64,000 nucleotides of DNA from Lachnospiraceae bacterium YSB2008 (GTDB lineage Bacteria; Bacillota; Clostridia; Lachnospirales; Lachnospiraceae), in assembly GCA_000687655.1 (NCBI GenBank), contig JHWR01000001.1:62001-126000 (forward strand), written 5' to 3'. The notes beneath the pieces were generated by a model, which was not told where the DNA came from, did not search any database, and saw only the letters and a program-made list of their open reading frames with translations. Of the stretch, positions 1-64,000 are shown piece by piece (the stretch's first letter is position 1; each line of letters begins with the position of its first letter). Made by a program: the position numbers and the translations under genes.

Positions 1-427
1 ATGAGATAGCCCAGCCCCTGTAACCTGTATAGAAGTCTATAGCTATAAGAAGTATGGTTGTAAGAATTATAGTAAGGCCTATCTTCTTGGCTATTCCGGA
101 GTCATGTCTTATCCAGTAGATCATGGAAAAATAGAAATAAAAGGCAGAAAATCCCGCTATGGCAGACCACATGAATTCCGGTGTAACTATATAATTGATA
201 AGAATAGCAACGATCTCACTTACTATGATGGCAAAAAGTATTATCCTCATCATGAGACTGATCTTCTTTTCACGGGATCTGACATCCGGATATCCTGACA
301 TACTTTCCCTGAAAAGTCCCAGAGTCTCCTTATCCTCTTCCCCGACAGAGTCAATGATCTTGTGGCAGAGAGGACAGGCATCGCTGTCGTCATATATTAA
401 TATGTTGCAGTTAGTACATTTATTCAT
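1..427 (-). CDS. zinc-ribbon membrane protein, DUF6320-like (partial, runs off window)
   Basis: An open frame on the minus strand starts with ATG at 427 and continues past base 1, so only about 142 N-terminal residues are visible. It opens with a four-cysteine ribbon (C4, C7, C18, C21: CTNC then CPLC), followed from about residue 55 by at least three hydrophobic segments. The ATG lies inside the end of the upstream acyltransferase gene and the two overlap by 8 bases (ATGAATAA), so they are probably translationally coupled. In Lachnospiraceae a condensation-fold protein is often paired with a protein of this build (DUF6320); that assignment is from memory of the family. The function is unknown. 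Confidence 0.7.
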   Translation of the reverse strand, partial: MNKCTNCNILIYDDSDACPLCHKIIDSVGEEDKETLGLFRESMSGYPDVRSREKKISLMMRIILFAIIVSEIVAILINYIVTPEFMWSAIAGFSAFYFYFSMIYWIRHDSGIAKKIGLTIILTTILLIAIDFYTGYRGWAIS

Positions 428-1700
428 ATATCTCGTTCGTCTGTATTGCTACAGGGACGCCCTCCTTGGTTAATGTCTGGAAGAATCTCCTCTGTATGGA
501 TGTATCAGTAAGTATGGAGCTGAATGTGATATTCAGAACCCCGTCATAAGAGCAGACGCTGGCTTTGATATTCTGTCCTTCTGACATGGACAAAAGGCAC
601 GAGAAGCCTTTCACGTACTGTTTATAAGGTTCTCTTATCACTATATTTCCTATATTCGTAAGTGTAGTCGTATTCGAATGACTCGAAGCCGCATACACCT
701 GCTTAATTGCAAGATTCTTAATGAAGAGTGGTATGACACGGAGAGTCATATTCATTTCATTTGAAACATTATAAGAAATGATATCATCGAGATTCTCTTT
801 GGTCATCTGCCTGTCAAGGCTTTCACAAACTATACTGAGCACTTCTTCGAAGCTGTAATCATCTATCTCAGGTCTGAACTCAGCGGCAAGAATTGCAAAG
901 AAATTCTTCATTGTATGAGAATCATAGTAAGGTCTGAGATTGACCGGAACGCCACATGAAATCGCGTCCTCAGACGGATGCCCTCCCAGGTACTCTTTAT
1001 ATATCGAGTATACATAGACACCGGTCAGAAACTTATTGATAGTAACTCCGTATCTCTTGCAGGCCGCCTTAAGCTCAGCTATAGGCATAAACCCATGTAT
1101 AACTCCTACTTCATCGCCCGGGAATGACTCGCCCGTGACGATAACCGCCTTCTCGTGCTTATACTTCTTCCTGTCCTTGCCCGGCTTTTTGTAATTCTTG
1201 ATATAGCTGTCCTCTTTGTCAAGAAACACATCATTTGATATTTTATCCGGCTCATCAGCCAGTTCTTCACTGTACTTAAGCCTGAGGTACTGATATACAA
1301 GTTCTTTGAGAAAAACAACTCCACCGAAACCATCTGTCAGAGCATGAAAAACTTCAAGATTTATCCTCTTCTCATAGTAAGTTACCCTGAACATGAAATG
1401 ATTATTTCTGCTCTTATTTATATAAGCTCCCGGGAAAGAATACTCTTCCCTTATAAGAGGCGCTTTTCTCTTATTCTCCTCAAAGTAATACCAGAAGAGA
1501 CCTGCTCTGAGCCTCATCCTGAATACATCAAAGCTCGGAAGAATCCTGTCCAGGGCCTCCTGGAGCAAATCCCTGTCAATATCCTCTGACAGCTCAGCAG
1601 ATATTCTATATACATTTGTCATTGTCTGCGTTGCTATAACCGGGAACAGAAGCGCTGTATTATCCAGCTTATCCCACGCAACCTTATCGTTTCTACCCAT
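420..1700 (-). CDS. condensation-fold / alcohol acetyltransferase-like acyltransferase
   Basis: About 426 residues. The HALTDG sequence near residue 119 is the HHxxxDG-type active-site motif of the condensation / alcohol acetyltransferase / WS-DGAT superfamily, with the second His and the Asp in place. The rest fits the two-lobed fold of about 430 residues. Such enzymes transfer an acyl group from CoA or a carrier protein to an alcohol or amine. I place the start at ATG 1700 because AGGA lies 8 bases upstream; a TTG two codons earlier sits too close to it. The gene overlaps the next one by 8 bases. The pairing with a multi-pass membrane protein suggests a lipid or cell-surface substrate, which is inference. 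Confidence 0.7.
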   Translation of the reverse strand: MGRNDKVAWDKLDNTALLFPVIATQTMTNVYRISAELSEDIDRDLLQEALDRILPSFDVFRMRLRAGLFWYYFEENKRKAPLIREEYSFPGAYINKSRNNHFMFRVTYYEKRINLEVFHALTDGFGGVVFLKELVYQYLRLKYSEELADEPDKISNDVFLDKEDSYIKNYKKPGKDRKKYKHEKAVIVTGESFPGDEVGVIHGFMPIAELKAACKRYGVTINKFLTGVYVYSIYKEYLGGHPSEDAISCGVPVNLRPYYDSHTMKNFFAILAAEFRPEIDDYSFEEVLSIVCESLDRQMTKENLDDIISYNVSNEMNMTLRVIPLFIKNLAIKQVYAASSHSNTTTLTNIGNIVIREPYKQYVKGFSCLLSMSEGQNIKASVCSYDGVLNITFSSILTDTSIQRRFFQTLTKEGVPVAIQTNEIYE

Positions 1701-1720
1701 AACCAAAATCCTAATTATAT

Positions 1721-1750
1721 ATTAGGGCAGCATATTAATGCTGCCCTAAT
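1721..1750 (-). terminator. 13-bp perfect hairpin after the aminotransferase gene
   Basis: The arms ATTAGGGCAGCAT (1721-1733) and ATGCTGCCCTAAT (1738-1750) are perfectly complementary around a 4-base loop, 20 bases past the aminotransferase stop. The bases that follow on the minus strand are AT-rich but not a clean T run, so termination may be partial and could let transcription reach the acyltransferase gene. Confidence 0.6.
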
Positions 1751-1769
1751 CAAATTGCTAAAGAGTTTT

Positions 1770-3062
1770 TCAGTCCTTCATTTCTTTATATATCTTCTCA
1801 GCACTGACAAGTCTTACACAAAGAGTGAAAAGCTCTGCTGCAATCCTGAGATCATCAAGTGTAGGATATGTAGGTGCTATACGGATATTTGAATCCTGAG
1901 GATCATTTCCATATGGCCATGTTGCTCCGGCACCTGTCATAACAACACCTGCCTTCTTTGCTGCCTGAACTATATCTTTTGCACAGCCCGGAAGTGCATC
2001 AAATCCTATGAAATATCCACCCTTTGGCTTTGTCCATTCACCTACGCCAAGTCCGCCTAAGTTTCTCTCAAGTGTATCAAGAACAACTTCGAACTTAGGT
2101 CTTATGATGTCTGCATGCTTTCTCATGTGCTCTGTCATACCATGTATATCCTTGAAGAATCTTACATGACGGAGCTGATTAACCTTGTCATGACCTATGG
2201 TCTGGTTCTTCATCTGCTTCATGATATCTTCCAGGTTGTTAGGTGATGTTGCGAGTGCCGCTATACCACTTCCAGGGAAGGTTATCTTTGAAGTTGATGC
2301 GAATTTATATACAAGGTCAGGGTTACCTGCTCTCTTACATTCAGCAAGTATCTCAATAAGGTAATCCTGCTCATCATCATAGAGATGATGTATGCCATAT
2401 GCATTGTCCCAGAAAATTCTGAAATCCTTTGCAGCCGGCTTAAGTCTTGCAAACCTTCTTACTGTCTCATCTGAGTATGAATAACCCTGTGGGTTTGAAT
2501 ACTTAGGTACACACCATATACCCTTGATGCTGTCATCCTCTGAAACAAGCTTTTCAACTGTATCCATATCAGGTCCGTCCGGAGTCATCGGTACAGGAAT
2601 CATATCGATGCCGAAGTATTCTGTTATGGCAAAATGTCTGTCATAACCCGGAACCGGGCAGAGGAACTTGATATTCTGAAGCTTGCACCATGGAGTATTT
2701 CCGAGAATACCATGTGTCATTGCGCGGGCAATGGTATCATACATTACATTTAAAGATGAATTACCATATATGATAATATTATCAGGATTGTTCTCCATCA
2801 TATCACCGATGAGAACCTTTGCCTCGTCGATACCTGTAAGTACACCGTAGTTACGGCAGTCTGTTCCATCTTCACAGGAAAGGTCAGCCTTTGAATTCAG
2901 TGCATCCATCATTCCCATTGAAAGGTCAAGCTGCTCACGGCATGGCTTACCTCTGCTCATATCGAGTGAAAGGTCAAGGTCCTGAAATCTTTTGTATTCT
3001 GCTTTCAGCTCCTCGATTTCCTTCGCGAGTTCTTCCTTCTTCATATCTTTATAAGCTTTCAT
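1770..3062 (-). CDS. aspartate aminotransferase-type PLP enzyme (class I/II)
   Basis: 430 residues, the usual length for the bacterial branch once called Asp_aminotransf (PF12897). Visible landmarks are the N-terminal DMSRGKPC segment, YGVLTGIDEAK, and the PLP-lysine region STSKITFPGSGIA (about residues 255-267), followed by a glycine-rich phosphate-binding loop near FIGFDALPG. It probably exchanges amino groups between aspartate (or another amino acid) and 2-oxoglutarate in the cytosol. The ATG is 25 bases after the stop of the upstream small membrane-protein gene, so the two may be cotranscribed. Exact substrate preference cannot be read from sequence. Confidence 0.85.
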   Translation of the reverse strand: MKAYKDMKKEELAKEIEELKAEYKRFQDLDLSLDMSRGKPCREQLDLSMGMMDALNSKADLSCEDGTDCRNYGVLTGIDEAKVLIGDMMENNPDNIIIYGNSSLNVMYDTIARAMTHGILGNTPWCKLQNIKFLCPVPGYDRHFAITEYFGIDMIPVPMTPDGPDMDTVEKLVSEDDSIKGIWCVPKYSNPQGYSYSDETVRRFARLKPAAKDFRIFWDNAYGIHHLYDDEQDYLIEILAECKRAGNPDLVYKFASTSKITFPGSGIAALATSPNNLEDIMKQMKNQTIGHDKVNQLRHVRFFKDIHGMTEHMRKHADIIRPKFEVVLDTLERNLGGLGVGEWTKPKGGYFIGFDALPGCAKDIVQAAKKAGVVMTGAGATWPYGNDPQDSNIRIAPTYPTLDDLRIAAELFTLCVRLVSAEKIYKEMKD

Positions 3063-3087
3063 CTTCTTACGTCTCCTTATATTTAAT

Positions 3088-3627
3088 CTATATCATCTTT
3101 GCTATAGCTGCTTTAACTTTCTCAGCTATATCTATATTCTTGAGAGCTTCTTCGACCTTAGCCTTAATAGCTTCCTCAATAATATCCTTCTTAAATCTCT
3201 CAGTACCCTGCTCCTTTACAGCAATTGCACGTTCCTTTACATTTTCTGCCTGAACCTTCACCTTATCAACTATAACCGGAAGGTCTTCTGACGCAAAGTT
3301 AACCGCATAACTCTTTCCGTCTTCTATAAGCTTCTCACCTGTCTTTGTAAATGCAAATGCTCCGACAGCAGCTGTAAATGTACCGATTATTATTCTTCTT
3401 ATACCACGGAACAGATTCCTGTTGCTCTCTCTTTCGAGTGATTCGATTTCATCCATGAATCCGTCTTCACCCTCACTCCACTCATCGTACTGCATTTCCT
3501 TAAGTCTGTTAGACTTGATAATATTAGCAACACCTGCAACGATTATACCGATACCTGCACCTATAACAGCACCCTTGATGATATCTGATACTTCGATATT
3601 ACATTCACATTTTCCACACTTGTCCAT
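3088..3627 (-). CDS. small YtxH-like membrane-anchored protein
   Basis: 179 residues. A Cys-rich start (CGKCEC) is followed by a glycine-rich hydrophobic segment (about residues 17-38), a charged stretch, a second hydrophobic segment (about 76-96), and a long Lys/Glu helix with coiled-coil character to the C-terminus. The layout resembles YtxH-type general stress proteins, but no diagnostic motif is seen, so this is only a fold-level comparison. It lies 13 bases after the stop of the EAL-domain gene and 25 bases before the aminotransferase gene on the same strand. Confidence 0.55.
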   Translation of the reverse strand: MDKCGKCECNIEVSDIIKGAVIGAGIGIIVAGVANIIKSNRLKEMQYDEWSEGEDGFMDEIESLERESNRNLFRGIRRIIIGTFTAAVGAFAFTKTGEKLIEDGKSYAVNFASEDLPVIVDKVKVQAENVKERAIAVKEQGTERFKKDIIEEAIKAKVEEALKNIDIAEKVKAAIAKMI

Positions 3628-3640
3628 CTGCTTACCCTCC

Positions 3641-5554
3641 TTAAGCTGTTTTATCCATATAGTTCTTAAGATTCTCTATCGGAATAGGCTTTGAATATTT
3701 GAAGCCCTGTAAATACTTAGCCGACATCTTGAGGCACTGTTCCTCATCCTCTTCAGTCTCAACCCCTTCATACAGCACAGAATACTTCATCTCGCTGAAC
3801 ATCCTTGCCATATATGAAACCATCATCTCAGAGGTACTTCCCGTCGTACACGCGATTACCAGCGACCTGTCGAACTTGATTATATCAAACGGAAGCTCCA
3901 TGATTCTTTCAAGATTGGAGTATCCCGTTCCAAAGTCATCAAGATAGAATTTCATACCCTGTTCCTTCAGAACATCTATCTTCTCTTTTACCATAATGAA
4001 GTCTTCCTCATTCTGGCTCTCTGTAATCTCAATGGCAATCTTATCAAATGGAACGCCCGAATCCTTAATAACCTTGCTTATGCTTGAACAGAAGCCTGCC
4101 TCATGCATTTCCATTATCGATACATTTACGGATATTCTTTCTATCCTGTACCCTTCGTCGAGAAGATTTTTGACAGCCATACATGTCTTATGCAGGATTA
4201 CCAGGCTGAGCGAATGTATAAGTCCGCTCTCCTCTGCAAGAGGAATGAATTCATTCGGATATATCATCCCGATCTCAGGAAGCCTTATCCTCATAAGTGC
4301 TTCAGCTGTATCATATCTTCCTGCCTTGATATTGAAAACAGGCTGACAGTATACTATAACGCGTTCATCATTAAGATTCCTCTTATTGGCAATATCCTCA
4401 AGCTGTTCTATAATGAATCTCTTTCTCTTAAAGGATTCAAGATCCTCCGGCTGGAAGTAATGAACAGTATTCTCTTCCATCGAAGCTTCGATATGCTTGA
4501 TAAGCTTGACATAGTCTTTATTCTCGCTGATAACAGATCTTGATTTCATGATGACTATCTTATAGTCATGCCTGTATCTCGGATAAATCTCCTGAAAACG
4601 ATTGAGCATTATATTGATGATATGCTCATAATTTGCATTCTTCTCTATATCTGCAACGAGTATCATGCGTCCCGGAGCCACCTGGAAGAGAGTTGCTCCT
4701 TGATAGAATTCCCCGGCAAACCTTCTGATTGCCTCACGGATTTCCTTCGGATACTTAATGCTGTCAGTATCAAAATCTTTCATGTAAAGACTCATCAGGA
4801 CAAGCATCTTCTCACGTTTATGATAATAATCTATATAATCATTGAATGAACCTGCATCCAGTGATCCGATATCGACATCATACGGATTGGAGTGAACCAG
4901 ATACATAACTGCAAAAAGCGGAAGCAGGAACGAAACTGTTGTAAATGAAGCATGTCCATAAGCCGCCTGTCTCAGAAGAACCAGGAAAGATACTATAGCA
5001 ACCATTATAATGCTGTACACTATCTGCTTAAATATACGGTTCCTGTGTACAATAAGCATGATCATAATGATTATAACAAAGTACAGATAACCGATTACAA
5101 ATGTATCGATTCCTGTGTTCTTTGCTCCGGTTTCGTTTAAATTGAATCCAAAACCCAAAGCAATACTGAGTATCTCAAGCATGATCAATGCAATATAGAC
5201 AGCGAACGAAATGCCTGTCAGAACCTTGTACTTCCTCTCATGAAGATGAAGTATGATTCTCAGATAAATAACATAAAAGTAAAGATTACCCAGCAATGTA
5301 AAATGAAAAAGAATCCTGAGCGTATAAACGAGCTTAACAGGCATTGAACCCGGATTCATAGTGCCATAATGATAAAGTATACTGATAAAAGCTGCGGCCA
5401 TAAGTAAGCCTATTACAAATTTGAAAACAGAATAAAGCCTGCTCTTAGTTACGTAAGACAGACTCAGAAGTATTATAAATACTACACATATGGTCAATAC
5501 AGTTATATCCCCGACAGGAAAATAGCTGCCTGTATCCAGTACACTTTCGCCCAT
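3641..5554 (-). CDS. membrane-bound EAL-domain cyclic-di-GMP phosphodiesterase
   Basis: About 637 residues. The N-terminal third carries roughly seven or eight membrane segments, a degenerate GGDEF-like region follows (about 240-370), and the C-terminal 250 residues form an EAL domain. The catalytic set is complete: EAL in AEALMRI, N in NVSIME, E in EITES, DD in LDDFGTGYSNL, K in KFDRSL, E in YEGVETEE, and QGF near the end. The domain should hydrolyse c-di-GMP to pGpG at the inner membrane, perhaps under control of the membrane sensor. I favour ATG 5554, preceded by AGAGG; a GTG seven codons upstream has no visible ribosome site. Confidence 0.85.
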   Translation of the reverse strand: MGESVLDTGSYFPVGDITVLTICVVFIILLSLSYVTKSRLYSVFKFVIGLLMAAAFISILYHYGTMNPGSMPVKLVYTLRILFHFTLLGNLYFYVIYLRIILHLHERKYKVLTGISFAVYIALIMLEILSIALGFGFNLNETGAKNTGIDTFVIGYLYFVIIIMIMLIVHRNRIFKQIVYSIIMVAIVSFLVLLRQAAYGHASFTTVSFLLPLFAVMYLVHSNPYDVDIGSLDAGSFNDYIDYYHKREKMLVLMSLYMKDFDTDSIKYPKEIREAIRRFAGEFYQGATLFQVAPGRMILVADIEKNANYEHIINIMLNRFQEIYPRYRHDYKIVIMKSRSVISENKDYVKLIKHIEASMEENTVHYFQPEDLESFKRKRFIIEQLEDIANKRNLNDERVIVYCQPVFNIKAGRYDTAEALMRIRLPEIGMIYPNEFIPLAEESGLIHSLSLVILHKTCMAVKNLLDEGYRIERISVNVSIMEMHEAGFCSSISKVIKDSGVPFDKIAIEITESQNEEDFIMVKEKIDVLKEQGMKFYLDDFGTGYSNLERIMELPFDIIKFDRSLVIACTTGSTSEMMVSYMARMFSEMKYSVLYEGVETEEDEEQCLKMSAKYLQGFKYSKPIPIENLKNYMDKTA

Positions 5555-5651
5555 AAACACCTCTATAAAATACACATACAGTCAACAATGTATTTTACCA
5601 CATATAGCACACGAAAACAACGTAAAACAGAGCTGTCAGAGGTTAATAAAT

Positions 5652-5690
5652 AAAAAAAATTCCTTCGGAATCCGAAGACTCCGAAGGAAT
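5652..5690 (-). terminator. tuf rho-independent terminator
   Basis: ATTCCTTCGGA (5659-5669) pairs with TCCGAAGGAAT (5680-5690). On the minus strand the hairpin is followed directly by eight T (A run at 5652-5659). It lies 22 bases past the tuf stop. Confidence 0.9.
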
Positions 5691-5711
5691 GATAATTACT
5701 TAAGTAAATAA

Positions 5712-6899
5712 TTACTCAATGATTGATACAACAGAACCTGAACCAACTGTTCTACCACCCTCACGGATAGCGAAACGAAGTCCCTGCTCCATAGCAACTG
5801 GGTGGATAAGCTCGATGCTCATCTCTACGTTATCACCAGGCATGCACATTTCTGTACCTGCAGGAAGGTTACAAACACCAGTAACGTCTGTTGTTCTGAA
5901 GTAGAACTGTGGACGATAGTTGTTGAAGAATGGTGTATGACGTCCACCTTCATCCTTAGTAAGAACGTAAACCTGAGCTGTAAACTTCTTATGGCATGTT
6001 ACTGAACCCGGCTTAGCGAGAACCTGTCCCTTTTCAACCTCATCACGGTTGATACCACGAAGAAGTGCACCGATGTTATCACCAGCACGAGCTTCATCAA
6101 GCATCTTACGGAACATTTCGATACCAGTTACAACTGTCTTCTTAACATCTTCCTTGATACCAAGGATTTCAAGTTCCTCATTAAGGTGAAGTGTACCACG
6201 CTCTACTCTACCTGTAGCAACTGTACCACGACCTGTGATTGTGAATACGTCCTCAACAGGCATAAGGAATGGCTTATCTGTATCTCTTTCTGGAGTTGGG
6301 ATGTACTCATCAACTGTCTTCATAAGTTCCATGATCTTGTCGCCCCACTCGCCGTTTGGATCTTCAAGAGCCTTAAGAGCTGAACCCTGGATGATTGGGC
6401 ATCCTTCGAAACCATACTCTTCAAGAACTTCTGAAACTTCCATCTCAACGAGCTCGATAAGCTCTGGATCATCAACCATATCACACTTGTTAAGGAAAAC
6501 GATGATATATGGAACGTTAACCTGACGAGCGAGAAGGATGTGCTCCTTTGTCTGAGCCATAACACCGTCAGTAGCAGCAACAACGAGGATAGCACCATCC
6601 ATCTGAGCAGCACCAGTGATCATGTTCTTTACATAGTCAGCATGGCCTGGGCAGTCAACGTGTGCATAGTGTCTGTTTTCTGTCTCATACTCAACGTGAG
6701 CTGTTGAAATTGTGATACCTCTTTCTCTCTCTTCTGGAGCCTTATCGATATTAGCGAAATCAACAGCAGCGTTACCTGCAACTCTAGCTGCAAGAACTGA
6801 TGTGATAGCAGCTGTAAGAGTTGTCTTACCGTGGTCAACGTGACCGATTGTACCAATGTTACAATGTGGCTTTGTTCTTTCGAATTTTGCTTTTGCCAT
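5712..6899 (-). CDS. tuf: elongation factor Tu
   Basis: 395 residues, full length. G1 GHVDHGKT (residues 19-26), DCPGH near residue 81 and NKCD near 136 are intact, and the beta-barrel domains 2 and 3 follow. EF-Tu brings aminoacyl-tRNA to the ribosome as a GTP complex. The gene ends the rpoBC-rpsLG-fusA-tuf block, has its own strong promoter in the fusA-tuf gap and its own terminator, so it can be transcribed above the level of the operon. The antisense frames over the gene have no support. Confidence 0.98.
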
Positions 6900-6965
6900 T
6901 TTAAATATTCCTCCTTAGTTTTATACCCATGTTATATGGGCATGTCTTTTTCAACGCTGTTTGTA

Positions 6966-6994
6966 ATTATATTAAAAAACTTAGCGTATTTCAA
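6966..6994 (-). promoter_or_regulatory. sigma-A promoter for tuf
   Basis: On the minus strand TTGAAA (6989-6994) and TATAAT (6966-6971) are separated by exactly 17 bases, between the fusA stop and the tuf start. A GCCCATAT...ATGGGTA hairpin and AGGAGG lie between the promoter and the tuf ATG. Confidence 0.8.
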
Positions 6995-7021
6995 GATACT
7001 TTTAGTTTAATTTCTTTACAA

Positions 7022-9172
7022 TTAGTTCTTATCTGAGAGAACCTTCTCCTGAATGTTCTTAGGACACTGTTCATACTTTTCAAAGAACATTGAATAGTTA
7101 CCACGACCCTGTGTTCTTGAACGAAGATCTGTAGAGTAACCAAACATCTCTGAAAGTGGTACATAAGCCTTTACAAGCTTACCGTTACCAACATCCTCCA
7201 TACCTTCAACACGGCCACGACGGCTGTTAAGATCGCCGATAACATCACCCATGTATTCAGCAGGCATAGTTACTTCAACCTTCATAACAGGCTCAAGAAG
7301 TACAGGATTACCCTTCTGCATAGCTTCCTTGAATGCCATAGAACCGGCAATGTGGAATGCCATTTCAGATGAGTCTACTTCATGGTATGAACCATCATAT
7401 ACTGTAGCTGATACACCAAGTACAGGGAATCCACCAAGTATACCTGCCTGAGCAGCTTCTTCGATACCTTCACCAACTGCAGGGATATATTCCTTAGGAA
7501 TGTTACCACCAACAACTGTTGACTCGAACTTAAATGTCTCCTCAGCATTAGCATCCATAGGCTCAAACTTAACCTTACAGTGACCGTACTGTCCACGACC
7601 ACCTGACTGCTTAGCATACTTACTGTCAACATCAACTGCCTTTGTGAATGTCTCTTTGTAAGCAACCTGAGGAGCACCAACGTTAGCTTCTACCTTAAAT
7701 TCACGGAGAAGTCTGTCAACGATGATCTCAAGGTGAAGCTCACCCATTCCGGCGATGATTGTCTGACCTGTCTCAGTATCAGTATGTGTCTTAAATGTAG
7801 GATCTTCTTCTGCGAGCTTAGCAAGTGCATTTGCAAGCTTATCCTGACCGTCCTTTGTCTTTGGCTCGATAGCGAGCTCGATAACTGGGTCTGGGAATTC
7901 CATAGACTCAAGTATAACAGGATGCTGCTCATCACAGATTGTATCACCTGTTGTAGTATTCTTAAGACCTACTACTGCAGCGATATCTCCTGAATAAACT
8001 CTCTCTATATCCTTACGATCATTAGCATGCATCTGAACTATACGTCCAACACGCTCCTTATAATCCTTTGTTGCATTGAGTACATATGAGCCCTTGTTGA
8101 GCTTACCTGAATATACTCTTATGAATGCAAGCTTTCCTACGAAAGGATCTGCAACTATCTTAAATGCAAGAGCTGCGAAAGGTTCATCATCTGATGACTT
8201 CTTTGTAACTTCATTTCCGTTAAGATCTACACCCTTGATATCAGGGATATCTGTTGGTGCAGGCATGAACTCGATAACTGCATCGATAAGCTTCTGTATA
8301 CCCTTGTTCTGATGAGCAGAACCACAGCATACAGGAACGACTCTTGACTTCTCTCCTGCAGCATCTGTTATATGAGCACATGTTCCCTTACGAAGTGCAG
8401 CCTTAAGCTGATCTATAGAAGGCTCTTCTCCTTCAAGATAAAGCATCATAAGCTCATCATCAAGCTCACAACAAGCCTCAACGAGCTCTGTATGATACTT
8501 CTCAGCCTGCTCCTTCATATCATCAGGGATATCTGTAACACTTATGTCCTCACCCTTTGAATCGTTGTAGATATATGCTTTCATCTCGAACAGATCGATA
8601 ATTCCCTGGAAGTAATCTTCCTTACCGATTGGAAGGTTGATAACTATAGGTCTCTTACCAAGTCTTGTTCTGATCTCATCTACTGTATTGTAGAAATTTG
8701 CACCAAGGATATCCATCTTGTTGACGAATGCCATTCTTGGTACGTGATATGTATCTGCCTGACGCCATACATTTTCTGACTGTGGCTCAACACCACCCTT
8801 AGCATCGAATACACCTACGGCACCATCAAGTACACGGAGTGAACGCTCAACTTCAACTGTGAAGTCAACGTGACCCGGAGTATCTATGATATTGATGCGG
8901 TGCTCTTCTGCACCTGCCTTAGGCTTAGTCTGATCCTGCACAGTCCAATGGCAAGTAGTAGCGGCAGATGTAATGGTGATACCTCTTTCCTGCTCCTGTT
9001 CCATCCAGTCCATGGTAGCAGTACCTTCATAGGTCTCACCAATCTTGTGGTTAACACCAGTATAATAAAGAATTCTTTCCGTAAGAGTTGTCTTACCGGC
9101 ATCGATGTGAGCCATGATTCCGATATTACGTGTTCTCTCAAGTGGATATTCTCTTGTTCCTGATCCAGCCAA
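7022..9172 (-). CDS. fusA: elongation factor G
   Basis: 716 residues, slightly longer than usual. P-loop AHIDAGKTT (about 21-29), DTPGHVDF near residue 96 and NKMD are intact, and domains II-V follow to a normal C-terminus. EF-G drives translocation and ribosome recycling. The start is a TTG at 9172: AGGAGG (9181-9186) stands 8 bases upstream and the first residues [19 protein letters not shown] align with the family, so a rare start codon rather than a missed ATG. It lies 24 bases after rpsG in the str-type operon. Confidence 0.97.
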
Positions 9173-9196
9173 GATTCTTTCCTCCTATTCTTACTA

Positions 9197-9667
9197 TTAG
9201 AAACGATAATGAGCAAATGCCTTGTTAGCCTCTGCCATTCTGTGCATTTCTTCTTTACGCTTAACAGATGATCCTGTATTGTTGGATGCATCGATAAGCT
9301 CCATCGCAAGTCTCTCTTCCATTGTCTTCTCAGTTCTCTGACGTGAGAAGTTGGTCAGCCAGCGAAGACCAAGTGTCTGTCTTCTATCAGGTCTTACTTC
9401 AATAGGTACCTGATATGTAGCACCACCGATACGTCTTGCCTTAACCTCGAGCTGAGGCATAACATTGTTCATAGCTGCCTCGAAAACCTCGATAGGATCC
9501 TTGCCTGTCTGTTCCTTGATACGATCAAATGCGCCGTAAACGATCTTCTGAGCAACACCCTTCTTGCCATCAAGCATGATGTTGTTGATAAGACGTGTCA
9601 CAACCTTATTGTTGTATATAGGATCAGCCAGTACATCTCTTTTTACGATATGTCCCTTACGTGGCAC
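9197..9667 (-). CDS. rpsG: 30S ribosomal protein S7
   Basis: 156 residues, the normal length. It starts [16 protein letters not shown] and contains the [18 protein letters not shown]-like and [10 protein letters not shown] segments typical of S7. S7 nucleates assembly of the 30S head by binding 16S rRNA. It follows rpsL after a 134-base gap that holds an inverted repeat, and precedes fusA. Confidence 0.97.
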
Positions 9668-9701
9668 GGTTCTTCCCTCCTTAATAATAATTAATTCTTA
9701 G

Positions 9702-9730
9702 GTACTCACATATTTCCTGAATATGTGTAC
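9702..9730 (-). promoter_or_regulatory. inverted repeat in the rpsL-rpsG gap
   Basis: CACATATT (9707-9714) and AATATGTG (9720-9727) pair around a 5-base loop, and GTA/TAC can extend the stem past a small bulge. No T run follows, so it is not a classical terminator. S7 autoregulates the E. coli str operon from the rpsL-rpsG gap; whether this hairpin has that role here is a guess. Confidence 0.35.
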
Positions 9731-9801
9731 GTGCTGTATATAGGTAAAAGTTCGTGAAAACATCACCCTAACCAGCACAAAAACTTCGTTAGTATGACGG
9801 C

Positions 9802-10221
9802 TTATTTTGCATCCTTAGGACGCTTAGCACCATACTTAGAACGAGCCTGACGTCTCTTAGCAACACCTGCTGTATCAAGAGTACCTCTGATGATATGGTA
9901 TCTTGTACCAGGCAGATCCTTTACTCTTCCGCCACGGATAAGTACAACGCTGTGCTCCTGAAGATTGTGACCTTCACCTGGAATATAGCTTGTTACTTCG
10001 ATACCGTTAGAGAGACGAACTCTGGCGATCTTTCTAAGAGCTGAGTTAGGCTTCTTAGGAGTAGCTGTCTTAACTGCTGTACAAACACCTCTCTTCTGTG
10101 GAGAGCTTGTGTTAGTAGGCTTCTTCTTAAGTGAGTTAAAGCTTCTCTGAAGAGCTGGTGCAGTTGACTTCTTAACAGCTGTTTCTCTTCCCTTTCTAAC
10201 TAACTGGTTAAATGTAGGCAT
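9802..10221 (-). CDS. rpsL: 30S ribosomal protein S12
   Basis: 139 residues. The decoding-site loops [11 protein letters not shown] and [13 protein letters not shown] are intact, including the lysines that are altered in streptomycin-resistant mutants, so the protein looks streptomycin-sensitive in type. The start has a good AGGAGG-type site. It opens the rpsL-rpsG-fusA-tuf part of the block, 140 bases after rpoC, with a hairpin between. Confidence 0.97.
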
Positions 10222-10293
10222 GTTTTCACCTCCTTGCTTAAATACTATACGATTCCGCTTCCCTTAAAATGTAATGCTTTAATGCACAACAAA

Positions 10294-10317
10294 GGGCATG
10301 CGGTTTTGCGCATGCCC
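10294..10317 (-). terminator. hairpin between rpoC and rpsL
   Basis: GGGCATGCG (10294-10302) pairs with CGCATGCCC (10309-10317). On the minus strand only a broken T tract follows (TTTGTTGTGC), so it is likely a partial terminator that separates rpoBC output from the rpsL group. Confidence 0.6.
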
Positions 10318-10361
10318 TAGTATTATATGTTTTATGTTTTTATGTGTCAAGAAGTTTTTGA

Positions 10362-13300
10362 TTATTCCTGAGTCTCTTCTTCTACTGTATCCTGAACTGC
10401 CTCATCAGCGTCATCAAATACTTCATCGTCAGAGCTCTGCTTGATGTTCTCCTTGATGAATTCATCATCAATCTCGATGTCCTCATCATATTCACCGTCG
10501 AACTCATCTTCGTACTCACCTTCATATCCTTCCGGAACATCGTTCAGGAATTCTGAATCAAGTGCTACTGAACGGTATCTCTTCATACCTGTACCTGCAG
10601 GTATAAGCTTACCTATAAGGACATTCTCCTTAAGTCCGATAAGCGGGTCGATCTTGCCCTTGATAGCAGCATCTGTAAGTACTCTTGTTGTCTCCTGGAA
10701 TGAAGCAGCTGAAAGGAAGCTGTTAGTTGCAAGAGATGCCTTTGTAATACCGAGCATGATTCTCTTTCCTTCAGCAGGCTTCTTGCCTTCTTCAAGAAGA
10801 TACTCATTAAGCTCTTCGTACTCAAGGATATCAACGAGTGTTCCCGGAAGATAATCTGAATCTCCGCTTTCCTCGATTCTAACCTTCTTAAGCATCTGAC
10901 GAACTATGATCTCGATATGCTTATCGTTGATCTCAACACCCTGGAGGCGGTAAACTCTCTGAACCTCACGGAGCATGTAGTTCTGAACTGCTTCGATACC
11001 TTTGATCTTAAGTATATCATGAGGATTAACTGAACCTTCTGTAAGCTCATCGCCTGCTTCAACCATCTGGCCGTCCATAACCTTGATACGTGAACCGTAT
11101 GGAATGAGGTAAGCCTTGCTTACTGCAGTCTCATCATCTGTAATGACTACTTCTCTCTTCTTCTTGGTATCCCTGATTTCTACCTTGCCGCCGAACTCAG
11201 CTATTATAGCAAGTCCCTTTGGCTTACGAGCTTCGAAAAGCTCCTCGACTCTAGGAAGACCCTGTGTGATATCGCCACCGGCAACACCACCTGTATGGAA
11301 TGTACGCATGGTAAGCTGTGTACCAGGCTCACCGATTGACTGAGCAGCTATGATACCTACTGTCTCACCAACCTGAACCGCCTGACCTGTTGCCATGTTC
11401 GCACCGTAACACTTAGCACAAACGCCGAGATGGCACTTACATGTAAGTATTGATCTTATACGGAGCTTAGCATCCTTTCTTACCTTGCCTGTTTCAGCAT
11501 CAAGGAATGGCACTCCATTTTCATCAACACCCTGCTTAACTATGAGATCAGCTCTCTTTGGTGTTACCATGTGATTCTTCTTAACAAGCATGTTTCCATC
11601 CTTATCAAATACTGAATCAGCTATGTAACGACCTGTGATTCTCTCCTGGAAGCCTTCGATAGTCTCTCCGCCTTCCATGAAGCTTGATACATATATACCA
11701 GGCTTCTCATCCTGATCTATGCAGCAGTCTGTCTCACGGATTATAAGTTCCTGTGATACATCTACAAGACGTCTTGTAAGGTAACCTGAGTCAGCTGTTC
11801 TAAGAGCTGTATCGGAAAGACCCTTACGAGCACCGTGTGCAGATATGAAATACTCGAGAACGTCAAGACCTTCACGGAAGTTAGACTTGATAGGAAGCTC
11901 GATAGTACGTCCTGTTGTATCGGCCATAAGACCACGCATACCTGTAAGCTGTTTGATCTGCTGATCGGAACCACGGGCTCCTGAATCAGCCATCATGTAT
12001 ATATTGTTGTACTTATCAAGTCCATCAAGAAGTGACTTGGTAAGCTTCTTATCAGCATTCTCCCAAACCTTGATGGAAGACTGATATCTCTCTTCTTCTG
12101 TCAGCTGACCCATACCGTAAAGATCAGATATGTTATCAACTACATTCTGAGCATCTTCAAGTATCTCTCCCTTCTCTTCAGGTACCGTCATATCTGCGAT
12201 AGAAACTGTGATACCACTGAGAGTTGAATACTTGTAACCTGTTGCCTTGATATCATCAAGTACCTCAGCTGTCTTTGTAGCGCCGTGGATGTTGATACAT
12301 TTATCAAGGATCTTCTTAAGATACTTCTTACCAACATGGAAGTTGATTTCCGGAAGAAGTACCTCATCAGGATTTGATCTGTCAACAAAGCCAAGATCCT
12401 GAGGAATAACTTCATTGAAGATGAGCTTTCCGAGTGTAGTAGGTACGAAGCCCTTTACCTCTGTTCCATCAGGAAGAGTTGCTGATCTTCTGACGAATAT
12501 CTTCTGCTGAAGTGTTATCTCATCATTCTCAAATGCAAGAATAGCTCTGCTTATATCCTTATATGTACGTCCTATAAGGTCGATAGCCTCACTGTAGATA
12601 TTCTTGAAGAATACTGTCTTTCCATCCTTTGACTGCTTCTTCAGAACTCTTATCTTAACAGTGTCATAAGGTGATATAGCTCCGCTTTCAACGTCTGCCT
12701 TAACATCTGCAAGGTTTGCAGCCTCATCATCCTTATCATAGAACTTAACTATATCTTCATCAGTTGCCTGAATCTCTTTGAACTTGTCATTTGTCAGATA
12801 GTAGATACCGAGTACCATATCCTGTGAAGGAACTGATACAACACCACCGTCTGAAGGCTTAAGAAGGTTGTTAGGTGAGAGAAGCAGGAATCTGCACTCT
12901 GCCTGTGCTTCCACTGAAAGAGGAAGATGTACAGCCATCTGGTCACCATCGAAGTCAGCATTGAAGGCTGTACATACGAGTGGGTGAAGCTTGATAGCCT
13001 TACCTTCTACGAGTATAGGCTCAAACGCCTGAATTGAAAGTCTGTGGAGTGTGGGGGCACGGTTAAGCATAACAGGATGCTCTTTGATGACATCTTCGAG
13101 GATGTCCCATACCTTTGGCTCAAGTCTCTCAACCATCTTCTTGGCTGCCTTAACATTGTTTGCAAGTCCCTTAGCTGTAAGCTCTTTCATAACGAAAGGC
13201 TTGAAGAGCTCGATAGCCATCTCCTTTGGAAGACCGCACTGATATATCTTAAGCTCAGGTCCAACGACGATAACTGAACGTCCTGAATAGTCAACACGCT

Positions 13301-14327
13301 TACCAAGAAGGTTCTGACGGAAACGTCCCTGCTTACCCTTAAGCATATCTGTAAGTGACTTAAGTGCTCTGTTACCAGGGCCTGTTACAGCACGTCCTCT
13401 TCTACCGTTATCAATAAGTGCGTCAACAGCTTCCTGAAGCATTCTCTTCTCATTTCTGACGATGATGTCAGGAGCTGAGAGGACCTGAAGTCTTCCAAGT
13501 CTGTTATTTCTGTTAATTATTCTTCTGTAAAGGTCATTAAGATCTGATGTTGCGAATCTGCCACCATCAAGCTGAACCATAGGTCTGAGATCCGGTGGTA
13601 TAACCGGTATAACATCAAGAATCATCCACTCAGGCTTGTTGTCTGAGTTCTTGAATGCTTCAACAACCTCTAACTTCTTGATTATCTTTGTCTTCTTCTG
13701 ACCTGTAGCCTCATCAAGTTCTTCTCTGAGAGCTGTAGCTTCAGCGTCTACATCGATGTTCTGAAGAAGCTCTTTAACAGCTTCAGCACCCATGCCTACA
13801 CGGAATGCTTCGTAACCGAACTCTGAAACCTTGGTCTGATATTCTGTTTCTGTAAGTACCTGCTTATACTGGAGATCTGTCTCACCCGGATCAAGTACTA
13901 TATAAGATGCGAAGTAAAGAACTCTCTCAAGGATCTTTGGTGAAAGATCAAGAAGAAGTCCCATACGGCTAGGAATACCCTTGAAGTACCATATATGTGA
14001 CACAGGAGCAGCAAGCTCGATATGTCCCATACGCTCACGTCTTACAGATGACTTTGTTACTTCAACGCCGCATCTGTCGCATATGATGCCCTTGAATCTG
14101 ATCTTCTTGTACTTACCGCAGTGGCATTCCCAGTCCTTTGTAGGTCCGAAAATCTTCTCGCAGAAAAGACCTTCCTTCTCAGGCTTAAGTGTTCTGTAGT
14201 TAATAGTCTCAGGCTTCTTTACCTCACCGTATGACCATTCCCTAATCTTGTCAGGAGATGCAAGTCCAATTTTGATCGCGTCAAAATTGATTGGCTGTTC
14301 CTGTTCCAGATTCTCATTCATTGCCAT
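10362..14327 (-). CDS. rpoC: RNA polymerase beta' subunit
   Basis: 1321 residues, with a long acidic tail after the conserved C-terminus. The N-terminal zinc site ([14 protein letters not shown]) and the Mg-binding catalytic [10 protein letters not shown] near residue 459 are intact, as are the trigger-loop region and the second zinc cluster ([13 protein letters not shown]). The subunit carries the active site of transcription. The ATG lies 21 bases past the rpoB stop, so the two are cotranscribed. Confidence 0.98.
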
Positions 14328-14348
14328 TACTCATTATCTCCCTTCGTA

Positions 14349-17300
14349 TTAAAATTCATCTTCAAATTCTTCGTCTGAATAACCTTCATCGTAGTCATCT
14401 ACATCAGATGAAAGCTCTGTAAGCTCGCCGTCTTCATCAACACCGCTGAAGCCCTGACCTTCAAAGTCCTCATCATACCTCTCATCTCCCTCAAGGAAGC
14501 GTCTGGTATTCTGGTTGTAATCTATGGTCTCTGAAAGATCAACTTCTTCACCGTCATCACGGAGAACCCTTACATCAAGTGCAAGTGACTGGAACTCCTT
14601 GAGAAGTACCTTGAATGACTCAGGTATACCCGGTTCAGGAATGTTGTTACCCTTGATGATAGCTTCGTATGTCTTAACACGTCCTACAACATCATCAGAC
14701 TTAACTGTAAGTATTTCCTGAAGTGTTGAAGATGCGCCGTAAGCCTCGAGGGCCCAAACTTCCATCTCACCGAATCTCTGTCCACCGAACTGAGCTTTAC
14801 CACCGAGTGGCTGCTGAGTTACGAGTGAATAAGGACCGGTTGAACGAGCATGGATCTTATCGTCTACAAGGTGGTGCAGCTTAAGATAATGCATGAATCC
14901 GATAGATACCGGTGATGGGAATTCCTTACCTGTTCTACCGTCACGGAGTGTTACCTTACCGGACTTGTTGATAGGTACGCCCTTCCATTCATCTCTGTGA
15001 GCTCTGTTCTGATACAGATAATCCATAACCTCAGGCTCAACCTCAGACTCATACTTAGCCTTGAAATCATCCCACTCTGTATTGACGTAATCATTTGCCA
15101 TCTCAAGAGCACGTGTTATATCTTTCTCATTTGCGCCATCAAATATAGGAGTTGATACCTTGAAGCCAAGAACCTCAGATGCAAGACCAAGGTGAAGCTC
15201 AAGTACCTGTCCTATGTTCATACGTGAAGGAACGCCGAGAGGGTTAAGAACTATATCAAGCGGACGTCCGTTTGGAAGGAATGGCATATCCTCAACAGGA
15301 AGTATACGTGAAACGACACCCTTATTTCCGTGACGACCGGCCATCTTATCGCCGACTGATATCTTTCTCTTCTGAGCTATATAAACGCGGACCTTCATGT
15401 TTACACCAGGTGAAAGCTCATCGCCGTTCTCTCTGGTGAATACCTTTGTATCCATAACTACACCGTATGCTCCGTGAGGAACACGAAGTGAAGTATCTCT
15501 TACTTCTCTTGCCTTCTCTGCAAAGATTGCACGAAGAAGTCTCTCTTCTGCTGTAAGCTCTGTCTCTCCCTTAGGAGTAACCTTTCCTACAAGTATATCA
15601 CCTGCACGAACCTCAGCACCGACTCTTATGATACCATTCTCATCGAGATCCTTAAGAGCATCCTGTGAAAGACCTGCAAGGTCACGGGTTATCTCTTCAG
15701 GTCCGAGCTTTGTATCACGAGCCTCTGTCTCATATTCTTCTATATGAACTGATGTATAAACATCATCCTTAACAAGTCTTTCTGAAAGAAGTACGGCATC
15801 CTCGTAGTTATAACCTTCCCAGGTCATGAATCCGATAAGAGGATTCTTTCCGAGTGCAAGCTCACCGTTTGATGTTGAAGCACCATCTGCTATAACATCT
15901 CCTGCCTTAACTCTGTCGCCCTTTCTTACTATAGGACGCTGGTTCATGCAGTTACCCTGGTTACTTCTTGCAAACTTGATAACGTGATATTCATCTAACT
16001 CACCGTTATCTGCCTTTACTACTATCTCTTCACTTGATGAAAGTGTAACTTCACCATCTCTCTTAGCTACTATACATACACCTGAGTCAACAGCAGCCTT
16101 GTTCTCCATACCTGTTCCAACAACAGGTGAATCTGTAACAAGAAGCGGAACTGCCTGACGCTGCATGTTTGAACCCATGAGGGCACGGTTAGCATCATCA
16201 TTCTGAAGGAATGGAACCATGCTTGTAGCAACTGAGAATACCATACGAGGTGAAACGTCCATGAGGTCCGCTTCACTCTTAGGGAACTCAGATGTCTCTT
16301 CCTTATGACGTCCTGCTACGTTATTTCTAATGAAGTGGCCTTCTTCGTCGAGAGGTTCAGAAGCCTGTGCAACGTGGTAATTATCCTCTTCATCTGCTGT
16401 AAGATATACAACATCGTCAGTAACTATAGGATTCTCAGGATCTGTCTTATCTATAACTCTGTATGGAGCCTCAATGAAACCATACTGATTGATTCTTGCG
16501 AATGTAGCCAGTGAGTTGATAAGACCGATGTTAGGTCCTTCAGGAGTCTCTATAGGACACATACGTCCATAGTGTGTATAGTGAACGTCTCGAACCTCGA
16601 ATCCGGCTCTGTCTCGTGAAAGACCGCCAGGACCAAGAGCCGAAAGACGTCTCTTATGTGTAAGCTCTGAAAGTGGATTGTTCTGATCCATGAACTGTGA
16701 AAGCTGTGATGAACCAAAGAACTCCTTAACTACAGATGTAACAGGCTTGATGTTGATGAGTGACTGTGGAGATATAGTATCTATATCCTGAGTAGTCATA
16801 CGCTCTCTAACAACTCTCTCAAGTCTTGAAAGACCTATACGATACTGATTCTGGAGAAGCTCTCCTACAGATCTAATACGTCTGTTTCCAAGGTGATCGA
16901 TATCATCCTTGTTACCAATACCATATTCAAGGTGCATATTGTAGTTAATGGAAGCAAAGATATCTTCTCTGGTAATATGCTTTGGAATAAGATCAACTAT
17001 GCTGTTTTTGATAGCTTCCTTGATTTCGTCCTCATCATCGGATTCCTCAAGTATTGCCTTAAGAACAGGATAATATACATCCTCTGTTATGCCGAGCTCT
17101 TCAGGATCAAAGCCATACTCTCTGATATCAACTACCATGTTTGAAAGAACTTTGACATTCTTCTGCTCAGTCTGGATCATAACGTAAGGAACTGCAGCAT
17201 CCTGAATCTGCTTAGCTGTTTCCTTAGTAAGAATCTCGCCAGATGAGAACATAAGCTCGCCTGTTGTAGGATCTATAACATCCTCAGCAAGAATACAGCC

Positions 17301-18170
17301 TGCTATACGATTACGTAACGCAAGCTTCTTATTGAATTTGTAACGTCCAACCTTTGCAAGATCATATCTTCTTGCATCGAAGAACATACCGTGAATAAGA
17401 GACTCTGCACTTTCTACTGCAAGAGGCTCACCCGGTCTGATTCTTCTGTAAAGCTCGAGGAGACCTTCTTCATAGCTTGATGAAGAATCCTTCTCAAAGC
17501 TTGCGATAAGCTTAGGCTCTTCTCCGAAGAGTTCAAGTATCTCTTCATTACTGCCTATGCCAAGTGAACGGATAAGTACCGTGATCGGCACCTTTCTGTT
17601 TCTATCTACACGAACATAGAATACGTCATTGGAATCTGTCTCATACTCAAGCCATGCACCTCTGTTAGGGATGACTGTACAAGAATAAAGCTCCTTTCCT
17701 GTCTTATCATGGTCTATACCATAATAAATACCAGGAGAACGAACTAACTGGCTTACTATAACTCTCTCGGCTCCATTTATAACAAATGTACCGGTTGATG
17801 TCATAAGCGGCATATCGCCCATGAATATATCGTGCTGCTTGATCTCACCCGTCTCTTTGTTACGGAGACGAACATTGACCTTGAGTGGAGCTGCGTAAGT
17901 CGCATCTCTCTCTTTGCATTCTTCAATAGAATACTTCTTTTCCTCTTCACAGAGCTTATAGTCGACAAACTCAAGACTTAAGTTGCCGGCATAATCGGTG
18001 ATCGGAGAGATGTCATTAAATGCTTCGCGAAGACCTTCCTCGAGAAACCACTGATACGAGCTAACCTGGATTTCGATGAGGTTTGGCATATCCACAACCT
18101 CTTTCCTGTTAGAGTAGCTCATACGTGTTGTCTTTCCTGACTGAATAGGACGCATTTTGTACTTTTTCAT
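14349..18170 (-). CDS. rpoB: RNA polymerase beta subunit
   Basis: 1273 residues. The rifampicin pocket ([32 protein letters not shown]) carries the sensitive-type Asp, His and Ser residues. The lineage-typical end is followed by an acidic tail rich in Asp, Glu and Ser, as in rpoC. The start at 18170 has GAGGTG upstream. The usual upstream neighbours rplJ and rplL are absent: a 243-base leader region separates rpoB from a Nudix gene. This means the gene relies on the promoter in that gap. Confidence 0.98.
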
Positions 18171-18230
18171 TGGACGTATTCACCTCATATTTTATTATCA
18201 TCAATACATAGGAAATGGGTACTTTAACAA

Positions 18231-18300
18231 GCCTACGCCCCGTGTTAGGCGCAAGCAGACCCAACTAAATTGAGTAAAATAGCATAGAGACCCAATTTAG
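18231..18300 (-). promoter_or_regulatory. structured rpoB 5' leader
   Basis: Two stem-loops lie between the promoter and rpoB: CAATTTAG (18293-18300) with CTAAATTG (18265-18272), and TAGGC (18246-18250) with GCCTA (18231-18235), the latter with a GC-rich loop. GACCCAA occurs twice around the first stem. No T run follows either. Possible roles are mRNA stability or feedback; none is shown by sequence. Confidence 0.45.
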
Positions 18301-18319
18301 CCTATAATGACAGTTTATA

Positions 18320-18348
18320 ACTGTAACATAATGTGGAACTCAAGTCAA
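18320..18348 (-). promoter_or_regulatory. sigma-A promoter for rpoBC
   Basis: TTGACT (18343-18348) and TACAGT (18320-18325) are 17 bases apart on the minus strand, about 150 bases upstream of rpoB. The -10 is a 4 of 6 match. Confidence 0.6.
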
Positions 18349-18413
18349 ATAGAATTTTTGACTTTTTCAGATTTATTTTTAGACTTCTTTAGAGCTGTCA
18401 GATTTATATCTGA

Positions 18414-18974
18414 TTACTCTTTACACCAGAGATAACAATAGGCCTGAGTTCTGGCAGCGAATCTTGCAGTCTTGAGAAGTTCTCTTACTTCAGCCTTTGT
18501 ATAGAACGCTGCTTCTATCTCTTCAAAAACCGAATCACTCTGCATTATTTCGCCCGAACATCTTCCTACTACACAGACATTCTTTTCATTTGAGAAACCT
18601 ACTGCACTGTAGCTCTCTCCTATAGTATCATCAACGCTGATAAGCTTAAGCCCCGTTTCCTCACGAAGCTCACGCTCTGCAGCCATATAAATATCCTCGC
18701 CCGGATCTATGAGTCCTGCCGGGAAGTTATATACCCATTCACCCGGAGCAAGTCGGAATTCTTTATTCAGAAGGATCCTGTCGCCTGACTCGTCTGTCAT
18801 TATCATAACAACTGCATCAGGCTTTCTGTCATGAAGTCTCTCAAAACTGTCGATATCCTTATCGCGGCTGATCATCTCATACACCTTGTCATGTCCGTCA
18901 GCTGTCTTATAAGTGATATCATACCTCGTTATAAACTTCCCTGCTTCCTTCTTCTCTAAACTCTTGAATTCCAT
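18414..18974 (-). CDS. Nudix hydrolase, ADP-ribose pyrophosphatase type
   Basis: 186 residues. The Nudix box is complete from GLIDPGED through ERELREETG (about residues 83-104), with the G, E, R-E-x-x-E-E and G positions filled. Family members of this length and shape, including the APGEWVYNFPAG segment, usually split ADP-ribose to AMP and ribose 5-phosphate. GGGAGA lies just before ATG 18974. It follows the SanA-like gene after 40 bases and ends before the rpoB promoter; a weak hairpin (18398-18413) sits at its stop. Confidence 0.8.
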   Translation of the reverse strand: MEFKSLEKKEAGKFITRYDITYKTADGHDKVYEMISRDKDIDSFERLHDRKPDAVVMIMTDESGDRILLNKEFRLAPGEWVYNFPAGLIDPGEDIYMAAERELREETGLKLISVDDTIGESYSAVGFSNEKNVCVVGRCSGEIMQSDSVFEEIEAAFYTKAEVRELLKTARFAARTQAYCYLWCKE

Positions 18975-19014
18975 ATATATCTCCCGAAACGGTAAATGTA
19001 TCGTTCAACCTTTA

Positions 19015-19833
19015 CTAATCAGTCAGGTCTCCGCTCTTTTCCATATCAACCTTGTCGCCTGTAACCTTAGGTTTCTCTTTTCTTATACAGTCAACATATG
19101 CCTTATCTCTCGAAAGTATCTCTCTGAGATCACGCATCCTCTGTCCTGTTCGGTCTACCTTAATTGCCGGAACACCTACTGCATTCATGCCCATGCTTCT
19201 TGCAGTATAAACAGATCTGTAAAGATGATACTGCTGAGTTATAACTACAACACTTCTTATACCGAAAGTTGACTTTGCTCTGTACATACTGTCATAAGTA
19301 GAGAATCCCGAGTGATCCATATATATATCCTCAGAGGGAACTCCCTTACCTACAAGGTATTCCTTCATGACCTTTACTTCGTTATAATAAGCATCTTCAT
19401 GGTCGCCGCTTACTATAATCTTAAGTCCGGTTTTCTCATATACTTCATATGCTGAATCAAGTCTGTCACGGAGCAGATTGCTCGGTCCGTCTGACTTAAC
19501 ACTGCATCCCAGAACCAGAATCGCATCATAATCCAGCTTGTTTATATCATCAGCTTCCTTCATTTTGGACTTAGTACCAAAAACTATATAAAGATTTACG
19601 AATGCAGTATAAAGTATAAATGCACCGATGATAAGAAGTACGAACTTAAGAAATCCTCTTCCGAGCTTCTTATACCAGGTATCTTTTTTCTTTCTACTGT
19701 ATTTTCTTTTTGGCTTACTGTCTGATTTAGCTTTAGGCTTACTGTCTGATTTAGCTTTAGGCTTACTGTCTGATTTAGCTTTAGGCTTACTGTCTGATTT
19801 AGTTTTAGTTTTATTCTCTGCCATTCTCTTCAT
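19015..19833 (-). CDS. SanA/YdcF-type membrane protein (DUF218) with Lys-rich repeats
   Basis: 272 residues. An N-terminal basic region of four near-identical eight-residue repeats (KAKSDSKP) precedes one membrane segment (about 58-80). The extracytoplasmic DUF218 domain follows, with its DAILVLGCSVKSDG start, the SGDHED and YHLYRS segments. Family members such as SanA affect envelope barrier function; the activity is not defined. The start overlaps the end of the upstream alarmone synthetase gene by 23 bases (ATG 19833, or 19824 three codons later), implying translational coupling. Confidence 0.75.
   Translation of the reverse strand: MKRMAENKTKTKSDSKPKAKSDSKPKAKSDSKPKAKSDSKPKRKYSRKKKDTWYKKLGRGFLKFVLLIIGAFILYTAFVNLYIVFGTKSKMKEADDINKLDYDAILVLGCSVKSDGPSNLLRDRLDSAYEVYEKTGLKIIVSGDHEDAYYNEVKVMKEYLVGKGVPSEDIYMDHSGFSTYDSMYRAKSTFGIRSVVVITQQYHLYRSVYTARSMGMNAVGVPAIKVDRTGQRMRDLREILSRDKAYVDCIRKEKPKVTGDKVDMEKSGDLTD
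19712..19807 (-). repeat. 24-bp tandem repeat, four copies, inside the SanA-like gene
   Basis: Four adjacent 24-bp units start at 19712, 19736, 19760 and 19784; the first three are identical and the last has one C-to-T change (on the + strand). Each unit keeps frame and encodes KAKSDSKP-type residues in the cytoplasmic tail. Copy number could vary between strains by slippage. Confidence 0.85.
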
Positions 19834-20491
19834 CCATATCTATCTGAAGTCTCAGGTTTTCCATTTCATCATCCAGAGATGAAAGAATGCTTGCGCATTT
19901 CTGAAGCCTGTCAATAACCTCATCTTGATTTTTAAGCTGTTTCTTATATTTAAGCTTATGTTCTACGCTCGCCCAGAAATCCATAGCTATAGTTCTGAAC
20001 TGAACTTCAACCTTCATGTGCTTCTTTCCTTCTGACAGGAATATAGGTATATCCACTATCATATGAAGACTTCTGTATCCGTTCGGTTTAGGTGAAACTA
20101 TGTAATCCTTCTTCTGAACTAAAAGAACATCATCCTGCTCAACCAAAAGGTCAGCAAGCTTATAAATATCCTCAATAAAAGAGCATACAACTCTGATACC
20201 TGCTATGTCATAGAGTTCTCTCTCCATGTCACGGACAGTTATAGGTATATTCCTTCTGTGCATCTTCTCAACTATGCTTACGGGATTCTTCAGTCGTGAT
20301 TCTATATGCTCAAACGGATTACGATCATACTGAAGTGAGAACTCAGCATCCAGCACGCGGAGCTTGGTCTCTATCTCCATGATAGCACAGCGGTACAATG
20401 TCATAAGTTTTACAAACTCATCTGTTTCCGCAAATGTCTTCGCAGTTTTTTCAAGATCCTCCATGAGGACTCTGTTCTTAACTAATTCCAT
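19811..20491 (-). CDS. small alarmone synthetase (RelQ/YjbM-like), copy 1
   Basis: 226 residues, a single RelA/SpoT synthetase domain without hydrolase or regulatory domains. Key parts are present: YDIAGIRVVCSF (about 94-105), KDYIVSPKPNGYRSLH (about 128-143) and VEVQFRTIAMDFWASVEHK (about 160-178). It should transfer pyrophosphate from ATP to GDP or GTP, forming (p)ppGpp. AGGAAG precedes the ATG. It lies downstream of the histidine kinase, with a paralogue on the other side of the two-component pair. Confidence 0.85.
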   Translation of the reverse strand: MELVKNRVLMEDLEKTAKTFAETDEFVKLMTLYRCAIMEIETKLRVLDAEFSLQYDRNPFEHIESRLKNPVSIVEKMHRRNIPITVRDMERELYDIAGIRVVCSFIEDIYKLADLLVEQDDVLLVQKKDYIVSPKPNGYRSLHMIVDIPIFLSEGKKHMKVEVQFRTIAMDFWASVEHKLKYKKQLKNQDEVIDRLQKCASILSSLDDEMENLRLQIDMDEENGRE

Positions 20492-20561
20492 TTCAATCTT
20501 CCTGACTATATAGTAATGTCAAAACGATTACCATAAAAAAACGATTAAAAAACTATTAACT

Positions 20562-21827
20562 CTAACTTGTTGGTATATTCACTGTGAACATTATGATTCC
20601 GTCATTATAAGATACGCTTATCTTTCCTCCGAAAGCATCTACTATTCCTTTTGCCATGGAAAGTCCTATGCCGTATCCTTTTTTATCGCTGTTATGGGAT
20701 TCGTCCTCCCTGTAGAATCTGTCAAAGAAACGGTTACAGTCTACATTGGCTCCGTCTCTATAAGAGTTTGCCACCTGAAGTATGCTCTGTTTACCTTTTT
20801 TAGTAAGTGATACAGAAACATATCCCTCATCGTCACAGTACTTGACTGCATTATCCACAAGTATATTAACAAGGGTATGAAGGCTTCTCTTTTCGGCCTT
20901 AACATTTATCCCCTCTTCTATCTTCTTATCAAGAGTCTTGCCGTCAGACTTAACTATAGACTCGAAGGAATCTGCAACTTCAGCCGCCTCCTTGGAGTAC
21001 TCTACATTTTCAAGCACTATATCAGAAGCTTCCTCCATACGTGCAAGCGTAATAAGATCATTTATCAGTCCGGAAAGCCTCTTGACCTGATTCATGGTAC
21101 TCTCAGTCCATTCATTCTTGCCGGATGTCATTTCTATGACTTCTGTGTTTGCTGAGATTATCGATATAGGAGTCTTAAGCTCATGTCCCGCATTCGTAAT
21201 GAATTCCTTCTGTTTCTCATGACTCTCTATCATAGGTTTGATGACCCTTGAAGAAAGCGCTATGAGTATGAGCAGGAAGAGCATCATACTGACAAGACCA
21301 ATATAAAGCGAGAATATAAGGATTCCGTGAAGTGTTCGTATCCTCTGGGTAGTATCAAGGAAAATGATAAATGAACCGTCATCCCTTTGACATACCTTAT
21401 ATGAATACTTCATCTGTTTTCTGGATATGGTTCCGTATACCTTACGCGGACCGATCTTATGTGAAATATCCGCTATTCTATATACGGCATCCGCAAGTTC
21501 TGCAGCATCCTCCTCGGATATAGCAGCTATATTCTCCATGTAACATTCAGTTACATTCTGATTATCATCCATAAATATAGTGAAGTATCTGTTCTCAAAC
21601 CTGGATTCTTCTGTGAGAAAGATATCCATTTTTTTGTATTTTGAGACTTTATCGCCATAATCCGGCATGATACCGTTATTATCATCTATGAAATCAAGTA
21701 TTCCGTCTATTTCAGCATATTCATCCAGAGTTGTGACAATATTAACAACACCCAGTACTATGAGAAGAACTATGAATACTGCGAGACTTGCAATACCTAT
21801 GAACTTTTTCCTCATCTTTGATGCCAT
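20562..21827 (-). CDS. two-component sensor histidine kinase
   Basis: 421 residues. Membrane segment 1 (about 9-30), an extracytoplasmic sensor of about 135 residues, and membrane segment 2 (about 166-192) lead to the dimerisation helix with phospho-acceptor H215 in GHELKTPIS. The N box (VDNAVKYC) and G box (GYGIGLSMAKG) of the ATPase domain are intact. No HAMP domain is obvious. The gene follows its response regulator after 32 bases. The sensor region gives no ligand clue; the flanking alarmone synthetases suggest a stress input. Confidence 0.9.
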   Translation of the reverse strand: MASKMRKKFIGIASLAVFIVLLIVLGVVNIVTTLDEYAEIDGILDFIDDNNGIMPDYGDKVSKYKKMDIFLTEESRFENRYFTIFMDDNQNVTECYMENIAAISEEDAAELADAVYRIADISHKIGPRKVYGTISRKQMKYSYKVCQRDDGSFIIFLDTTQRIRTLHGILIFSLYIGLVSMMLFLLILIALSSRVIKPMIESHEKQKEFITNAGHELKTPISIISANTEVIEMTSGKNEWTESTMNQVKRLSGLINDLITLARMEEASDIVLENVEYSKEAAEVADSFESIVKSDGKTLDKKIEEGINVKAEKRSLHTLVNILVDNAVKYCDDEGYVSVSLTKKGKQSILQVANSYRDGANVDCNRFFDRFYREDESHNSDKKGYGIGLSMAKGIVDAFGGKISVSYNDGIIMFTVNIPTS

Positions 21828-21859
21828 ATTTCAGCCCTCAGAATGTTACAGCTTTAGTT

Positions 21860-22540
21860 TTACTCAAATTCCGGAATCTCTGCAAGCTGGTAGCCGGATG
21901 CAGCATCTCCTGCTATGGTTATATCCGACGCTACAGACCTGAGCTTTGACTTAAGATAAGATACATATACCCAGACTATATCCTCTCCTGTTTCAGGTTC
22001 ATCCTTCCAGACATGATTATAAACCTCTTCATTTGTAAGGACTTTACCCTTGTTAAGGAGAAGGAACTCCATAAGAACGGATTCCTTTCTGGCAAGTCTT
22101 ATAGAATTCTCACACCTTAGTTCCTGTTCAGATGTATTGAGAAATGTATTGCCCATCGAAAGAAGTGTCGGAGTATAACTCCCTCTTCTCCTTGTCATTG
22201 ATCTTACTCTTGCCAGCAGCTCACCCATGGCGAACGGCTTGGTCAGATAATCATCTGCCCCTGCATCAAGACCTGTGATTCTGTCATCTACCTCTGCCTT
22301 TGCAGTAAGAAAAAGAACAGGCGTCATATTTCCTGTTGCACGAATTTCTTTAAGTGCAGTGATGCCATCCTTCTTCGGCATCATTATGTCGAATATGCAG
22401 GCATCGTACAGCTCATTCTTCGCTGCTTCCACTGCATCTTCTCCATCATATACAGCTTTTACCGTATATCCGTTATGTGAAAGGATAGCCGTTATGGCAC
22501 GTGACATATCCTTCTCGTCTTCAGCAAGTAATATATTCAT
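21860..22540 (-). CDS. OmpR-family response regulator
   Basis: 226 residues. The receiver domain (1-115) has the phospho-acceptor Asp in FDIMMPKKDG and the conserved Lys in DYLTKPF. A winged-helix DNA-binding domain fills the C-terminal half, ending in WVYVSYLKSKLR. It pairs with the kinase gene just downstream. The start is only 2 bases after the stop of the upstream alarmone synthetase gene, so all three belong to one transcript. Confidence 0.92.
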   Translation of the reverse strand: MNILLAEDEKDMSRAITAILSHNGYTVKAVYDGEDAVEAAKNELYDACIFDIMMPKKDGITALKEIRATGNMTPVLFLTAKAEVDDRITGLDAGADDYLTKPFAMGELLARVRSMTRRRGSYTPTLLSMGNTFLNTSEQELRCENSIRLARKESVLMEFLLLNKGKVLTNEEVYNHVWKDEPETGEDIVWVYVSYLKSKLRSVASDITIAGDAASGYQLAEIPEFE

Positions 22541-22542
22541 AA

Positions 22543-23160
22543 TTAAAGATTCCCATCTATCAGATCCTTTATAGTCTGCATTGAAACATCACAGGCTGCC
22601 AGTTCATCTGCGCACCTCTTCAGTTCCGAGACTATAAGCTCTTCATTTTTAATATCCTTTTTGTATTTAAGCTGATGTTCAAGGCTCGCCCATGAATCCA
22701 TAGCTATGGTACGGAGCTGAACCTCGACCAGGTATTTTCCTCTTTCATTTCCCATGCAGTCCGGGAAAGGTTCAGTAAGCTCAAGTATCAGATGATAGCT
22801 TCTGTAACCGTTTGGCTTTGCATGTCTTATATAATCCTTTTCCCTTATTATGCGGCAGTCAGGAAATTTTCTGATTTCCTCGATCATCTCATAAATACTG
22901 TCCACATAAGAAAAAACAACTCTGACACCAACCGCATCTGAAAGTATGCCCAGTGCCGATTCCGTTGTAGGCGGAAGCCCTTTTCTTATGCATTTATCTC
23001 TCATGCTCTCTTCGGATTTGATCCTTGCAGAGATATGCTCAATCTTATGTTCGCCCCTGTCCTCAAAATATCTGTCATCTATCTCTTTAAATCTTGTCTT
23101 TATATCATTAAGTACGTCGAACAGTCTGTCACCATATTCCCCATATATACTTTCTGTCAT
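22543..23160 (-). CDS. small alarmone synthetase (RelQ/YjbM-like), copy 2
   Basis: 205 residues. It carries the same synthetase motifs as the copy 2 kb downstream: LSDAVGVRVVFSY, EKDYIRHAKPNGYRSYH and VEVQLRTIAMDSWASLEHQ. The two proteins are clearly homologous but diverged well beyond a recent duplication. It is expected to make (p)ppGpp or pGpp. It is placed directly before the response regulator and 20 bases after the SecD-like gene. Confidence 0.85.
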   Translation of the reverse strand: MTESIYGEYGDRLFDVLNDIKTRFKEIDDRYFEDRGEHKIEHISARIKSEESMRDKCIRKGLPPTTESALGILSDAVGVRVVFSYVDSIYEMIEEIRKFPDCRIIREKDYIRHAKPNGYRSYHLILELTEPFPDCMGNERGKYLVEVQLRTIAMDSWASLEHQLKYKKDIKNEELIVSELKRCADELAACDVSMQTIKDLIDGNL

Positions 23161-23179
23161 ATATAACCCTCGAAAAAAA

Positions 23180-23917
23180 TCAATTAATCTCTTTGATCAT
23201 AAGCTTTACATCTACAGGATAACTCCCTGAATCAAGCAGATTTGCATAGAAGTTTGCCTGGTTATAGTCCTTAATATCATAGGTTGTAAGCGTTGCATCT
23301 TCTATCTGTTCTCTTGTATAAACCTTAGCGAACTCTTTTCCGTCTATGTACATATAAAAGGTAGTGAGCTTTCCATCTGCTGTGGCATCCCTTATCTTTG
23401 ATTTCTTTTCATCATCAAATGTAATGCTTATTGCAGTCAGATCATAATCAAGCTCATAATTCTTTTCGATGAATGCCTTTGACGAAACAATATCCGGTGC
23501 TTTTGCCATCACATAATATCTGTTTCCGCTTGTATAAGTATTGTTATTATTCTCATCAAGAAGAAGAAAATCTCCCTTCGTATTGATGAAATCTATCAGA
23601 TTGGTAGGATCATATCCTTTGGTCTTCATAGGTATCTTGCATACTATATCGCCGTTTGGCTTTTCATATACCTCAGCGTTTTCGGAATAACGCTTAGCGC
23701 GTTTCTCCATGACAGAAAGTACTCCGTTCACATCCTCATCAGTATGCTCTCCATCTATCTGATATATGAGTACAATACCTTGATCAGCCGTCTGACTGTT
23801 ATTCTTTTTTATTTTCATGACGATTGCAAGGACAATAGCTGCAAGCAGAACAACTGCCACCGAAATGACTATTATATTCTTCCTAAGCCTCTCCCGCTCT
23901 CTTTTTGAAAGCTTCAT
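23180..23917 (-). CDS. orphan SecD-P1-like extracytoplasmic protein
   Basis: 245 residues: a basic start, one membrane segment (about 14-35), then an extracytoplasmic domain. The pattern GIVLIYQIDG ... VLSVMEKRAKRYSENAEVYE ... GDIVCKIPM ... INTKGDFLLLDEN resembles the P1 head of SecD (substrate-facing head domain plus the RLxxxGV-type repeat). The membrane-embedded part of SecD is missing. It could be a solitary SecD head used as a regulator or chaperone, or a decayed secD. The intact reading frame and good spacing to the next gene favour a functional protein. The assignment is by eye only. Confidence 0.55.
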   Translation of the reverse strand: MKLSKRERERLRKNIIVISVAVVLLAAIVLAIVMKIKKNNSQTADQGIVLIYQIDGEHTDEDVNGVLSVMEKRAKRYSENAEVYEKPNGDIVCKIPMKTKGYDPTNLIDFINTKGDFLLLDENNNNTYTSGNRYYVMAKAPDIVSSKAFIEKNYELDYDLTAISITFDDEKKSKIRDATADGKLTTFYMYIDGKEFAKVYTREQIEDATLTTYDIKDYNQANFYANLLDSGSYPVDVKLMIKEIN

Positions 23918-23939
23918 ACGGTCTCCGTTATATAACGTA

Positions 23940-23972
23940 AAACAACGATTGATATACTCAACCGTTGTTTTA
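23940..23972 (-). terminator. hairpin after the four-pass membrane-protein gene
   Basis: AAAACAACG (23940-23948) pairs with CGTTGTTTT (23964-23972), with additional TTGA/TCAA pairing inside. It follows the stop at 23993 by 20 bases and precedes the SecD-like gene. T-rich flanks are short, so it may be leaky. Confidence 0.6.
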
Positions 23973-23992
23973 AATTCATAAATATCTTTAAA

Positions 23993-24625
23993 CTACTTCT
24001 TAACAATAACCACTGAGGACTCTTTCTTCTTTCGAAGCTCCTCCCTCTTTCTTGTGAGTTCTTCAGCTCTCTTTCTGAGCTTATCCTCTTCGAATTTCTG
24101 TCTTCTGTCATCTCCGATCTTCTGGAAGAAACATGAAACAAGAACTATAGCAAGTGAAACGATTATAAGTATGAAACCAAATCCGAAGTGTGCATTGCTT
24201 CCTATAGTTGAAAAGCCTTCTCCTGTTACAGCCTGTGTAACCTTAACGGATACATAGTGCTTGGAAAGAAGCATTGTAACAACTGTCAAAACTGTTAAAA
24301 CAAGACTGCTGATAAAGTAATGCTTGATTTTCTTTTTGATTGAAAAGAACAGGCAGACAACTACATTTATAACTATAAGAAATGTAGTGTAAGAACCTCT
24401 GAAAAAACTTACAGGAGTATCAATGACTGACTTGTTGCCACCACTTAAAGTTGTTATCTCGTCATATCTCATAAATGGAGTGAACAGAGATATCACACAC
24501 AGACCCAGTCCAACAAATGCAAGCACATAACCCATAAAATAGAAATTAAAGAATCTTTTATCATCCGCATCATACAGACTGAACTTATCTTTGATCTTCT
24601 CTGCTCTTGTTTTTTCAAGCGCCAT
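23993..24625 (-). CDS. four-pass membrane protein with charged tail, unknown function
   Basis: About 210 residues with four hydrophobic segments (about 30-50, 75-95, 100-120, 145-168) and a C-terminal helix very rich in Lys, Arg and Glu. I place the start at ATG 24625, since AGAGGAG lies 7 bases upstream; an upstream GTG at 24646 would overlap the MarR gene and has no site of its own. It is the last gene of the fatty-acid transcript. No family is recognised. Confidence 0.6.
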   Translation of the reverse strand: MALEKTRAEKIKDKFSLYDADDKRFFNFYFMGYVLAFVGLGLCVISLFTPFMRYDEITTLSGGNKSVIDTPVSFFRGSYTTFLIVINVVVCLFFSIKKKIKHYFISSLVLTVLTVVTMLLSKHYVSVKVTQAVTGEGFSTIGSNAHFGFGFILIIVSLAIVLVSCFFQKIGDDRRQKFEEDKLRKRAEELTRKREELRKKKESSVVIVKK

Positions 24626-24642
24626 AATGTAACTCCTCTCGG

Positions 24643-25086
24643 TCACTTAACCGGCTGTTCAACTTCCGGCATGAGACTGTCTGAAATCTTTCGGAGAGTG
24701 CCGTTAAAGGCTTCATATTCCTCTGGGGAAAGACAGTTTTTAACTCGTTCTTCCACTATCTCCAGATACTTCTCGTTCAGATTCCAGTATTTGTAATACT
24801 TATCAGTACATTTAAGTATAAACTCTCTTTTATCAGTTGTCGACTGAATTTTTTCCACATATCCCTTCTGGATAAGTGAATTAACTTTGTAGGTTGCATT
24901 CGGTGAAGATATATCAATATAATTAGCAAATTCATTGATAGTTGGACCATCCAGCCAATGAATTATCTCAACACAATATATCTCTACAGTAGAGAGGGTC
25001 TGCTCTCTCTCTTTGATACGATGAAAAACATCCCTGTAGTAATGCAGCCTGAATTTTCTATATACATCCGAAAGCGGAGTACTCAT
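24643..25086 (-). CDS. MarR-family regulator of the fatty-acid operon (FabT-like)
   Basis: 147 residues. The winged helix is visible around PTINEFANYIDISSPNATYK (recognition helix) and GYVEKIQSTTDKREFIL (wing). The start at ATG 25086 overlaps the fabZ stop by one base (TAATG) and has AGGAAAGG upstream. MarR-type FabT represses fab operons in Streptococcus and related Firmicutes by binding an AT-rich palindrome; its position at the end of this fab operon and the palindrome at the operon start (31831-31860) fit such a loop. The regulatory role is inferred from context. Confidence 0.75.
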   Translation of the reverse strand: MSTPLSDVYRKFRLHYYRDVFHRIKEREQTLSTVEIYCVEIIHWLDGPTINEFANYIDISSPNATYKVNSLIQKGYVEKIQSTTDKREFILKCTDKYYKYWNLNEKYLEIVEERVKNCLSPEEYEAFNGTLRKISDSLMPEVEQPVK

Positions 25087-25526
25087 TAGTTTTCCTTTCC
25101 TGCACCTACGGCAAATGAAATCTCTGCCTGACATGCTACCTTTCCATCAACTGTTGCAACAGCCTTACCAAAACCTACAGGTCCCCTCTTCTCGATGATC
25201 TCACATCTGAGCTTTAAGACATCACCCGGCTTAACCTGCTTCTTGAAACGGGCATTCTTGATTCCACCGAAGAAAGCTATTTTTCCTTTATTCTCTTCCT
25301 CTGAAAGGATTGCAACCGCTCCTGTCTGAGCAAGAGCCTCTATGATAAGTACTCCCGGCATAACATGTTCCTCAGGAAAATGTCCGCAGAAGAACGGTTC
25401 ATTTACAGTTACACACTTTATTCCTTCAGCCCATACACCCGGTTCAAAATCAGTAATCTTGTCAACGAGCTGCATAGGATATCTGTGTGGGATTATCTCC
25501 CTTATCTGGTTTGAATTAAGTTCCAT
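25086..25526 (-). CDS. fabZ: 3-hydroxyacyl-ACP dehydratase
   Basis: 146 residues, hot-dog fold. The [11 protein letters not shown] start and the catalytic [18 protein letters not shown] segment (His and Glu) are in place. It removes water from 3-hydroxyacyl-ACP in chain elongation. It lies 41 bases after fabF in the fab operon and overlaps the MarR gene by one base. Confidence 0.95.
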
Positions 25527-25567
25527 AATAATTTCCTTTCATTCTGAGTCTGTCAGAATTATGTAAG

Positions 25568-26809
25568 CTAAGCTTCGTACTTTGCAAATACGAGTGTTGC
25601 GTTATGTCCTCCGAATCCAAGTGAATTGGAAGCAGCATACTTAATATCAACGTTTCTGCCCTCATTCGGAACGATATCAAGATCACACTCAGGATCAGGT
25701 GTCTGATATCCGATTGTAGCAGGAACATATGAATCGCGAAGTGCAAGTGTTGATATGATAGACTCAACTGCACCGCTTGCGCCAAGAAGATGTCCTGTCA
25801 TAGACTTTGTTGAGCTTACCATAAGCTTATCTGCATGTGCACCGAAAGCCTTTCTTATAGCCTTGGTCTCTCCTGCATCATTAAGATGAGTTGATGTTCC
25901 ATGTGCATTGATATAATCTATATCTTCAGGTTTGAGGCCTGCATCAAGAACCGCAAGTCTCATGCAGTTTGCTGCACCTTCGCCTTCCGGATCAGGAGCT
26001 GTTATATGATGTGCATCGCATGTTGCACCATAACCTACAACTTCACCGTAAATCTTGGCACCTCTCTTCTTCGCATGCTCAAGCTCTTCAAGAACAAGTA
26101 TTCCTGCGCCCTCGCCCATAACGAAACCGCCTCTTTCAGCATCAAATGGAATGGATGCTCTCTTTGGATCATTACCTGAATAAAGTGCCTTCATGACTGT
26201 GAATCCACCAAGTCCGAGATTACATATACATCCCTCAGCACCACCGCACATCATGACATCCTCGTATCCGTCTCTGATTCTGTGGAATGCTTCACCGACT
26301 GCATTTGTACCACTGGCGCATGCAGTTACTATACTTGTGCATATACCCTTGAAGCCTGTCTCTATAGCAATCTCACCTGCAGCCATATTTGAAATAGACA
26401 TAGGTATGAAGAATGGGCTTATCTTCTCAAAGCCTCTCTCCTCACCTCTTGCATGCTCATTCTCTATAGTCTTAAGACCACCGATACCACTTGAGATTAT
26501 GGTTCCGCATCTGTATGGATCCTCATCCACAATCTTAATACCACTGTCCTTGATAGCTTCTCTTGCAGCTATAGTAGCGAACTGAGTATATCTGTCCTTC
26601 TTTCTTGCCTCTTTCTTATCAAGAAACTTCTCTGGCTCGTAATCCTTAACCTCAGCAGCTATCTTGATCTTGAACTGCTCTGTATCTATCTGAGTTATCT
26701 CTCCTATACCACAGACACCCTTCTTTACATTTTCCCATGTTTCAGCTATGTCATGTCCTATAGGATTGATAGTTCCCATTCCTGTTATAACAACACGTCT
26801 CTTGTCCAT
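25568..26809 (-). CDS. fabF: 3-oxoacyl-ACP synthase II
   Basis: 413 residues. The Cys-His-His triad is present: C in TACASGTNAVGEA, H in AHGTSTHLND and H in GHLLGASGAVE. It condenses malonyl-ACP with the growing acyl chain. No fabH is in this window, so the initiating enzyme must be encoded elsewhere. A hairpin lies between this gene and fabG. Confidence 0.96.
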   Translation of the reverse strand: MDKRRVVITGMGTINPIGHDIAETWENVKKGVCGIGEITQIDTEQFKIKIAAEVKDYEPEKFLDKKEARKKDRYTQFATIAAREAIKDSGIKIVDEDPYRCGTIISSGIGGLKTIENEHARGEERGFEKISPFFIPMSISNMAAGEIAIETGFKGICTSIVTACASGTNAVGEAFHRIRDGYEDVMMCGGAEGCICNLGLGGFTVMKALYSGNDPKRASIPFDAERGGFVMGEGAGILVLEELEHAKKRGAKIYGEVVGYGATCDAHHITAPDPEGEGAANCMRLAVLDAGLKPEDIDYINAHGTSTHLNDAGETKAIRKAFGAHADKLMVSSTKSMTGHLLGASGAVESIISTLALRDSYVPATIGYQTPDPECDLDIVPNEGRNVDIKYAASNSLGFGGHNATLVFAKYEA

Positions 26810-26829
26810 TTTTTTCCTCTTTTCTTATA

Positions 26830-26856
26830 AACCAATCCCGCTTCGCGGACTTGATT
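26830..26856 (-). promoter_or_regulatory. 12-bp hairpin in the fabG-fabF gap
   Basis: The arms 26830-26841 and 26845-26856 pair on the minus strand over 12 positions with one mismatch and two G-T pairs, around a GAA loop (core CCGC/GCGG). No T run follows. It probably acts on mRNA processing or stability rather than termination. Confidence 0.4.
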
Positions 26857-26860
26857 CTGA

Positions 26861-27610
26861 TTAACAGCTCATACCGCCTGCTACTTCAACTACCTGACCT
26901 GTTACATATGAAGCCTCATCTGATGCAAGGAAAGCAACAACCTTAGCAACATCCTCAGGCTGTCCCGGTCTTCCAAGTGCTATATTCTTAACCATTGCCT
27001 GCTTGATCTCATCAGGAAGAACCTTGGTCATATCTGTCTCAATGAATCCAGGTGCAACTGCATTAACTGTAATCCCCCTGCTTCCGAGCTCCTTAGCAAG
27101 TGACTTGGTCATACCGATAACACCGGCCTTGCTTGCAGAATAGTTTACCTGACCTGCATTTCCGTAAACACCGACAACGCTGCTTATATTTACTATACGT
27201 CCGTAACGAGCCTTCATCATAGGTCTTGCAGCAGCCTTCATCATGTTATAAGTACCCTTAAGGTTAGTAGCTATAACGAGATCAAACTCCTCTTCCTTCA
27301 TCTTCATGATGAGGTTATCTCTTGTAACACCTGCGTTATTAACAAGTATATCAACCTTTCCAAACATCTCTGACGCCTGCTTGAAGAGATTCTCTGCATC
27401 CTCTATAGATGTAACATCAGCCTTAAATGCAGCTGCCTTTACACCCTCTGCCTCGATAAGCTTTACAGTCTCCTCAGCAGCCTCATTGATCACGATATCG
27501 CAGATGACTACATTTGCACCTTCCTTTGCAAGCTTAACACTTATTGCACGTCCTATACCACGACCGCCGCCTGTAACTATGGCAGTCTTTCCCTCTAACA
27601 TCTTACTCAC
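26861..27610 (-). CDS. fabG: 3-oxoacyl-ACP reductase
   Basis: 249 residues, short-chain dehydrogenase. The NADPH site TGGGRGIGRAI (about 14-24), NNAGVTRDNL, the catalytic Ser (VNISS) and YSASKAG (Tyr/Lys) are present. It reduces 3-oxoacyl-ACP. It lies between fabD and fabF in the fab operon. Confidence 0.95.
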   Translation of the reverse strand: MSKMLEGKTAIVTGGGRGIGRAISVKLAKEGANVVICDIVINEAAEETVKLIEAEGVKAAAFKADVTSIEDAENLFKQASEMFGKVDILVNNAGVTRDNLIMKMKEEEFDLVIATNLKGTYNMMKAAARPMMKARYGRIVNISSVVGVYGNAGQVNYSASKAGVIGMTKSLAKELGSRGITVNAVAPGFIETDMTKVLPDEIKQAMVKNIALGRPGQPEDVAKVVAFLASDEASYVTGQVVEVAGGMSC

Positions 27611-27654
27611 TTTTTATTCCTCCTAATTACTGTCATTCGCATCTGTTTCCAGAC

Positions 27655-28590
27655 TTAGAACTCAAGATTATTAATATCTTCAGCAGTAGTAACTGAATAA
27701 ACCTTTATATCAGGGCATGTCTTGGCAACAAACTTACTCAGTGTCTTGCCCGGTCCGATCTCTATGATAGTATCAATACCGTGATCTGCCATGTACTTTA
27801 TTGTATCTTCAAAATAAACACTGCTCTGTACCTGTCTTTCAAGAAGTTCAGGTATAGTATCAGTATCAGCCTTCTCAGCACCGAGAGTATTGAAAAGAAC
27901 TGGGAACTGCATCTCTCCGAATTCTTCTCCTGCAAATCTCTCGCGGAGCTTATCTCCTGCCGGCTTCATAAGGGAAGTGTGAAATGGACCGCTGACCTTT
28001 ACAGGAAGCACTCTCTTTGCACCAAGTTCCTTCATAACCTCTGCTGCCATATCAACAGCTTCAGTATCGCCTGAAACAGTTATCTGTCCCGGGCAGTTGA
28101 AATTAGCAGGTTCAGCTATGATCTTCTTTCCTTCAGCCTCGATTGCAGCCTTAACCTTATTGCAGCCTTCTATAATCTCGTCCTTGCCGAGTCCCATAAC
28201 TGCTATCATCTTGCAGTCTCGTCCTGCCGCTGCCTCCTGCATTGCATTTCCACGGAAAGCAACCAGTTCTATAACCTGATTGTCTCCCAGAACACCTGCA
28301 GCATTAAGTGCGGAATATTCACCAAGTGAAAGGCCCGCTGCCATCTTAGGAACTATACCCTTGTTCTTAAGTATCTTTGTCATTCCTACGGCAAATGCAA
28401 CCATACATGGCTGTGTGTACTTTGTTTCATTTAATACTTCTGCAGGGCCGTTGAAACATACATCCTTTACATCGAAATCAATACTTACACTGTCCATTAC
28501 CTCACGGAATTCAGGATAAGCGTCATAGAGGTCCTTACCCATTCCTACGGCCTGACTTCCCTGTCCTGCATATAAAAAACCTATATTCAT
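27655..28590 (-). CDS. fabD: malonyl-CoA:ACP transacylase
   Basis: 311 residues. The nucleophile serine is in GLSLGEYSAL (about 93), and the catalytic His is in SGPFHTSLM (about 202). The start YAGQGSQAVGMG is typical. It loads malonyl onto ACP. It lies 44 bases before fabG and 75 bases after fabK. Confidence 0.95.
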   Translation of the reverse strand: MNIGFLYAGQGSQAVGMGKDLYDAYPEFREVMDSVSIDFDVKDVCFNGPAEVLNETKYTQPCMVAFAVGMTKILKNKGIVPKMAAGLSLGEYSALNAAGVLGDNQVIELVAFRGNAMQEAAAGRDCKMIAVMGLGKDEIIEGCNKVKAAIEAEGKKIIAEPANFNCPGQITVSGDTEAVDMAAEVMKELGAKRVLPVKVSGPFHTSLMKPAGDKLRERFAGEEFGEMQFPVLFNTLGAEKADTDTIPELLERQVQSSVYFEDTIKYMADHGIDTIIEIGPGKTLSKFVAKTCPDIKVYSVTTAEDINNLEF

Positions 28591-28665
28591 TTCACTTTAC
28601 CTTTCTATGATATAAAAGCACCTGACGGCCCTCCATATACATTCAAAATCGATAAGCTTCCGGAT

Positions 28666-29595
28666 TTAGAGTATGCTTGCAGCTTCTGCAAGTACCTTCT
28701 TTGCATCCTCATACATTTCATCAAGAATTACCTTAACAGGTCTGATCTCATTCAGCTGACCGCATACCTGTCCGGCCATAAGAGAACCTTCATCTGTATT
28801 TCCGTCAAATACAGCTTTTCTGAGGCTTCCGAGTGTTATCTGCTCGAGTGCCTCTCTGTCAGCTGCTTCTCTCTCAAGCTTAATGTACTCACGAGCCATC
28901 TTGTTCTTGATGATTCTTACAGGAGCATCAAGCGAACGTCCTGTAACTGTAGTACTGTTATCCTTAGCCTTGATTATTGCATTTTTATAATTTACATGTA
29001 TAGGGCACTCCTCACTTACAAGAAGGCATGTTCCTATCTGTATTCCGCATGCTCCGAGAAGAAGTGCTGCTGCAAACTGTCTTCCGCTTGCTATACCACC
29101 TGCTGCAATAACCGGGATATCAACGCTCTCAATAACCTGAGGTACAAGTGCCATGGTTGTCATATCACCAACATGTCCGCCGCTCTCGCCGCCTTCAGCT
29201 ATAACTGCATCAGCGCCCTGCTTCTCTACTCTTCTTGCAAGAGCTGTACTTGCAACAACAGGGATTACCTTGCTTCCAACTTCTTTCCAGCCATCCATAT
29301 ACTTACCCGGCATACCTGCACCGGTAGTTATGACTTCTATACGCTCTCTCTTAAGGAGCTCAGCAATATTATCAGCATCCGGATTAAGAAGCATAAGATT
29401 TACTCCAAAAGGCTTGTCAGTAGCCTTTCTTGCCTCATATATCTCCTTCTCTATACCTTCAGCATTCAATCCGCCTGAAGCTATAAGTCCGAGTCCGCCT
29501 GCATTTGATACAGCTGCTGCAAACTTACCTGTAGCGATATTTGCCATACCGCCCTGGATTATAGGGTACTTGATACCCAGCATTTTATCTAACAT
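28666..29595 (-). CDS. fabK: FMN-dependent enoyl-ACP reductase II
   Basis: 309 residues, a TIM-barrel flavoprotein of the nitronate monooxygenase superfamily. IQGGMANIATGKFAAAVSNAG at the start, the GGESGGHVG loop and AAGGIASGRQ phosphate-binding segment are intact. Its location between accA and fabD identifies it as FabK rather than a nitronate monooxygenase. FabK replaces FabI here, so triclosan-type FabI inhibitors would not be expected to act on this enzyme. Confidence 0.9.
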   Translation of the reverse strand: MLDKMLGIKYPIIQGGMANIATGKFAAAVSNAGGLGLIASGGLNAEGIEKEIYEARKATDKPFGVNLMLLNPDADNIAELLKRERIEVITTGAGMPGKYMDGWKEVGSKVIPVVASTALARRVEKQGADAVIAEGGESGGHVGDMTTMALVPQVIESVDIPVIAAGGIASGRQFAAALLLGACGIQIGTCLLVSEECPIHVNYKNAIIKAKDNSTTVTGRSLDAPVRIIKNKMAREYIKLEREAADREALEQITLGSLRKAVFDGNTDEGSLMAGQVCGQLNEIRPVKVILDEMYEDAKKVLAEAASIL

Positions 29596-29617
29596 TTCAT
29601 TACCTCATCAAATAACA

Positions 29618-30544
29618 CTAGAGAACAGCTCTGTCTATGTTTCTGAACTTCTCATAACGCTGTTTAGCGAGTTCAGCAGGACTCATCTTCTTAAGTCTTG
29701 TAATCTCTCTTACCAGCATCTCATCTATCTCCCTGTAAACCTTATTCGGATTATGATGTGCTCCGCCTACAGGCTCATCTATGATTCCATCGATGACACC
29801 GTATGACAGAAGATCAAAGCTTGTAAGCTTCATAAGCTCGCATGCCTCATCACTTCTTGCACTGTCCTTCCAGAGTATGGAAGCAAAGCCTTCCGGTGAC
29901 AGAACCGAATACACTGCATTTTCAAGCATATATACTGAATTTGCAACACCTATCGCAAGTGCGCCGCCGCTGCTTCCCTCACCGGTCACAATAGCTATAA
30001 CAGGGCACTTCAAAGCACTCATTTCTGCAAGGTTTCGTGAAATAGCACTGCTCTGGCCATGTTCCTCAGCCTCGATACCCGGATATGCGCCAGGAGTATC
30101 TATAAATGTAATGATAGGGCGTCCGAACTTCTCAGCCTGCTTCATCATACGAAGAGCTTTCCTGTAGCCTTCAGGCTCAGGCATTCCGAAGTTGTACTCC
30201 ATGCTTTCGTTTATGTTGCGCCCCTTTCTGTGACCGAGTACCGTAACAGGAATGCCGTGAAATGTAGCGATTCCTCCAAAAATACTCTTATCCTCTTTTG
30301 AAAGGAAATCTCCTCTCTGTATAAAGAGGTCATCAAAGAGTGCATCTATATAATCATCGACCTTTGGTCTTTTTCTGTGTCTTGCAAGATATACCCTGTC
30401 ATGAGGTGTAAGATCTCTCATGCCTCTGGCTATCTCAACATATTCCTTCTTCAGGCTTCTGAGTCTGTCTCTGTCTATGCTGTCCTTGATGCTTCTGGCT
30501 TCTTCTTCAATAGACATAAGCCTTTCATCATTTTCTCTTATCAT
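29618..30544 (-). CDS. accA: acetyl-CoA carboxylase carboxyltransferase subunit alpha
   Basis: 308 residues. The crotonase-like core has GHRKGRNINESMEYNFGMP, DTPGAYPGIEAEEHGQS and GEGSSGGALAIG, typical of AccA. With AccD it moves the carboxyl group from biotin to acetyl-CoA, giving malonyl-CoA. The start is 2 bases after the accD stop. The biotin carrier (accB) and biotin carboxylase (accC) genes are not in this window. Confidence 0.95.
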   Translation of the reverse strand: MIRENDERLMSIEEEARSIKDSIDRDRLRSLKKEYVEIARGMRDLTPHDRVYLARHRKRPKVDDYIDALFDDLFIQRGDFLSKEDKSIFGGIATFHGIPVTVLGHRKGRNINESMEYNFGMPEPEGYRKALRMMKQAEKFGRPIITFIDTPGAYPGIEAEEHGQSSAISRNLAEMSALKCPVIAIVTGEGSSGGALAIGVANSVYMLENAVYSVLSPEGFASILWKDSARSDEACELMKLTSFDLLSYGVIDGIIDEPVGGAHHNPNKVYREIDEMLVREITRLKKMSPAELAKQRYEKFRNIDRAVL

Positions 30545-30546
30545 TT

Positions 30547-31500
30547 CTACTTCCTCCTCTTCTCATGTAGTCTGAGAATATGAGCAAGCTCTGATCTCAT
30601 ATCATTTCTTCCGACTATCTCATCAACATAGCCATGCTTCTCAAGATATTCAGCTCTCTGGAAGCCCTCAGGAAGCTTCTGTCCTATAGTCTGCTCTATA
30701 ACTCTCGGTCCTGCGAAACCTATAAGTGCTCCAGGTTCTGCAAGTGTTATATCTGCAAGTGTAGCGAAGCTGGCACTTACACCACCTGTCGTAGGATGAG
30801 TAAGTATCGATATATATAGTCCGCCGTGTGAACTGAATCTCTCAACTGCAGCAGAGGTCTTAGCCATCTGCATAAGTGAGAGAATACCCTCCTGCATTCT
30901 GGCACCACCACTGGCTGCGAATATTATTACAGGCAGCTTCATCTTATCAGCCACCTCAAATGTCCTCGTTATCATCTCTCCAACGGCTATACCCATGCTT
31001 CCCATGAGGAACTCGCTACCCATAACGGCAACTACAGCCTTGTAGCCTTCTATCTCAGCCACACCGGAGAGGACTCCTTCTTCAAGTCCTGTCTTCTCCT
31101 TAAGTCCTGCTATCTTCTCTTCATAGTCAGGATAGTCAAGCGGATTGACAAATGGAATACTGTTCTTGATTCGTCTGAATGTTCCCGGATCAACCAGATA
31201 TCTCATACGTCTTCTGGCTGATACCTTATGATGTTTACCACATTGTGGACAAACGTAAAGATTCCGTCTCATCTCGATCAGCGGAATCTCTGCCTGGCAC
31301 CCTGTACAGGTGAACTTTTCATTTTTCTCAGATTCTGTAAGCGGTTTCTTTTTTGCAGGTTTTGCAGGCGCTTCCAAAACCTCTTCGATATTTATATCAG
31401 GTTCTTCATCTGACTTTTCATACGGAAGTACAGAACCATCTTCCTTTGCGATGATCTCATCAAAGGTCATCTTGTCTTTCTTCTTCTTAAAAAGTCCCAT
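30547..31500 (-). CDS. accD: acetyl-CoA carboxylase carboxyltransferase subunit beta
   Basis: About 317 residues. After a charged leader (MGLFKKKKDK) a C4 zinc finger (CTGC ... CPQCG) precedes the carboxyltransferase core with GSEFLMGSMGIAVGE and GGARMQEG. ATG 31500 is chosen because GGAGA lies 8 bases upstream; earlier in-frame ATGs would fall in the hairpin of the acpP-accD gap. It forms the transferase with AccA. Confidence 0.94.
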   Translation of the reverse strand: MGLFKKKKDKMTFDEIIAKEDGSVLPYEKSDEEPDINIEEVLEAPAKPAKKKPLTESEKNEKFTCTGCQAEIPLIEMRRNLYVCPQCGKHHKVSARRRMRYLVDPGTFRRIKNSIPFVNPLDYPDYEEKIAGLKEKTGLEEGVLSGVAEIEGYKAVVAVMGSEFLMGSMGIAVGEMITRTFEVADKMKLPVIIFAASGGARMQEGILSLMQMAKTSAAVERFSSHGGLYISILTHPTTGGVSASFATLADITLAEPGALIGFAGPRVIEQTIGQKLPEGFQRAEYLEKHGYVDEIVGRNDMRSELAHILRLHEKRRK

Positions 31501-31520
31501 TTTAGTCTCCATTAAAACTT

Positions 31521-31557
31521 TATGGGGAAGTACCGGCATTCCGATACTTCCCCCATA
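31521..31557 (-). terminator. attenuator-like hairpin between acpP and accD
   Basis: TACTTCCCCCATA (31545-31557) pairs with TATGGGGAAGTA (31521-31532) with one bulged base; CGG/CCG extends the stem into the loop. On the minus strand AAGTTTTAATGG follows, a weak T tract. It would reduce readthrough, letting the acpP mRNA exceed that of the enzymes downstream. Confidence 0.6.
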
Positions 31558-31575
31558 TATATCTTAGTCTTTATA

Positions 31576-31800
31576 TTATTTGTGAGCTTCTACGTAATCA
31601 ACAAGATCCTGAACTGTCTTGATGTTTGGAAGATCCTCATCTGCTATTGCTACTCCAAGAGCGTCTTCGATAGCCATACCGAGCTCAACAGCATCAAGTG
31701 AATCTGCACCAAGGTCATCTGTAAGAGATGCCTCAAGAGTAACTATAGACTCATCACAGCTAAGTGTCTCAACGATAACTTCCTTAATCTCTTCAAACAT
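31576..31800 (-). CDS. acpP: acyl carrier protein
   Basis: 74 residues. The phosphopantetheine serine is in [16 protein letters not shown] (DSL motif, about residue 35) and helix III follows. It carries acyl intermediates of fatty-acid synthesis. It is the first gene of the operon, with AGGAGA upstream of the ATG and the main promoter about 65 bases upstream. Confidence 0.96.
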
Positions 31801-31830
31801 TTTTCTTTTCTCCTTTTAGGTTTTTTATAG

Positions 31831-31860
31831 TTGTTAAAATTATTTCAATTTTTTTAACAA
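31831..31860 (-). promoter_or_regulatory. operator-like palindrome at the fab operon start site
   Basis: TTGTTAAAA (31831-31839) and TTTTAACAA (31852-31860) form a 9-bp inverted repeat with 12 bases between; the spacer itself holds AAATT/AATTT symmetry. It begins where transcription from the upstream promoter should start (about 31859), the usual position for a repressor site. The MarR-type protein coded at the operon end is the natural candidate to bind it; this is inference. Confidence 0.55.
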
Positions 31861-31865
31861 TCCCT

Positions 31866-31893
31866 ATTATAGTAAATGAGTCTCAAAAGTCAA
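31866..31893 (-). promoter_or_regulatory. sigma-A promoter of the fatty-acid operon
   Basis: TTGACT (31888-31893) and a consensus TATAAT (31866-31871) are 16 bases apart on the minus strand, upstream of acpP. Confidence 0.8.
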
Positions 31894-31947
31894 TACATAT
31901 TTTATTAAAAAAAACAAACATTAAAAATACGTTAAAAAACAAAGGAA

Positions 31948-31971
31948 AACCCAGGATTTTCATCCTGGGTT
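31948..31971 (-). terminator. terminator of the acidic one-pass protein gene
   Basis: AACCCAGGAT (31948-31957) and ATCCTGGGTT (31962-31971) form a perfect 10-bp stem with a 4-base loop, 7 bases after the stop at 31978. T-rich sequence follows on the minus strand (TTTTCCTTTGTTTTTT). Confidence 0.85.
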
Positions 31972-31977
31972 AATTGT

Positions 31978-33375
31978 TTAATAATGATCGTAGATAATTA
32001 TATCTACATCTTTCTTTCCGTATTCATAAAGCTTGCTCTTTATGAATTCCTTAACATCCTCTGATGCATTGATTACAATGATTTCAAGGAAGCTGTCAAC
32101 GTATTCACACCATTTCTTATAGATGAGCTTTTTGTCTGCATCTGAAGGTTCCTTGGTAGCTTCACTCTTATCAAATCCAAGTGATCCGTCTGAGTTAAGG
32201 ATTTCCTTGAAGCTGAGCGGTTTAAACTGAATACCATAAGCAATGAACTGAAGCTCTTCGGTCTTTACAAAAGCACAGTCATACATCTCTGTGATAAGTG
32301 GAACAACCGCTCTTTCAGGATTATCGAAGTAATGGCAATGGAAGTACATATCTTCCTTACGCTTACAATCTGCAATATCCTGACTGTTATACCAGAAGTA
32401 TTTAGCTCCTTCGATCTCAAAGTCGGTAGGTCCGAACTTCTCATCGAATACTTCATCCTTCTTCTTTGTCTTCTTCTTTTTCTTCTTAGGAACAGGATTC
32501 TGGGAAAGATATTCCTCGAGCTCCTCCTCATTTTCTATACCTGCATCTTCATTCTTGGTCTTAACCATACCTGCAGTATTTACAGTATTGAAAGCTACAG
32601 CATTAACCGGGTTAACAGGTGAAGAATATGGATTCTCAAATTCTGTCTTAATATCAAATGCACTGTCAACAGCTTCAGTCTTTGCAGGTGTCTCAGATTC
32701 CTTGATATCAAATGCACTGTCAAGAGCCTTCTCTTCAGCTGCCGGTTCATGTTTCTTTGCTTCTTTATGAAGTTCCTTCTTAACCTTATCAGAATCTATC
32801 TTGATAGTAGGCTCTGCAGTTACAACAGGCTGTTCAGGAACAAATGCAGAATCAGGTGCTGATTTCACGTCTGAAGTAAGCTCTTCAGTTATAGGATCCT
32901 GAGAATCAAATGCTGGCTTTTCTTCCTCTTCAACAGGAACGGAAGGAGTATAATCATCGTCATCATCCTCTTCTTCCTCATCTTCCTCTTCCTCAGGCTC
33001 TTCTTTATCTTCAGCTACCTTTGAAAGACGGGATGATAAAGCTGTCTCAGGCTTTCTCTCTTCTGCTTCGTCCTCTTCGTCTTCGTCATCCTCTTCATAT
33101 TCTTCCTCATCTTCATCATAATGAGCCGGACGACGCTTCTTTTCAGGTTTTTTGCTTTTACGTTCTCTTCGCTCTTCGCGTTCTTCATAATCGTCGTAAT
33201 CATCGTCGTCATCATCCGAACCCGCAAGTACCTTGATAGTAGCAACTATAAGCACTATAAGAAGTATAACAAGTACTGCAGCAATGACGATACTGATTTT
33301 CGTGGCACCTGATAAGCCCATAAAGGTGTCTATTAGCCCCGAAGCAAAGAGAATTGTCAAATTCATTAAATCCAT
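31978..33375 (-). CDS. one-pass membrane protein with long acidic low-complexity region
   Basis: 465 residues. One membrane segment (about 26-50) is followed by a region dominated by Asp, Glu and Lys (about 53-160), repeated DSAF-containing motifs (SAPDSAFVPEQ, KALDSAFDIKE, EAVDSAFDIKT), a Lys cluster, and a C-terminal compact part of about 150 residues starting near FGPTDFEIEGAKYFWYN that has normal composition and ends with YEYGKKDVDIIIYDHY. The compact part is probably the working domain, facing the cytoplasm. No family is recognised. It has its own promoter and terminator. Confidence 0.65.
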   Translation of the reverse strand: MDLMNLTILFASGLIDTFMGLSGATKISIVIAAVLVILLIVLIVATIKVLAGSDDDDDDYDDYEEREERRERKSKKPEKKRRPAHYDEDEEEYEEDDEDEEDEAEERKPETALSSRLSKVAEDKEEPEEEEDEEEEDDDDDYTPSVPVEEEEKPAFDSQDPITEELTSDVKSAPDSAFVPEQPVVTAEPTIKIDSDKVKKELHKEAKKHEPAAEEKALDSAFDIKESETPAKTEAVDSAFDIKTEFENPYSSPVNPVNAVAFNTVNTAGMVKTKNEDAGIENEEELEEYLSQNPVPKKKKKKTKKKDEVFDEKFGPTDFEIEGAKYFWYNSQDIADCKRKEDMYFHCHYFDNPERAVVPLITEMYDCAFVKTEELQFIAYGIQFKPLSFKEILNSDGSLGFDKSEATKEPSDADKKLIYKKWCEYVDSFLEIIVINASEDVKEFIKSKLYEYGKKDVDIIIYDHY

Positions 33376-33425
33376 TTTAATACAATCTGCACCCTTTCTT
33401 AAAATTTCCGTAACAAATCTTTAAC

Positions 33426-33454
33426 AGTATACAACATTTTCTTTATGCGGTCAA
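33426..33454 (-). promoter_or_regulatory. sigma-A promoter for the acidic protein gene
   Basis: TTGACC (33449-33454) and TATACT (33426-33431) are 17 bases apart on the minus strand, about 50 bases upstream of the ATG at 33375. Confidence 0.7.
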
Positions 33455-33561
33455 CTTCCTTTACTTATAAGATTCTTTATGATAAACTGTAACGCGCTGA
33501 ACGTTATTTTTCTTAAATAATCAAGCGTTTCAGCAATACTTATCATACAGGAGAAATAAAA

Positions 33562-35022
33562 ATGGCAAAGATCAGAACAAGATTTGCTCCAAGTCCTACC
33601 GGACGTATGCATGTCGGAAACCTTCGTACAGCGCTTTATGCATATCTTATTACAAAGCATGAAGGCGGTGACTTCATACTTCGTATAGAAGATACAGACC
33701 AGGAGCGTGAAGTAGAGGGTGCTGTAGATATCATATACAATACACTTAAGAAAACAGGTCTTCTTTGGGACGAAGGTCCTGACAAAGACGGCGGAGTCGG
33801 TCCTTATATCCAGTCAGAGCGTATGGCAAAGGGCATTTATCTCGAATATGCCAAGAAGCTCATCGAGAAGGGTGAAGCATATTACTGCTTCTGTACTCCT
33901 GAAAGACTTGAATCTCTTAAGGCAGCCGTTCCGGAGTCAAAAGATGAGAAAGTTGTTTTCCATTATGACAAGCACTGCCTCCATCTCTCAAAAGAGGAAA
34001 TAGAGAAGAATCTTGCTGAAGGAAAGCCATATGTCATAAGACAGAACAATCCTACTGAAGGAACAACAACTTTTGAGGATGAGCTTTACGGTGACATAAC
34101 AGTTCCGAATGAAGAACTGGATGATATGATACTTATCAAATCAGATGGTTTCCCAACATATAATTTTGCAAATGTAGTTGATGATCACCTTATGGGCATA
34201 ACTCACGTAGTAAGAGGAAATGAATATCTCTCCTCTGCTCCTAAGTACAATCGTCTTTACACTGCATTCGGCTGGGATATACCTACATATATTCACTGCC
34301 CTCTTATAACTGATGAAACACATACAAAACTCAGCAAACGTTCAGGACACTCTTCATTCGAAGATCTTCTTGAACAGGGATTCCTTACAGAAGCAATCGT
34401 AAACTTCGTTGCACTTCTTGGCTGGGCTCCTGCCGACAACAGAGAAATCTTCTCTCTTCCTGAGCTTGTAGAGGCTTTTGACTATCACAATATGTCCAAA
34501 TCTCCTGCTGTTCTCGATATGGGTAAGCTGAAATGGATGAACGGCGAATATATCAAAGCACTGGATGATGATACTTTCTACGATATGGCTCTCCCATATA
34601 TAGACGAGGTTATAACGAAAGATCTTGATAAGAAAAAGATATCATCAATGATAAAGACACGTATAGAAACTCTTCTTGATATCAAGGATCAGATTGATTT
34701 CTTTGAAGCAGTTCCTGAGTATGATATCGAAATGTATACTCACAAGAAAATGAAGACAAATGCTGAGAATTCTCTCACACTTCTTCAGGAAGTATTTCCT
34801 GTACTCGAGGGAACAGACGCGTTTGACAACGATTCACTCTTTGAGCTTCTCAAAGCGTTTGGTGCTGAGAAGGAGTACAAGACAGGATTCATCATGTGGC
34901 CTATAAGAACAGCCCTTTCAGGCAAACAGGCTACTCCGGGTGGCGCGACAGAGCTTATGTCAATACTCGGTAAGGAAGAATCCATAAAGAGGATCAAGGC
35001 AGCCATCGAGAAACTCAGCTGA
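33562..35022 (+). CDS. gltX: glutamyl-tRNA synthetase
   Basis: 486 residues, class I synthetase. [18 protein letters not shown] holds the HIGH-type motif (about residues 8-25) and KLSKRSGH is the KMSKS motif (about 255). The anticodon-binding C-terminal half is complete. It charges tRNA-Glu and, in organisms with GatCAB, often tRNA-Gln as well. AGGAGAAATAAAA precedes the ATG. It is one of only five + strand genes in the window and has its own terminator shared with the gene facing it. Confidence 0.96.
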
Positions 35023-35047
35023 TCGATACATTTTCAGAAAAGAAAAA

Positions 35048-35073
35048 GCCAAGGCATTTTATGATGCTTTGGC
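35048..35073. terminator. bidirectional terminator between gltX and the BrkB-like gene
   Basis: GCCAAGGCAT (35048-35057) pairs with ATGCTTTGGC (35064-35073) with one G-T pair. T6 follows on the + strand and T5 on the minus strand. The stop codon of the minus-strand gene lies inside the hairpin. Confidence 0.85.
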
Positions 35074-36210
35074 TTTTTTCATTTTCTTCTTTTGTTTTAC
35101 TATTCTGTCTCGGTAATAATACTCATATATGAATTCATTTATCATAGCTCCGATGAATATGACAAAACATACGTAATACAGCCATATCATGATAAGAACC
35201 ACAGTTGTAAGTGAACCATAAACGCTTGAGCTTCCGATATAATGATCAACTATTTGTGAGAACAGCTTTGCTATACCTACCCATGCTATAGCAGCGAACA
35301 TAGCTCCTGTTATCTGCCTTACAGGACTGAGCTTTCTGTTCGGAACGAACGTGTACAAAAGGTCCATAAGCACGAAGACTACAAAGAACGACGCCAGACT
35401 TCGGAAGGAATATACAAATACCGTAAGGTTCTGACTGTCAGGATACTTTGCTATCAGCCACTGGGCTATCTGACGTCCGAAAATGTTAAGAAGAACAAGT
35501 ACAATGATTATGGCTATGAATATCGCCGTATATATCATACTTATGGATCTAGAGATAACGTAATTCCTCGTATCCCTCGATCTGTAAACCTCGTTCAATC
35601 CATTTCTTATGGCCATGAAACCTTTCGCTGCTGACCAGAGTGCTATGATAAAGGATATAACAGCAACTGAACTGCTGGCGTTGTTATATATATCATTTAC
35701 TATCTGATATATGAGCGGTTCGAAATCCGCAGGGATAACATGATAAATGAATCGAAGCAGCTCATCCTTTGTGAAAGGAAATATATCCGTAAATGTAAGG
35801 ATAAGGCTTATGATAGGAAAAAATGAAAGGAACAGGAAGAATGCTGACTGTGCAGCGAATGCCGGCACGTGCTCGTCAAGCGTGCTGTCAAGATAATCCA
35901 GAACCTTCGCTATAAATCTGAGGTTTCCCTTTCTGTTATATCTCTTAATTCTTGTGCCCTGTATATATTCATAGAGATCTGTTTCATCATCTACATCGGC
36001 TACATTGTAATCGTCGTAGTCTTCCGTATGATGGCCTGTCAGTTCTTCTGTCGGCGAAATGACATACTCCTCATCCGCAGTCAGATCCAGGTTTTCCGGC
36101 ACATCAAAAGAATCCTGAGAAACAAGGTTCTCAGTAGTATGCTCCTGATAATAATCCTCCTCGAAGGTATCATCTTCCATATAATCGCTTGTAAGTTCTT
36201 CTTTTGACAT
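35059..36210 (-). CDS. YihY/BrkB-family membrane protein
   Basis: About 383 residues. A cytoplasmic acidic head of about 115 residues rich in Glu, Asp and Tyr is followed by the six-helix YihY core, with the family features FAAQSAFFLFLSFFPII and SVYGSLTTVVLIMIWLYYVC. Early members were called RNase BN in error; the protein is thought to be a transporter or envelope protein. I use ATG 36210 (MSKEELTSD); longer versions would run back through the upstream RNA element. The ribosome site there is weak (AGGTC). The acidic head is not part of the core family. Confidence 0.8.
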   Translation of the reverse strand: MSKEELTSDYMEDDTFEEDYYQEHTTENLVSQDSFDVPENLDLTADEEYVISPTEELTGHHTEDYDDYNVADVDDETDLYEYIQGTRIKRYNRKGNLRFIAKVLDYLDSTLDEHVPAFAAQSAFFLFLSFFPIISLILTFTDIFPFTKDELLRFIYHVIPADFEPLIYQIVNDIYNNASSSVAVISFIIALWSAAKGFMAIRNGLNEVYRSRDTRNYVISRSISMIYTAIFIAIIIVLVLLNIFGRQIAQWLIAKYPDSQNLTVFVYSFRSLASFFVVFVLMDLLYTFVPNRKLSPVRQITGAMFAAIAWVGIAKLFSQIVDHYIGSSSVYGSLTTVVLIMIWLYYVCFVIFIGAMINEFIYEYYYRDRIVKQKKKMKKAKAS

Positions 36211-36214
36211 GCGT

Positions 36215-36437
36215 TGACCTACAAAAAGGGAAGCAGCGAACCGCTGCTCCCCAAAATTCGCGAATCTTTTATATCCAAAGTGCCGGTTCCTACCTTTTTG
36301 ACTCCTAGCCGCAGCCAGGTGGGTGTTCTCAACTGGTATTCTGAAGTCCACTCAGAGGAGGCATGTCATCCAACCACGTATGTAAAACTCCCTTTAAAAA
36401 AATGTAGGCTCAATAACAGCAGGAAGTATCGCACACC
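36215..36437 (-). ncRNA. structured small RNA, 6S-like (candidate)
   Basis: A stretch of about 220 bases without a credible gene folds on the minus strand. The ends close as a long stem (36403-36409 with 36217-36223, and 36390-36395 with 36225-36230), and a hairpin with a UGCG tetraloop (36304-36309 with 36314-36319) sits in the middle. G-U pairs that keep these stems intact on the minus strand would become A-C mismatches on the plus strand, which sets the orientation. The length, the closed-rod layout and a candidate -10 upstream fit 6S RNA, the regulator that binds sigma-A polymerase; the sequence itself is not proof. Alternative: a leader RNA controlling the BrkB-like gene. Confidence 0.5.
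36223..36252 (-). terminator. terminator at the 3' end of the structured RNA
   Basis: On the minus strand an 11-bp stem (36242-36252 with 36228-36238, one G-T pair, GTT loop) is followed by five T. It ends 13 bases before the BrkB-like start. Its 3' arm also belongs to the closing stem of the RNA, so the two folds compete. Confidence 0.75.
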
Positions 36438-36443
36438 CCAGAT

Positions 36444-36467
36444 ACTATACTTTTACGATTCGTAAAA
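36444..36467 (-). promoter_or_regulatory. -10 element with adjoining palindrome
   Basis: TATAGT (36444-36449) on the minus strand would start transcription near 36437. Directly upstream is a near-perfect palindrome, TTTTACGATTCGTAAAA (36451-36467, 8-bp arms around one base), in the place of the spacer. No clear -35 box is seen, so an activator or repressor at the palindrome is possible. Confidence 0.4.
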
Positions 36468-36551
36468 ATGCTGGATATAAACGAGGAAAATATCTGTTTC
36501 CCTCTATACCTGGATTATACTCCTGAAAGCTTATAATTTCAAGGTTTTTTT

Positions 36552-38207
36552 CTATTCCAGCCCCTTCTCCTTCTTATACTCTCCAACGTTTGTTTCAAGC
36601 ACTATCTTTCTGAGTGGAAGTATTCTTCCCGGTGATACTGACAGTTCATCATAACCCATAGCAAGGAACTCCTTCGTGAGTGTCAGATCGGAACCGAGCT
36701 CACCGCAGATTCCTGCCCATGCACCGCCCTTATGAGCGCCGTCGACTACCATCTTAAGCATCTTCATAAGTCCCGGATGATGTGAGTCATAAAATTCATC
36801 AAGACTCTGGTTCTGACGGTCTATAGCCAGGGTATACTGAGTCAGGTCATTGGTTCCTACTGAGAAGAAATCAACCTCTTTCGCAAGTTCTTCAGCCATC
36901 ATTACAGCTGCCGGAGTCTCAATCATGATACCAAGCTCTATATTTTTGTCATAATCAACACCGATCTCATCCAGTTCCTTCTTTACCTCAGCAACTATCT
37001 CTTTTATCTTCTTTACTTCATCAACTGAGATTATCATAGGGAACATGATGGATATCTTTCCATATGCCGATGCACGGAGGATAGCTCTGAGCTGGGTTTT
37101 GAATACGTCCGGTCTTGTAAGACATATTCTTATTGCACGGAGTCCCAGTGCAGGATTCTCCTCATGAGGAAGATTAAAATAATCAGCCTGCTTGTCAGCG
37201 CCTATATCAAGAGTACGTATTATAACCTTCTTACCTGCCATGGTCTGTGCAACCTGCTTATATATTGCAAACTGCTCATCTTCTGTCGGATAATCATCAG
37301 AACCAAGGTATATGAATTCTGAACGGAACAGTCCTATTCCACCGGCATCATTTTCAAGAACAAGTGCAAGATCCTTAGTATTTCCTATATTGGCATAAAG
37401 ATTGATCTTCTGACCGTCGAGCGTTACATTTTCCTTACCCTTAAGTTGCTGGAGCAGCGCCTTCTTCTCCTGTTCTTTCAGAAGGAGTTTCTTCTTCTCT
37501 GCAAGTATATCAGGATCAGGATCAACATAAACCTTACCCTCGAAACCATCTACAACAGCTTCTTTTCCATTCATTTCGTCTGTAAGAGGAACCGGACATC
37601 CAATAATTGCAGGTATATTCATAGTCTTCGCAAGTATGGAAGTATGGGAATTTGCAGAACCATGCACTGTTACGAATGAAAGTATCTTATCCTTATCCAT
37701 CTGAACAGTCTCTGATGGTGCAAGATCATCTGCGACTACTATAACCGGCTCATCACTCTCGATTCCGCCTGAGCCGCCTCCGAGAAGGCAGTTGATGATT
37801 CTCTCTGATATATCTTTGATATCAGCTGCACGTCCTCTGAAATACTCATCCTCCATTTCCAGGAACATTTTCTGGAAATTGTCACCTGTTTCTGCAACTG
37901 CGAACTCTGCATTTACACACTGTGAACGGATTATATTCTCTACGGATTCGATATAATCCTCATCCTCAACCATAAGCTGATGTGCTTCAAATATCTCTGC
38001 ACCGGCTTCTCCGACTTCCTTGACAGCCTTGTCATGAAGTGCCTGCAGCTGCTCTATCGTCTTTTCTCTTGCATCCGCATATCTTGCTACCTCAGCCTCA
38101 ACATCTGCTACCTTCTCACGCTTAACAGTCTGTTCATTCTTCTTATAGACCGAAAGCTTGCCAATTGCGATTCCACTGAATACCGACTTACCTTCATAAA
38201 TGATCAT
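36552..38207 (-). CDS. ptsI: PTS enzyme I (phosphoenolpyruvate-protein phosphotransferase)
   Basis: 551 residues. The phospho-histidine lies in HGSANSHTSIL (about residue 190), and the PEP-binding barrel shows GLFRSEF, RTLDIGADK, MIETPAA, VGTNDLTQYTLA and GICGELG. It passes phosphate from PEP to HPr. It is the last gene of fruK-(fruA remnant)-ptsH-ptsI, 21 bases after ptsH. Confidence 0.95.
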   Translation of the reverse strand: MIIYEGKSVFSGIAIGKLSVYKKNEQTVKREKVADVEAEVARYADAREKTIEQLQALHDKAVKEVGEAGAEIFEAHQLMVEDEDYIESVENIIRSQCVNAEFAVAETGDNFQKMFLEMEDEYFRGRAADIKDISERIINCLLGGGSGGIESDEPVIVVADDLAPSETVQMDKDKILSFVTVHGSANSHTSILAKTMNIPAIIGCPVPLTDEMNGKEAVVDGFEGKVYVDPDPDILAEKKKLLLKEQEKKALLQQLKGKENVTLDGQKINLYANIGNTKDLALVLENDAGGIGLFRSEFIYLGSDDYPTEDEQFAIYKQVAQTMAGKKVIIRTLDIGADKQADYFNLPHEENPALGLRAIRICLTRPDVFKTQLRAILRASAYGKISIMFPMIISVDEVKKIKEIVAEVKKELDEIGVDYDKNIELGIMIETPAAVMMAEELAKEVDFFSVGTNDLTQYTLAIDRQNQSLDEFYDSHHPGLMKMLKMVVDGAHKGGAWAGICGELGSDLTLTKEFLAMGYDELSVSPGRILPLRKIVLETNVGEYKKEKGLE

Positions 38208-38228
38208 TTTTTGTACCTCCCGCTTACT

Positions 38229-38486
38229 CTACAGATTCTCCTCAAGAAACTTCTTTACCGCCTGCATCTCCTCTTCTTCATCCGGACCTTCAAAAGTAAG
38301 AGACAGCCAGTCTCCCTGTTTGATCCGGAGTGACATAAGTGACATAGCCCCTTTAAAAGGAATCACCTTTTCATCATTTACTATATTTACAACTGACTTA
38401 TACCCCTTTGTCAGCTTAAACAGCGCAGTTACAGGTTTTGCATGAACTCCATGCACGTCCTTGATACAGTAATCAAGATTAACCAT
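38229..38486 (-). CDS. ptsH: HPr-like phosphocarrier protein without Ser46
   Basis: 85 residues. The active His15 is in HGVHAKP, where the usual Arg17 is Lys. The segment around position 46 reads FKGAMSLMSL: Gly stands where Firmicutes HPr has the Ser that HPr kinase phosphorylates. Phosphate transfer from enzyme I to EIIA should work; regulation by HPr-Ser-P (CcpA co-effector) should not through this protein. Another HPr or Crh gene may exist outside the window. The gene follows the fruA remnant by 14 bases. Confidence 0.9.
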   Translation of the reverse strand: MVNLDYCIKDVHGVHAKPVTALFKLTKGYKSVVNIVNDEKVIPFKGAMSLMSLRIKQGDWLSLTFEGPDEEEEMQAVKKFLEENL

Positions 38487-38500
38487 GGTCCTCCTCCTTT

Positions 38501-38689
38501 CTATGACTCAACAGGTTTTTTTAGAAGTCCCAGCATGATGCAGGTCACAACAGAACCTGCCAGCCAGGAAAGTATATATAGAAATGGATTGCCCACCGTA
38601 GCGAAAACGAAGATTCCGCCATGCGGTGCCATAAGTTCAACAGCCTTAAGAATACTGTCCCCCTCAATACATTTTCTAAACGCTTGCAA
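38501..38689 (-). pseudogene. fruA: fruA remnant: last ~60 residues of fructose-PTS EIIC
   Basis: The 62-residue frame (TTG start, stop at 38501) reads like the end of FruA: LMAPHGGIFVFATVGNP, one membrane helix, then LGLLKKPVES. EIIA, EIIB and most of EIIC, about 550 residues, are missing. The frame begins inside the fruK stop region (overlap 14 bases), and a stop lies two codons before the TTG. This is what an internal deletion joining the end of fruK to the end of fruA would leave. The piece cannot transport sugar by itself. Confidence 0.85.
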
Positions 38690-39593
38690 AAAGTGTCATA
38701 ATTTCATCTTTTGTAGCAAGATGTTCAGAATAAGCACTTGCAGAACCTGCTGCCACTCCCATTTTAAATGCATGCAGGAAGTCTCCCTTCTCAAGGAATC
38801 CTGCCATGAATCCTGCAACCATGGAGTCACCGGCTCCTACTGCGTTTATTAATTTCCCTTCAGGTGCCGGAATGATATATTCCTCACCCTTTTCATTTAC
38901 AAATATAGCGCCATCCTCTGCCATGGATACGATAACATTCTGTGCACCCGCAGCCACAAGCATATTTGCGCACCTTATGATGCTTCGCTTGCTTTCAGGG
39001 GTCTTTCCGTCAAGCTCTAGTTCAAATATCTCACCCAGCTCGAAATTGTTAGGCTTGATCAGGAAAGGCTTATATTCCAGAACATTCCTCAGAAGATCCT
39101 TGGTAGCATCAACGACAAGTCTGATTCCCTTTCCACTCAATCTGGAAGCAATATCACTATAAAGAGTTTCCGGCATACCCGCAGGTATACCGCCCGCTAA
39201 AACAAGGGTATCGCCTTCAACCAGTTTCTCAAGTCTGTCATAAAGAGAATTCAGTACTTCGTCGGTCACCTTCGGACCCATTCCATTTATCTCTGTTCCT
39301 TCATAAGAACGAAGCTTTACATTTATTCTTGAGCATCCATCAGGAACTCTTATTTCTTCAGCATTAATTCCATATTCCTTGATAAGTCTGGTAATTTCAT
39401 CTCCCACAAATCCTGCAGAAAAGTAAATAGCTGTATTCTCTACACCCAGATCCGTAAGGACTTTCGATACATTTATGCCTTTTCCGCCCGGAAGCATCAG
39501 CTCCGACGATGTCCTATTGGTCATCCCAAGCTTGAAATCATCAACATCAACTATATAATCCAACGACGGGTTGATTGTAACAGTATAAACCAC
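38676..39593 (-). CDS. fruK: 1-phosphofructokinase
   Basis: 305 residues, PfkB family. PGGKGINVSKVLTDLG (about 36-51) and the GAGDSMVAGFMAGFL anion-hole and catalytic Asp motif (about 249) are intact. It phosphorylates fructose 1-phosphate, the product of FruA. The end MTLFASV is short but the domain is complete. It is the first gene of its operon, with a promoter containing a cre-type palindrome; its partner transporter has been lost here. Confidence 0.92.
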   Translation of the reverse strand: MVYTVTINPSLDYIVDVDDFKLGMTNRTSSELMLPGGKGINVSKVLTDLGVENTAIYFSAGFVGDEITRLIKEYGINAEEIRVPDGCSRINVKLRSYEGTEINGMGPKVTDEVLNSLYDRLEKLVEGDTLVLAGGIPAGMPETLYSDIASRLSGKGIRLVVDATKDLLRNVLEYKPFLIKPNNFELGEIFELELDGKTPESKRSIIRCANMLVAAGAQNVIVSMAEDGAIFVNEKGEEYIIPAPEGKLINAVGAGDSMVAGFMAGFLEKGDFLHAFKMGVAAGSASAYSEHLATKDEIMTLFASV

Positions 39594-39634
39594 GTAGTTC
39601 CTCCATTCTTGTCCTATTACGCCCTTATAACGCC

Positions 39635-39663
39635 ATTATATAGTGAAATCGTTTTCACTGCAA
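39635..39663 (-). promoter_or_regulatory. sigma-A promoter for fruK
   Basis: TTGCAG (39658-39663) and TATAAT (39635-39640) are 17 bases apart on the minus strand, 42 bases upstream of fruK. Confidence 0.75.
39642..39659 (-). promoter_or_regulatory. cre-type / LacI-family operator inside the fruK promoter
   Basis: AGTGAAATCGTTTTCACT (7-bp arms AGTGAAA/TTTCACT around ACGA on the minus strand) fills the -35/-10 spacer. The core TGAAAACGATTTCA fits the cre consensus for CcpA and the pattern of LacI-family sites. A protein bound there would block polymerase. Confidence 0.65.
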
Positions 39664-39672
39664 GAACAAAGT

Positions 39673-39700
39673 ATGCCCCAAGTGTCAATACTCGGGGCAT
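39673..39700 (-). terminator. hairpin between the transglutaminase-like remnant and fruK
   Basis: ATGCCCC (39673-39679) pairs with GGGGCAT (39694-39700), with AGT/ACT continuing the stem. The T tract on the minus strand is short (ACTTTGTTC). It would end transcripts before the fruK promoter. Confidence 0.6.
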
Positions 39701-39734
39701 TTTCAGTATAAATATTATCAGTTACTTTTTTCTT

Positions 39735-40187
39735 CTAGTATTCTCGTATTACGGCGACATTTTTATTCATAACTTTTCTGCCATAATGAACATAAGCAAA
39801 GTTCTTCATCTTACTCCAAGTCTGCCTATGCTCTTTGAAAAAGGCATCCGGACTTTCATAAACTCCGTAGTCTTCCACTACAGAAGTATTCTGGACGTAT
39901 AGATTCTCACCCTTCCAATTCAGATCAAGATTCTTAAAATCCGGTACTGAAATTGCATACCCTTTGAATGCACCGTCTTTATCAGGGTATCTTTTCTTCA
40001 CTCCTTGCACATACGACTCATCGGTTATGACACCTTCCAACGCTATCCATTTATCATTATATAAAACCTCAACCCATGTATGAGCGATATTTTCAGGGGC
40101 AAGCTTTGCGATCAACCCTGATGTAGCACCTTCCTGGAAATACTTGCTCACTTCAGAACCGTGCAGCCTTTTTGAAAGAAGCCACAA
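39735..40187 (-). pseudogene. transglutaminase-like protein, 5'-truncated (catalytic Cys lost)
   Basis: 150 residues corresponding to the second half of transglutaminase-like proteins: AHTWVEVLYNDKWIALEGVI carries the catalytic His and the usual following strand, and NVAVIREY closes the domain. The N-terminal part with the GxCxxxA nucleophile is absent, and the frame starts inside the last 35 bases of the methyltransferase gene. It reads as the C-terminal half of a larger protein joined by a deletion to the end of the methyltransferase. It may still be translated but should not have the family activity. Confidence 0.65.
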
Positions 40188-40809
40188 ATGTTACATCACA
40201 TCTCTCCATCTGATCCAGCTCGAAACCATAATCTGCAAAGAATATCCTCTTATCGCTGTAATAGTACTCCTTGAAGTATTTAGGTGTAACAATGCTCTCA
40301 CATATGTACAGAGGTAAAAACTTCAGCTTTCCTCTTCCAGTCTCCTGAACATCCCAGTCCAGAATTATAAGCTGTCCTTCATCCTTTAACAGTCTTCCCG
40401 CTTCAGACAGAATACCCTTCCAAAGATCAGGATTACATTCATGAAGTACAAGTCCGATAATTATATAGTCAAATGTACCGCTCTTAATCCCGGTATCAGT
40501 TGCATCTCTGCAGATAAGCTTCACATTTTTAAGGCTCCTGACTTCTACCTTCTGTTTAGCTTTCCGAAGCATCGGCTTTGATCTGTCAAGTCCGACTACT
40601 TTTGCATCCTTCTTTGCACATGCAACAGCTAAACCATTCGCAAATGTACCGCAGCACATATCAAGAACCTTAGCCTTATCTTTCTGTATCATTTTTCCGA
40701 TAATATCTCTCGGGTTCCTTCCGCCGGAGGTAAAATACATCCTGTCCAATGCATCATAAACCTTTGAAATTGATTTATAGAATCTTGTACTCAACTTTTT
40801 GCTTGCCAT
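40153..40809 (-). CDS. class I SAM-dependent methyltransferase
   Basis: About 218 residues. The SAM site VLDMCCGTFANGLAVA (motif I), GLDRSKPML (motif II) and DYIIIGLVLHE (post-I/III) are in order. ATG 40809 (MASKKLSTRF) is preferred, as AAGGAG lies 7 bases upstream. The substrate is unknown; small-molecule methyltransferases of the UbiE type share this build. Its last codons overlap the truncated transglutaminase frame, and the end (FKKAARF) may have been altered by the same deletion. Confidence 0.8.
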   Translation of the reverse strand: MASKKLSTRFYKSISKVYDALDRMYFTSGGRNPRDIIGKMIQKDKAKVLDMCCGTFANGLAVACAKKDAKVVGLDRSKPMLRKAKQKVEVRSLKNVKLICRDATDTGIKSGTFDYIIIGLVLHECNPDLWKGILSEAGRLLKDEGQLIILDWDVQETGRGKLKFLPLYICESIVTPKYFKEYYYSDKRIFFADYGFELDQMERCDVTFVASFKKAARF

Positions 40810-40848
40810 ATCTATCTCCTTCATTTTGTCATATGTTCATCTGTTCAT

Positions 40849-40877
40849 ATGTTAAAACAAAGTTATTTAATTGTCAA
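40849..40877 (-). promoter_or_regulatory. sigma-A promoter for the methyltransferase gene
   Basis: TTGACA (40872-40877) and TAACAT (40849-40854) are 17 bases apart on the minus strand, 40 bases before the ATG. The bases between promoter and gene (40829-40851) hold repeated ATATG/ATGAACA motifs that could bind a regulator. Confidence 0.7.
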
Positions 40878-40930
40878 TAAGTATTTTGAAATATATGAGA
40901 ATAAATCCAATATACATTATGCACGCAAAA

Positions 40931-40954
40931 AGAGCCGCGCTTTCGCGCAGCTCT
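40931..40954 (-). terminator. terminator after the zinc-ribbon repeat protein gene
   Basis: AGAGC (40931-40935) and GCTCT (40950-40954), with GCGC (40937-40940) and GCGC (40945-40948), make a GC-rich stem, followed on the minus strand by TTTTTGCG. Confidence 0.85.
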
Positions 40955-40974
40955 CTGTTATGTTCAAATCAATA

Positions 40975-42384
40975 TTACTCCATTTTGATAGCAGCATCTG
41001 CAAGTTTCTTTGCACATCGAGTTGTAACTTCAACATAATACAACTGATCCGCTTCACTCATCTCATCTTTTTTCTCATCATACTTTTCTATTTCCTGAGA
41101 AAACTCTGCATATTCTTTGAGGAATTCTCCATATTTGATAAGCATTGTAGCATCGTTTGAATCGTAAGTCTGCATGAATTCAATATATGAATCTATAAAG
41201 TCTTCATAACCATCTAAGAAAGATTTAAGATCCGGATCCACTCCATCTTCTCCATCAACAAGAGTAACGGATTCTGCAATTCTCTTCAAATCACCAAAGT
41301 AATCATGTTCTCCCTTCGTTGATTGGCTTAGCATTATCGTAATCCATCCACCATTGTCCTCCAGCTCAAACACATACCCCTGAACATCAGCTGATTTTCC
41401 GGTAGTCTTATGCGTCATTGATATTGTAATATTTAATACTTGATAATCATTTATAGTGGTATGGTTACACAAGTCTAAAGAGGCATCAACTTCATCACCC
41501 AGACCTTTAACAATACCGTTAGCATATTCTTTTTCAAGTTCTTCTCTATTATCCTTTATTTCCTTTATTACATCGTCATTATCAAACTTTACATATGTCA
41601 TAGCAAAGTTATAGAAATCATCACCCGATTCTTCACTTGCCGAAATATTGCCATTTTCTTGTTCAACTAATACTTTGTTTATATAGTTCGGCATTTTAAA
41701 TGTAACAATATTATATGTATAATCAGTTACATCGCCCGATTCGAATGCGTTCACTTCTTCTTTTTCTGTTTCGTCACCAGTTGCCTCTGTAGTACTCTCG
41801 GTAGTATTCTCTGTGGTTTTTTCTGTCTTTTCTTCAGTTGTTTTCTCTTCAGTTATTGATTCTGTAGTAACTGCAATTCTATCGGCCTTATCTCCATCTT
41901 TATTTCCATTTACACCTGCAATTATAAACACAACAATCCAAAGAACGCCTATAAGAACACCTCTGAACCAAGGTTTTAGACTTTTTATACGCCATATCAA
42001 AATACTAAGAGGAACCGGAAAGAGGAATATCCATCCAAGCACCCATAACCATGTATTATTCTTCTTAGGCTGAACTTGATTTGTTCTATTATATGTACCT
42101 TGATTAGCATTCACTCCCTGTCTGAGATATCCACTCTGATTTGGATTGGTTCCCTGATAGAGATATCCGCTTTGATTTGGATTGGTTCCCTGATAGAGAT
42201 ATCCGCTTTGATTTGGATTCATCCCAGCGTTAGGATATGTACCACTTTGAGATGTATTAGGCTGACCTTGAGAGTTATTAAGATTTGGCACATTAGTTGC
42301 TACGTAACCGCAGTAAGGGCAAGTATTTCCTTCCAATGCAGCCCCGCAGGAAGGGCACTTCACGCTATTCATGTTGTTTTCCAT
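40975..42384 (-). CDS. zinc-ribbon membrane protein with NPNQSGYLYQGT repeats
   Basis: 469 residues. An N-terminal zinc ribbon (CPSCG ... CPYCG, about 10-26), then three 12-residue repeats NPNQSGYLYQGT rich in Asn, Gln and Gly (about 55-95), one or two membrane segments (about 112-150), a Thr/Glu low-complexity stretch, and a 240-residue extracellular part of normal composition. No enzyme motif is seen. It lies 12 bases downstream of the SPFH gene, so the two are probably coexpressed and function at the membrane together. Confidence 0.65.
   Translation of the reverse strand: MENNMNSVKCPSCGAALEGNTCPYCGYVATNVPNLNNSQGQPNTSQSGTYPNAGMNPNQSGYLYQGTNPNQSGYLYQGTNPNQSGYLRQGVNANQGTYNRTNQVQPKKNNTWLWVLGWIFLFPVPLSILIWRIKSLKPWFRGVLIGVLWIVVFIIAGVNGNKDGDKADRIAVTTESITEEKTTEEKTEKTTENTTESTTEATGDETEKEEVNAFESGDVTDYTYNIVTFKMPNYINKVLVEQENGNISASEESGDDFYNFAMTYVKFDNDDVIKEIKDNREELEKEYANGIVKGLGDEVDASLDLCNHTTINDYQVLNITISMTHKTTGKSADVQGYVFELEDNGGWITIMLSQSTKGEHDYFGDLKRIAESVTLVDGEDGVDPDLKSFLDGYEDFIDSYIEFMQTYDSNDATMLIKYGEFLKEYAEFSQEIEKYDEKKDEMSEADQLYYVEVTTRCAKKLADAAIKME
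42138..42209 (-). repeat. 36-bp tandem repeat, two identical copies, in the zinc-ribbon gene
   Basis: Units 42138-42173 and 42174-42209 are identical, and diverged partial copies flank them. The unit codes for twelve residues, NPNQSGYLYQGT, so changes in copy number keep the frame. Confidence 0.85.
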
Positions 42385-42396
42385 ATGGTTATCCTC

Positions 42397-43503
42397 CTAC
42401 AATCCCATAATCTCTTTCTTTTTAATTTCAAACTCTTCCTGACTCAGAATCCCGGCATCCACAAGTTCCTTAAGTTTTTTAAGGTTTTCAATCTGTTCAT
42501 CAAGAGACATTGTTTTTGCATTATTCTGTGGAAGATTCTGTGTCATATTCATACCGACAAACATACCTGCAGCGCCACTTCCCAGTCCTTTATTCTTTAT
42601 ACCTTCTGCCATCTGTTGCTGAGCACCGATATTTGCCGCCTTCTGAGATATATTCTCGTATGCTGAAAGACTCATTCTATTTCTTGAAAATTCTTTTACA
42701 AGTTCTTTAGAATCTGGTGAAAATTCTATATTTGCTATACTGACTTTAGTAATATAGAATCCAAATCTGGAAGGCCATGATCCAGCATTTTGCATGTCAT
42801 TTGCAATCGCCAAAGTTATCTCATTAGCTTTTGCAGGGAGCTGTGATATCCTATACTCATTAGATAGTGAATTTAAAGCAACAACAAATGACTGCATAAA
42901 ATCAGTTAGAATCTGATTTTTTACTTTATTATCATCAAAAGAATAGAATGATACATTAGCAGGAACAAAATTCCTTATAAATAGATTAGGATCATACACA
43001 CAAATGGAAAAACAACCGTGAGCCATTATTTCAAGGTCCGCGCCATAGAATCTGTCATTGTACATCAGCGCTCCCTGAGTTCCGAATTTAATATCTCTTA
43101 ACTCACGAAGATTAACAAATACAATCCTGATATTACTTGCAGTCTGACCACCATAGCTCACCCTGTCCACAACAGTATTAACAAGTGATCCGATACCACC
43201 TCCGCTGAATATACTCGCTTCATCCGTTTTATAAACATATCCACCAGGTTCGGTTAAAACACTTTCAATACCGCCCTGATTGATCACTACAGCAGCAGTA
43301 TTCTCCGGTACATAGATTTTCGATCCATTTGTTATTACACCAACAGAGCCTTTGAAGTTCTCACCTCTGCCATTATTTCTAGCTCTAAGTAATCCGGGTG
43401 CGACAGCTGTTCGTTCTCCAAAGGCCCCGGCAGTTATTATCTCTTTCCATTGATCTGCAAATGTACCGCTGAGTGCTCCACTAAAAGCTTTTATTATTCC
43501 CAT
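42397..43503 (-). CDS. SPFH-domain protein with C-terminal SHOCT motif (YdjI-like)
   Basis: 368 residues. The SPFH/virion-core-like domain (about 40-290) contains the segments typical of YdjI-like proteins, such as AAVVINQGGI and GALMYNDRFYGADLEIMAHG. The end, EQIENLKKLKELVDAG plus ILSQEEFEIKKKEIMGL, is a SHOCT motif. In Bacillus YdjI is part of a membrane-stress module. The downstream neighbour is a zinc-ribbon membrane protein, as often seen for this group. Confidence 0.8.
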   Translation of the reverse strand: MGIIKAFSGALSGTFADQWKEIITAGAFGERTAVAPGLLRARNNGRGENFKGSVGVITNGSKIYVPENTAAVVINQGGIESVLTEPGGYVYKTDEASIFSGGGIGSLVNTVVDRVSYGGQTASNIRIVFVNLRELRDIKFGTQGALMYNDRFYGADLEIMAHGCFSICVYDPNLFIRNFVPANVSFYSFDDNKVKNQILTDFMQSFVVALNSLSNEYRISQLPAKANEITLAIANDMQNAGSWPSRFGFYITKVSIANIEFSPDSKELVKEFSRNRMSLSAYENISQKAANIGAQQQMAEGIKNKGLGSGAAGMFVGMNMTQNLPQNNAKTMSLDEQIENLKKLKELVDAGILSQEEFEIKKKEIMGL

Positions 43504-43639
43504 AATTACCCCTTTCGAAATATCTTACTTCATCCCACTTTATACTACTTTAGTATATCACATCATATTTTGTAATACAATCTGTTGAGAGTAACACTGT
43601 CAGCCAAGCAGTCGTCACAAATATTCAGGAGGTATTAAA

Positions 43640-43801
43640 ATGATCGATCAAAAACCAATGAAAACAAAAGTAAGCATCTCTCTTGACGAGAATATTGTTG
43701 AGAAAATCAAAGCTCTTGCCGAAAAAGATGACCGTAGTTTCAGCCAATACATAAACATGATTTTGAAAAAACACATCAATGGAAATACTGATAACGCATG
43801 A
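43640..43801 (+). CDS. ribbon-helix-helix (Arc/CopG-type) DNA-binding protein
   Basis: 53 residues. AGGAGG stands 7 bases before the ATG. The strand KTKVSISL is followed by two helices (ENIVEKIKALAEKDD and SFSQYINMILKKHI), the canonical ribbon-helix-helix. No toxin gene follows: a strong terminator comes 40 bases later. It is transcribed divergently from the SPFH gene, so it may regulate that pair or itself. It was easy to miss because of its size. Confidence 0.75.
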   Translation: MIDQKPMKTKVSISLDENIVEKIKALAEKDDRSFSQYINMILKKHINGNTDNA

Positions 43802-43842
43802 TTATTGTATCTCATTAATGGTATTATTTGGTATGCTCGCTG

Positions 43843-43884
43843 CATACAAAAAGAGCCGTGCAAAAGCACAGCTCTTTTTGTATG
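43843..43884. terminator. bidirectional terminator after the ribbon-helix-helix gene
   Basis: CATACAAAAAGAGC (43843-43856) pairs perfectly with GCTCTTTTTGTATG (43871-43884), with GTGC/GCAC extending the stem to an AAAA loop. It serves both the + strand gene and the MIF-like gene from the other side. Confidence 0.85.
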
Positions 43885-43916
43885 TTAAACAACTATATAA
43901 AACCATTTAGGTCAGC

Positions 43917-44258
43917 TTAGAAGTTTCCTCCGTTCCAGCCCCAATCAGTTGTGGAACGATATTCAACGTAGATGTTTCCGGCAGGTATTCCAAGCTCTTC
44001 TTCATATATCTTGCAAATTTCTGCTGTCATTCTGTCTGATGCAGGTGAGTTGGATCCACCAAATACATCCACTGATACGTATGCAGCTTTCTCCATCTTG
44101 TTCCCTGCAAAATAGAGTGTGTATTCATCATCAAATCCTATCATGACGAATCTCTCAGGCTTACCGATTATGGAAGCAGCCTCTCCGAGTCTTGCCTTGA
44201 TAGTTTCCTTCTTTTCATCACTTACCTTAACAGTAATCTTTGAATCAATAAATGGCAT
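43917..44258 (-). CDS. MIF-like tautomerase-superfamily protein
   Basis: 113 residues. Pro follows the initiator Met (MPFIDSKITV), as needed for the catalytic N-terminal proline of the tautomerase superfamily, and the pattern VSVDVFG and AEICKIYEEELGIPAGNIYVEY matches MIF. Bacterial MIF-like proteins are cytosolic, some with phenylpyruvate tautomerase activity. Role here unknown. It follows the PFK gene by 27 bases. Confidence 0.85.
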   Translation of the reverse strand: MPFIDSKITVKVSDEKKETIKARLGEAASIIGKPERFVMIGFDDEYTLYFAGNKMEKAAYVSVDVFGGSNSPASDRMTAEICKIYEEELGIPAGNIYVEYRSTTDWGWNGGNF

Positions 44259-44285
44259 CTTTATTACCCCCCTTAATAAAAAAAT

Positions 44286-45515
44286 CTATGTGAGATGCGG
44301 AATCTGTATATATACAGGAAGTCCGTCTCTGAATGATACAGATACTTCGCCACGGATAAGTGGGCGAACATATTCTATCAGATCTTTAGTTACATCATTA
44401 TGTGATTCTGTTATCCACTCAAGCGGAACAGGTTTTGCATTGTTTGCTATGAGCGATACATCTTCCGGTAATATTTCATAAAGATATGGCACATCAGACT
44501 TTCTCTTGATAGTAGGAACAACTCCTGTAAGCCCTTCCTCTGCCATTCTGACTGCTGTCTCACCGAGCTTCATAGCTTCTTCAAGGTCGGTTCTTGATGC
44601 AAGGTGTGCGGCACATCTCTGAAGTATCGAAAGCTCTATGGAACGACACTTGATACCAAGTTCAGCCTTAACTACTGTTTCCAGTGCCTTGCCTACACCG
44701 CTGAGCTGAACATGTCCGAACTGGTCATTCTTAGCTACTCCGGCAGATACATAATCACCATTCTCATCTCTTACACCCTCAGAAACAGCAACCACAATAT
44801 TATTGCTCTTCTTCAGTTCTTCCTTAAGATCCTCAAGGAATCTCTCTACACTGAATGGTACTTCAGGAAGATATATAAGCTGAGGAGTCGGATTGTATGT
44901 ATTCCTTGCAAGTGCAGATGCTGCCGTAAGCCAGCCTGCATCTCTGCCCATTATCTCAACTATAGTTACACATGGAAGATCATAAATGTATGTATCATGA
45001 GCAACCTCGAGCATGGTAGCTGCTATGTATTTTGCTGCAGAACCATATCCCGGAGTGTGATCCGTAAGAACCATATCATTATCTATAGTCTTTGGAACAC
45101 CTATGATCTTGATATCACTTCCAACCTTCTTCGCATATGCAGAAAGCTTCATGGCTGTATCCATGGAATCATTTCCACCTATGTAAAAGAATGCCCCTAC
45201 ATTCATTTCTTCAAATGTATTGAATACATTTTCATAAACCTCAGGCTTATCCTCGAAGAGAGGCATCTTATATCTGCATGAGCCGAGGTACATTGCCGGG
45301 CTGTTTCTGAGAAGATCTATTGAAGGATAAGTTGCCTCATCCATATCAGTCAGTTCCTTGAAATCCTTCTTGAACACTCCTTGAATGCCATGAAGAGCGC
45401 CGTATATCTTATCATACTTCTCACTCTTTACTACTGCATTCACAACGCCGGCCAGCGATGCATTTATGGCGGTTGTCGGACCACCGGACTGTGCTACTAT
45501 ACAATTCTTTCCCAT
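44286..45515 (-). CDS. PPi-type 6-phosphofructokinase
   Basis: 409 residues. GGPTTAINASLAGVV opens the fold; YIGGNDSMDT stands in the place of the ATP-type GGDGS motif, and PKTIDNDM is the PPi-type active site. Enzymes of this form use pyrophosphate as phosphoryl donor to make fructose 1,6-bisphosphate reversibly, a trait common in Clostridia. It has GGAGAC upstream of the ATG. It is separate from the serine/threonine kinase gene upstream by 136 bases. Confidence 0.88.
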   Translation of the reverse strand: MGKNCIVAQSGGPTTAINASLAGVVNAVVKSEKYDKIYGALHGIQGVFKKDFKELTDMDEATYPSIDLLRNSPAMYLGSCRYKMPLFEDKPEVYENVFNTFEEMNVGAFFYIGGNDSMDTAMKLSAYAKKVGSDIKIIGVPKTIDNDMVLTDHTPGYGSAAKYIAATMLEVAHDTYIYDLPCVTIVEIMGRDAGWLTAASALARNTYNPTPQLIYLPEVPFSVERFLEDLKEELKKSNNIVVAVSEGVRDENGDYVSAGVAKNDQFGHVQLSGVGKALETVVKAELGIKCRSIELSILQRCAAHLASRTDLEEAMKLGETAVRMAEEGLTGVVPTIKRKSDVPYLYEILPEDVSLIANNAKPVPLEWITESHNDVTKDLIEYVRPLIRGEVSVSFRDGLPVYIQIPHLT

Positions 45516-45651
45516 GTGTTATGGTCTCCTAATTCTTTTTTCTGTAGCATCCCCAAACTTATTTGTCCCGGACCGAAATTCTCCATCCGATCAGGAATCC
45601 CCAAACGCGTTACATATTATCATACTTTTATTATGCATGTAAATACGATAA

Positions 45652-46767
45652 TCATATCGCGTGGCCTTCACATACAATGGCCGTAACCAAAAGGCCAAGC
45701 AAAAATACCATTGCTGAATAGAGAATATCAATCCCTATTAAGATGAGTATCCTCAGAAAAACATTCTTAATCTTTGTTTTCAGCCACGGGCACAGACGAG
45801 TCTGTATACCTAGATAATTCATATCAAACAGTACTGTCCCGGCCACCATCAAAAAGAAGATCATCCAGCCCGTAAAGTCATATATCTTCCCATAGATTCC
45901 CTCATAGTAGTTATTCCCCATATGGAAATCATACATACACGTAGCCCATAGCGCATAAAAAGCTATAGCAACTGCCATATTGATAGGCTTCCCCTGTCTG
46001 AATCCCGGAAGTGCATAACGTTTCAATAAGACTTTTAATGTGCCGCCACTCTTTGACCGAAGAGCCGCCCTTACTTCATTTGCATCCTTATATCTCTCCT
46101 TTGGATCAAATTTGGTAGCTTTTTCTATGATATGATCCAGCTTAGCCGAAGTGATACCCAGCTTATCTCTCATGAATCTGAGCGTAATCCCCAGAGCATA
46201 GATATCAGTCCTGGCATCACTTTCAGAAAATCCGAACTGCTCCGGTGCAGCATATTCAGGAGTTCCCATAACAAAGGTATCCTTACCGTCCATACCTTTA
46301 TATTCTCTGGATATATTAAAATCCAGAAGATACAGTTTGTCTCCGGAGATACATACATTTTCAGGCTTAATATCCCTATGGATTATAGGCGGTTTAGAAT
46401 TATGTAAACCAGATAATGTTTCGCACAGTTTAGTCCCGATCTCAACTATAAAAGCTTCCTTTTCCTTATCAGAGGCATCAGACAGCTCCTCCACCCTCTT
46501 ATCAAGAGTTACTCCGTCTATGTAATCCTCAATGATCACAAGTTCATCATCGCCCTCATATATTTCGTATATAGTCGGAACTCCTTCCGGCCGGGAATCG
46601 TATAAACGTTTATAAATATCGAGATTATAAACCTTCTTATGCTTCCTGACATAAAGCTTATCATCTACAGTATTCCTGATGATTGAAACACTGCCATCAT
46701 CTTTCAGAAGCCGTACCTGCTCGTAATTATCTTCTATATATGATTTTACAACATCATACTTTTCCAT
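45652..46767 (-). CDS. membrane serine/threonine protein kinase (PknB-like)
   Basis: 371 residues. A kinase domain (about 15-245) has the catalytic loop HRDIKPENVC and APEQFG. The Mg-binding motif is DFN, not DFG, in LYLLDFNISREY. After it come about four membrane segments to the C-terminus, without PASTA repeats. It is possibly active, but the DFN change makes altered metal binding likely. It starts 2 bases after the TlpA-like gene ends, so both are probably one transcript. Confidence 0.8.
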   Translation of the reverse strand: MEKYDVVKSYIEDNYEQVRLLKDDGSVSIIRNTVDDKLYVRKHKKVYNLDIYKRLYDSRPEGVPTIYEIYEGDDELVIIEDYIDGVTLDKRVEELSDASDKEKEAFIVEIGTKLCETLSGLHNSKPPIIHRDIKPENVCISGDKLYLLDFNISREYKGMDGKDTFVMGTPEYAAPEQFGFSESDARTDIYALGITLRFMRDKLGITSAKLDHIIEKATKFDPKERYKDANEVRAALRSKSGGTLKVLLKRYALPGFRQGKPINMAVAIAFYALWATCMYDFHMGNNYYEGIYGKIYDFTGWMIFFLMVAGTVLFDMNYLGIQTRLCPWLKTKIKNVFLRILILIGIDILYSAMVFLLGLLVTAIVCEGHAI

Positions 46768-46769
46768 AA

Positions 46770-47450
46770 TTATCTACATGCATCTATTGCACTCTTGTAC
46801 TCCTGATACTGAGTATCTGCATCATATGCTCCAACATATACAGCGCTTATTATTCCCTTGTCGATTACCAGAGTATAAGGTATTCCCTCCGTTGGATAAT
46901 AAGTCTCTATCTTTCCGTCAACATCGTATCCGATATTGAATTTATAATCCATTTCATCTATAAAATTATCTACTGTTTCCGGCTGCTCCATGCAGTTTAT
47001 ACAGATGATTTCAAGATCATCATAATTATCATTCTTGAGTCTTTCAAATGCCGGCATTTCATTTACACATGGTCCGCACCATGTAGCCCAGAAGTTGAGA
47101 AGTACAATCTTGTCATCATAATCAGAAAGATGAAATGTAGTGCCACCCTTTAATTCTACCGTGAAATCAGGAGCTATATCACCTTCCTGCAGATCCTTGA
47201 TCGTGCCTGTTCCTGCATCTGCATCAGGTCTTCCCTTATCCGGTGCTTTGTCATTTTCGGCATCTTCTGCTTCTGTGGTATCCTCCTCAGTCTTTTCAGC
47301 TTCTGTCGTTTCATCCTGTGTAGCTTCTGTAACCGTTTCAGCTTCAGTGACAGTAGTCATTTCAGTATTTTCAACATCTATCTTTCCACATCCTACTGTA
47401 CCGATAAGCATAGCTGCAAAAAGTGCAGCGGCAATCATACCTTTCTTCAT
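46770..47450 (-). CDS. TlpA/ResA-like thioredoxin-fold lipoprotein
   Basis: About 226 residues. The signal peptide ends in the lipobox GTVGC, then comes a Thr/Glu/Asp-rich linker, and the thioredoxin domain (about 95-226) has the redox pair in FWATWCGPCVNEMP. It is a surface-anchored thiol-disulfide reductase. The ATG at 47450 is preferred, with AAGGAAG 8 bases upstream; a TTG two codons earlier is too close to it. The conserved cis-Pro region GIPYTLVID is present. Confidence 0.88.
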   Translation of the reverse strand: MKKGMIAAALFAAMLIGTVGCGKIDVENTEMTTVTEAETVTEATQDETTEAEKTEEDTTEAEDAENDKAPDKGRPDADAGTGTIKDLQEGDIAPDFTVELKGGTTFHLSDYDDKIVLLNFWATWCGPCVNEMPAFERLKNDNYDDLEIICINCMEQPETVDNFIDEMDYKFNIGYDVDGKIETYYPTEGIPYTLVIDKGIISAVYVGAYDADTQYQEYKSAIDACR

Positions 47451-47496
47451 CTTCAAAACTTCCTTTCTTTCATTTAATTCATCACTGTGATATTAT

Positions 47497-47530
47497 GATA
47501 CTGGTGTCATAAGGAATTGTGCAAGCACAA
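47497..47530. promoter_or_regulatory. two palindromes in the divergent TlpA/HTH gap
   Basis: TTGTGCAAGCACAA (47517-47530) is a perfect 14-bp palindrome. ATGATACTGGTGTCAT (47497-47512) is a near-perfect one just beside it. They sit between divergent genes, and one likely binds the HTH protein encoded at 47585. Confidence 0.45.
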
Positions 47531-47584
47531 CTTATACAGCTCATGCCACCATAGTTTTGATCATCAATACGCGAGGTATTTCAT

Positions 47585-48016
47585 TTGAAAACAACCAACG
47601 ACCTTATGAATGTCCTGAACAGCGACATCAAGACCGAAAGTGATCTCGATAACTATATCGACAGAATAAGCGAATACCAGCTTCTCGATCCTGTAACTTA
47701 CTATAATGATATACGCACCCGGCACGGAATCAAAAAAAATACCGTCGTAAAGGACAGCGGAATCAGCAGAACATATTGCTACCAGATGTTAAACGGAACC
47801 AGAAAACCCGGCCGGGATAATGCCATAGCTCTGTCGATAGCATCATGCTTCACACTTGACGAAACTGTCCGATTCCTCGAGCTACTGAATGAAGGAATAC
47901 TCTACTCGAAGAACAAACGTGATTCCGTCATCATTTATTCCATAAATCATAAGTTAAGTGTTTCCGAAACAAATGAACTGCTCTATTCCAAAGGAGAGAA
48001 GACTCTCAATGAATAA
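47585..48016 (+). CDS. HTH protein (XRE-like)
   Basis: 143 residues. The centre fits a helix-turn-helix of the lambda-repressor type: KKNTVVKDSGISRTYCYQML followed by NGTRKPGRDNAIALSI. An N-terminal helix and a short C-terminal part without clear family complete it. Its stop at 48016 touches the stop of the convergent Sfp-type gene (48017). It is divergent from the TlpA-like gene. A likely local regulator; targets not known. Confidence 0.7.
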   Translation: MKTTNDLMNVLNSDIKTESDLDNYIDRISEYQLLDPVTYYNDIRTRHGIKKNTVVKDSGISRTYCYQMLNGTRKPGRDNAIALSIASCFTLDETVRFLELLNEGILYSKNKRDSVIIYSINHKLSVSETNELLYSKGEKTLNE

Positions 48017-48652
48017 TCAGTCTGCAGCTCTGCAGATACTGTAAACGTACTCTCCTATTTCTTTTGTTTCATATATGACCCCTGCATCTGCATCTTTATA
48101 TGTCATTCCGGAATCTCCTGATATGACATTAAAGCTGATTAAAGGTCTTCTTATACCTTCACCTATATATTTCAAAAAACTTTCCTTCCTGGTCCATATT
48201 ACCAGGAAGTTCTTTTTCTTTTCATCTTCATTATCAGCTGATTCTATGAATAAGCGTTCAGCTTCAGTAAACATTCGGGAAGCTATTTTACCTCCCCTGT
48301 CATCCTTATACTCTATATCAAGTCCTACATCAGAATCAGAAAAAGCCACTCCTACATACTTCCCTGAATGAGAAATGTTGAAATGTATGGCCGGATCCGT
48401 CGATAACTCAGGTTTCCCATTTTCATTTTCCGATATACTGATATCATCTTTTTCGATGCCATATATTTCTTGCAGACCTTTTTGAAAAAGCATTCCTGCA
48501 AAAAAAGAAGTTCGCCTTACATTTTCATTTGAAAGCCTCTTCAGCTTCTCAAATCTCCAGGAGCAAAGAACCTCTTTCATTCTCTCATCATCACCGAAGC
48601 AATCGCCGAAACCATATTCATCTGTAGTAGTGTCGTAAAGTAAAACCCTCAT
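48017..48652 (-). CDS. 4'-phosphopantetheinyl transferase, Sfp type
   Basis: 211 residues. VGLDIEYKDD (Mg-binding Asp/Glu) and IWTRKESFLKYIGEG (KESxxK motif) are intact, as is the NISHSGKYVGVAF segment. It activates carrier proteins by attaching the CoA-derived phosphopantetheine arm. Sfp-type enzymes normally serve secondary-metabolite carriers rather than fatty-acid ACP, and here a non-fab carrier protein lies 1.1 kb upstream on the same strand. Confidence 0.9.
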   Translation of the reverse strand: MRVLLYDTTTDEYGFGDCFGDDERMKEVLCSWRFEKLKRLSNENVRRTSFFAGMLFQKGLQEIYGIEKDDISISENENGKPELSTDPAIHFNISHSGKYVGVAFSDSDVGLDIEYKDDRGGKIASRMFTEAERLFIESADNEDEKKKNFLVIWTRKESFLKYIGEGIRRPLISFNVISGDSGMTYKDADAGVIYETKEIGEYVYSICRAAD

Positions 48653-48721
48653 ATACTTTTACCGTTAAAATAAGGTCGGAGCCAAAAGCTCCGACCTATG
48701 TGTCATAGATTATTCAACAGA

Positions 48722-49783
48722 CTACGCAAGCTTCGCATCCAGTCTTGCAACTACTTCAAGGAGTACTGCTACTTCCTTCTCTTTTGCTATACCGAAATAC
48801 ATCTTGAACTTACTAACCTGTGATACATCATCATTGATGGAAATCTTGATAAGAAGGTTACGAGCTGTAAGCATATTCTTAACTACGAGCTCATAATTCT
48901 TAAGAAGTGACTCATCATAAGCTATGTAATCATTCTGCATAAGATACTTAATTCTCTCATACATAAGAACCTTGTGATCATACATAAGATGAAGTGCTCT
49001 TATATCATAATCAGGCTCTTCCTTAGCGAGCTGCTCTTCTATTCTTGCAAGAACTCTGTCATATACATTTACACCGAATGTTGTATCGTCGAAACGATTT
49101 CTCATCATTCTGAAATGATCCTTGGTATCAACAGAATTGAGATACTCACGAAGTGTATCACGGATGAACTTAAGGTCAACATCATAATACTGAGCATCTG
49201 TATTCTTAGTAATTACATAGAGACCACGTCTGCCCTTGTAATCATCCTTGAACATATGGTCATCAGATGCTGTGATATCATCATAACCACGTCTTACATC
49301 CTCAAAGCTTACAGTATTGTATGAATAATGATCCTTGAATGTGAAGTCTCCAACATAGAAGATTTCCTTATCCATATCATATCCATAAATGAAAAGCTCA
49401 TGAGGGAACTTGTAATCAACCTCTGTATCACAGAGAATCTTTGCTTCATCAAAAACTCCGTATACATAACCGTTGAGGTCGATAGTCTTGATGATAAAGT
49501 CAATGATATTGCCGCAATAGCTGCTGATCATATCATTTGTCATAAGAGATGCTATAAGATATGGGCACTCCTTAAGAGAGCTGCTGCCCGGCATGATGTC
49601 TGCAAGAAGCATATCATCGCCTGTGAATATTTCTGTAATATTGTAACATCTAAGCTGAATATAATTACTGAATATCCATTTCTTAGCATTGTCATCATCA
49701 GAAAGGATTGAGAAAAGTGTTGCATGCCACTGCCATGATGTGATCATAGGGTATGTAACAGGTAATTTCTTTGAGTTTGCCAT
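48722..49783 (-). CDS. C39/BtrH-like protein associated with a carrier protein
   Basis: About 353 residues. GGGAGGT lies 8 bases before ATG 49783 (MANSKKLPVTY). The middle part reads as a papain-like fold: GYVYGVFDEA ... FPHELFIYGYDMDKEIFYVGDF, with a His-Glu pair typical of peptidase C39 and BtrH-like proteins. The nucleophile Cys expected near the start (SWQWHATLFSIL) is not evident. BtrH moves an acyl group from an ACP to an amine; the ACP gene 19 bases upstream makes this a fair comparison. C-terminal half is helical with no known domain. Confidence 0.5.
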   Translation of the reverse strand: MANSKKLPVTYPMITSWQWHATLFSILSDDDNAKKWIFSNYIQLRCYNITEIFTGDDMLLADIMPGSSSLKECPYLIASLMTNDMISSYCGNIIDFIIKTIDLNGYVYGVFDEAKILCDTEVDYKFPHELFIYGYDMDKEIFYVGDFTFKDHYSYNTVSFEDVRRGYDDITASDDHMFKDDYKGRRGLYVITKNTDAQYYDVDLKFIRDTLREYLNSVDTKDHFRMMRNRFDDTTFGVNVYDRVLARIEEQLAKEEPDYDIRALHLMYDHKVLMYERIKYLMQNDYIAYDESLLKNYELVVKNMLTARNLLIKISINDDVSQVSKFKMYFGIAKEKEVAVLLEVVARLDAKLA

Positions 49784-49802
49784 AACTAAATACCTCCCAA
49801 TA

Positions 49803-50057
49803 TTATATCGTCTCGTCAATCTTCTTTGCTATAACACTTGCGAGATCGCCGAATGTGTCATAAGCGCCAAGATCAAGCTCATAATCAGTAAATGCAACCT
49901 TGAATTTACCTTCAACTGCAACTATAAGTCTGATGATTGAAATTGAATTGATGCCATACTCGTTAGTGATACTCTTAGTCATATCAACTTCTCCAAGTTC
50001 AGGCATGATTTCCCCAATAAGTGTAGTGAGTTCTGCAACCACTTGTTCCTTATCCAT
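49803..50057 (-). CDS. acyl/peptidyl carrier protein (not the fab ACP)
   Basis: 84 residues. The phosphopantetheine serine is in YGINSISIIRLI (about 39) and the four-helix pattern is clear. It is only distantly similar to the fab ACP in this window and is followed after 19 bases by the C39/BtrH-like gene. With the downstream Sfp-type transferase it forms a possible mini-pathway. It has its own promoter. Confidence 0.88.
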   Translation of the reverse strand: MDKEQVVAELTTLIGEIMPELGEVDMTKSITNEYGINSISIIRLIVAVEGKFKVAFTDYELDLGAYDTFGDLASVIAKKIDETI

Positions 50058-50126
50058 GTAACTTTACCCCCTTGTTATTTGTAATATGCGGAAATACATT
50101 ATTTCTACACCACCTAGCTACTAAAG

Positions 50127-50155
50127 ATTGTACTAAAAATTATGTACAAATTCAA
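50127..50155 (-). promoter_or_regulatory. sigma-A promoter for the carrier-protein cluster
   Basis: TTGAAT (50150-50155) and TACAAT (50127-50132) are 17 bases apart on the minus strand, 70 bases upstream of the carrier-protein ATG. Confidence 0.75.
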
Positions 50156-50197
50156 CAAAAAAATAATAATGTAAACTCATTGATCAAAAGAAAAAAC

Positions 50198-50224
50198 GCG
50201 TCAAATACATATAGTATCCGACGC
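50198..50224 (-). terminator. rplA terminator
   Basis: GACGC (50220-50224) pairs with GCGTC (50198-50202), and GTAT/ATAC continue the stem. T6 follows on the minus strand. It ends the ribosomal transcript before the carrier-protein promoter. Confidence 0.85.
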
Positions 50225-50275
50225 ATTTTTTACGTTTAGAAAACTAAGGTTTTCTATATGATATACTGCAGCTTA

Positions 50276-50974
50276 TTACTGCTCAAGGAACTTAGTTGTA
50301 TTAAGCTTGATACCAGGGCCCATTGTTGAAGCTATGGTAACACTCTTAAGATACTGACCCTTAGCAGCTGCCGGCTTAGCCTTTACTACAGCGCTCATGA
50401 GAGCCTTAAAGTTATCTGCGATCTGCTCCTCTGTAAAAGAAGCCTTTCCCACTGGCACATGGATGATATTTGCCTTATCAAGTCTGTACTCAATCTTACC
50501 AGCCTTAACTTCTTCGATAGCCTTAACAACGTCCATTGTTACTGTACCAGCCTTTGGATTTGGCATGAGACCCTTAGGTCCGAGTACACGTCCGAGACGT
50601 CCAACAACACCCATCATATCAGGTGTAGCAATAACTACGTCGAAATCAAGCCATCCTTCATTCTGGATCTTTGGTACGAGCTCATCGCCACCAGCGTAAT
50701 CAGCGCCGGCTGCAAGTGCCTGATCTACCTTGTCGCCCTTAGCAAATACAAGTACCTTAACTGTCTTACCTGTTCCGTGAGGAAGTACAACAGCACCACG
50801 TACCTGCTGATCTGCATGACGTCCATCAACACCCAGACGAAGATGTGCTTCTACAGTCTCATCAAACTTAGCATTAGCTGACTTCTTGATGATTGATACA
50901 GCCTCTTCAAGGTCATATAACTTATTCTTTTCTACGAGTTTTGCAACCTCGTTATATCTCTTACCTTTTTTCAT
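50276..50974 (-). CDS. rplA: 50S ribosomal protein L1
   Basis: 232 residues. The sequences [19 protein letters not shown] and [15 protein letters not shown] mark L1. It builds the L1 stalk and, in many bacteria, represses its own mRNA. It is followed by a terminator and not by rplJ-rplL as usual. Confidence 0.97.
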
Positions 50975-50989
50975 TTTATAAATCCTCCT

Positions 50990-51021
50990 GTGGTCCGTGC
51001 GAGGGAGCGACCCTCTTCCAC
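50990..51021 (-). promoter_or_regulatory. hairpin in the rplK-rplA gap
   Basis: GAGGG (51001-51005) pairs with CCCTC (51011-51015), and GTGG (50990-50993) with CCAC (51018-51021). It lies just upstream of the rplA ribosome site. Translational control by L1 is plausible but not shown. Confidence 0.35.
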
Positions 51022-51046
51022 TTAATTATTCGTTTTATTCACGTGA

Positions 51047-51472
51047 TTAATCTACTACTTCAATACCCATTGATCTTGCTGTACCTGCGATCATGCTTGA
51101 TGCAGCTTCGATAGATGCAGCATTAAGATCAGGCATCTTCTGCTCAGCGATTTCCTGAACCTGAGCCTTAGTAACCTTAGCAACCTTCTTCTTGTTAGGT
51201 TCTCCGGATGCCTTTGCAATTCCGGCAGCCTTCTTAAGAAGAACAGCAGCTGGTGGAGTCTTTGTGATGAAGCTGAAGCTTCTGTCAGCGTATACTGTTA
51301 TTACAACAGGAACAATAGTATCGCCCATGCTTGCAGTTCTTGCATTAAACTCCTTAGTGAACTGAACGATATTTACACCATGCTGTCCAAGAGCAGGACC
51401 AACTGGTGGTGCAGGAGTTGCCTTTCCTGCAGGAATCTGTAATTTAATGTATCCTTCTACTTTCTTAGCCAT
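51047..51472 (-). CDS. rplK: 50S ribosomal protein L11
   Basis: 141 residues, normal length. The [21 protein letters not shown]-terminal segment and the [15 protein letters not shown] region are standard. It binds the GTPase centre of 23S rRNA. It lies 74 bases after nusG. Confidence 0.97.
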
Positions 51473-51546
51473 TTTTAGCTTTCCTCCTTAATGTGGTAAT
51501 AACGAAATTATAATGAACAATTTTTTATAATCTCTTCCACTATGTG

Positions 51547-52218
51547 TTACATCTTTTGAATATCACCGAGTCCTATTTCAACAGATGTAGAACGTCCGAA
51601 TATATCAACATCTATCGTAACAACCTGCTTAGCAGGATTTACATTCTTGATAGTGCCTTCGGTTCCTTCCCATGCACCTGCAATTACTCTGATATAATCG
51701 CCTTCCTCAACATCAATCTGAATATTATCAACCTTGACGCCGAGCTTGATCATTTCTGTCTGAGTAAGCGGTACAGGTTCTGACCCCGGTCCTACGAAAC
51801 CGGTAACACCTCTGGTATTTCTGACAACATACCATGTTACATCATTCTTGATCATGTGAACAAGAACGTATCCAGGAAACATCTTCTTGGAAACTACTTT
51901 TCTGACACCGTTCTTCATCTCGACTACATCCTGAAGCGGAACCATAACTTCGAACATCATGTCTTCCAGCTTTCTGTTCTCTATAGTCTTCTCGATATCA
52001 GCCTTAACCTTGTTCTCATAACCTGAATAAGTATGTACTACATACCATTTGGGTTCTGTATCTGCTTTCTGCTTCACACTCTTGATAGGTGGTCTTACAG
52101 ATGTTTCTGCAGCTTCCTCTGTTACAGGAGCCTCATCTGTTGCAGGAACTTCGGGAGTTTCGATTTCGGTACTCTCTGTACCTTCGGCTGTTACTTCATT
52201 TTCAAAGTTATCTGCCAT
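51547..52218 (-). CDS. nusG: transcription factor NusG with acidic N-terminal extension
   Basis: 223 residues. About 50 residues rich in Glu, Thr and Ala precede the NGN domain (KWYVVHTYSGYE), and the KOW domain starts near VEEGDYIRVIAGAWEGTEG. NusG binds the polymerase clamp and couples transcription to other processes. The usual protein begins near the NGN start; the extension is found in several Clostridia. The ATG has AGGAGG upstream, so the extension is real. Confidence 0.95.
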   Translation of the reverse strand: MADNFENEVTAEGTESTEIETPEVPATDEAPVTEEAAETSVRPPIKSVKQKADTEPKWYVVHTYSGYENKVKADIEKTIENRKLEDMMFEVMVPLQDVVEMKNGVRKVVSKKMFPGYVLVHMIKNDVTWYVVRNTRGVTGFVGPGSEPVPLTQTEMIKLGVKVDNIQIDVEEGDYIRVIAGAWEGTEGTIKNVNPAKQVVTIDVDIFGRSTSVEIGLGDIQKM

Positions 52219-52227
52219 GTTTACCTC

Positions 52228-52431
52228 CTACCAGATATAACTGAGTCCGTTCTTAAGAACAAAGTCAACGAGAACAATTATCAGTGAAATAACTACTGCG
52301 ACAATAACTACTGCTACAGTTTCACGAATGATCTGCTTCTTATTCGGCCATGTAATCTTACCGAACTCTGCCTTAAGTCCCTGGAACCAGCTTCTTTTAA
52401 GGGCAGGTGATGTATCTTTCTTTTCTGACAT
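52228..52431 (-). CDS. secE: preprotein translocase subunit SecE
   Basis: 67 residues. The KITWPNKKQIIRETV segment and a single membrane helix (about 38-60) are typical of short Gram-positive SecE. It clamps SecY. It lies between rpmG and nusG in standard order. Confidence 0.93.
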   Translation of the reverse strand: MSEKKDTSPALKRSWFQGLKAEFGKITWPNKKQIIRETVAVVIVAVVISLIIVLVDFVLKNGLSYIW

Positions 52432-52448
52432 ATCCTCTCTCCCTCTTA

Positions 52449-52598
52449 TTACTTTGTTTCCTTATGCATAGTGTGAGCTTTGCAGAATTTACAATACTTC
52501 TTTGTTTCCATTCTGTCAGGATGTGTTTTCTTATCCTTTGTCAGATTGTAGTTACGCTGTTTACATTCCTGACATGCCAGTGTGATTTTTACTCGCAC
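52449..52598 (-). CDS. rpmG: 50S ribosomal protein L33
   Basis: 49 residues with a GTG start (GGAGGTG 7 bases upstream). The zinc-type pairs CQEC (residues 9-12) and CKFC (36-39) are present, followed by the basic end TMHKETK. It is the first gene of rpmG-secE-nusG-rplK-rplA and too short for usual ORF filters. Confidence 0.93.
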
Positions 52599-52640
52599 AA
52601 CTTTCACCTCCGTATATAATTATTTTAGGATTTCTTACAT

Positions 52641-52824
52641 GTAGCTGTTCACGTACGGCATCCCTCAATCGATGAACCATCCGCTTCGCGTCTGCCGCGG
52701 CTGAAGCCGCTTCTGTTCATCGATGTCGTGATGCGTACCTGTACCAGGCACACATGTAAACTCTCATTCCTACGGCTGCAAGCAGCCGACGGATGTTAGT
52801 TTACATGTGTCCGTGAACAGCTAC
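52641..52824. repeat. 184-bp cloverleaf-forming element upstream of rpmG
   Basis: Nested perfect inverted repeats: outer stem 52641-52653 / 52812-52824 (13 bp, GTAGCTGTTCACG); arm 1 52658-52662 and 52668-52677 / 52715-52724 and 52730-52734, tipped by GCGGC-TGAA-GCCGC (52697-52710); a small hairpin CCTG/CAGG (52738-52748); arm 2 52750-52762 / 52798-52810 (13 bp), tipped by CGGCTG-CAAG-CAGCCG (52773-52788). The whole folds as a four-way junction. No ORF lies inside. Options: MITE-like or REP-like palindromic repeat, or a structured RNA. Perfect pairing without G-U bias points to DNA-level selection or recent insertion. Confidence 0.8.
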
Positions 52825-52833
52825 TTTATTGCA

Positions 52834-52908
52834 CGCAAAAAAATAAGGGCTTTCAATCCCACGGAGTACAATCTAACATATACCGTCTGGGAAATCAAGC
52901 CCTTTTTT
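52834..52908. terminator. bidirectional terminator after uppP
   Basis: AAGGGCTT (52845-52852) pairs with AAGCCCTT (52897-52904), and CCC/GGG and CGG/CCG continue the stem inward around a long AT-rich loop. T7 follows on the minus strand (A run 52837-52843) and T6 on the plus strand. With the cloverleaf element it fills the 349-base gap between uppP and rpmG. Confidence 0.8.
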
Positions 52909-52947
52909 CATTATTTATAATGAATTTCTTCTATATATTATATTTAA

Positions 52948-53799
52948 TCATCCAACCAGTGCTTTTATCGCAAAGAACAGAAGAACAAATACACCGAGTG
53001 CGATTCTGTAGTAACCGAACACCTTGAAATCATGTTTCTTGATGTAGTCCATGAAGAACTTGATTACTATGATAGAAACACCGAATGCAACGAGCATTCC
53101 AAGGAGAAGTGAGAACACCTCATATGCCTTAAGTGAGAATCCGTCGCTCGTAGCATACTTAATGATCTTTACAAGACTGGCACCGAACATAACCGGTATA
53201 CCAAGGAAAAATGTAAAGCTCGCCGAAAGCTGTCTGCTGACACCGAGTGTAAGTCCACCTATTATAGTAGAACCCGATCTTGAGGTTCCCGGTATAAGTG
53301 AAAGCACCTGGAAGCATCCGATAAGGAATGCCGTCTTCAGATCAAGCTTTGACATCTTTGTTATCTTCGATTTCTTATTCTTGTTCTTATTCTCGATCCA
53401 TATAAACCATACACCGTATACTATAAGTGCTATAGCAATTACCACAGGCTTATGCAGATGTTCTTCCAGCCAGTCATCCAGGAGAATTCCGAGAACAGCT
53501 GCAGGGATACAGGCAACTATAACCTTTATCCAAAGGTCTATAGTTTTCTTATCAACAGTCAGCTCTCCCCTCTTACCTCTTTTGAAAGGCCAGAGTTTAT
53601 CAAAATACATATAAACTACAGCAAGTATAGCTCCGAGCTGAATGACTACAAAGAACATCTCCTTGAAGCCTTCAGACATACGAAGATGAATAAACTCATC
53701 CACCAGAAGCATATGACCCGTACTGCTTATAGGAAGCCATTCGGTAATGCCCTCAACTATTCCGAGGAAAATAATCTTCAAGATTTCTAGTATTATCAT
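52948..53799 (-). CDS. uppP: undecaprenyl-diphosphatase (BacA/UppP)
   Basis: About 283 residues, eight or so membrane helices. The two family motifs are present: [15 protein letters not shown] (about 13-27) and [13 protein letters not shown]. It recycles the carrier lipid for cell-wall and polysaccharide synthesis. ATG 53799 is used because GGAAGG lies 8 bases upstream; a GTG ten codons earlier has no clear site. It follows the ABC exporter genes, which also move undecaprenyl-linked sugars. Confidence 0.93.
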
Positions 53800-53832
53800 G
53801 CCTTTACCTTCCATTATCATAATGTTCACCCA

Positions 53833-54573
53833 TTATTTTTCAGTCATGTTCTCATATTTTTCTGTAACTTCCTCCATATCACCAAAGGCTATCATCTTTC
53901 CCTTTTGTAATATGAGTGCTTTGTTGCATATCCTCCTCACCTGTGGAAGGTTGTGAGAAACAAAGAGCACCGTTACATTTTTTTCAAGGAGAGACATAAG
54001 TCTCGCCTCACTCTTCTTCTTGAACTTGGCATCTCCTACTGACAGGATTTCGTCAAGTATCAGTATATCCGGCTCAACCACAGTTGCTATGGCAAATCCG
54101 AGTCTTGCCTTCATACCCGAAGAATAATTTTTAAGAGGTACATCTATGAATTCTTCCAGCTCAGAGAATTCTATAATCTCATCTATCTTATCACGGAGAA
54201 ACTGTCTTGAGAACCCGAGAACTGCTCCATACAGGAAGATGTTCTCTCTTCCGGTATACTGCGGATCAAATCCTGCACCAAGCTCTATAAGCGGTGCAAG
54301 CACACCTTTCTTCTCAACAGAACCTTCAGTTGGTTTGAATACTCCGGCTATAACCTTAAGCAATGTCGATTTACCTGAACCGTTAAGTCCGAGTATACCG
54401 AGTCTGTCGCCCTTCTCAAGTTCAAAGTTTATGTCCTTAAGAGCCCAGAACTCATCATACTTAAGCTCATGATGTGCGAGCTTTATAAAATACTCTTTTA
54501 AGCTGTCGTTCTTTTCCTTGCTGAGGTTGAACTTCATTCCGGCATGTTCAACCTTTATTACGCTATCTGACAT
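53833..54573 (-). CDS. polysaccharide/teichoic-acid exporter ATPase (TagH/Wzt-like)
   Basis: 246 residues. Walker A GLNGSGKSTLL, signature YSSGMKARLGFA and Walker B DILILDEIL are intact; the extra N-terminal segment MKFNLSKEKNDSLKEYFIKL is typical of this exporter type. There is no C-terminal sugar-binding domain as in O9a Wzt. It drives flipping of undecaprenyl-PP-linked polymer with the permease 10 bases upstream. Confidence 0.88.
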   Translation of the reverse strand: MSDSVIKVEHAGMKFNLSKEKNDSLKEYFIKLAHHELKYDEFWALKDINFELEKGDRLGILGLNGSGKSTLLKVIAGVFKPTEGSVEKKGVLAPLIELGAGFDPQYTGRENIFLYGAVLGFSRQFLRDKIDEIIEFSELEEFIDVPLKNYSSGMKARLGFAIATVVEPDILILDEILSVGDAKFKKKSEARLMSLLEKNVTVLFVSHNLPQVRRICNKALILQKGKMIAFGDMEEVTEKYENMTEK

Positions 54574-54583
54574 TTATGCCATC

Positions 54584-55354
54584 CTATATACTTAGTATGA
54601 ATTTATCTTCATTTTTCTTAAATACAAATGTACCGAACGCGATACAAACAAGCGAGAATCCGGTTGCATAAAGCAGGAACTTAAGATTCATCGGTTCTCC
54701 GAACAAAGCCGAACGGAAATTATCTATAACACAGTAAAGCGGATTCAGTTTAAGAACAAATCCCCATTTGGATCCCATAAGCTTCTCTGTCTTATAGAAT
54801 ATTGCACATGTATACATTATCAGCATAAGTGCAACGTTCCAGAGATACTCCATATCGCGGAAGAAAACTCCGACCGTTGAAAGTATCAGTCCAACTCCGA
54901 GGGAAAGCAGGAACAGCACTATAAGCGGAATAAAAATCTGTAATAGATATACAGTAGGGAAAACTCCCAATACTACAGAAACAAGTGCCAATACCACAAG
55001 CGAAATCAGGAATATCACATAATTAAACAGTATTCCCGAAAGTGGATAAAGCATCTTCGGAACATATACCTTCTTGATCATGGCAGCGTTGGCTCTTATG
55101 GATTTAAGAGCTGCTGTAGTAGACTGTGAGAAAAAGCTGTAAAGCAGTCTTCCCGAAAGTATATAAACCGGAAATGTCTTCTCTTTATATCCCATCAGAG
55201 TACCGAAAACTATAGTCAGTACTATCATGGTGAGAAGCGGTTCCATAAGCGACCATATGATACCAAGATATGATCTTCTGTATTTAAGTTTAATCCCCTT
55301 CTTTACCAGTTCAGATAATATGAAGAGATTTTTCTTTCGTGTGTCCTGATCCAT
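54584..55354 (-). CDS. polysaccharide/teichoic-acid exporter permease (TagG/Wzm-like, ABC-2)
   Basis: 256 residues, six membrane helices. KLKYRRSYLGIIWSLMEPLL (about 18-37) is the typical start and VGVFFRDMEYLWNVALM the inner segment of ABC-2 exporters. It pairs with the ATPase downstream. The rest of a polymer synthesis locus is not in the window. Confidence 0.88.
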   Translation of the reverse strand: MDQDTRKKNLFILSELVKKGIKLKYRRSYLGIIWSLMEPLLTMIVLTIVFGTLMGYKEKTFPVYILSGRLLYSFFSQSTTAALKSIRANAAMIKKVYVPKMLYPLSGILFNYVIFLISLVVLALVSVVLGVFPTVYLLQIFIPLIVLFLLSLGVGLILSTVGVFFRDMEYLWNVALMLIMYTCAIFYKTEKLMGSKWGFVLKLNPLYCVIDNFRSALFGEPMNLKFLLYATGFSLVCIAFGTFVFKKNEDKFILSI

Positions 55355-55357
55355 ATA

Positions 55358-55897
55358 CTAATCTTCCTCGGAAAATGTAACGGATTTAGCATACTTCTTT
55401 ATATTCTTCTTAAATGAATCGTATGCTTCTTTGTAACATGCAAATCTTACTACCCAGAAATCATCTTCATTCTCATAGAATGATATAAGATATGCATAGT
55501 TTGTTCCATTTCTGTTTTCAGTAGTTTCAAGGTACATGTAGTCGCCTTTATCAACCACCTCTACATCACTTTTGATTCCATTTGCAGATATGAATTTCTG
55601 AACATAATCCTCCAGTGAATCTGTATCCTCATCTCCCGACATTTCTATATCGCTTTTATCAGTCCTTGTGCCCAGAACAGCTATGTCAGGGCTTTCATAA
55701 TAGAATGTTGCTTCGGGATTAGACTTCTTTACGAACTCCTCACTGAGAGTTATGGTTATCCCATCACCGGTAAATTTCTTTGCTTTACCACATGCTGTAA
55801 GTAATGACAGCATCATGACTGTGAGCAGAACCCATGCAGAGAATCTTTTGTACATTATAAACTTTTTCTTATTCTTCTGTTTCTTCATAACAGACAT
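55358..55897 (-). CDS. secreted lipoprotein of unknown function
   Basis: 179 residues. A basic head leads to the lipobox SLLTAC (about residue 36). The mature part carries a PsbP/DUF-like small beta-domain pattern (ITLSEEFVKKSN, YMYLETTENRNG, FWVVRFACYK, KSVTFSEED), as seen in many small Firmicutes lipoproteins. It lies 3 bases upstream of the permease gene, suggesting coexpression with the exporter. Confidence 0.65.
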   Translation of the reverse strand: MSVMKKQKNKKKFIMYKRFSAWVLLTVMMLSLLTACGKAKKFTGDGITITLSEEFVKKSNPEATFYYESPDIAVLGTRTDKSDIEMSGDEDTDSLEDYVQKFISANGIKSDVEVVDKGDYMYLETTENRNGTNYAYLISFYENEDDFWVVRFACYKEAYDSFKKNIKKYAKSVTFSEED

Positions 55898-55967
55898 CTT
55901 TCAGTTTTGTATAATAGGAAACTCTGTTTCCTGTTATATGAAATATCCTTCGTTTCATTTCATAAAA

Positions 55968-55999
55968 AGCCGCACAAGGTTTGACGCCTTTGTGCGGCT
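55968..55999 (-). terminator. ilvE terminator
   Basis: AGCCGCACAAGG (55968-55979) pairs with CCTTTGTGCGGCT (55987-55999) with one bulge, and T5 follows on the minus strand. It lies 15 bases past the ilvE stop. Confidence 0.88.
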
Positions 56000-56013
56000 A
56001 TTCATTTCATTTA

Positions 56014-57036
56014 TTACATAATTTCCTTAATCCAGCCTTCAGGCGCTTCAATTCTGCCCATCTGGATTCCTGTAAGTGTATCATATAACTTCTTGGTCTT
56101 TGGTCCCATCTCTTCCATACCACTTGGGAAGCAGATTTCCTTACCATGGTCATTGATCTTTCCTACAGGTGAGATAACTGCTGCAGTTCCGCAGAGACCA
56201 CATTCATCAAACGAAGCTACTTCATCGAAGAATACTTCTCTCTCTTCAACTTCCATTCCAAGATAATCCTTAGCAACAACCTCAAGGGATCTTCTTGTAA
56301 CTGATGGAAGAATACTTCCTGACTTAGGAGTGATGAACTTGTTGTCCTTGATGAATATCATGTTTGCTCCACCGGTCTCCTCAACCTTTGTTCTGGTTCC
56401 CGGATCAAGATACATATTCTCATCAAATCCCTTCTGATGTGCATCAACTATAGCATGAAGGCTCATAGCATAGTTAAGACCGGCCTTGATATGACCTGTA
56501 CCATGTGGAGCCGCTCTGTCAAAGTCACTGACTCTGATTGTTATAGGCTTAGCACCGCCCTTGAAATAAGGGCCAACAGGTGTTGTAAGAATTCTGAACT
56601 GATATTCGTCAGCAGGCTTAACACCTATAACTGCGTTAGATCCGAACATATATGGTCTTATATAAAGAGTTGCACCTGAACCAAAAGGAGGTACCCATGC
56701 AGCGTTTGCCTTAACAGTCTCTACAACAGCATCGATGAATCTCTCAACAGGGAATACAGGCATCTCAAGTCTCTTAGCTGTATCTTCCATTCTCTGTGCA
56801 TTAAGGTCAGGACGGAATGTAACTATTCTTCCATCTTCTGTAGTATATGCCTTAAGACCTTCAAAGCATGTCTGTGCATACTGAAGTACACATGCGCACT
56901 CATTAATTGTTATAGTGTGATCATCTGTGAGCACTCCATCATCCCATGCACCATCCTTATAGAGAGAAACGTAACTCTTGTCAGTCTCCATATAACCAAA
57001 ACCCAGGTTACTCCAATCGATATTCTTCTTTTCCAT
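56014..57036 (-). CDS. ilvE: branched-chain amino acid aminotransferase
   Basis: 340 residues, fold-type IV PLP enzyme, the longer BCAT form. The PLP Lys lies in GTGHIKAGLNYA, and CLQYAQTCFEGLKAY, the YIRPYMFG and SGSILPSVTRRSL segments are standard. It performs the last step of Val, Leu and Ile synthesis and the first of their breakdown. It is a single-gene unit with promoter and terminator. Confidence 0.95.
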   Translation of the reverse strand: MEKKNIDWSNLGFGYMETDKSYVSLYKDGAWDDGVLTDDHTITINECACVLQYAQTCFEGLKAYTTEDGRIVTFRPDLNAQRMEDTAKRLEMPVFPVERFIDAVVETVKANAAWVPPFGSGATLYIRPYMFGSNAVIGVKPADEYQFRILTTPVGPYFKGGAKPITIRVSDFDRAAPHGTGHIKAGLNYAMSLHAIVDAHQKGFDENMYLDPGTRTKVEETGGANMIFIKDNKFITPKSGSILPSVTRRSLEVVAKDYLGMEVEEREVFFDEVASFDECGLCGTAAVISPVGKINDHGKEICFPSGMEEMGPKTKKLYDTLTGIQMGRIEAPEGWIKEIM

Positions 57037-57105
57037 AGCAACATCTCCAATCTGTTAATCACATTTGCTGCATACCACGAATCACTTGTGGCAACACTAG
57101 CTAAT

Positions 57106-57133
57106 ATTTTACTCTCATTGTATTCAATGTCAA
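57106..57133 (-). promoter_or_regulatory. sigma-A promoter for ilvE
   Basis: A consensus TTGACA (57128-57133) and TAAAAT (57106-57111) are 16 bases apart on the minus strand, 70 bases upstream of ilvE. No T-box features are seen in the leader. Confidence 0.75.
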
Positions 57134-57200
57134 GAATTTGATAAGTATATAGCGAATAAACTTGACATTTTTAAGTATGGATGCCTAAAACAGGGTCACA

Positions 57201-57261
57201 AAAAGGAAACGGGTTTGTTACCGTAAGTCGTATGACTAAGGTGGGGTACTCGTTTCCTTTT
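57201..57261 (-). terminator. long hairpin in the gap before ilvE
   Basis: AAAAGGAAACG (57201-57211) pairs with CGTTTCCTTTT (57251-57261), T5 follows on the minus strand, and GGT/ACC plus AGTC/GACT hairpins lie inside the 39-base loop. It ends the operon that stops at 57347; its distance of 85 bases and branched loop are unusual for a simple terminator. The rest of the 310-base gap holds only the ilvE promoter. Confidence 0.7.
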
Positions 57262-57346
57262 CCTTTAATTATTCAAATATATAAATTGCCAAAGAACATT
57301 GCCAACGTCAATCAGTAGAATTACTCCCAATAGGTCTGCAAATACT

Positions 57347-57781
57347 TCAGCCTCCATACTCATGAATTAAATATATGTAATAGATCACATATAGCATAAT
57401 CACTATTAATACCAGTGAAGTACAGATTATAGATATTATTAATCCAGCCTTTCCAAGCTTTGAGCTTTTCTTCTTTTGACCAATAATAGTGCATACTAAC
57501 GCTGCAGGTTCAAACAGAATCGGAAGTATAAGTATTCCGACAAGGCTCAAAATGAAACCTACTAATGAAACGACTGGTGTATCATTTTTATTTGAAGTCC
57601 CACCATAATACATATTTTCCATAGAATTGGGGTTAACTCTCAATGGTTCATGCAAACTGTTGTTCGGATAATAATCATTATTCGGATAATAATCATTATT
57701 CATATAATTATATCCACCGGAATTAACGTTTGAATAATAACCATCACATGACCAGTAATCATTATTATTATAATTATCCAT
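57347..57781 (-). CDS. small two-helix membrane protein, DUF4190-like, with Asn/Tyr-rich head
   Basis: 144 residues. The head is mostly Asn, Tyr, Asp and Gly (about 1-65) with DYYPNN twice, then two hydrophobic segments (about 69-95 and 112-137) with the FILSLVGIL and GKAGLIISI pattern of DUF4190-type proteins. It is the last gene of an operon of small membrane proteins; function unknown. Confidence 0.6.
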   Translation of the reverse strand: MDNYNNNDYWSCDGYYSNVNSGGYNYMNNDYYPNNDYYPNNSLHEPLRVNPNSMENMYYGGTSNKNDTPVVSLVGFILSLVGILILPILFEPAALVCTIIGQKKKSSKLGKAGLIISIICTSLVLIVIMLYVIYYIYLIHEYGG

Positions 57782-57793
57782 AATTCCTCCAGA

Positions 57794-58108
57794 TCAATAT
57801 CCTAAAATATACTTAATCACTTTAGCGTAGAATTGCATATATTCTTCATAGTTCATATAATAATTTATTTGTCCTATCATGAAATATATACCTGCAAGCA
57901 GACATATTACACAAACCATAATATGAACCCTGTCACATTTCCTGTCATCTGACTTATTAATCAGAATCATGAATAATCCAATTAAAGAAGTAACAACACT
58001 AGCCACTGGCATTAACTTAAGACAAACTATTGAAATATAGGCCAGCATATAGGAAGTCTTACTCTTTGTTGATGAAACGTTATCCATAGTCAAATCCATA
58101 TTACTCAT
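57794..58108 (-). CDS. small membrane protein, unknown
   Basis: 104 residues with three hydrophobic segments (about 20-48, 60-80, 88-100). No motif is recognised. It lies between the FHA gene and the DUF4190-like gene on the same strand, with gaps of 32 and 12 bases. Confidence 0.55.
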   Translation of the reverse strand: MSNMDLTMDNVSSTKSKTSYMLAYISIVCLKLMPVASVVTSLIGLFMILINKSDDRKCDRVHIMVCVICLLAGIYFMIGQINYYMNYEEYMQFYAKVIKYILGY

Positions 58109-58140
58109 AGTATCTTCATCCTCTCTTTATGTATTTATGG

Positions 58141-58788
58141 TTAAAAATTAAAAAACTCATATATTGTCAACCCGCAAATCAGATAGTACATAAAGACTAT
58201 AAACGCGATAGAGGTACCTACAATTGATGTAACCATTCCGGCTGTTCCAACTCCCGTTTTCCTCACTTTATTCCCACAGATTGAGCATATCAAACCGGCT
58301 ATCCCTGCCAAGAGTCCTAAAGAATATAAGCAACAACAAAACACACATGATAATATTCCTAAAACAAGACCAGCCACTGATGCCCCGGGGGTTACATTAT
58401 TATCATTACCATTATGATACGGGGTGCTGTAACCATAGTCCGGCATACCACCATACATCCCATTAGGGACATAGCCCCTTCCGTCCTCTATACAATTGAT
58501 AGCAACCTGATCCATAGTATTATCACCACATCTAACAACAAAAGTTCTTCCATTTGCCGGCATTTCATTAATACGAATATTATCCATCAGAATCCCATTC
58601 GTACTACCCAAATCCTGAACATACCATGTACCATTCGAAATATAGAAACAACCGTGTCTTCTGGAAACATAATCCTTACATATAACGATGTCACATAAAG
58701 CTTCTCTCCCGAAAGTAATTACATTTTTACCATAAGCTTCTAAATCATAATCATAAACTATTCCATCAATACATATTCTTAATAACAT
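58141..58788 (-). CDS. FHA-domain membrane protein
   Basis: 215 residues. The FHA domain (about 20-95) has the phosphothreonine-binding set GREALCD, SRRHG and LGSTNG. A short linker precedes two hydrophobic segments (about 130-155, 180-205) of DUF4190 style. FHA domains read Ser/Thr phosphorylation; the only protein kinase in the window is 11 kb away, so a link is only possible. Confidence 0.8.
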   Translation of the reverse strand: MLLRICIDGIVYDYDLEAYGKNVITFGREALCDIVICKDYVSRRHGCFYISNGTWYVQDLGSTNGILMDNIRINEMPANGRTFVVRCGDNTMDQVAINCIEDGRGYVPNGMYGGMPDYGYSTPYHNGNDNNVTPGASVAGLVLGILSCVFCCCLYSLGLLAGIAGLICSICGNKVRKTGVGTAGMVTSIVGTSIAFIVFMYYLICGLTIYEFFNF

Positions 58789-58817
58789 TTACATTACCCA
58801 TCATCAAACTTTACCAA

Positions 58818-59252
58818 CTAAAAAAGTCTGATATCGTACATCAATACTAAAATGTTTTTTATAATAAAGTTAGAAAACAGTATAACTATTCCGATATTGA
58901 TATGAGACATTCTTAAACTTAACCTATACCCATTCCCAAAACAGTAATAATATGTATTAGTCAGAAGATATAAAAGGCAATATAAAACATAATAAACTGT
59001 AACAGGGAAACATATAAAACTCTTAACAACATCTCCCGAGAGCAAATACTGTAATGATCTGGTGCCGCCACATCCCGGACAATATAAGCCAAATTCATAA
59101 TACAAAACACATCTGGGATTAAGATGTGAAACTATATATCTCTGATACACCTTAAATAACAGTATAAGAATAGGATTACCTATAATTATAGAAAGATAGC
59201 TTATTTTTTCTTTCAAACGATCCTTTTTGAATCTCTCAATTATTTCATGCAT
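58818..59252 (-). CDS. DUF2752 membrane protein
   Basis: 144 residues. The signature LYCPGCGGTRSLQYLL (about 59-74) is that of DUF2752, a family of small multi-pass proteins of unknown role. At least three membrane segments are visible. It begins the FHA/DUF4190 operon and faces away from the XRE gene, with two palindromic sites in the shared gap. Confidence 0.75.
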   Translation of the reverse strand: MHEIIERFKKDRLKEKISYLSIIIGNPILILLFKVYQRYIVSHLNPRCVLYYEFGLYCPGCGGTRSLQYLLSGDVVKSFICFPVTVYYVLYCLLYLLTNTYYYCFGNGYRLSLRMSHINIGIVILFSNFIIKNILVLMYDIRLF

Positions 59253-59291
59253 ACTAAGCTTATTTCACAAATTGTTAATACACTAATAATT

Positions 59292-59311
59292 ATAGTCATT
59301 TTAATGACTAT
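59292..59311. promoter_or_regulatory. operator-like palindrome, site 1
   Basis: ATAGTCATT and AATGACTAT form a perfect 20-bp palindrome, 40 bases upstream of the DUF2752 gene. Confidence 0.7.
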
Positions 59312-59359
59312 GTCAATCATTTATTGCGACCCAAACATGTCGAATCCCAAAAGACAAAT

Positions 59360-59379
59360 ATAGTCATTTTTATAACTAT
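59360..59379. promoter_or_regulatory. operator-like palindrome, site 2
   Basis: ATAGTCAT/ATAACTAT, one mismatch from the perfect form of site 1, stands 61 bases before the XRE gene ATG, a position fit for autoregulation. Confidence 0.65.
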
Positions 59380-59440
59380 AATCATTTTAGAAATCATATT
59401 CTATATTTTAACTATCCAATACATGAAAGGATAGAATACT

Positions 59441-59659
59441 ATGATTTGTTATGATCCATTTTGGGAGACCCTTAAACAATCAGAAGAAACTACCTATACT
59501 CTTATCACTAAACATCATATCTCTAGTGCTACACTCGATAAACTTCGTAAGAATAAACCTCTCAACACAACAACACTAAACGACCTTTGTATTATTCTGA
59601 AATGTAATCTGGATAACATTGCCAAATATGTTCCCAGTGAGAACGATCAGCTACTATAG
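59441..59659 (+). CDS. XRE-family regulator (YozG-like)
   Basis: 72 residues, a single helix-turn-helix: TLITKHHISSATLDKLRKNK then TTTLNDLCIILKCNLDNIAKYV, the compact YozG-type design. GGATAG lies before the ATG. The three palindromes around it (59292, 59360, 59676) are likely its own sites; that is inferred from position. Confidence 0.75.
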   Translation: MICYDPFWETLKQSEETTYTLITKHHISSATLDKLRKNKPLNTTTLNDLCIILKCNLDNIAKYVPSENDQLL

Positions 59660-59675
59660 TTATGTCCCACTATTT

Positions 59676-59695
59676 ATAGTCACTTTTATGACAAT
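59676..59695. promoter_or_regulatory. operator-like palindrome, site 3
   Basis: ATAGTCACTTTTATGACAAT is a weaker copy of the same palindrome, in the 128-base gap between the XRE gene and the zinc-ribbon gene. Confidence 0.55.
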
Positions 59696-59787
59696 ACATT
59701 TCTTTATTACTGCATATTAGAATTGAACCGTATGTATATAAACATATTTAGTTCATTGTTCGATTCATTTTATGGAGGGAAGAAAAA

Positions 59788-60246
59788 ATGATTTGTCAGA
59801 ATTGCGGAAGCAACGTAATGGACGGAACAGCCGTTTGTCCTAATTGTGGAATGATGATTCCAGCTCCGGGCGGATATATGCCTCAGCAGCCACAGGCACC
59901 TTATGGAAATAATATGGGTGGATATCCACAGCAGAATCCATATCAGCAGAATCCTTACCAGCAGCAGCCACAGTACGGCGGCGGAATGGGCGGATTTGAT
60001 CCGGCCGAGAAAGAAATCAAGACAGCTAAGACTCTTGGTATCGTATCTATCTGTGTTGGTACTCTCTGTATCCCACTTGCAGGATGGATATGTGGTGGTA
60101 TCGGTCTTTCAAAGGCAAGCAAGGCACCTGATTACCTTGCAGATCAGGCTAAGACAGCTAAGATACTCAACATAATCGGTATTATCGGTTCATCCCTCAA
60201 TTCACTTCTTGGAGTTATCATAATGATAGCTTCCAACAACTCATAA
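59788..60246 (+). CDS. zinc-ribbon DUF4190-like membrane protein
   Basis: 152 residues. Zinc ribbon CQNCG ... CPNCG (residues 3-22), a Pro/Gln/Tyr/Gly-rich linker (PQQPQ, NPYQQ repeats), then two hydrophobic segments (about 80-105, 125-150) of the DUF4190 type. GGAGGG precedes the ATG. Paralogous in design to the FHA and Asn-rich proteins on the other side of the XRE gene. Confidence 0.7.
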   Translation: MICQNCGSNVMDGTAVCPNCGMMIPAPGGYMPQQPQAPYGNNMGGYPQQNPYQQNPYQQQPQYGGGMGGFDPAEKEIKTAKTLGIVSICVGTLCIPLAGWICGGIGLSKASKAPDYLADQAKTAKILNIIGIIGSSLNSLLGVIIMIASNNS

Positions 60247-60257
60247 TAATACCAATC

Positions 60258-60286
60258 AGGCTGTGCATAATGCGCAGCCTTTTTTA
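60258..60286 (+). terminator. terminator of the zinc-ribbon gene
   Basis: AGGCTG-GCA (60258-60267) pairs with TGC-CAGCCT (60271-60280) and is followed by T5-6 on the + strand. Confidence 0.85.
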
Positions 60287-60291
60287 ATGTA

Positions 60292-60322
60292 AAAACCACC
60301 ATGTTCTTCACATGGTGGTTTT
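60292..60322. terminator. bidirectional terminator facing upp
   Basis: AAAACCACCATG (60292-60303) and CATGGTGGTTTT (60311-60322) form a perfect 12-bp stem, flanked by T and A runs. It ends upp transcription from the right. Confidence 0.88.
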
Positions 60323-60357
60323 TTAGTAAGTAGTAGTTTTGAAAGAATTATCTCTTA

Positions 60358-61002
60358 TTACTTAGTTCCGAATATACGGTCTCCGGCATCACCGAGGCCC
60401 GGCATGATGTAAGCATTCTCATTCAGGCAGCGGTCAAGATTTCCTACATAGATATCTATATCAGGATGCTCAGTTGCAAGTTTCTCGAGTCCTTCAGGTG
60501 CAGCAATGATACACATGAATTTAATCTGCTTTCCGCCGTGCTGCTTGATGAAGTTTACTGCTTCTACAGCTGAACCGCCGGTAGCAAGCATAGGATCAAG
60601 AACAACTATAAGTCTCTGCTCTATCGGGCTTGGCAGCTTGCAGTAATACTCATGTGGTTCATGTGTCTCAGGATCTCTGTAAAGTCCTATATGTCCAACC
60701 TTTGCTGAAGGAACAAGTGCATGTATTCCGTTTACCATTCCAAGACCTGCACGAAGTATAGGAACAATAGCCATCTTCTTTCCGTCAATAAAAGGAGCCA
60801 TAGTCTCTTCTATAGGAGTTTTAACCAGTTCTTCTCTGAGAGGAAGATCACGAAGAGCCTCGAATGCTTCAAGCATTGCTATCTCTTCGATAAGGTTTCT
60901 GAATTCTGTTGTTCCTGTTCTCTCATCTCTAAGAAGTGATATCTTATGCTTGATGAGTGGATGTTCCATTATATGTATCTTTTCAATTTTGCTAAAATCC
61001 AT
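60358..61002 (-). CDS. upp: uracil phosphoribosyltransferase
   Basis: 214 residues from ATG 61002 ([16 protein letters not shown]), with GAGG upstream; the longer in-frame version lacks family similarity. The PRPP loop [11 protein letters not shown] and the uracil-site residues near the end ([16 protein letters not shown]) are intact. It makes UMP from uracil and PRPP. The PRPP-forming enzyme gene lies 16 bases upstream, so supply and use of PRPP are coexpressed. Confidence 0.94.
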
Positions 61003-61018
61003 GATATTATCCTCTTTC

Positions 61019-62227
61019 TTATATCTCAGGCACCTTATAGTTTGGGCTGATAGTATGTGTCTCACGATATTCATTGATTCTTGCCTGAATTCTCTCTGAA
61101 GGATCAAGCAGCTCACTTATTGAAGCATCATGATTCAGGTGATCTATGATGATTGCAATGTACTTGCTCATATCAGCTGAGTCATACCATGTTCTGTCGA
61201 AAAGTGAAGGCTTCTGATATGTAAGATTCGTTGTGATTACTTTGCTTATAATCTTCTCATCATATGCTCTGTCGAATATCTCAAGTCCTGCTGTAAAGAG
61301 TCCGAAAGTAGCAAAGCAGAATACTCTTTTTGCCTTTCTCTTCTTAAGCTCCTTAGCAACATCAAGCATGCTCTCACCTGAAGCTATCATATCATCAAGA
61401 ATGATAACATCCTTGCCCTCTACTGAATCACCAAGGAATTCATGTGCTACTATAGGGTTCTTTCCATTTACTACTCGCGAATAATCACGTCTCTTATAGA
61501 ACATTCCTACATCTACTCCGAAATGGTTAGCGAAGTAAATAGCTCTGTGCATAGCACCTTCATCCGGGCTTATTACCATGAGATGATCTGAATCAAGTTC
61601 AAGATCAGGAGTTGATATCAGAAGTCTCTTGATGAACTGATATGTCGGCATGATTGATTCGAATCCACTGAGCGGTATAGCATTTTGAACTCTTGGATCA
61701 TGAGCATCAAATGTAATGATGTTATCAACACCCATTCCTATGAGTTCCTGAAGAGCCATAGCGCAGTCAAGTGACTCACGGCTTGAACGCTTATGCTGTC
61801 TTGATTCATAAAGGAAAGGCATTATGACATTGATGCGGTTAGCCTTACCACTTACAGCAGCTATGACACGCTTCAAATCCTGATAATGATCGTCCGGTGA
61901 CATAGGAACCATGCGTCCTCCAAGATTATATTCGTTACTGTAATTCATTACATCAACAAGGATATAGATATCTGTACCTCTTACAGATTCCTTTACTGTA
62001 CCCTTAGCCTCACCTGAAGCAAATCTTGGGCATTCAGAACCTATGATGTAAGATTCCTTCTCATAGCCTCTGAGCATGAATTCTCCGGCCTTTGAAAGCT
62101 CCTCACGATCCTTTCTCCACTTAACTAAGTAGTTATCTACCTTTGAACCCAGAGTCTCACAGCTCTTAAGCGGTATGATTCCGAGTCGGCCTACAGGGAT
62201 TGTAATGAGTTTACTTGAGTCTGGCAT
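61019..62227 (-). CDS. prs: ribose-phosphate pyrophosphokinase (PRPP synthetase), extended form
   Basis: 402 residues, about 80 more than the usual enzyme. The catalytic parts are visible: [14 protein letters not shown] (flexible loop), [18 protein letters not shown], and the PRPP loop [16 protein letters not shown]. Additional residues lie at both ends. It makes PRPP from ribose 5-phosphate and ATP. Long Prs of this kind is common in Lachnospiraceae, as I recall; a second, normal-size copy may exist elsewhere. Confidence 0.88.
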
Positions 62228-62259
62228 ACTTTTTCCTCCAACTTGCCTGGTTCTAAAGA

Positions 62260-63252
62260 TTAATTCTTCGAACTGATTTTCGTGTATCTTATATTATCAC
62301 CGTAGAAACGGCACCACACATAATTACTTATGATACGGGAAACGGACCTTTCTGCAAATCTGTCACTTAAGTTAGTTATCGACAGATTCGTGGATATGAC
62401 TGTCGGTCTTTTTCTGAGAAGTCTCTGATTGATAACCTCAAAGAACTGTCCCTGTACAAATGAATTGATAGTCTCTGTTCCAAGATCATCTATTATCAGA
62501 AGCTCCGAATCATACAGAAGCTTATACATCTTAGATACTGATGCATCCGTTCTGTTCCTCATATAATCGGAACAGATATCGAAAAGCTCAATAGCGGTCA
62601 CGTACATAACTCCGTAACCTTTATCAAGAAGCGCCTTTGCTATACAATTGGAAAGATAAGTCTTTCCAAGTCCATAACCACCCGTAAAGAGAAGTCCCGC
62701 AGGACGGCTGTCAAAATTCTCGACGAAATCCTCTGCCTTCTTTCTTATATCCTGTATATTGTCATAAGGTGACTTCTTCTCACCTTCAGGAATCTCTTTA
62801 GAATAAAAATCATAAGAGAAATTATCGAAGTTTTCAACCGAAAGAATTCCCATCAGATTAGAACTCTTATACAGTTCCTCAACTACCATCTTCTTAAGGC
62901 AGCTGCACATCGCACCGTCAACATAACCGGTATCCTGACATTCTTTACATGTATATATGATATCAAGGTAATCTTCCGGATATCCATTATCAGTAAGAAG
63001 CTTTCTTTTCTCAGCTATCAGCTTCTCTGTTTCCTTACGTATATCCTCTCTTGAAGGGGCTCCTGCCGGGTCATCCAGACGCTTCTTGGCAGCATCAAGA
63101 GAAATGGAACGTATCTTTCCATCAATCTCCATGACTTCCGAAATGCGAGCCTCAATCTCTTCCTTCCTCTCCTCAAGAAGACGGATATTGTCGCCCGTGC
63201 GTCTTCCGTACCTATTCAGTATATCATCCATATTTATAGTATTCAGATTCAT
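62260..63252 (-). CDS. DnaC/DnaI-like helicase loader
   Basis: 330 residues. A four-cysteine zinc cluster (CKECQDTGYVDGAMCSC, about 109-125) precedes the AAA+ domain with Walker A GGYGLGKTYLSN and Walker B LLIIDDLGTE, and sensor region STNLS. It loads the replicative helicase. It is 18 bases after the DnaD-like gene, the usual primosome pair in Clostridia. Confidence 0.88.
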   Translation of the reverse strand: MNLNTINMDDILNRYGRRTGDNIRLLEERKEEIEARISEVMEIDGKIRSISLDAAKKRLDDPAGAPSREDIRKETEKLIAEKRKLLTDNGYPEDYLDIIYTCKECQDTGYVDGAMCSCLKKMVVEELYKSSNLMGILSVENFDNFSYDFYSKEIPEGEKKSPYDNIQDIRKKAEDFVENFDSRPAGLLFTGGYGLGKTYLSNCIAKALLDKGYGVMYVTAIELFDICSDYMRNRTDASVSKMYKLLYDSELLIIDDLGTETINSFVQGQFFEVINQRLLRKRPTVISTNLSITNLSDRFAERSVSRIISNYVWCRFYGDNIRYTKISSKN

Positions 63253-63270
63253 GAACAGTACCCAAAACCT

Positions 63271-64000
63271 TTATCCCATCAGCTTCCTTACAACTTCTGA
63301 GAGTTCGTCATTCTTACCTTTTCCTTTAGTATCGTCCTTCTTGGTGTAGTATCTTGCCTCATCAGCCTTTGCTATATCTCCTGCCGTATGAACACCCATC
63401 TTCTTCCATGAATCGAGTATTCCATTTACATATGGGAATGTAGCCGCATTCGGTTTTGCAAGATTCGCTCTTTTGCAGGCCTCAACAATTATCTCATCTG
63501 TATGCTTATCATCATATATCCATTTGTTGATATATTTCTGTTCAGAAGGTGTAGGAACTATACGATTTGATATTCCAAGATTCTTCATTATCTTGACATA
63601 AAGATCTCTGTACAGAGCTATATCTTCCCTTGCCTGCTCCCTGGTGGTATATCCTCTCTTGAACCACTCAATAGCTTCCTTCTCTATGGCAGAACCTGTC
63701 ATCTTCTTTCGGTCTGCACAGTACTCAAGAAGATATTCCATAAGTTCGAAGGAGAACTTAAGATCATCCTGGATATATATAAATGCATCGATATCTCTCT
63801 GTGTCGGAGTCCTGTCAAAATAAGCTTCTGCCTGACTGAGTATCTCCTGAAGATTCTCATCATAGTTAACAGCCTCTATACGCGCCTTGGTTGCCTTGGT
63901 CTTGCTTGGAACAACCCTTGGCTGCTGATCCAAAGAATCCTCTTCCGCCTCTTCTTCAGCAACATCAGAAACAGATTCATTATCATCATCCTTTACAGAC
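63271..64000 (-). CDS. DnaD-domain replication protein (partial, runs off window)
   Basis: The frame is open to base 64000; about 242 C-terminal residues are seen. After an acidic linker, a first helical part contains TPTQRDIDAFIYI and the DnaD C-terminal domain contains YINKWIYDDKHTDEIIVEAC and FPYVNGILDSWKKMGV, with the YxxxIL(D)xW pattern of the family. The N-terminal winged helix lies outside. It acts with the helicase loader at replication start. A TTG at 63933 is not the start, as the frame continues upstream. Confidence 0.88.
   Translation of the reverse strand, partial: SVKDDDNESVSDVAEEEAEEDSLDQQPRVVPSKTKATKARIEAVNYDENLQEILSQAEAYFDRTPTQRDIDAFIYIQDDLKFSFELMEYLLEYCADRKKMTGSAIEKEAIEWFKRGYTTREQAREDIALYRDLYVKIMKNLGISNRIVPTPSEQKYINKWIYDDKHTDEIIVEACKRANLAKPNAATFPYVNGILDSWKKMGVHTAGDIAKADEARYYTKKDDTKGKGKNDELSEVVRKLMG

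Follow-up and report, generated by a model that had tools for sequence, protein, structure and literature searches.

Miniature inverted-repeat transposable elements (MITEs) are usually seen as decaying remnants. The bacterial MITEs ERIC, QMITE2, NEMIS and BOX are described in a review as short, intergenic and bounded by inverted ends, with transcripts that are predicted to fold, and direct repeats of 7–9 bp are given for QMITE2 (PMC10969869); the term "IS66" has 0 occurrences in the main text of this review. Other small mobile palindromes are the REPs, reported to carry GTAG at one end (PMC3733652), and the REPINs, described as RAYT-linked pairs of inverted REPs with a simple hairpin between them, this spacer hairpin being kept by compensatory changes (PMC3116915). 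Among the insertion sequences of the IS66 family, ISDge4 is reported as an active member of the ISBst12 group with the ends GTGACTACTCAGCA / GTAACTGCTCAGCA and an 8-base direct repeat CCTCGATG (PMC12898284). A literature search of the titles and abstract openings of open-licence papers retrieved no description of the element family reported here or of any IS66-type MITE.

The element analyzed here is 184 bp long and lies in a stretch of 64,000 nucleotides (the window) from Lachnospiraceae bacterium YSB2008, between two genes that we, like the initial annotation, take from their proteins to be uppP and rpmG. It is a gene-less mobile element that occurs in a family of bacteria from gut and rumen; its mobile part is of a known kind, and the kept cloverleaf fold is the new part. 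As a whole, it is very probably an IS66-type MITE whose fold has been kept while its letters changed, and the copy in the window an old insertion into the rpmG leader. With the ISBst12 group, e.g., ISDge4 as described, it shares the GTAACTGCTCAG / GTTACTGTTCAC type of terminal repeats and a target duplication of 8 bp, but it lacks a transposase gene, is about 184–190 bp in size and has a conserved folded body. It resembles the described features of ERIC, QMITE2, NEMIS and BOX, but its four-way architecture is fixed and shows pair-by-pair covariation across genera, which sets it apart from them. REPINs are likewise mobile palindromes with compensatory changes; in contrast to their reported layout, a cloverleaf with IS66-type ends is found here.

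In silico folding as DNA yielded a four-way palindrome at 52641–52824. The DNA folding energy of the region 52601–52864 was −58.6 kcal/mol, compared with −27.6 ± 3.4 kcal/mol for 200 shuffled sequences (z = −9.0), and 0 of the 200 reached the observed value. RNA folding of the same region resulted in z = −8.3. The initial annotation had described a cloverleaf too large and too exact for chance that contains no gene. Its coordinates and stems were found to be correct by sequence, fold and inverted repeats, and no open reading frame of at least 40 aa was found within the element. The outer stem is perfect over 13 bp, with 52641–52653 paired with 52812–52824. On the strand that is in sense with rpmG, the order is GTAGCTGTTCACG, arm A, middle hairpin, arm B and the terminal repeat CGTGAACAGCTAC. 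The features are as follows:

52641–52824, minus strand (the sense strand): whole element, very probably an IS66-type miniature inverted-repeat transposable element (fold, copies, empty site, ends)
52641–52653, no strand assigned: terminal inverted repeat GTAGCTGTTCACG, one side of the outer stem (inverted-repeat scan and comparison with the GTTACTRTTCAC ends)
52812–52824, no strand assigned: terminal inverted repeat, second side of the outer stem (inverted-repeat scan)
52654–52737, minus strand: arm B, a 5+10 bp stem bearing a three-way junction with two small hairpins on top (sequence, fold, inverted-repeat scan)
52665–52726, minus strand: arm B core, matched by the covariance model R1 with 71.5 bits, this copy being itself one of the 11 sequences behind R1
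52678–52694, minus strand: arm B mini-hairpin 2, sense strand CAGACGC-GAA-GCGGATG (sequence, alignment)
52697–52710, minus strand: arm B mini-hairpin 1, sense strand GCGGC-TTCA-GCCGC (sequence, alignment)
52738–52748, minus strand: middle hairpin, sense strand CCTG-GTA-CAGG, forward strand CCTG-TAC-CAGG (sequence, fold)
52749–52811, minus strand: arm A, a long hairpin with the sense-strand tip CGGCTG-CTTG-CAGCCG (sequence, inverted-repeat scan)
52870–52898, minus strand: promoter-like TTGATT-17-TAGATT (by eye; aligns with promoter-like boxes of relatives)

An Rfam search yielded no family at the cut-off for the element; below the cut-off only microRNA families were listed, with E values from 0.03 to 3.8. 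The sole Rfam match in the window was a 6S RNA at 36268–36447 on the minus strand (76.7 bits, cut-off 46.4). Elsewhere in the window, at 59285–59386, an A+T-rich inverted repeat of 38 nt with 74% complementarity surrounds 26 nt.

The observations made on the family comprise dispersed copies, matching ends, 8-bp target duplications, IS66-type elements with like ends and an empty site. They support the palindromic mobile repeat that the initial annotation had considered possible. In the following, G numbers denote the genomes compared, with G000 for the window's own genome, and L numbers the loci. A DNA search of the own genome revealed further weak copies with 76–87% identity over parts, which have other stem letters in the same layout. 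The covariance model R1 was built from a MAFFT alignment of 11 arm B cores, the window copy included. In the own genome, it had 8 core matches, distributed over 6 places. Within the genus, 43 of 61 genomes had matches (E ≤ 0.01), as did 26 of 397 sampled genomes of the family Lachnospiraceae (E ≤ 0.001), two of the 26 belonging to the window's genus, own genome included. In a class-wide sample of 391 genomes only the own genome was matched (E ≤ 1e-4); the genus, family and class-wide searches used stricter large-search filters, and absences there are soft. No match to the element was found in viral contigs by a pattern scan or in plasmids and phages by similarity searches. A pattern scan across named genomes had four hits, one of which, L177 in Thermohalobaculum, was taken for chance.

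Several variants of the element were noticed. L183–L186 and L194 (in G381 and G176) are short palindromes with little beyond the two terminal repeats and are apparently internal deletions. L157 (G000:C16), L021 (G010), L084 (G002) and L085 (G016) are tandem arrays of 2–3 arm B units about 70–130 bases apart. In the arm B copy L296 (G023:C13:36398–36509), mini-hairpin 2 is longer by about 50 bases of extra palindrome. At L024, L025 and L020, inspection by eye showed that the stop codon of the preceding gene is provided by the beginning of the element or overlaps with it.

In other genera, young, near-identical copies have the clean ends GTTACTRTTCAC...GTGAAYAGTAAC (G381, G176, G226) or GTAACAGTTCAG...CTGAACTGTTAC (G135). 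In G381, 85 sites matched the end pattern when up to one mismatch was allowed, compared with 5 for the reversed control. The flanks of copies in other genera matched at 7–8 of 8 bases in 12 of 38 cases, compared with 0.36% of mismatched pairs; among the 38 flank pairs are those of six short palindromes that consist of the ends only and of eight G206 copies, the ends of which were defined differently. All 4 full copies of G135 and all 3 of G226 belong to the 12 matching pairs. No target duplication was visible for the window copy, the flanks of which, GCAATAAA / ATGTAAGA, are equal at 2 of 8 positions. Comparison of its end GTAGCTGTTCAC with the ISDge4 end GTAACTGCTCAG showed like terminal repeats.

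In G381, a locus was found (L181) at which like ends, 2.27 kb apart, enclose an IS66-family transposase, with AGTTACTGTTCAGGGGGCGGGG repeats. The protein matched PF03050 with an E value of 4e-23 and 82.6 bits (cut-off 23.1), and it reached 161.8 bits with the NCBIfam IS66 model, which is below the cut-off of 180. Its placement in the ISBst12 group is based on the ends and the single long gene, not on a tree. Eleven related IS66-type loci were retrieved from 397 genomes, and 8 of the 11 have GTTAC-type ends (GTTACTGTTCAC etc.); an exact 8-bp duplication was present at 3 of these 8. No 8-bp duplication was seen at L181 and L202, which are insertion sequences with matching ends. A matching transposase is present in G381 and G135. 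No relative of the L181 transposase was found in the own genome or in seven other genomes of the genus that were tried, and therefore, the copies in the genus may be stranded. In plasmids, the L181 transposase had no match at E ≤ 1e-50. The sole PF03050 match in G000 was rejected as a partner because it has different ends (GGTAGTGTCAAGT), and a broken IS66-like fragment was found in G012. As judged from the sequence, the ends are of the IS66 family and closest to the ISBst12 group, which has a single transposase gene. An IS66-type (ISBst12-like) transposase would move the element in trans and would duplicate 8 bp of the target.

The terminal GTAG of the window copy had led the initial annotation to think of REP elements and RAYT transposases. 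A REP or REPIN moved by a RAYT tyrosine transposase would share with the element this GTAG, the palindromic body and the extragenic location. However, both ends are paired inverted repeats, and the GTAG is merely the paired start of one of them, with GTTAC or GTAAC in other copies. Inverted ends of this kind and the 8-bp target duplications are as in IS66-type elements, and a RAYT-moved origin is highly improbable. Taken together, the ends, the 8-bp duplications and the IS66-type loci with like ends argue for a MITE of the IS66 type and not for a REP.

The reading frames of rpmG (52449–52607) and uppP (52948–53829), both on the minus strand, end outside the element, and the two frames behind rpmG are presumably secE and nusG. 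The promoter-like −35 and −10 boxes, 4 of 6 in each box, are located on the minus strand at 52893–52898 and 52870–52875, respectively; a consensus promoter scan did not find TTGATT-17-TAGATT, which remained below its threshold. As these boxes are upstream of the element, transcription of rpmG and of the two frames that follow would start before the element, which would be part of their leader. This refines the earlier placement at the promoter region of an essential operon: the element is not on the promoter itself. Among 16 rpmG leaders of the genus that were read, the element was present in two, those of the own genome and of G012, and the window copy is therewith common to one other species among those read. 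On the upstream side, the G012 element starts at the same base as the window copy. G023, which has the most similar rpmG protein, has the same neighbors at rpmG and is element-free, i.e., it represents an empty site. The low occupancy and the absence of the element from the relative with the most similar rpmG speak against a conserved rpmG regulator as a reading of the leader RNA, the second suggestion of the initial annotation; a more general role of elements of this type as RNA is possible. By these comparisons, the window copy is best read as an old insertion in the rpmG operon leader and not as a conserved rpmG regulator.

Two further observations were made by eye at rpmG leaders. In the window (52837–52898, minus strand) and at L033–L036, the rpmG promoter-like boxes are often directly before a small G+C hairpin and a T run (e.g., GCGTTTTTAGCGCTTTTTTT), which is attenuator-like and near the transcription start. 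A different insert, about 90 bases long and bounded by the inverted ends ACTTTTCGACAGG...CTTGTCGAAAG, is present in the rpmG leader L035 (G007) and absent in the otherwise similar L034.

The conservation of the fold was quantified with two alignments. In the MAFFT alignment of 11 cores, 98.2% of 228 cells were paired, and 10 of 21 pairs changed on both sides. For 105 distinct cores, 97.6% of 2121 cells were paired, double changes occurred in 20 of 21 pairs, and 661 of the 2121 cells differed on both sides from the commonest pair; this alignment was fitted to the model, and its cells count sequences, not events. Covariation was strong: the covariation score of the 105 distinct cores was 0.757, compared with 0.208 for shuffled alignments and at most 0.081 for slid structures. 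For one of five covariation measures, further pair types, 44 of 500 shuffles attained the observed value. Nine sites are common to two to five species of the genus, and at these sites the stems differ and yet stay self-complementary. They include a site after AtpE (G007, G062, G023, G026, G061) and one after GroEL (G000, G023, G012), names that we assume from the protein ends. The self-complementarity of arm A at the nine sites averaged 0.81 within a copy and 0.58 when cross-paired between species (26 copies, 62 cross comparisons), with arms delimited by folding each copy, which raises the within-copy value. The unpaired junction letters, the loop types and the hairpin order are also conserved. 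Covariation and shared sites thus show that a fixed architecture of long arm A, middle hairpin and three-way arm B is kept while the letters change. As the stem letters change between species and the fold is kept, the results suggest that the folded shape itself is useful, and the fold seems to be under selection.

An explanation without function would be that of an ordinary MITE, the palindromes of which are mutational by-products because template switching repairs one arm from the other. The well-paired stems with quite different letters and the large number of cells with differences on both sides are in agreement with this, and the within-copy value of arm A is biased upward by the fold-based delimitation. 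However, single-sided changes outnumbered double changes in young copies, by 146 to 46 in 8 copies of G381 and by 183 to 131 in 7 copies of G176. Therefore, double changes are not made at once and repair is not rapid, and slow selection fits better than rapid arm-to-arm copying; the same excess shows decay as much as constraint. The conserved junction letters, loop types and hairpin order also speak against mere by-products, as does the orientation of the copies in the genus, so that we regard this explanation as rather unlikely. Orientation was analyzed for 99 loci (49 of the genus, 50 of others) chosen from the R1 matches, not for all matches. In the genus, 38 copies had the same orientation as both neighboring genes and 3 had the opposite orientation to both (49 loci; p 1e-8), or 26 to 2 among 32 sites when shared sites were counted once (p 3e-6). 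Twenty further loci of the genus showed a weaker bias (9 to 3, with 6 mixed and 2 unclassified). In other genera, the ratio was 19 to 16 (50 loci); for the six multi-copy genomes, it was 14 to 13. This absence of bias indicates that insertion itself looks unbiased and that the bias in the genus is due to retention or to a different mechanism. In the genus, old copies would remain between co-oriented genes, the folded strand being tolerated or useful, and the body would be at work as a folded single strand, for the window copy the one that has the sense of rpmG. In G002, which is a complete genome, the sense strand ran along the leading strand at 9 of 10 sampled places with clear GC skew (12 places looked at, 2 near the skew switch left out, 15 of 19 core matches listed), and three of the leading-strand places lie between genes that disagree in direction. 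The directions of transcription and replication are confounded at most loci.

The body may be kept as a folded RNA inside operon mRNAs, as an intercistronic stabilizer, processing site or spacer, as proposed for REPs; this is quite possible, though short of probable. It is in accordance with the orientation in the genus, with the copies after atpE-like, groEL-like (presumed names) and other operon genes at multi-species sites, with the RNA fold, and with the arm A tip CTTG in 23 of 57 cases. In the core alignment, G.T pairs exceeded A.C pairs by 35 to 7, or by 15 to 7 when counted by distinct pair and type, but the alignment was made by a model that favors G.T. The 35 G.T pairs make up only 1.7% of 2121 cells, compared with 207 of 1585 (13%) in a 6S RNA control. 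The gap narrows when the 6S control is restricted to pairs with at least 60% (69 of 1377, 5.0%) or at least 80% Watson-Crick pairing (33 of 1140, 2.9%), and all 21 core pairs meet the latter rule. Counts of isolated mismatches without G.T preference showed no significant excess of G.T over A.C. One count, which used 107 of 113 R1 matches and omitted L095 (duplicate of L170) as well as five other matches that were second or weak ones, gave 12 to 10; another gave 15 to 9 within the genus and 6 to 12 outside it. GNRA tetraloops were few, 6 over four hairpins. Alternatively, the body may be kept as folded single-stranded DNA, on the lagging-strand template, in transposition or against palindrome loss. 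The scarcity of G.T pairs and the G002 places, including those between disagreeing genes, are consistent with this, but G002 is one genome with 12 places, and G.T pairs are still more frequent than A.C pairs. IS66 transposases are DDE enzymes and are expected to use double-stranded ends, which also argues against it. In three automatically picked hairpins, sense-strand GNA triloops were found in 28 of 49, 33 of 58 and 37 of 67 cases, and the reverse type TNC in 2 of 174. GNA loops are reported to form extraordinarily stable DNA mini-hairpins (PMC4686876). The energy parameters used give no bonus to GNA loops. Such loops occur in RNA, too, and on balance, a role as folded DNA appears unlikely. 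In summary, the GNA loops and the strand bias in G002 lean towards folded DNA, whereas the location within operons and the G.T to A.C ratio of 35 to 7 lean towards RNA.

For the preferred reading of an IS66-type MITE with a kept fold, a possible use would be the protection or separation of parts of an operon mRNA; alternatively, the element might fold on the exposed lagging-strand template during replication. A further-reaching proposal, doubtful though not far-fetched, is that DNA transposon remnants carry a selected single-strand fold, a GNA-capped four-way junction, which compensatory changes restore at the same sites in operons (after atpE-like and groEL-like genes, before rpmG) and which outlasts its letters, either as lagging-strand-template DNA or as mRNA. 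In view of the scarce G.T pairs and the GNA loops on one strand, it would be worth testing if folded DNA or folded RNA is the target of selection. The same fold at the same intercistronic sites across species, with letters that turn over, makes the question of whether MITEs become functional parts of operons directly testable.
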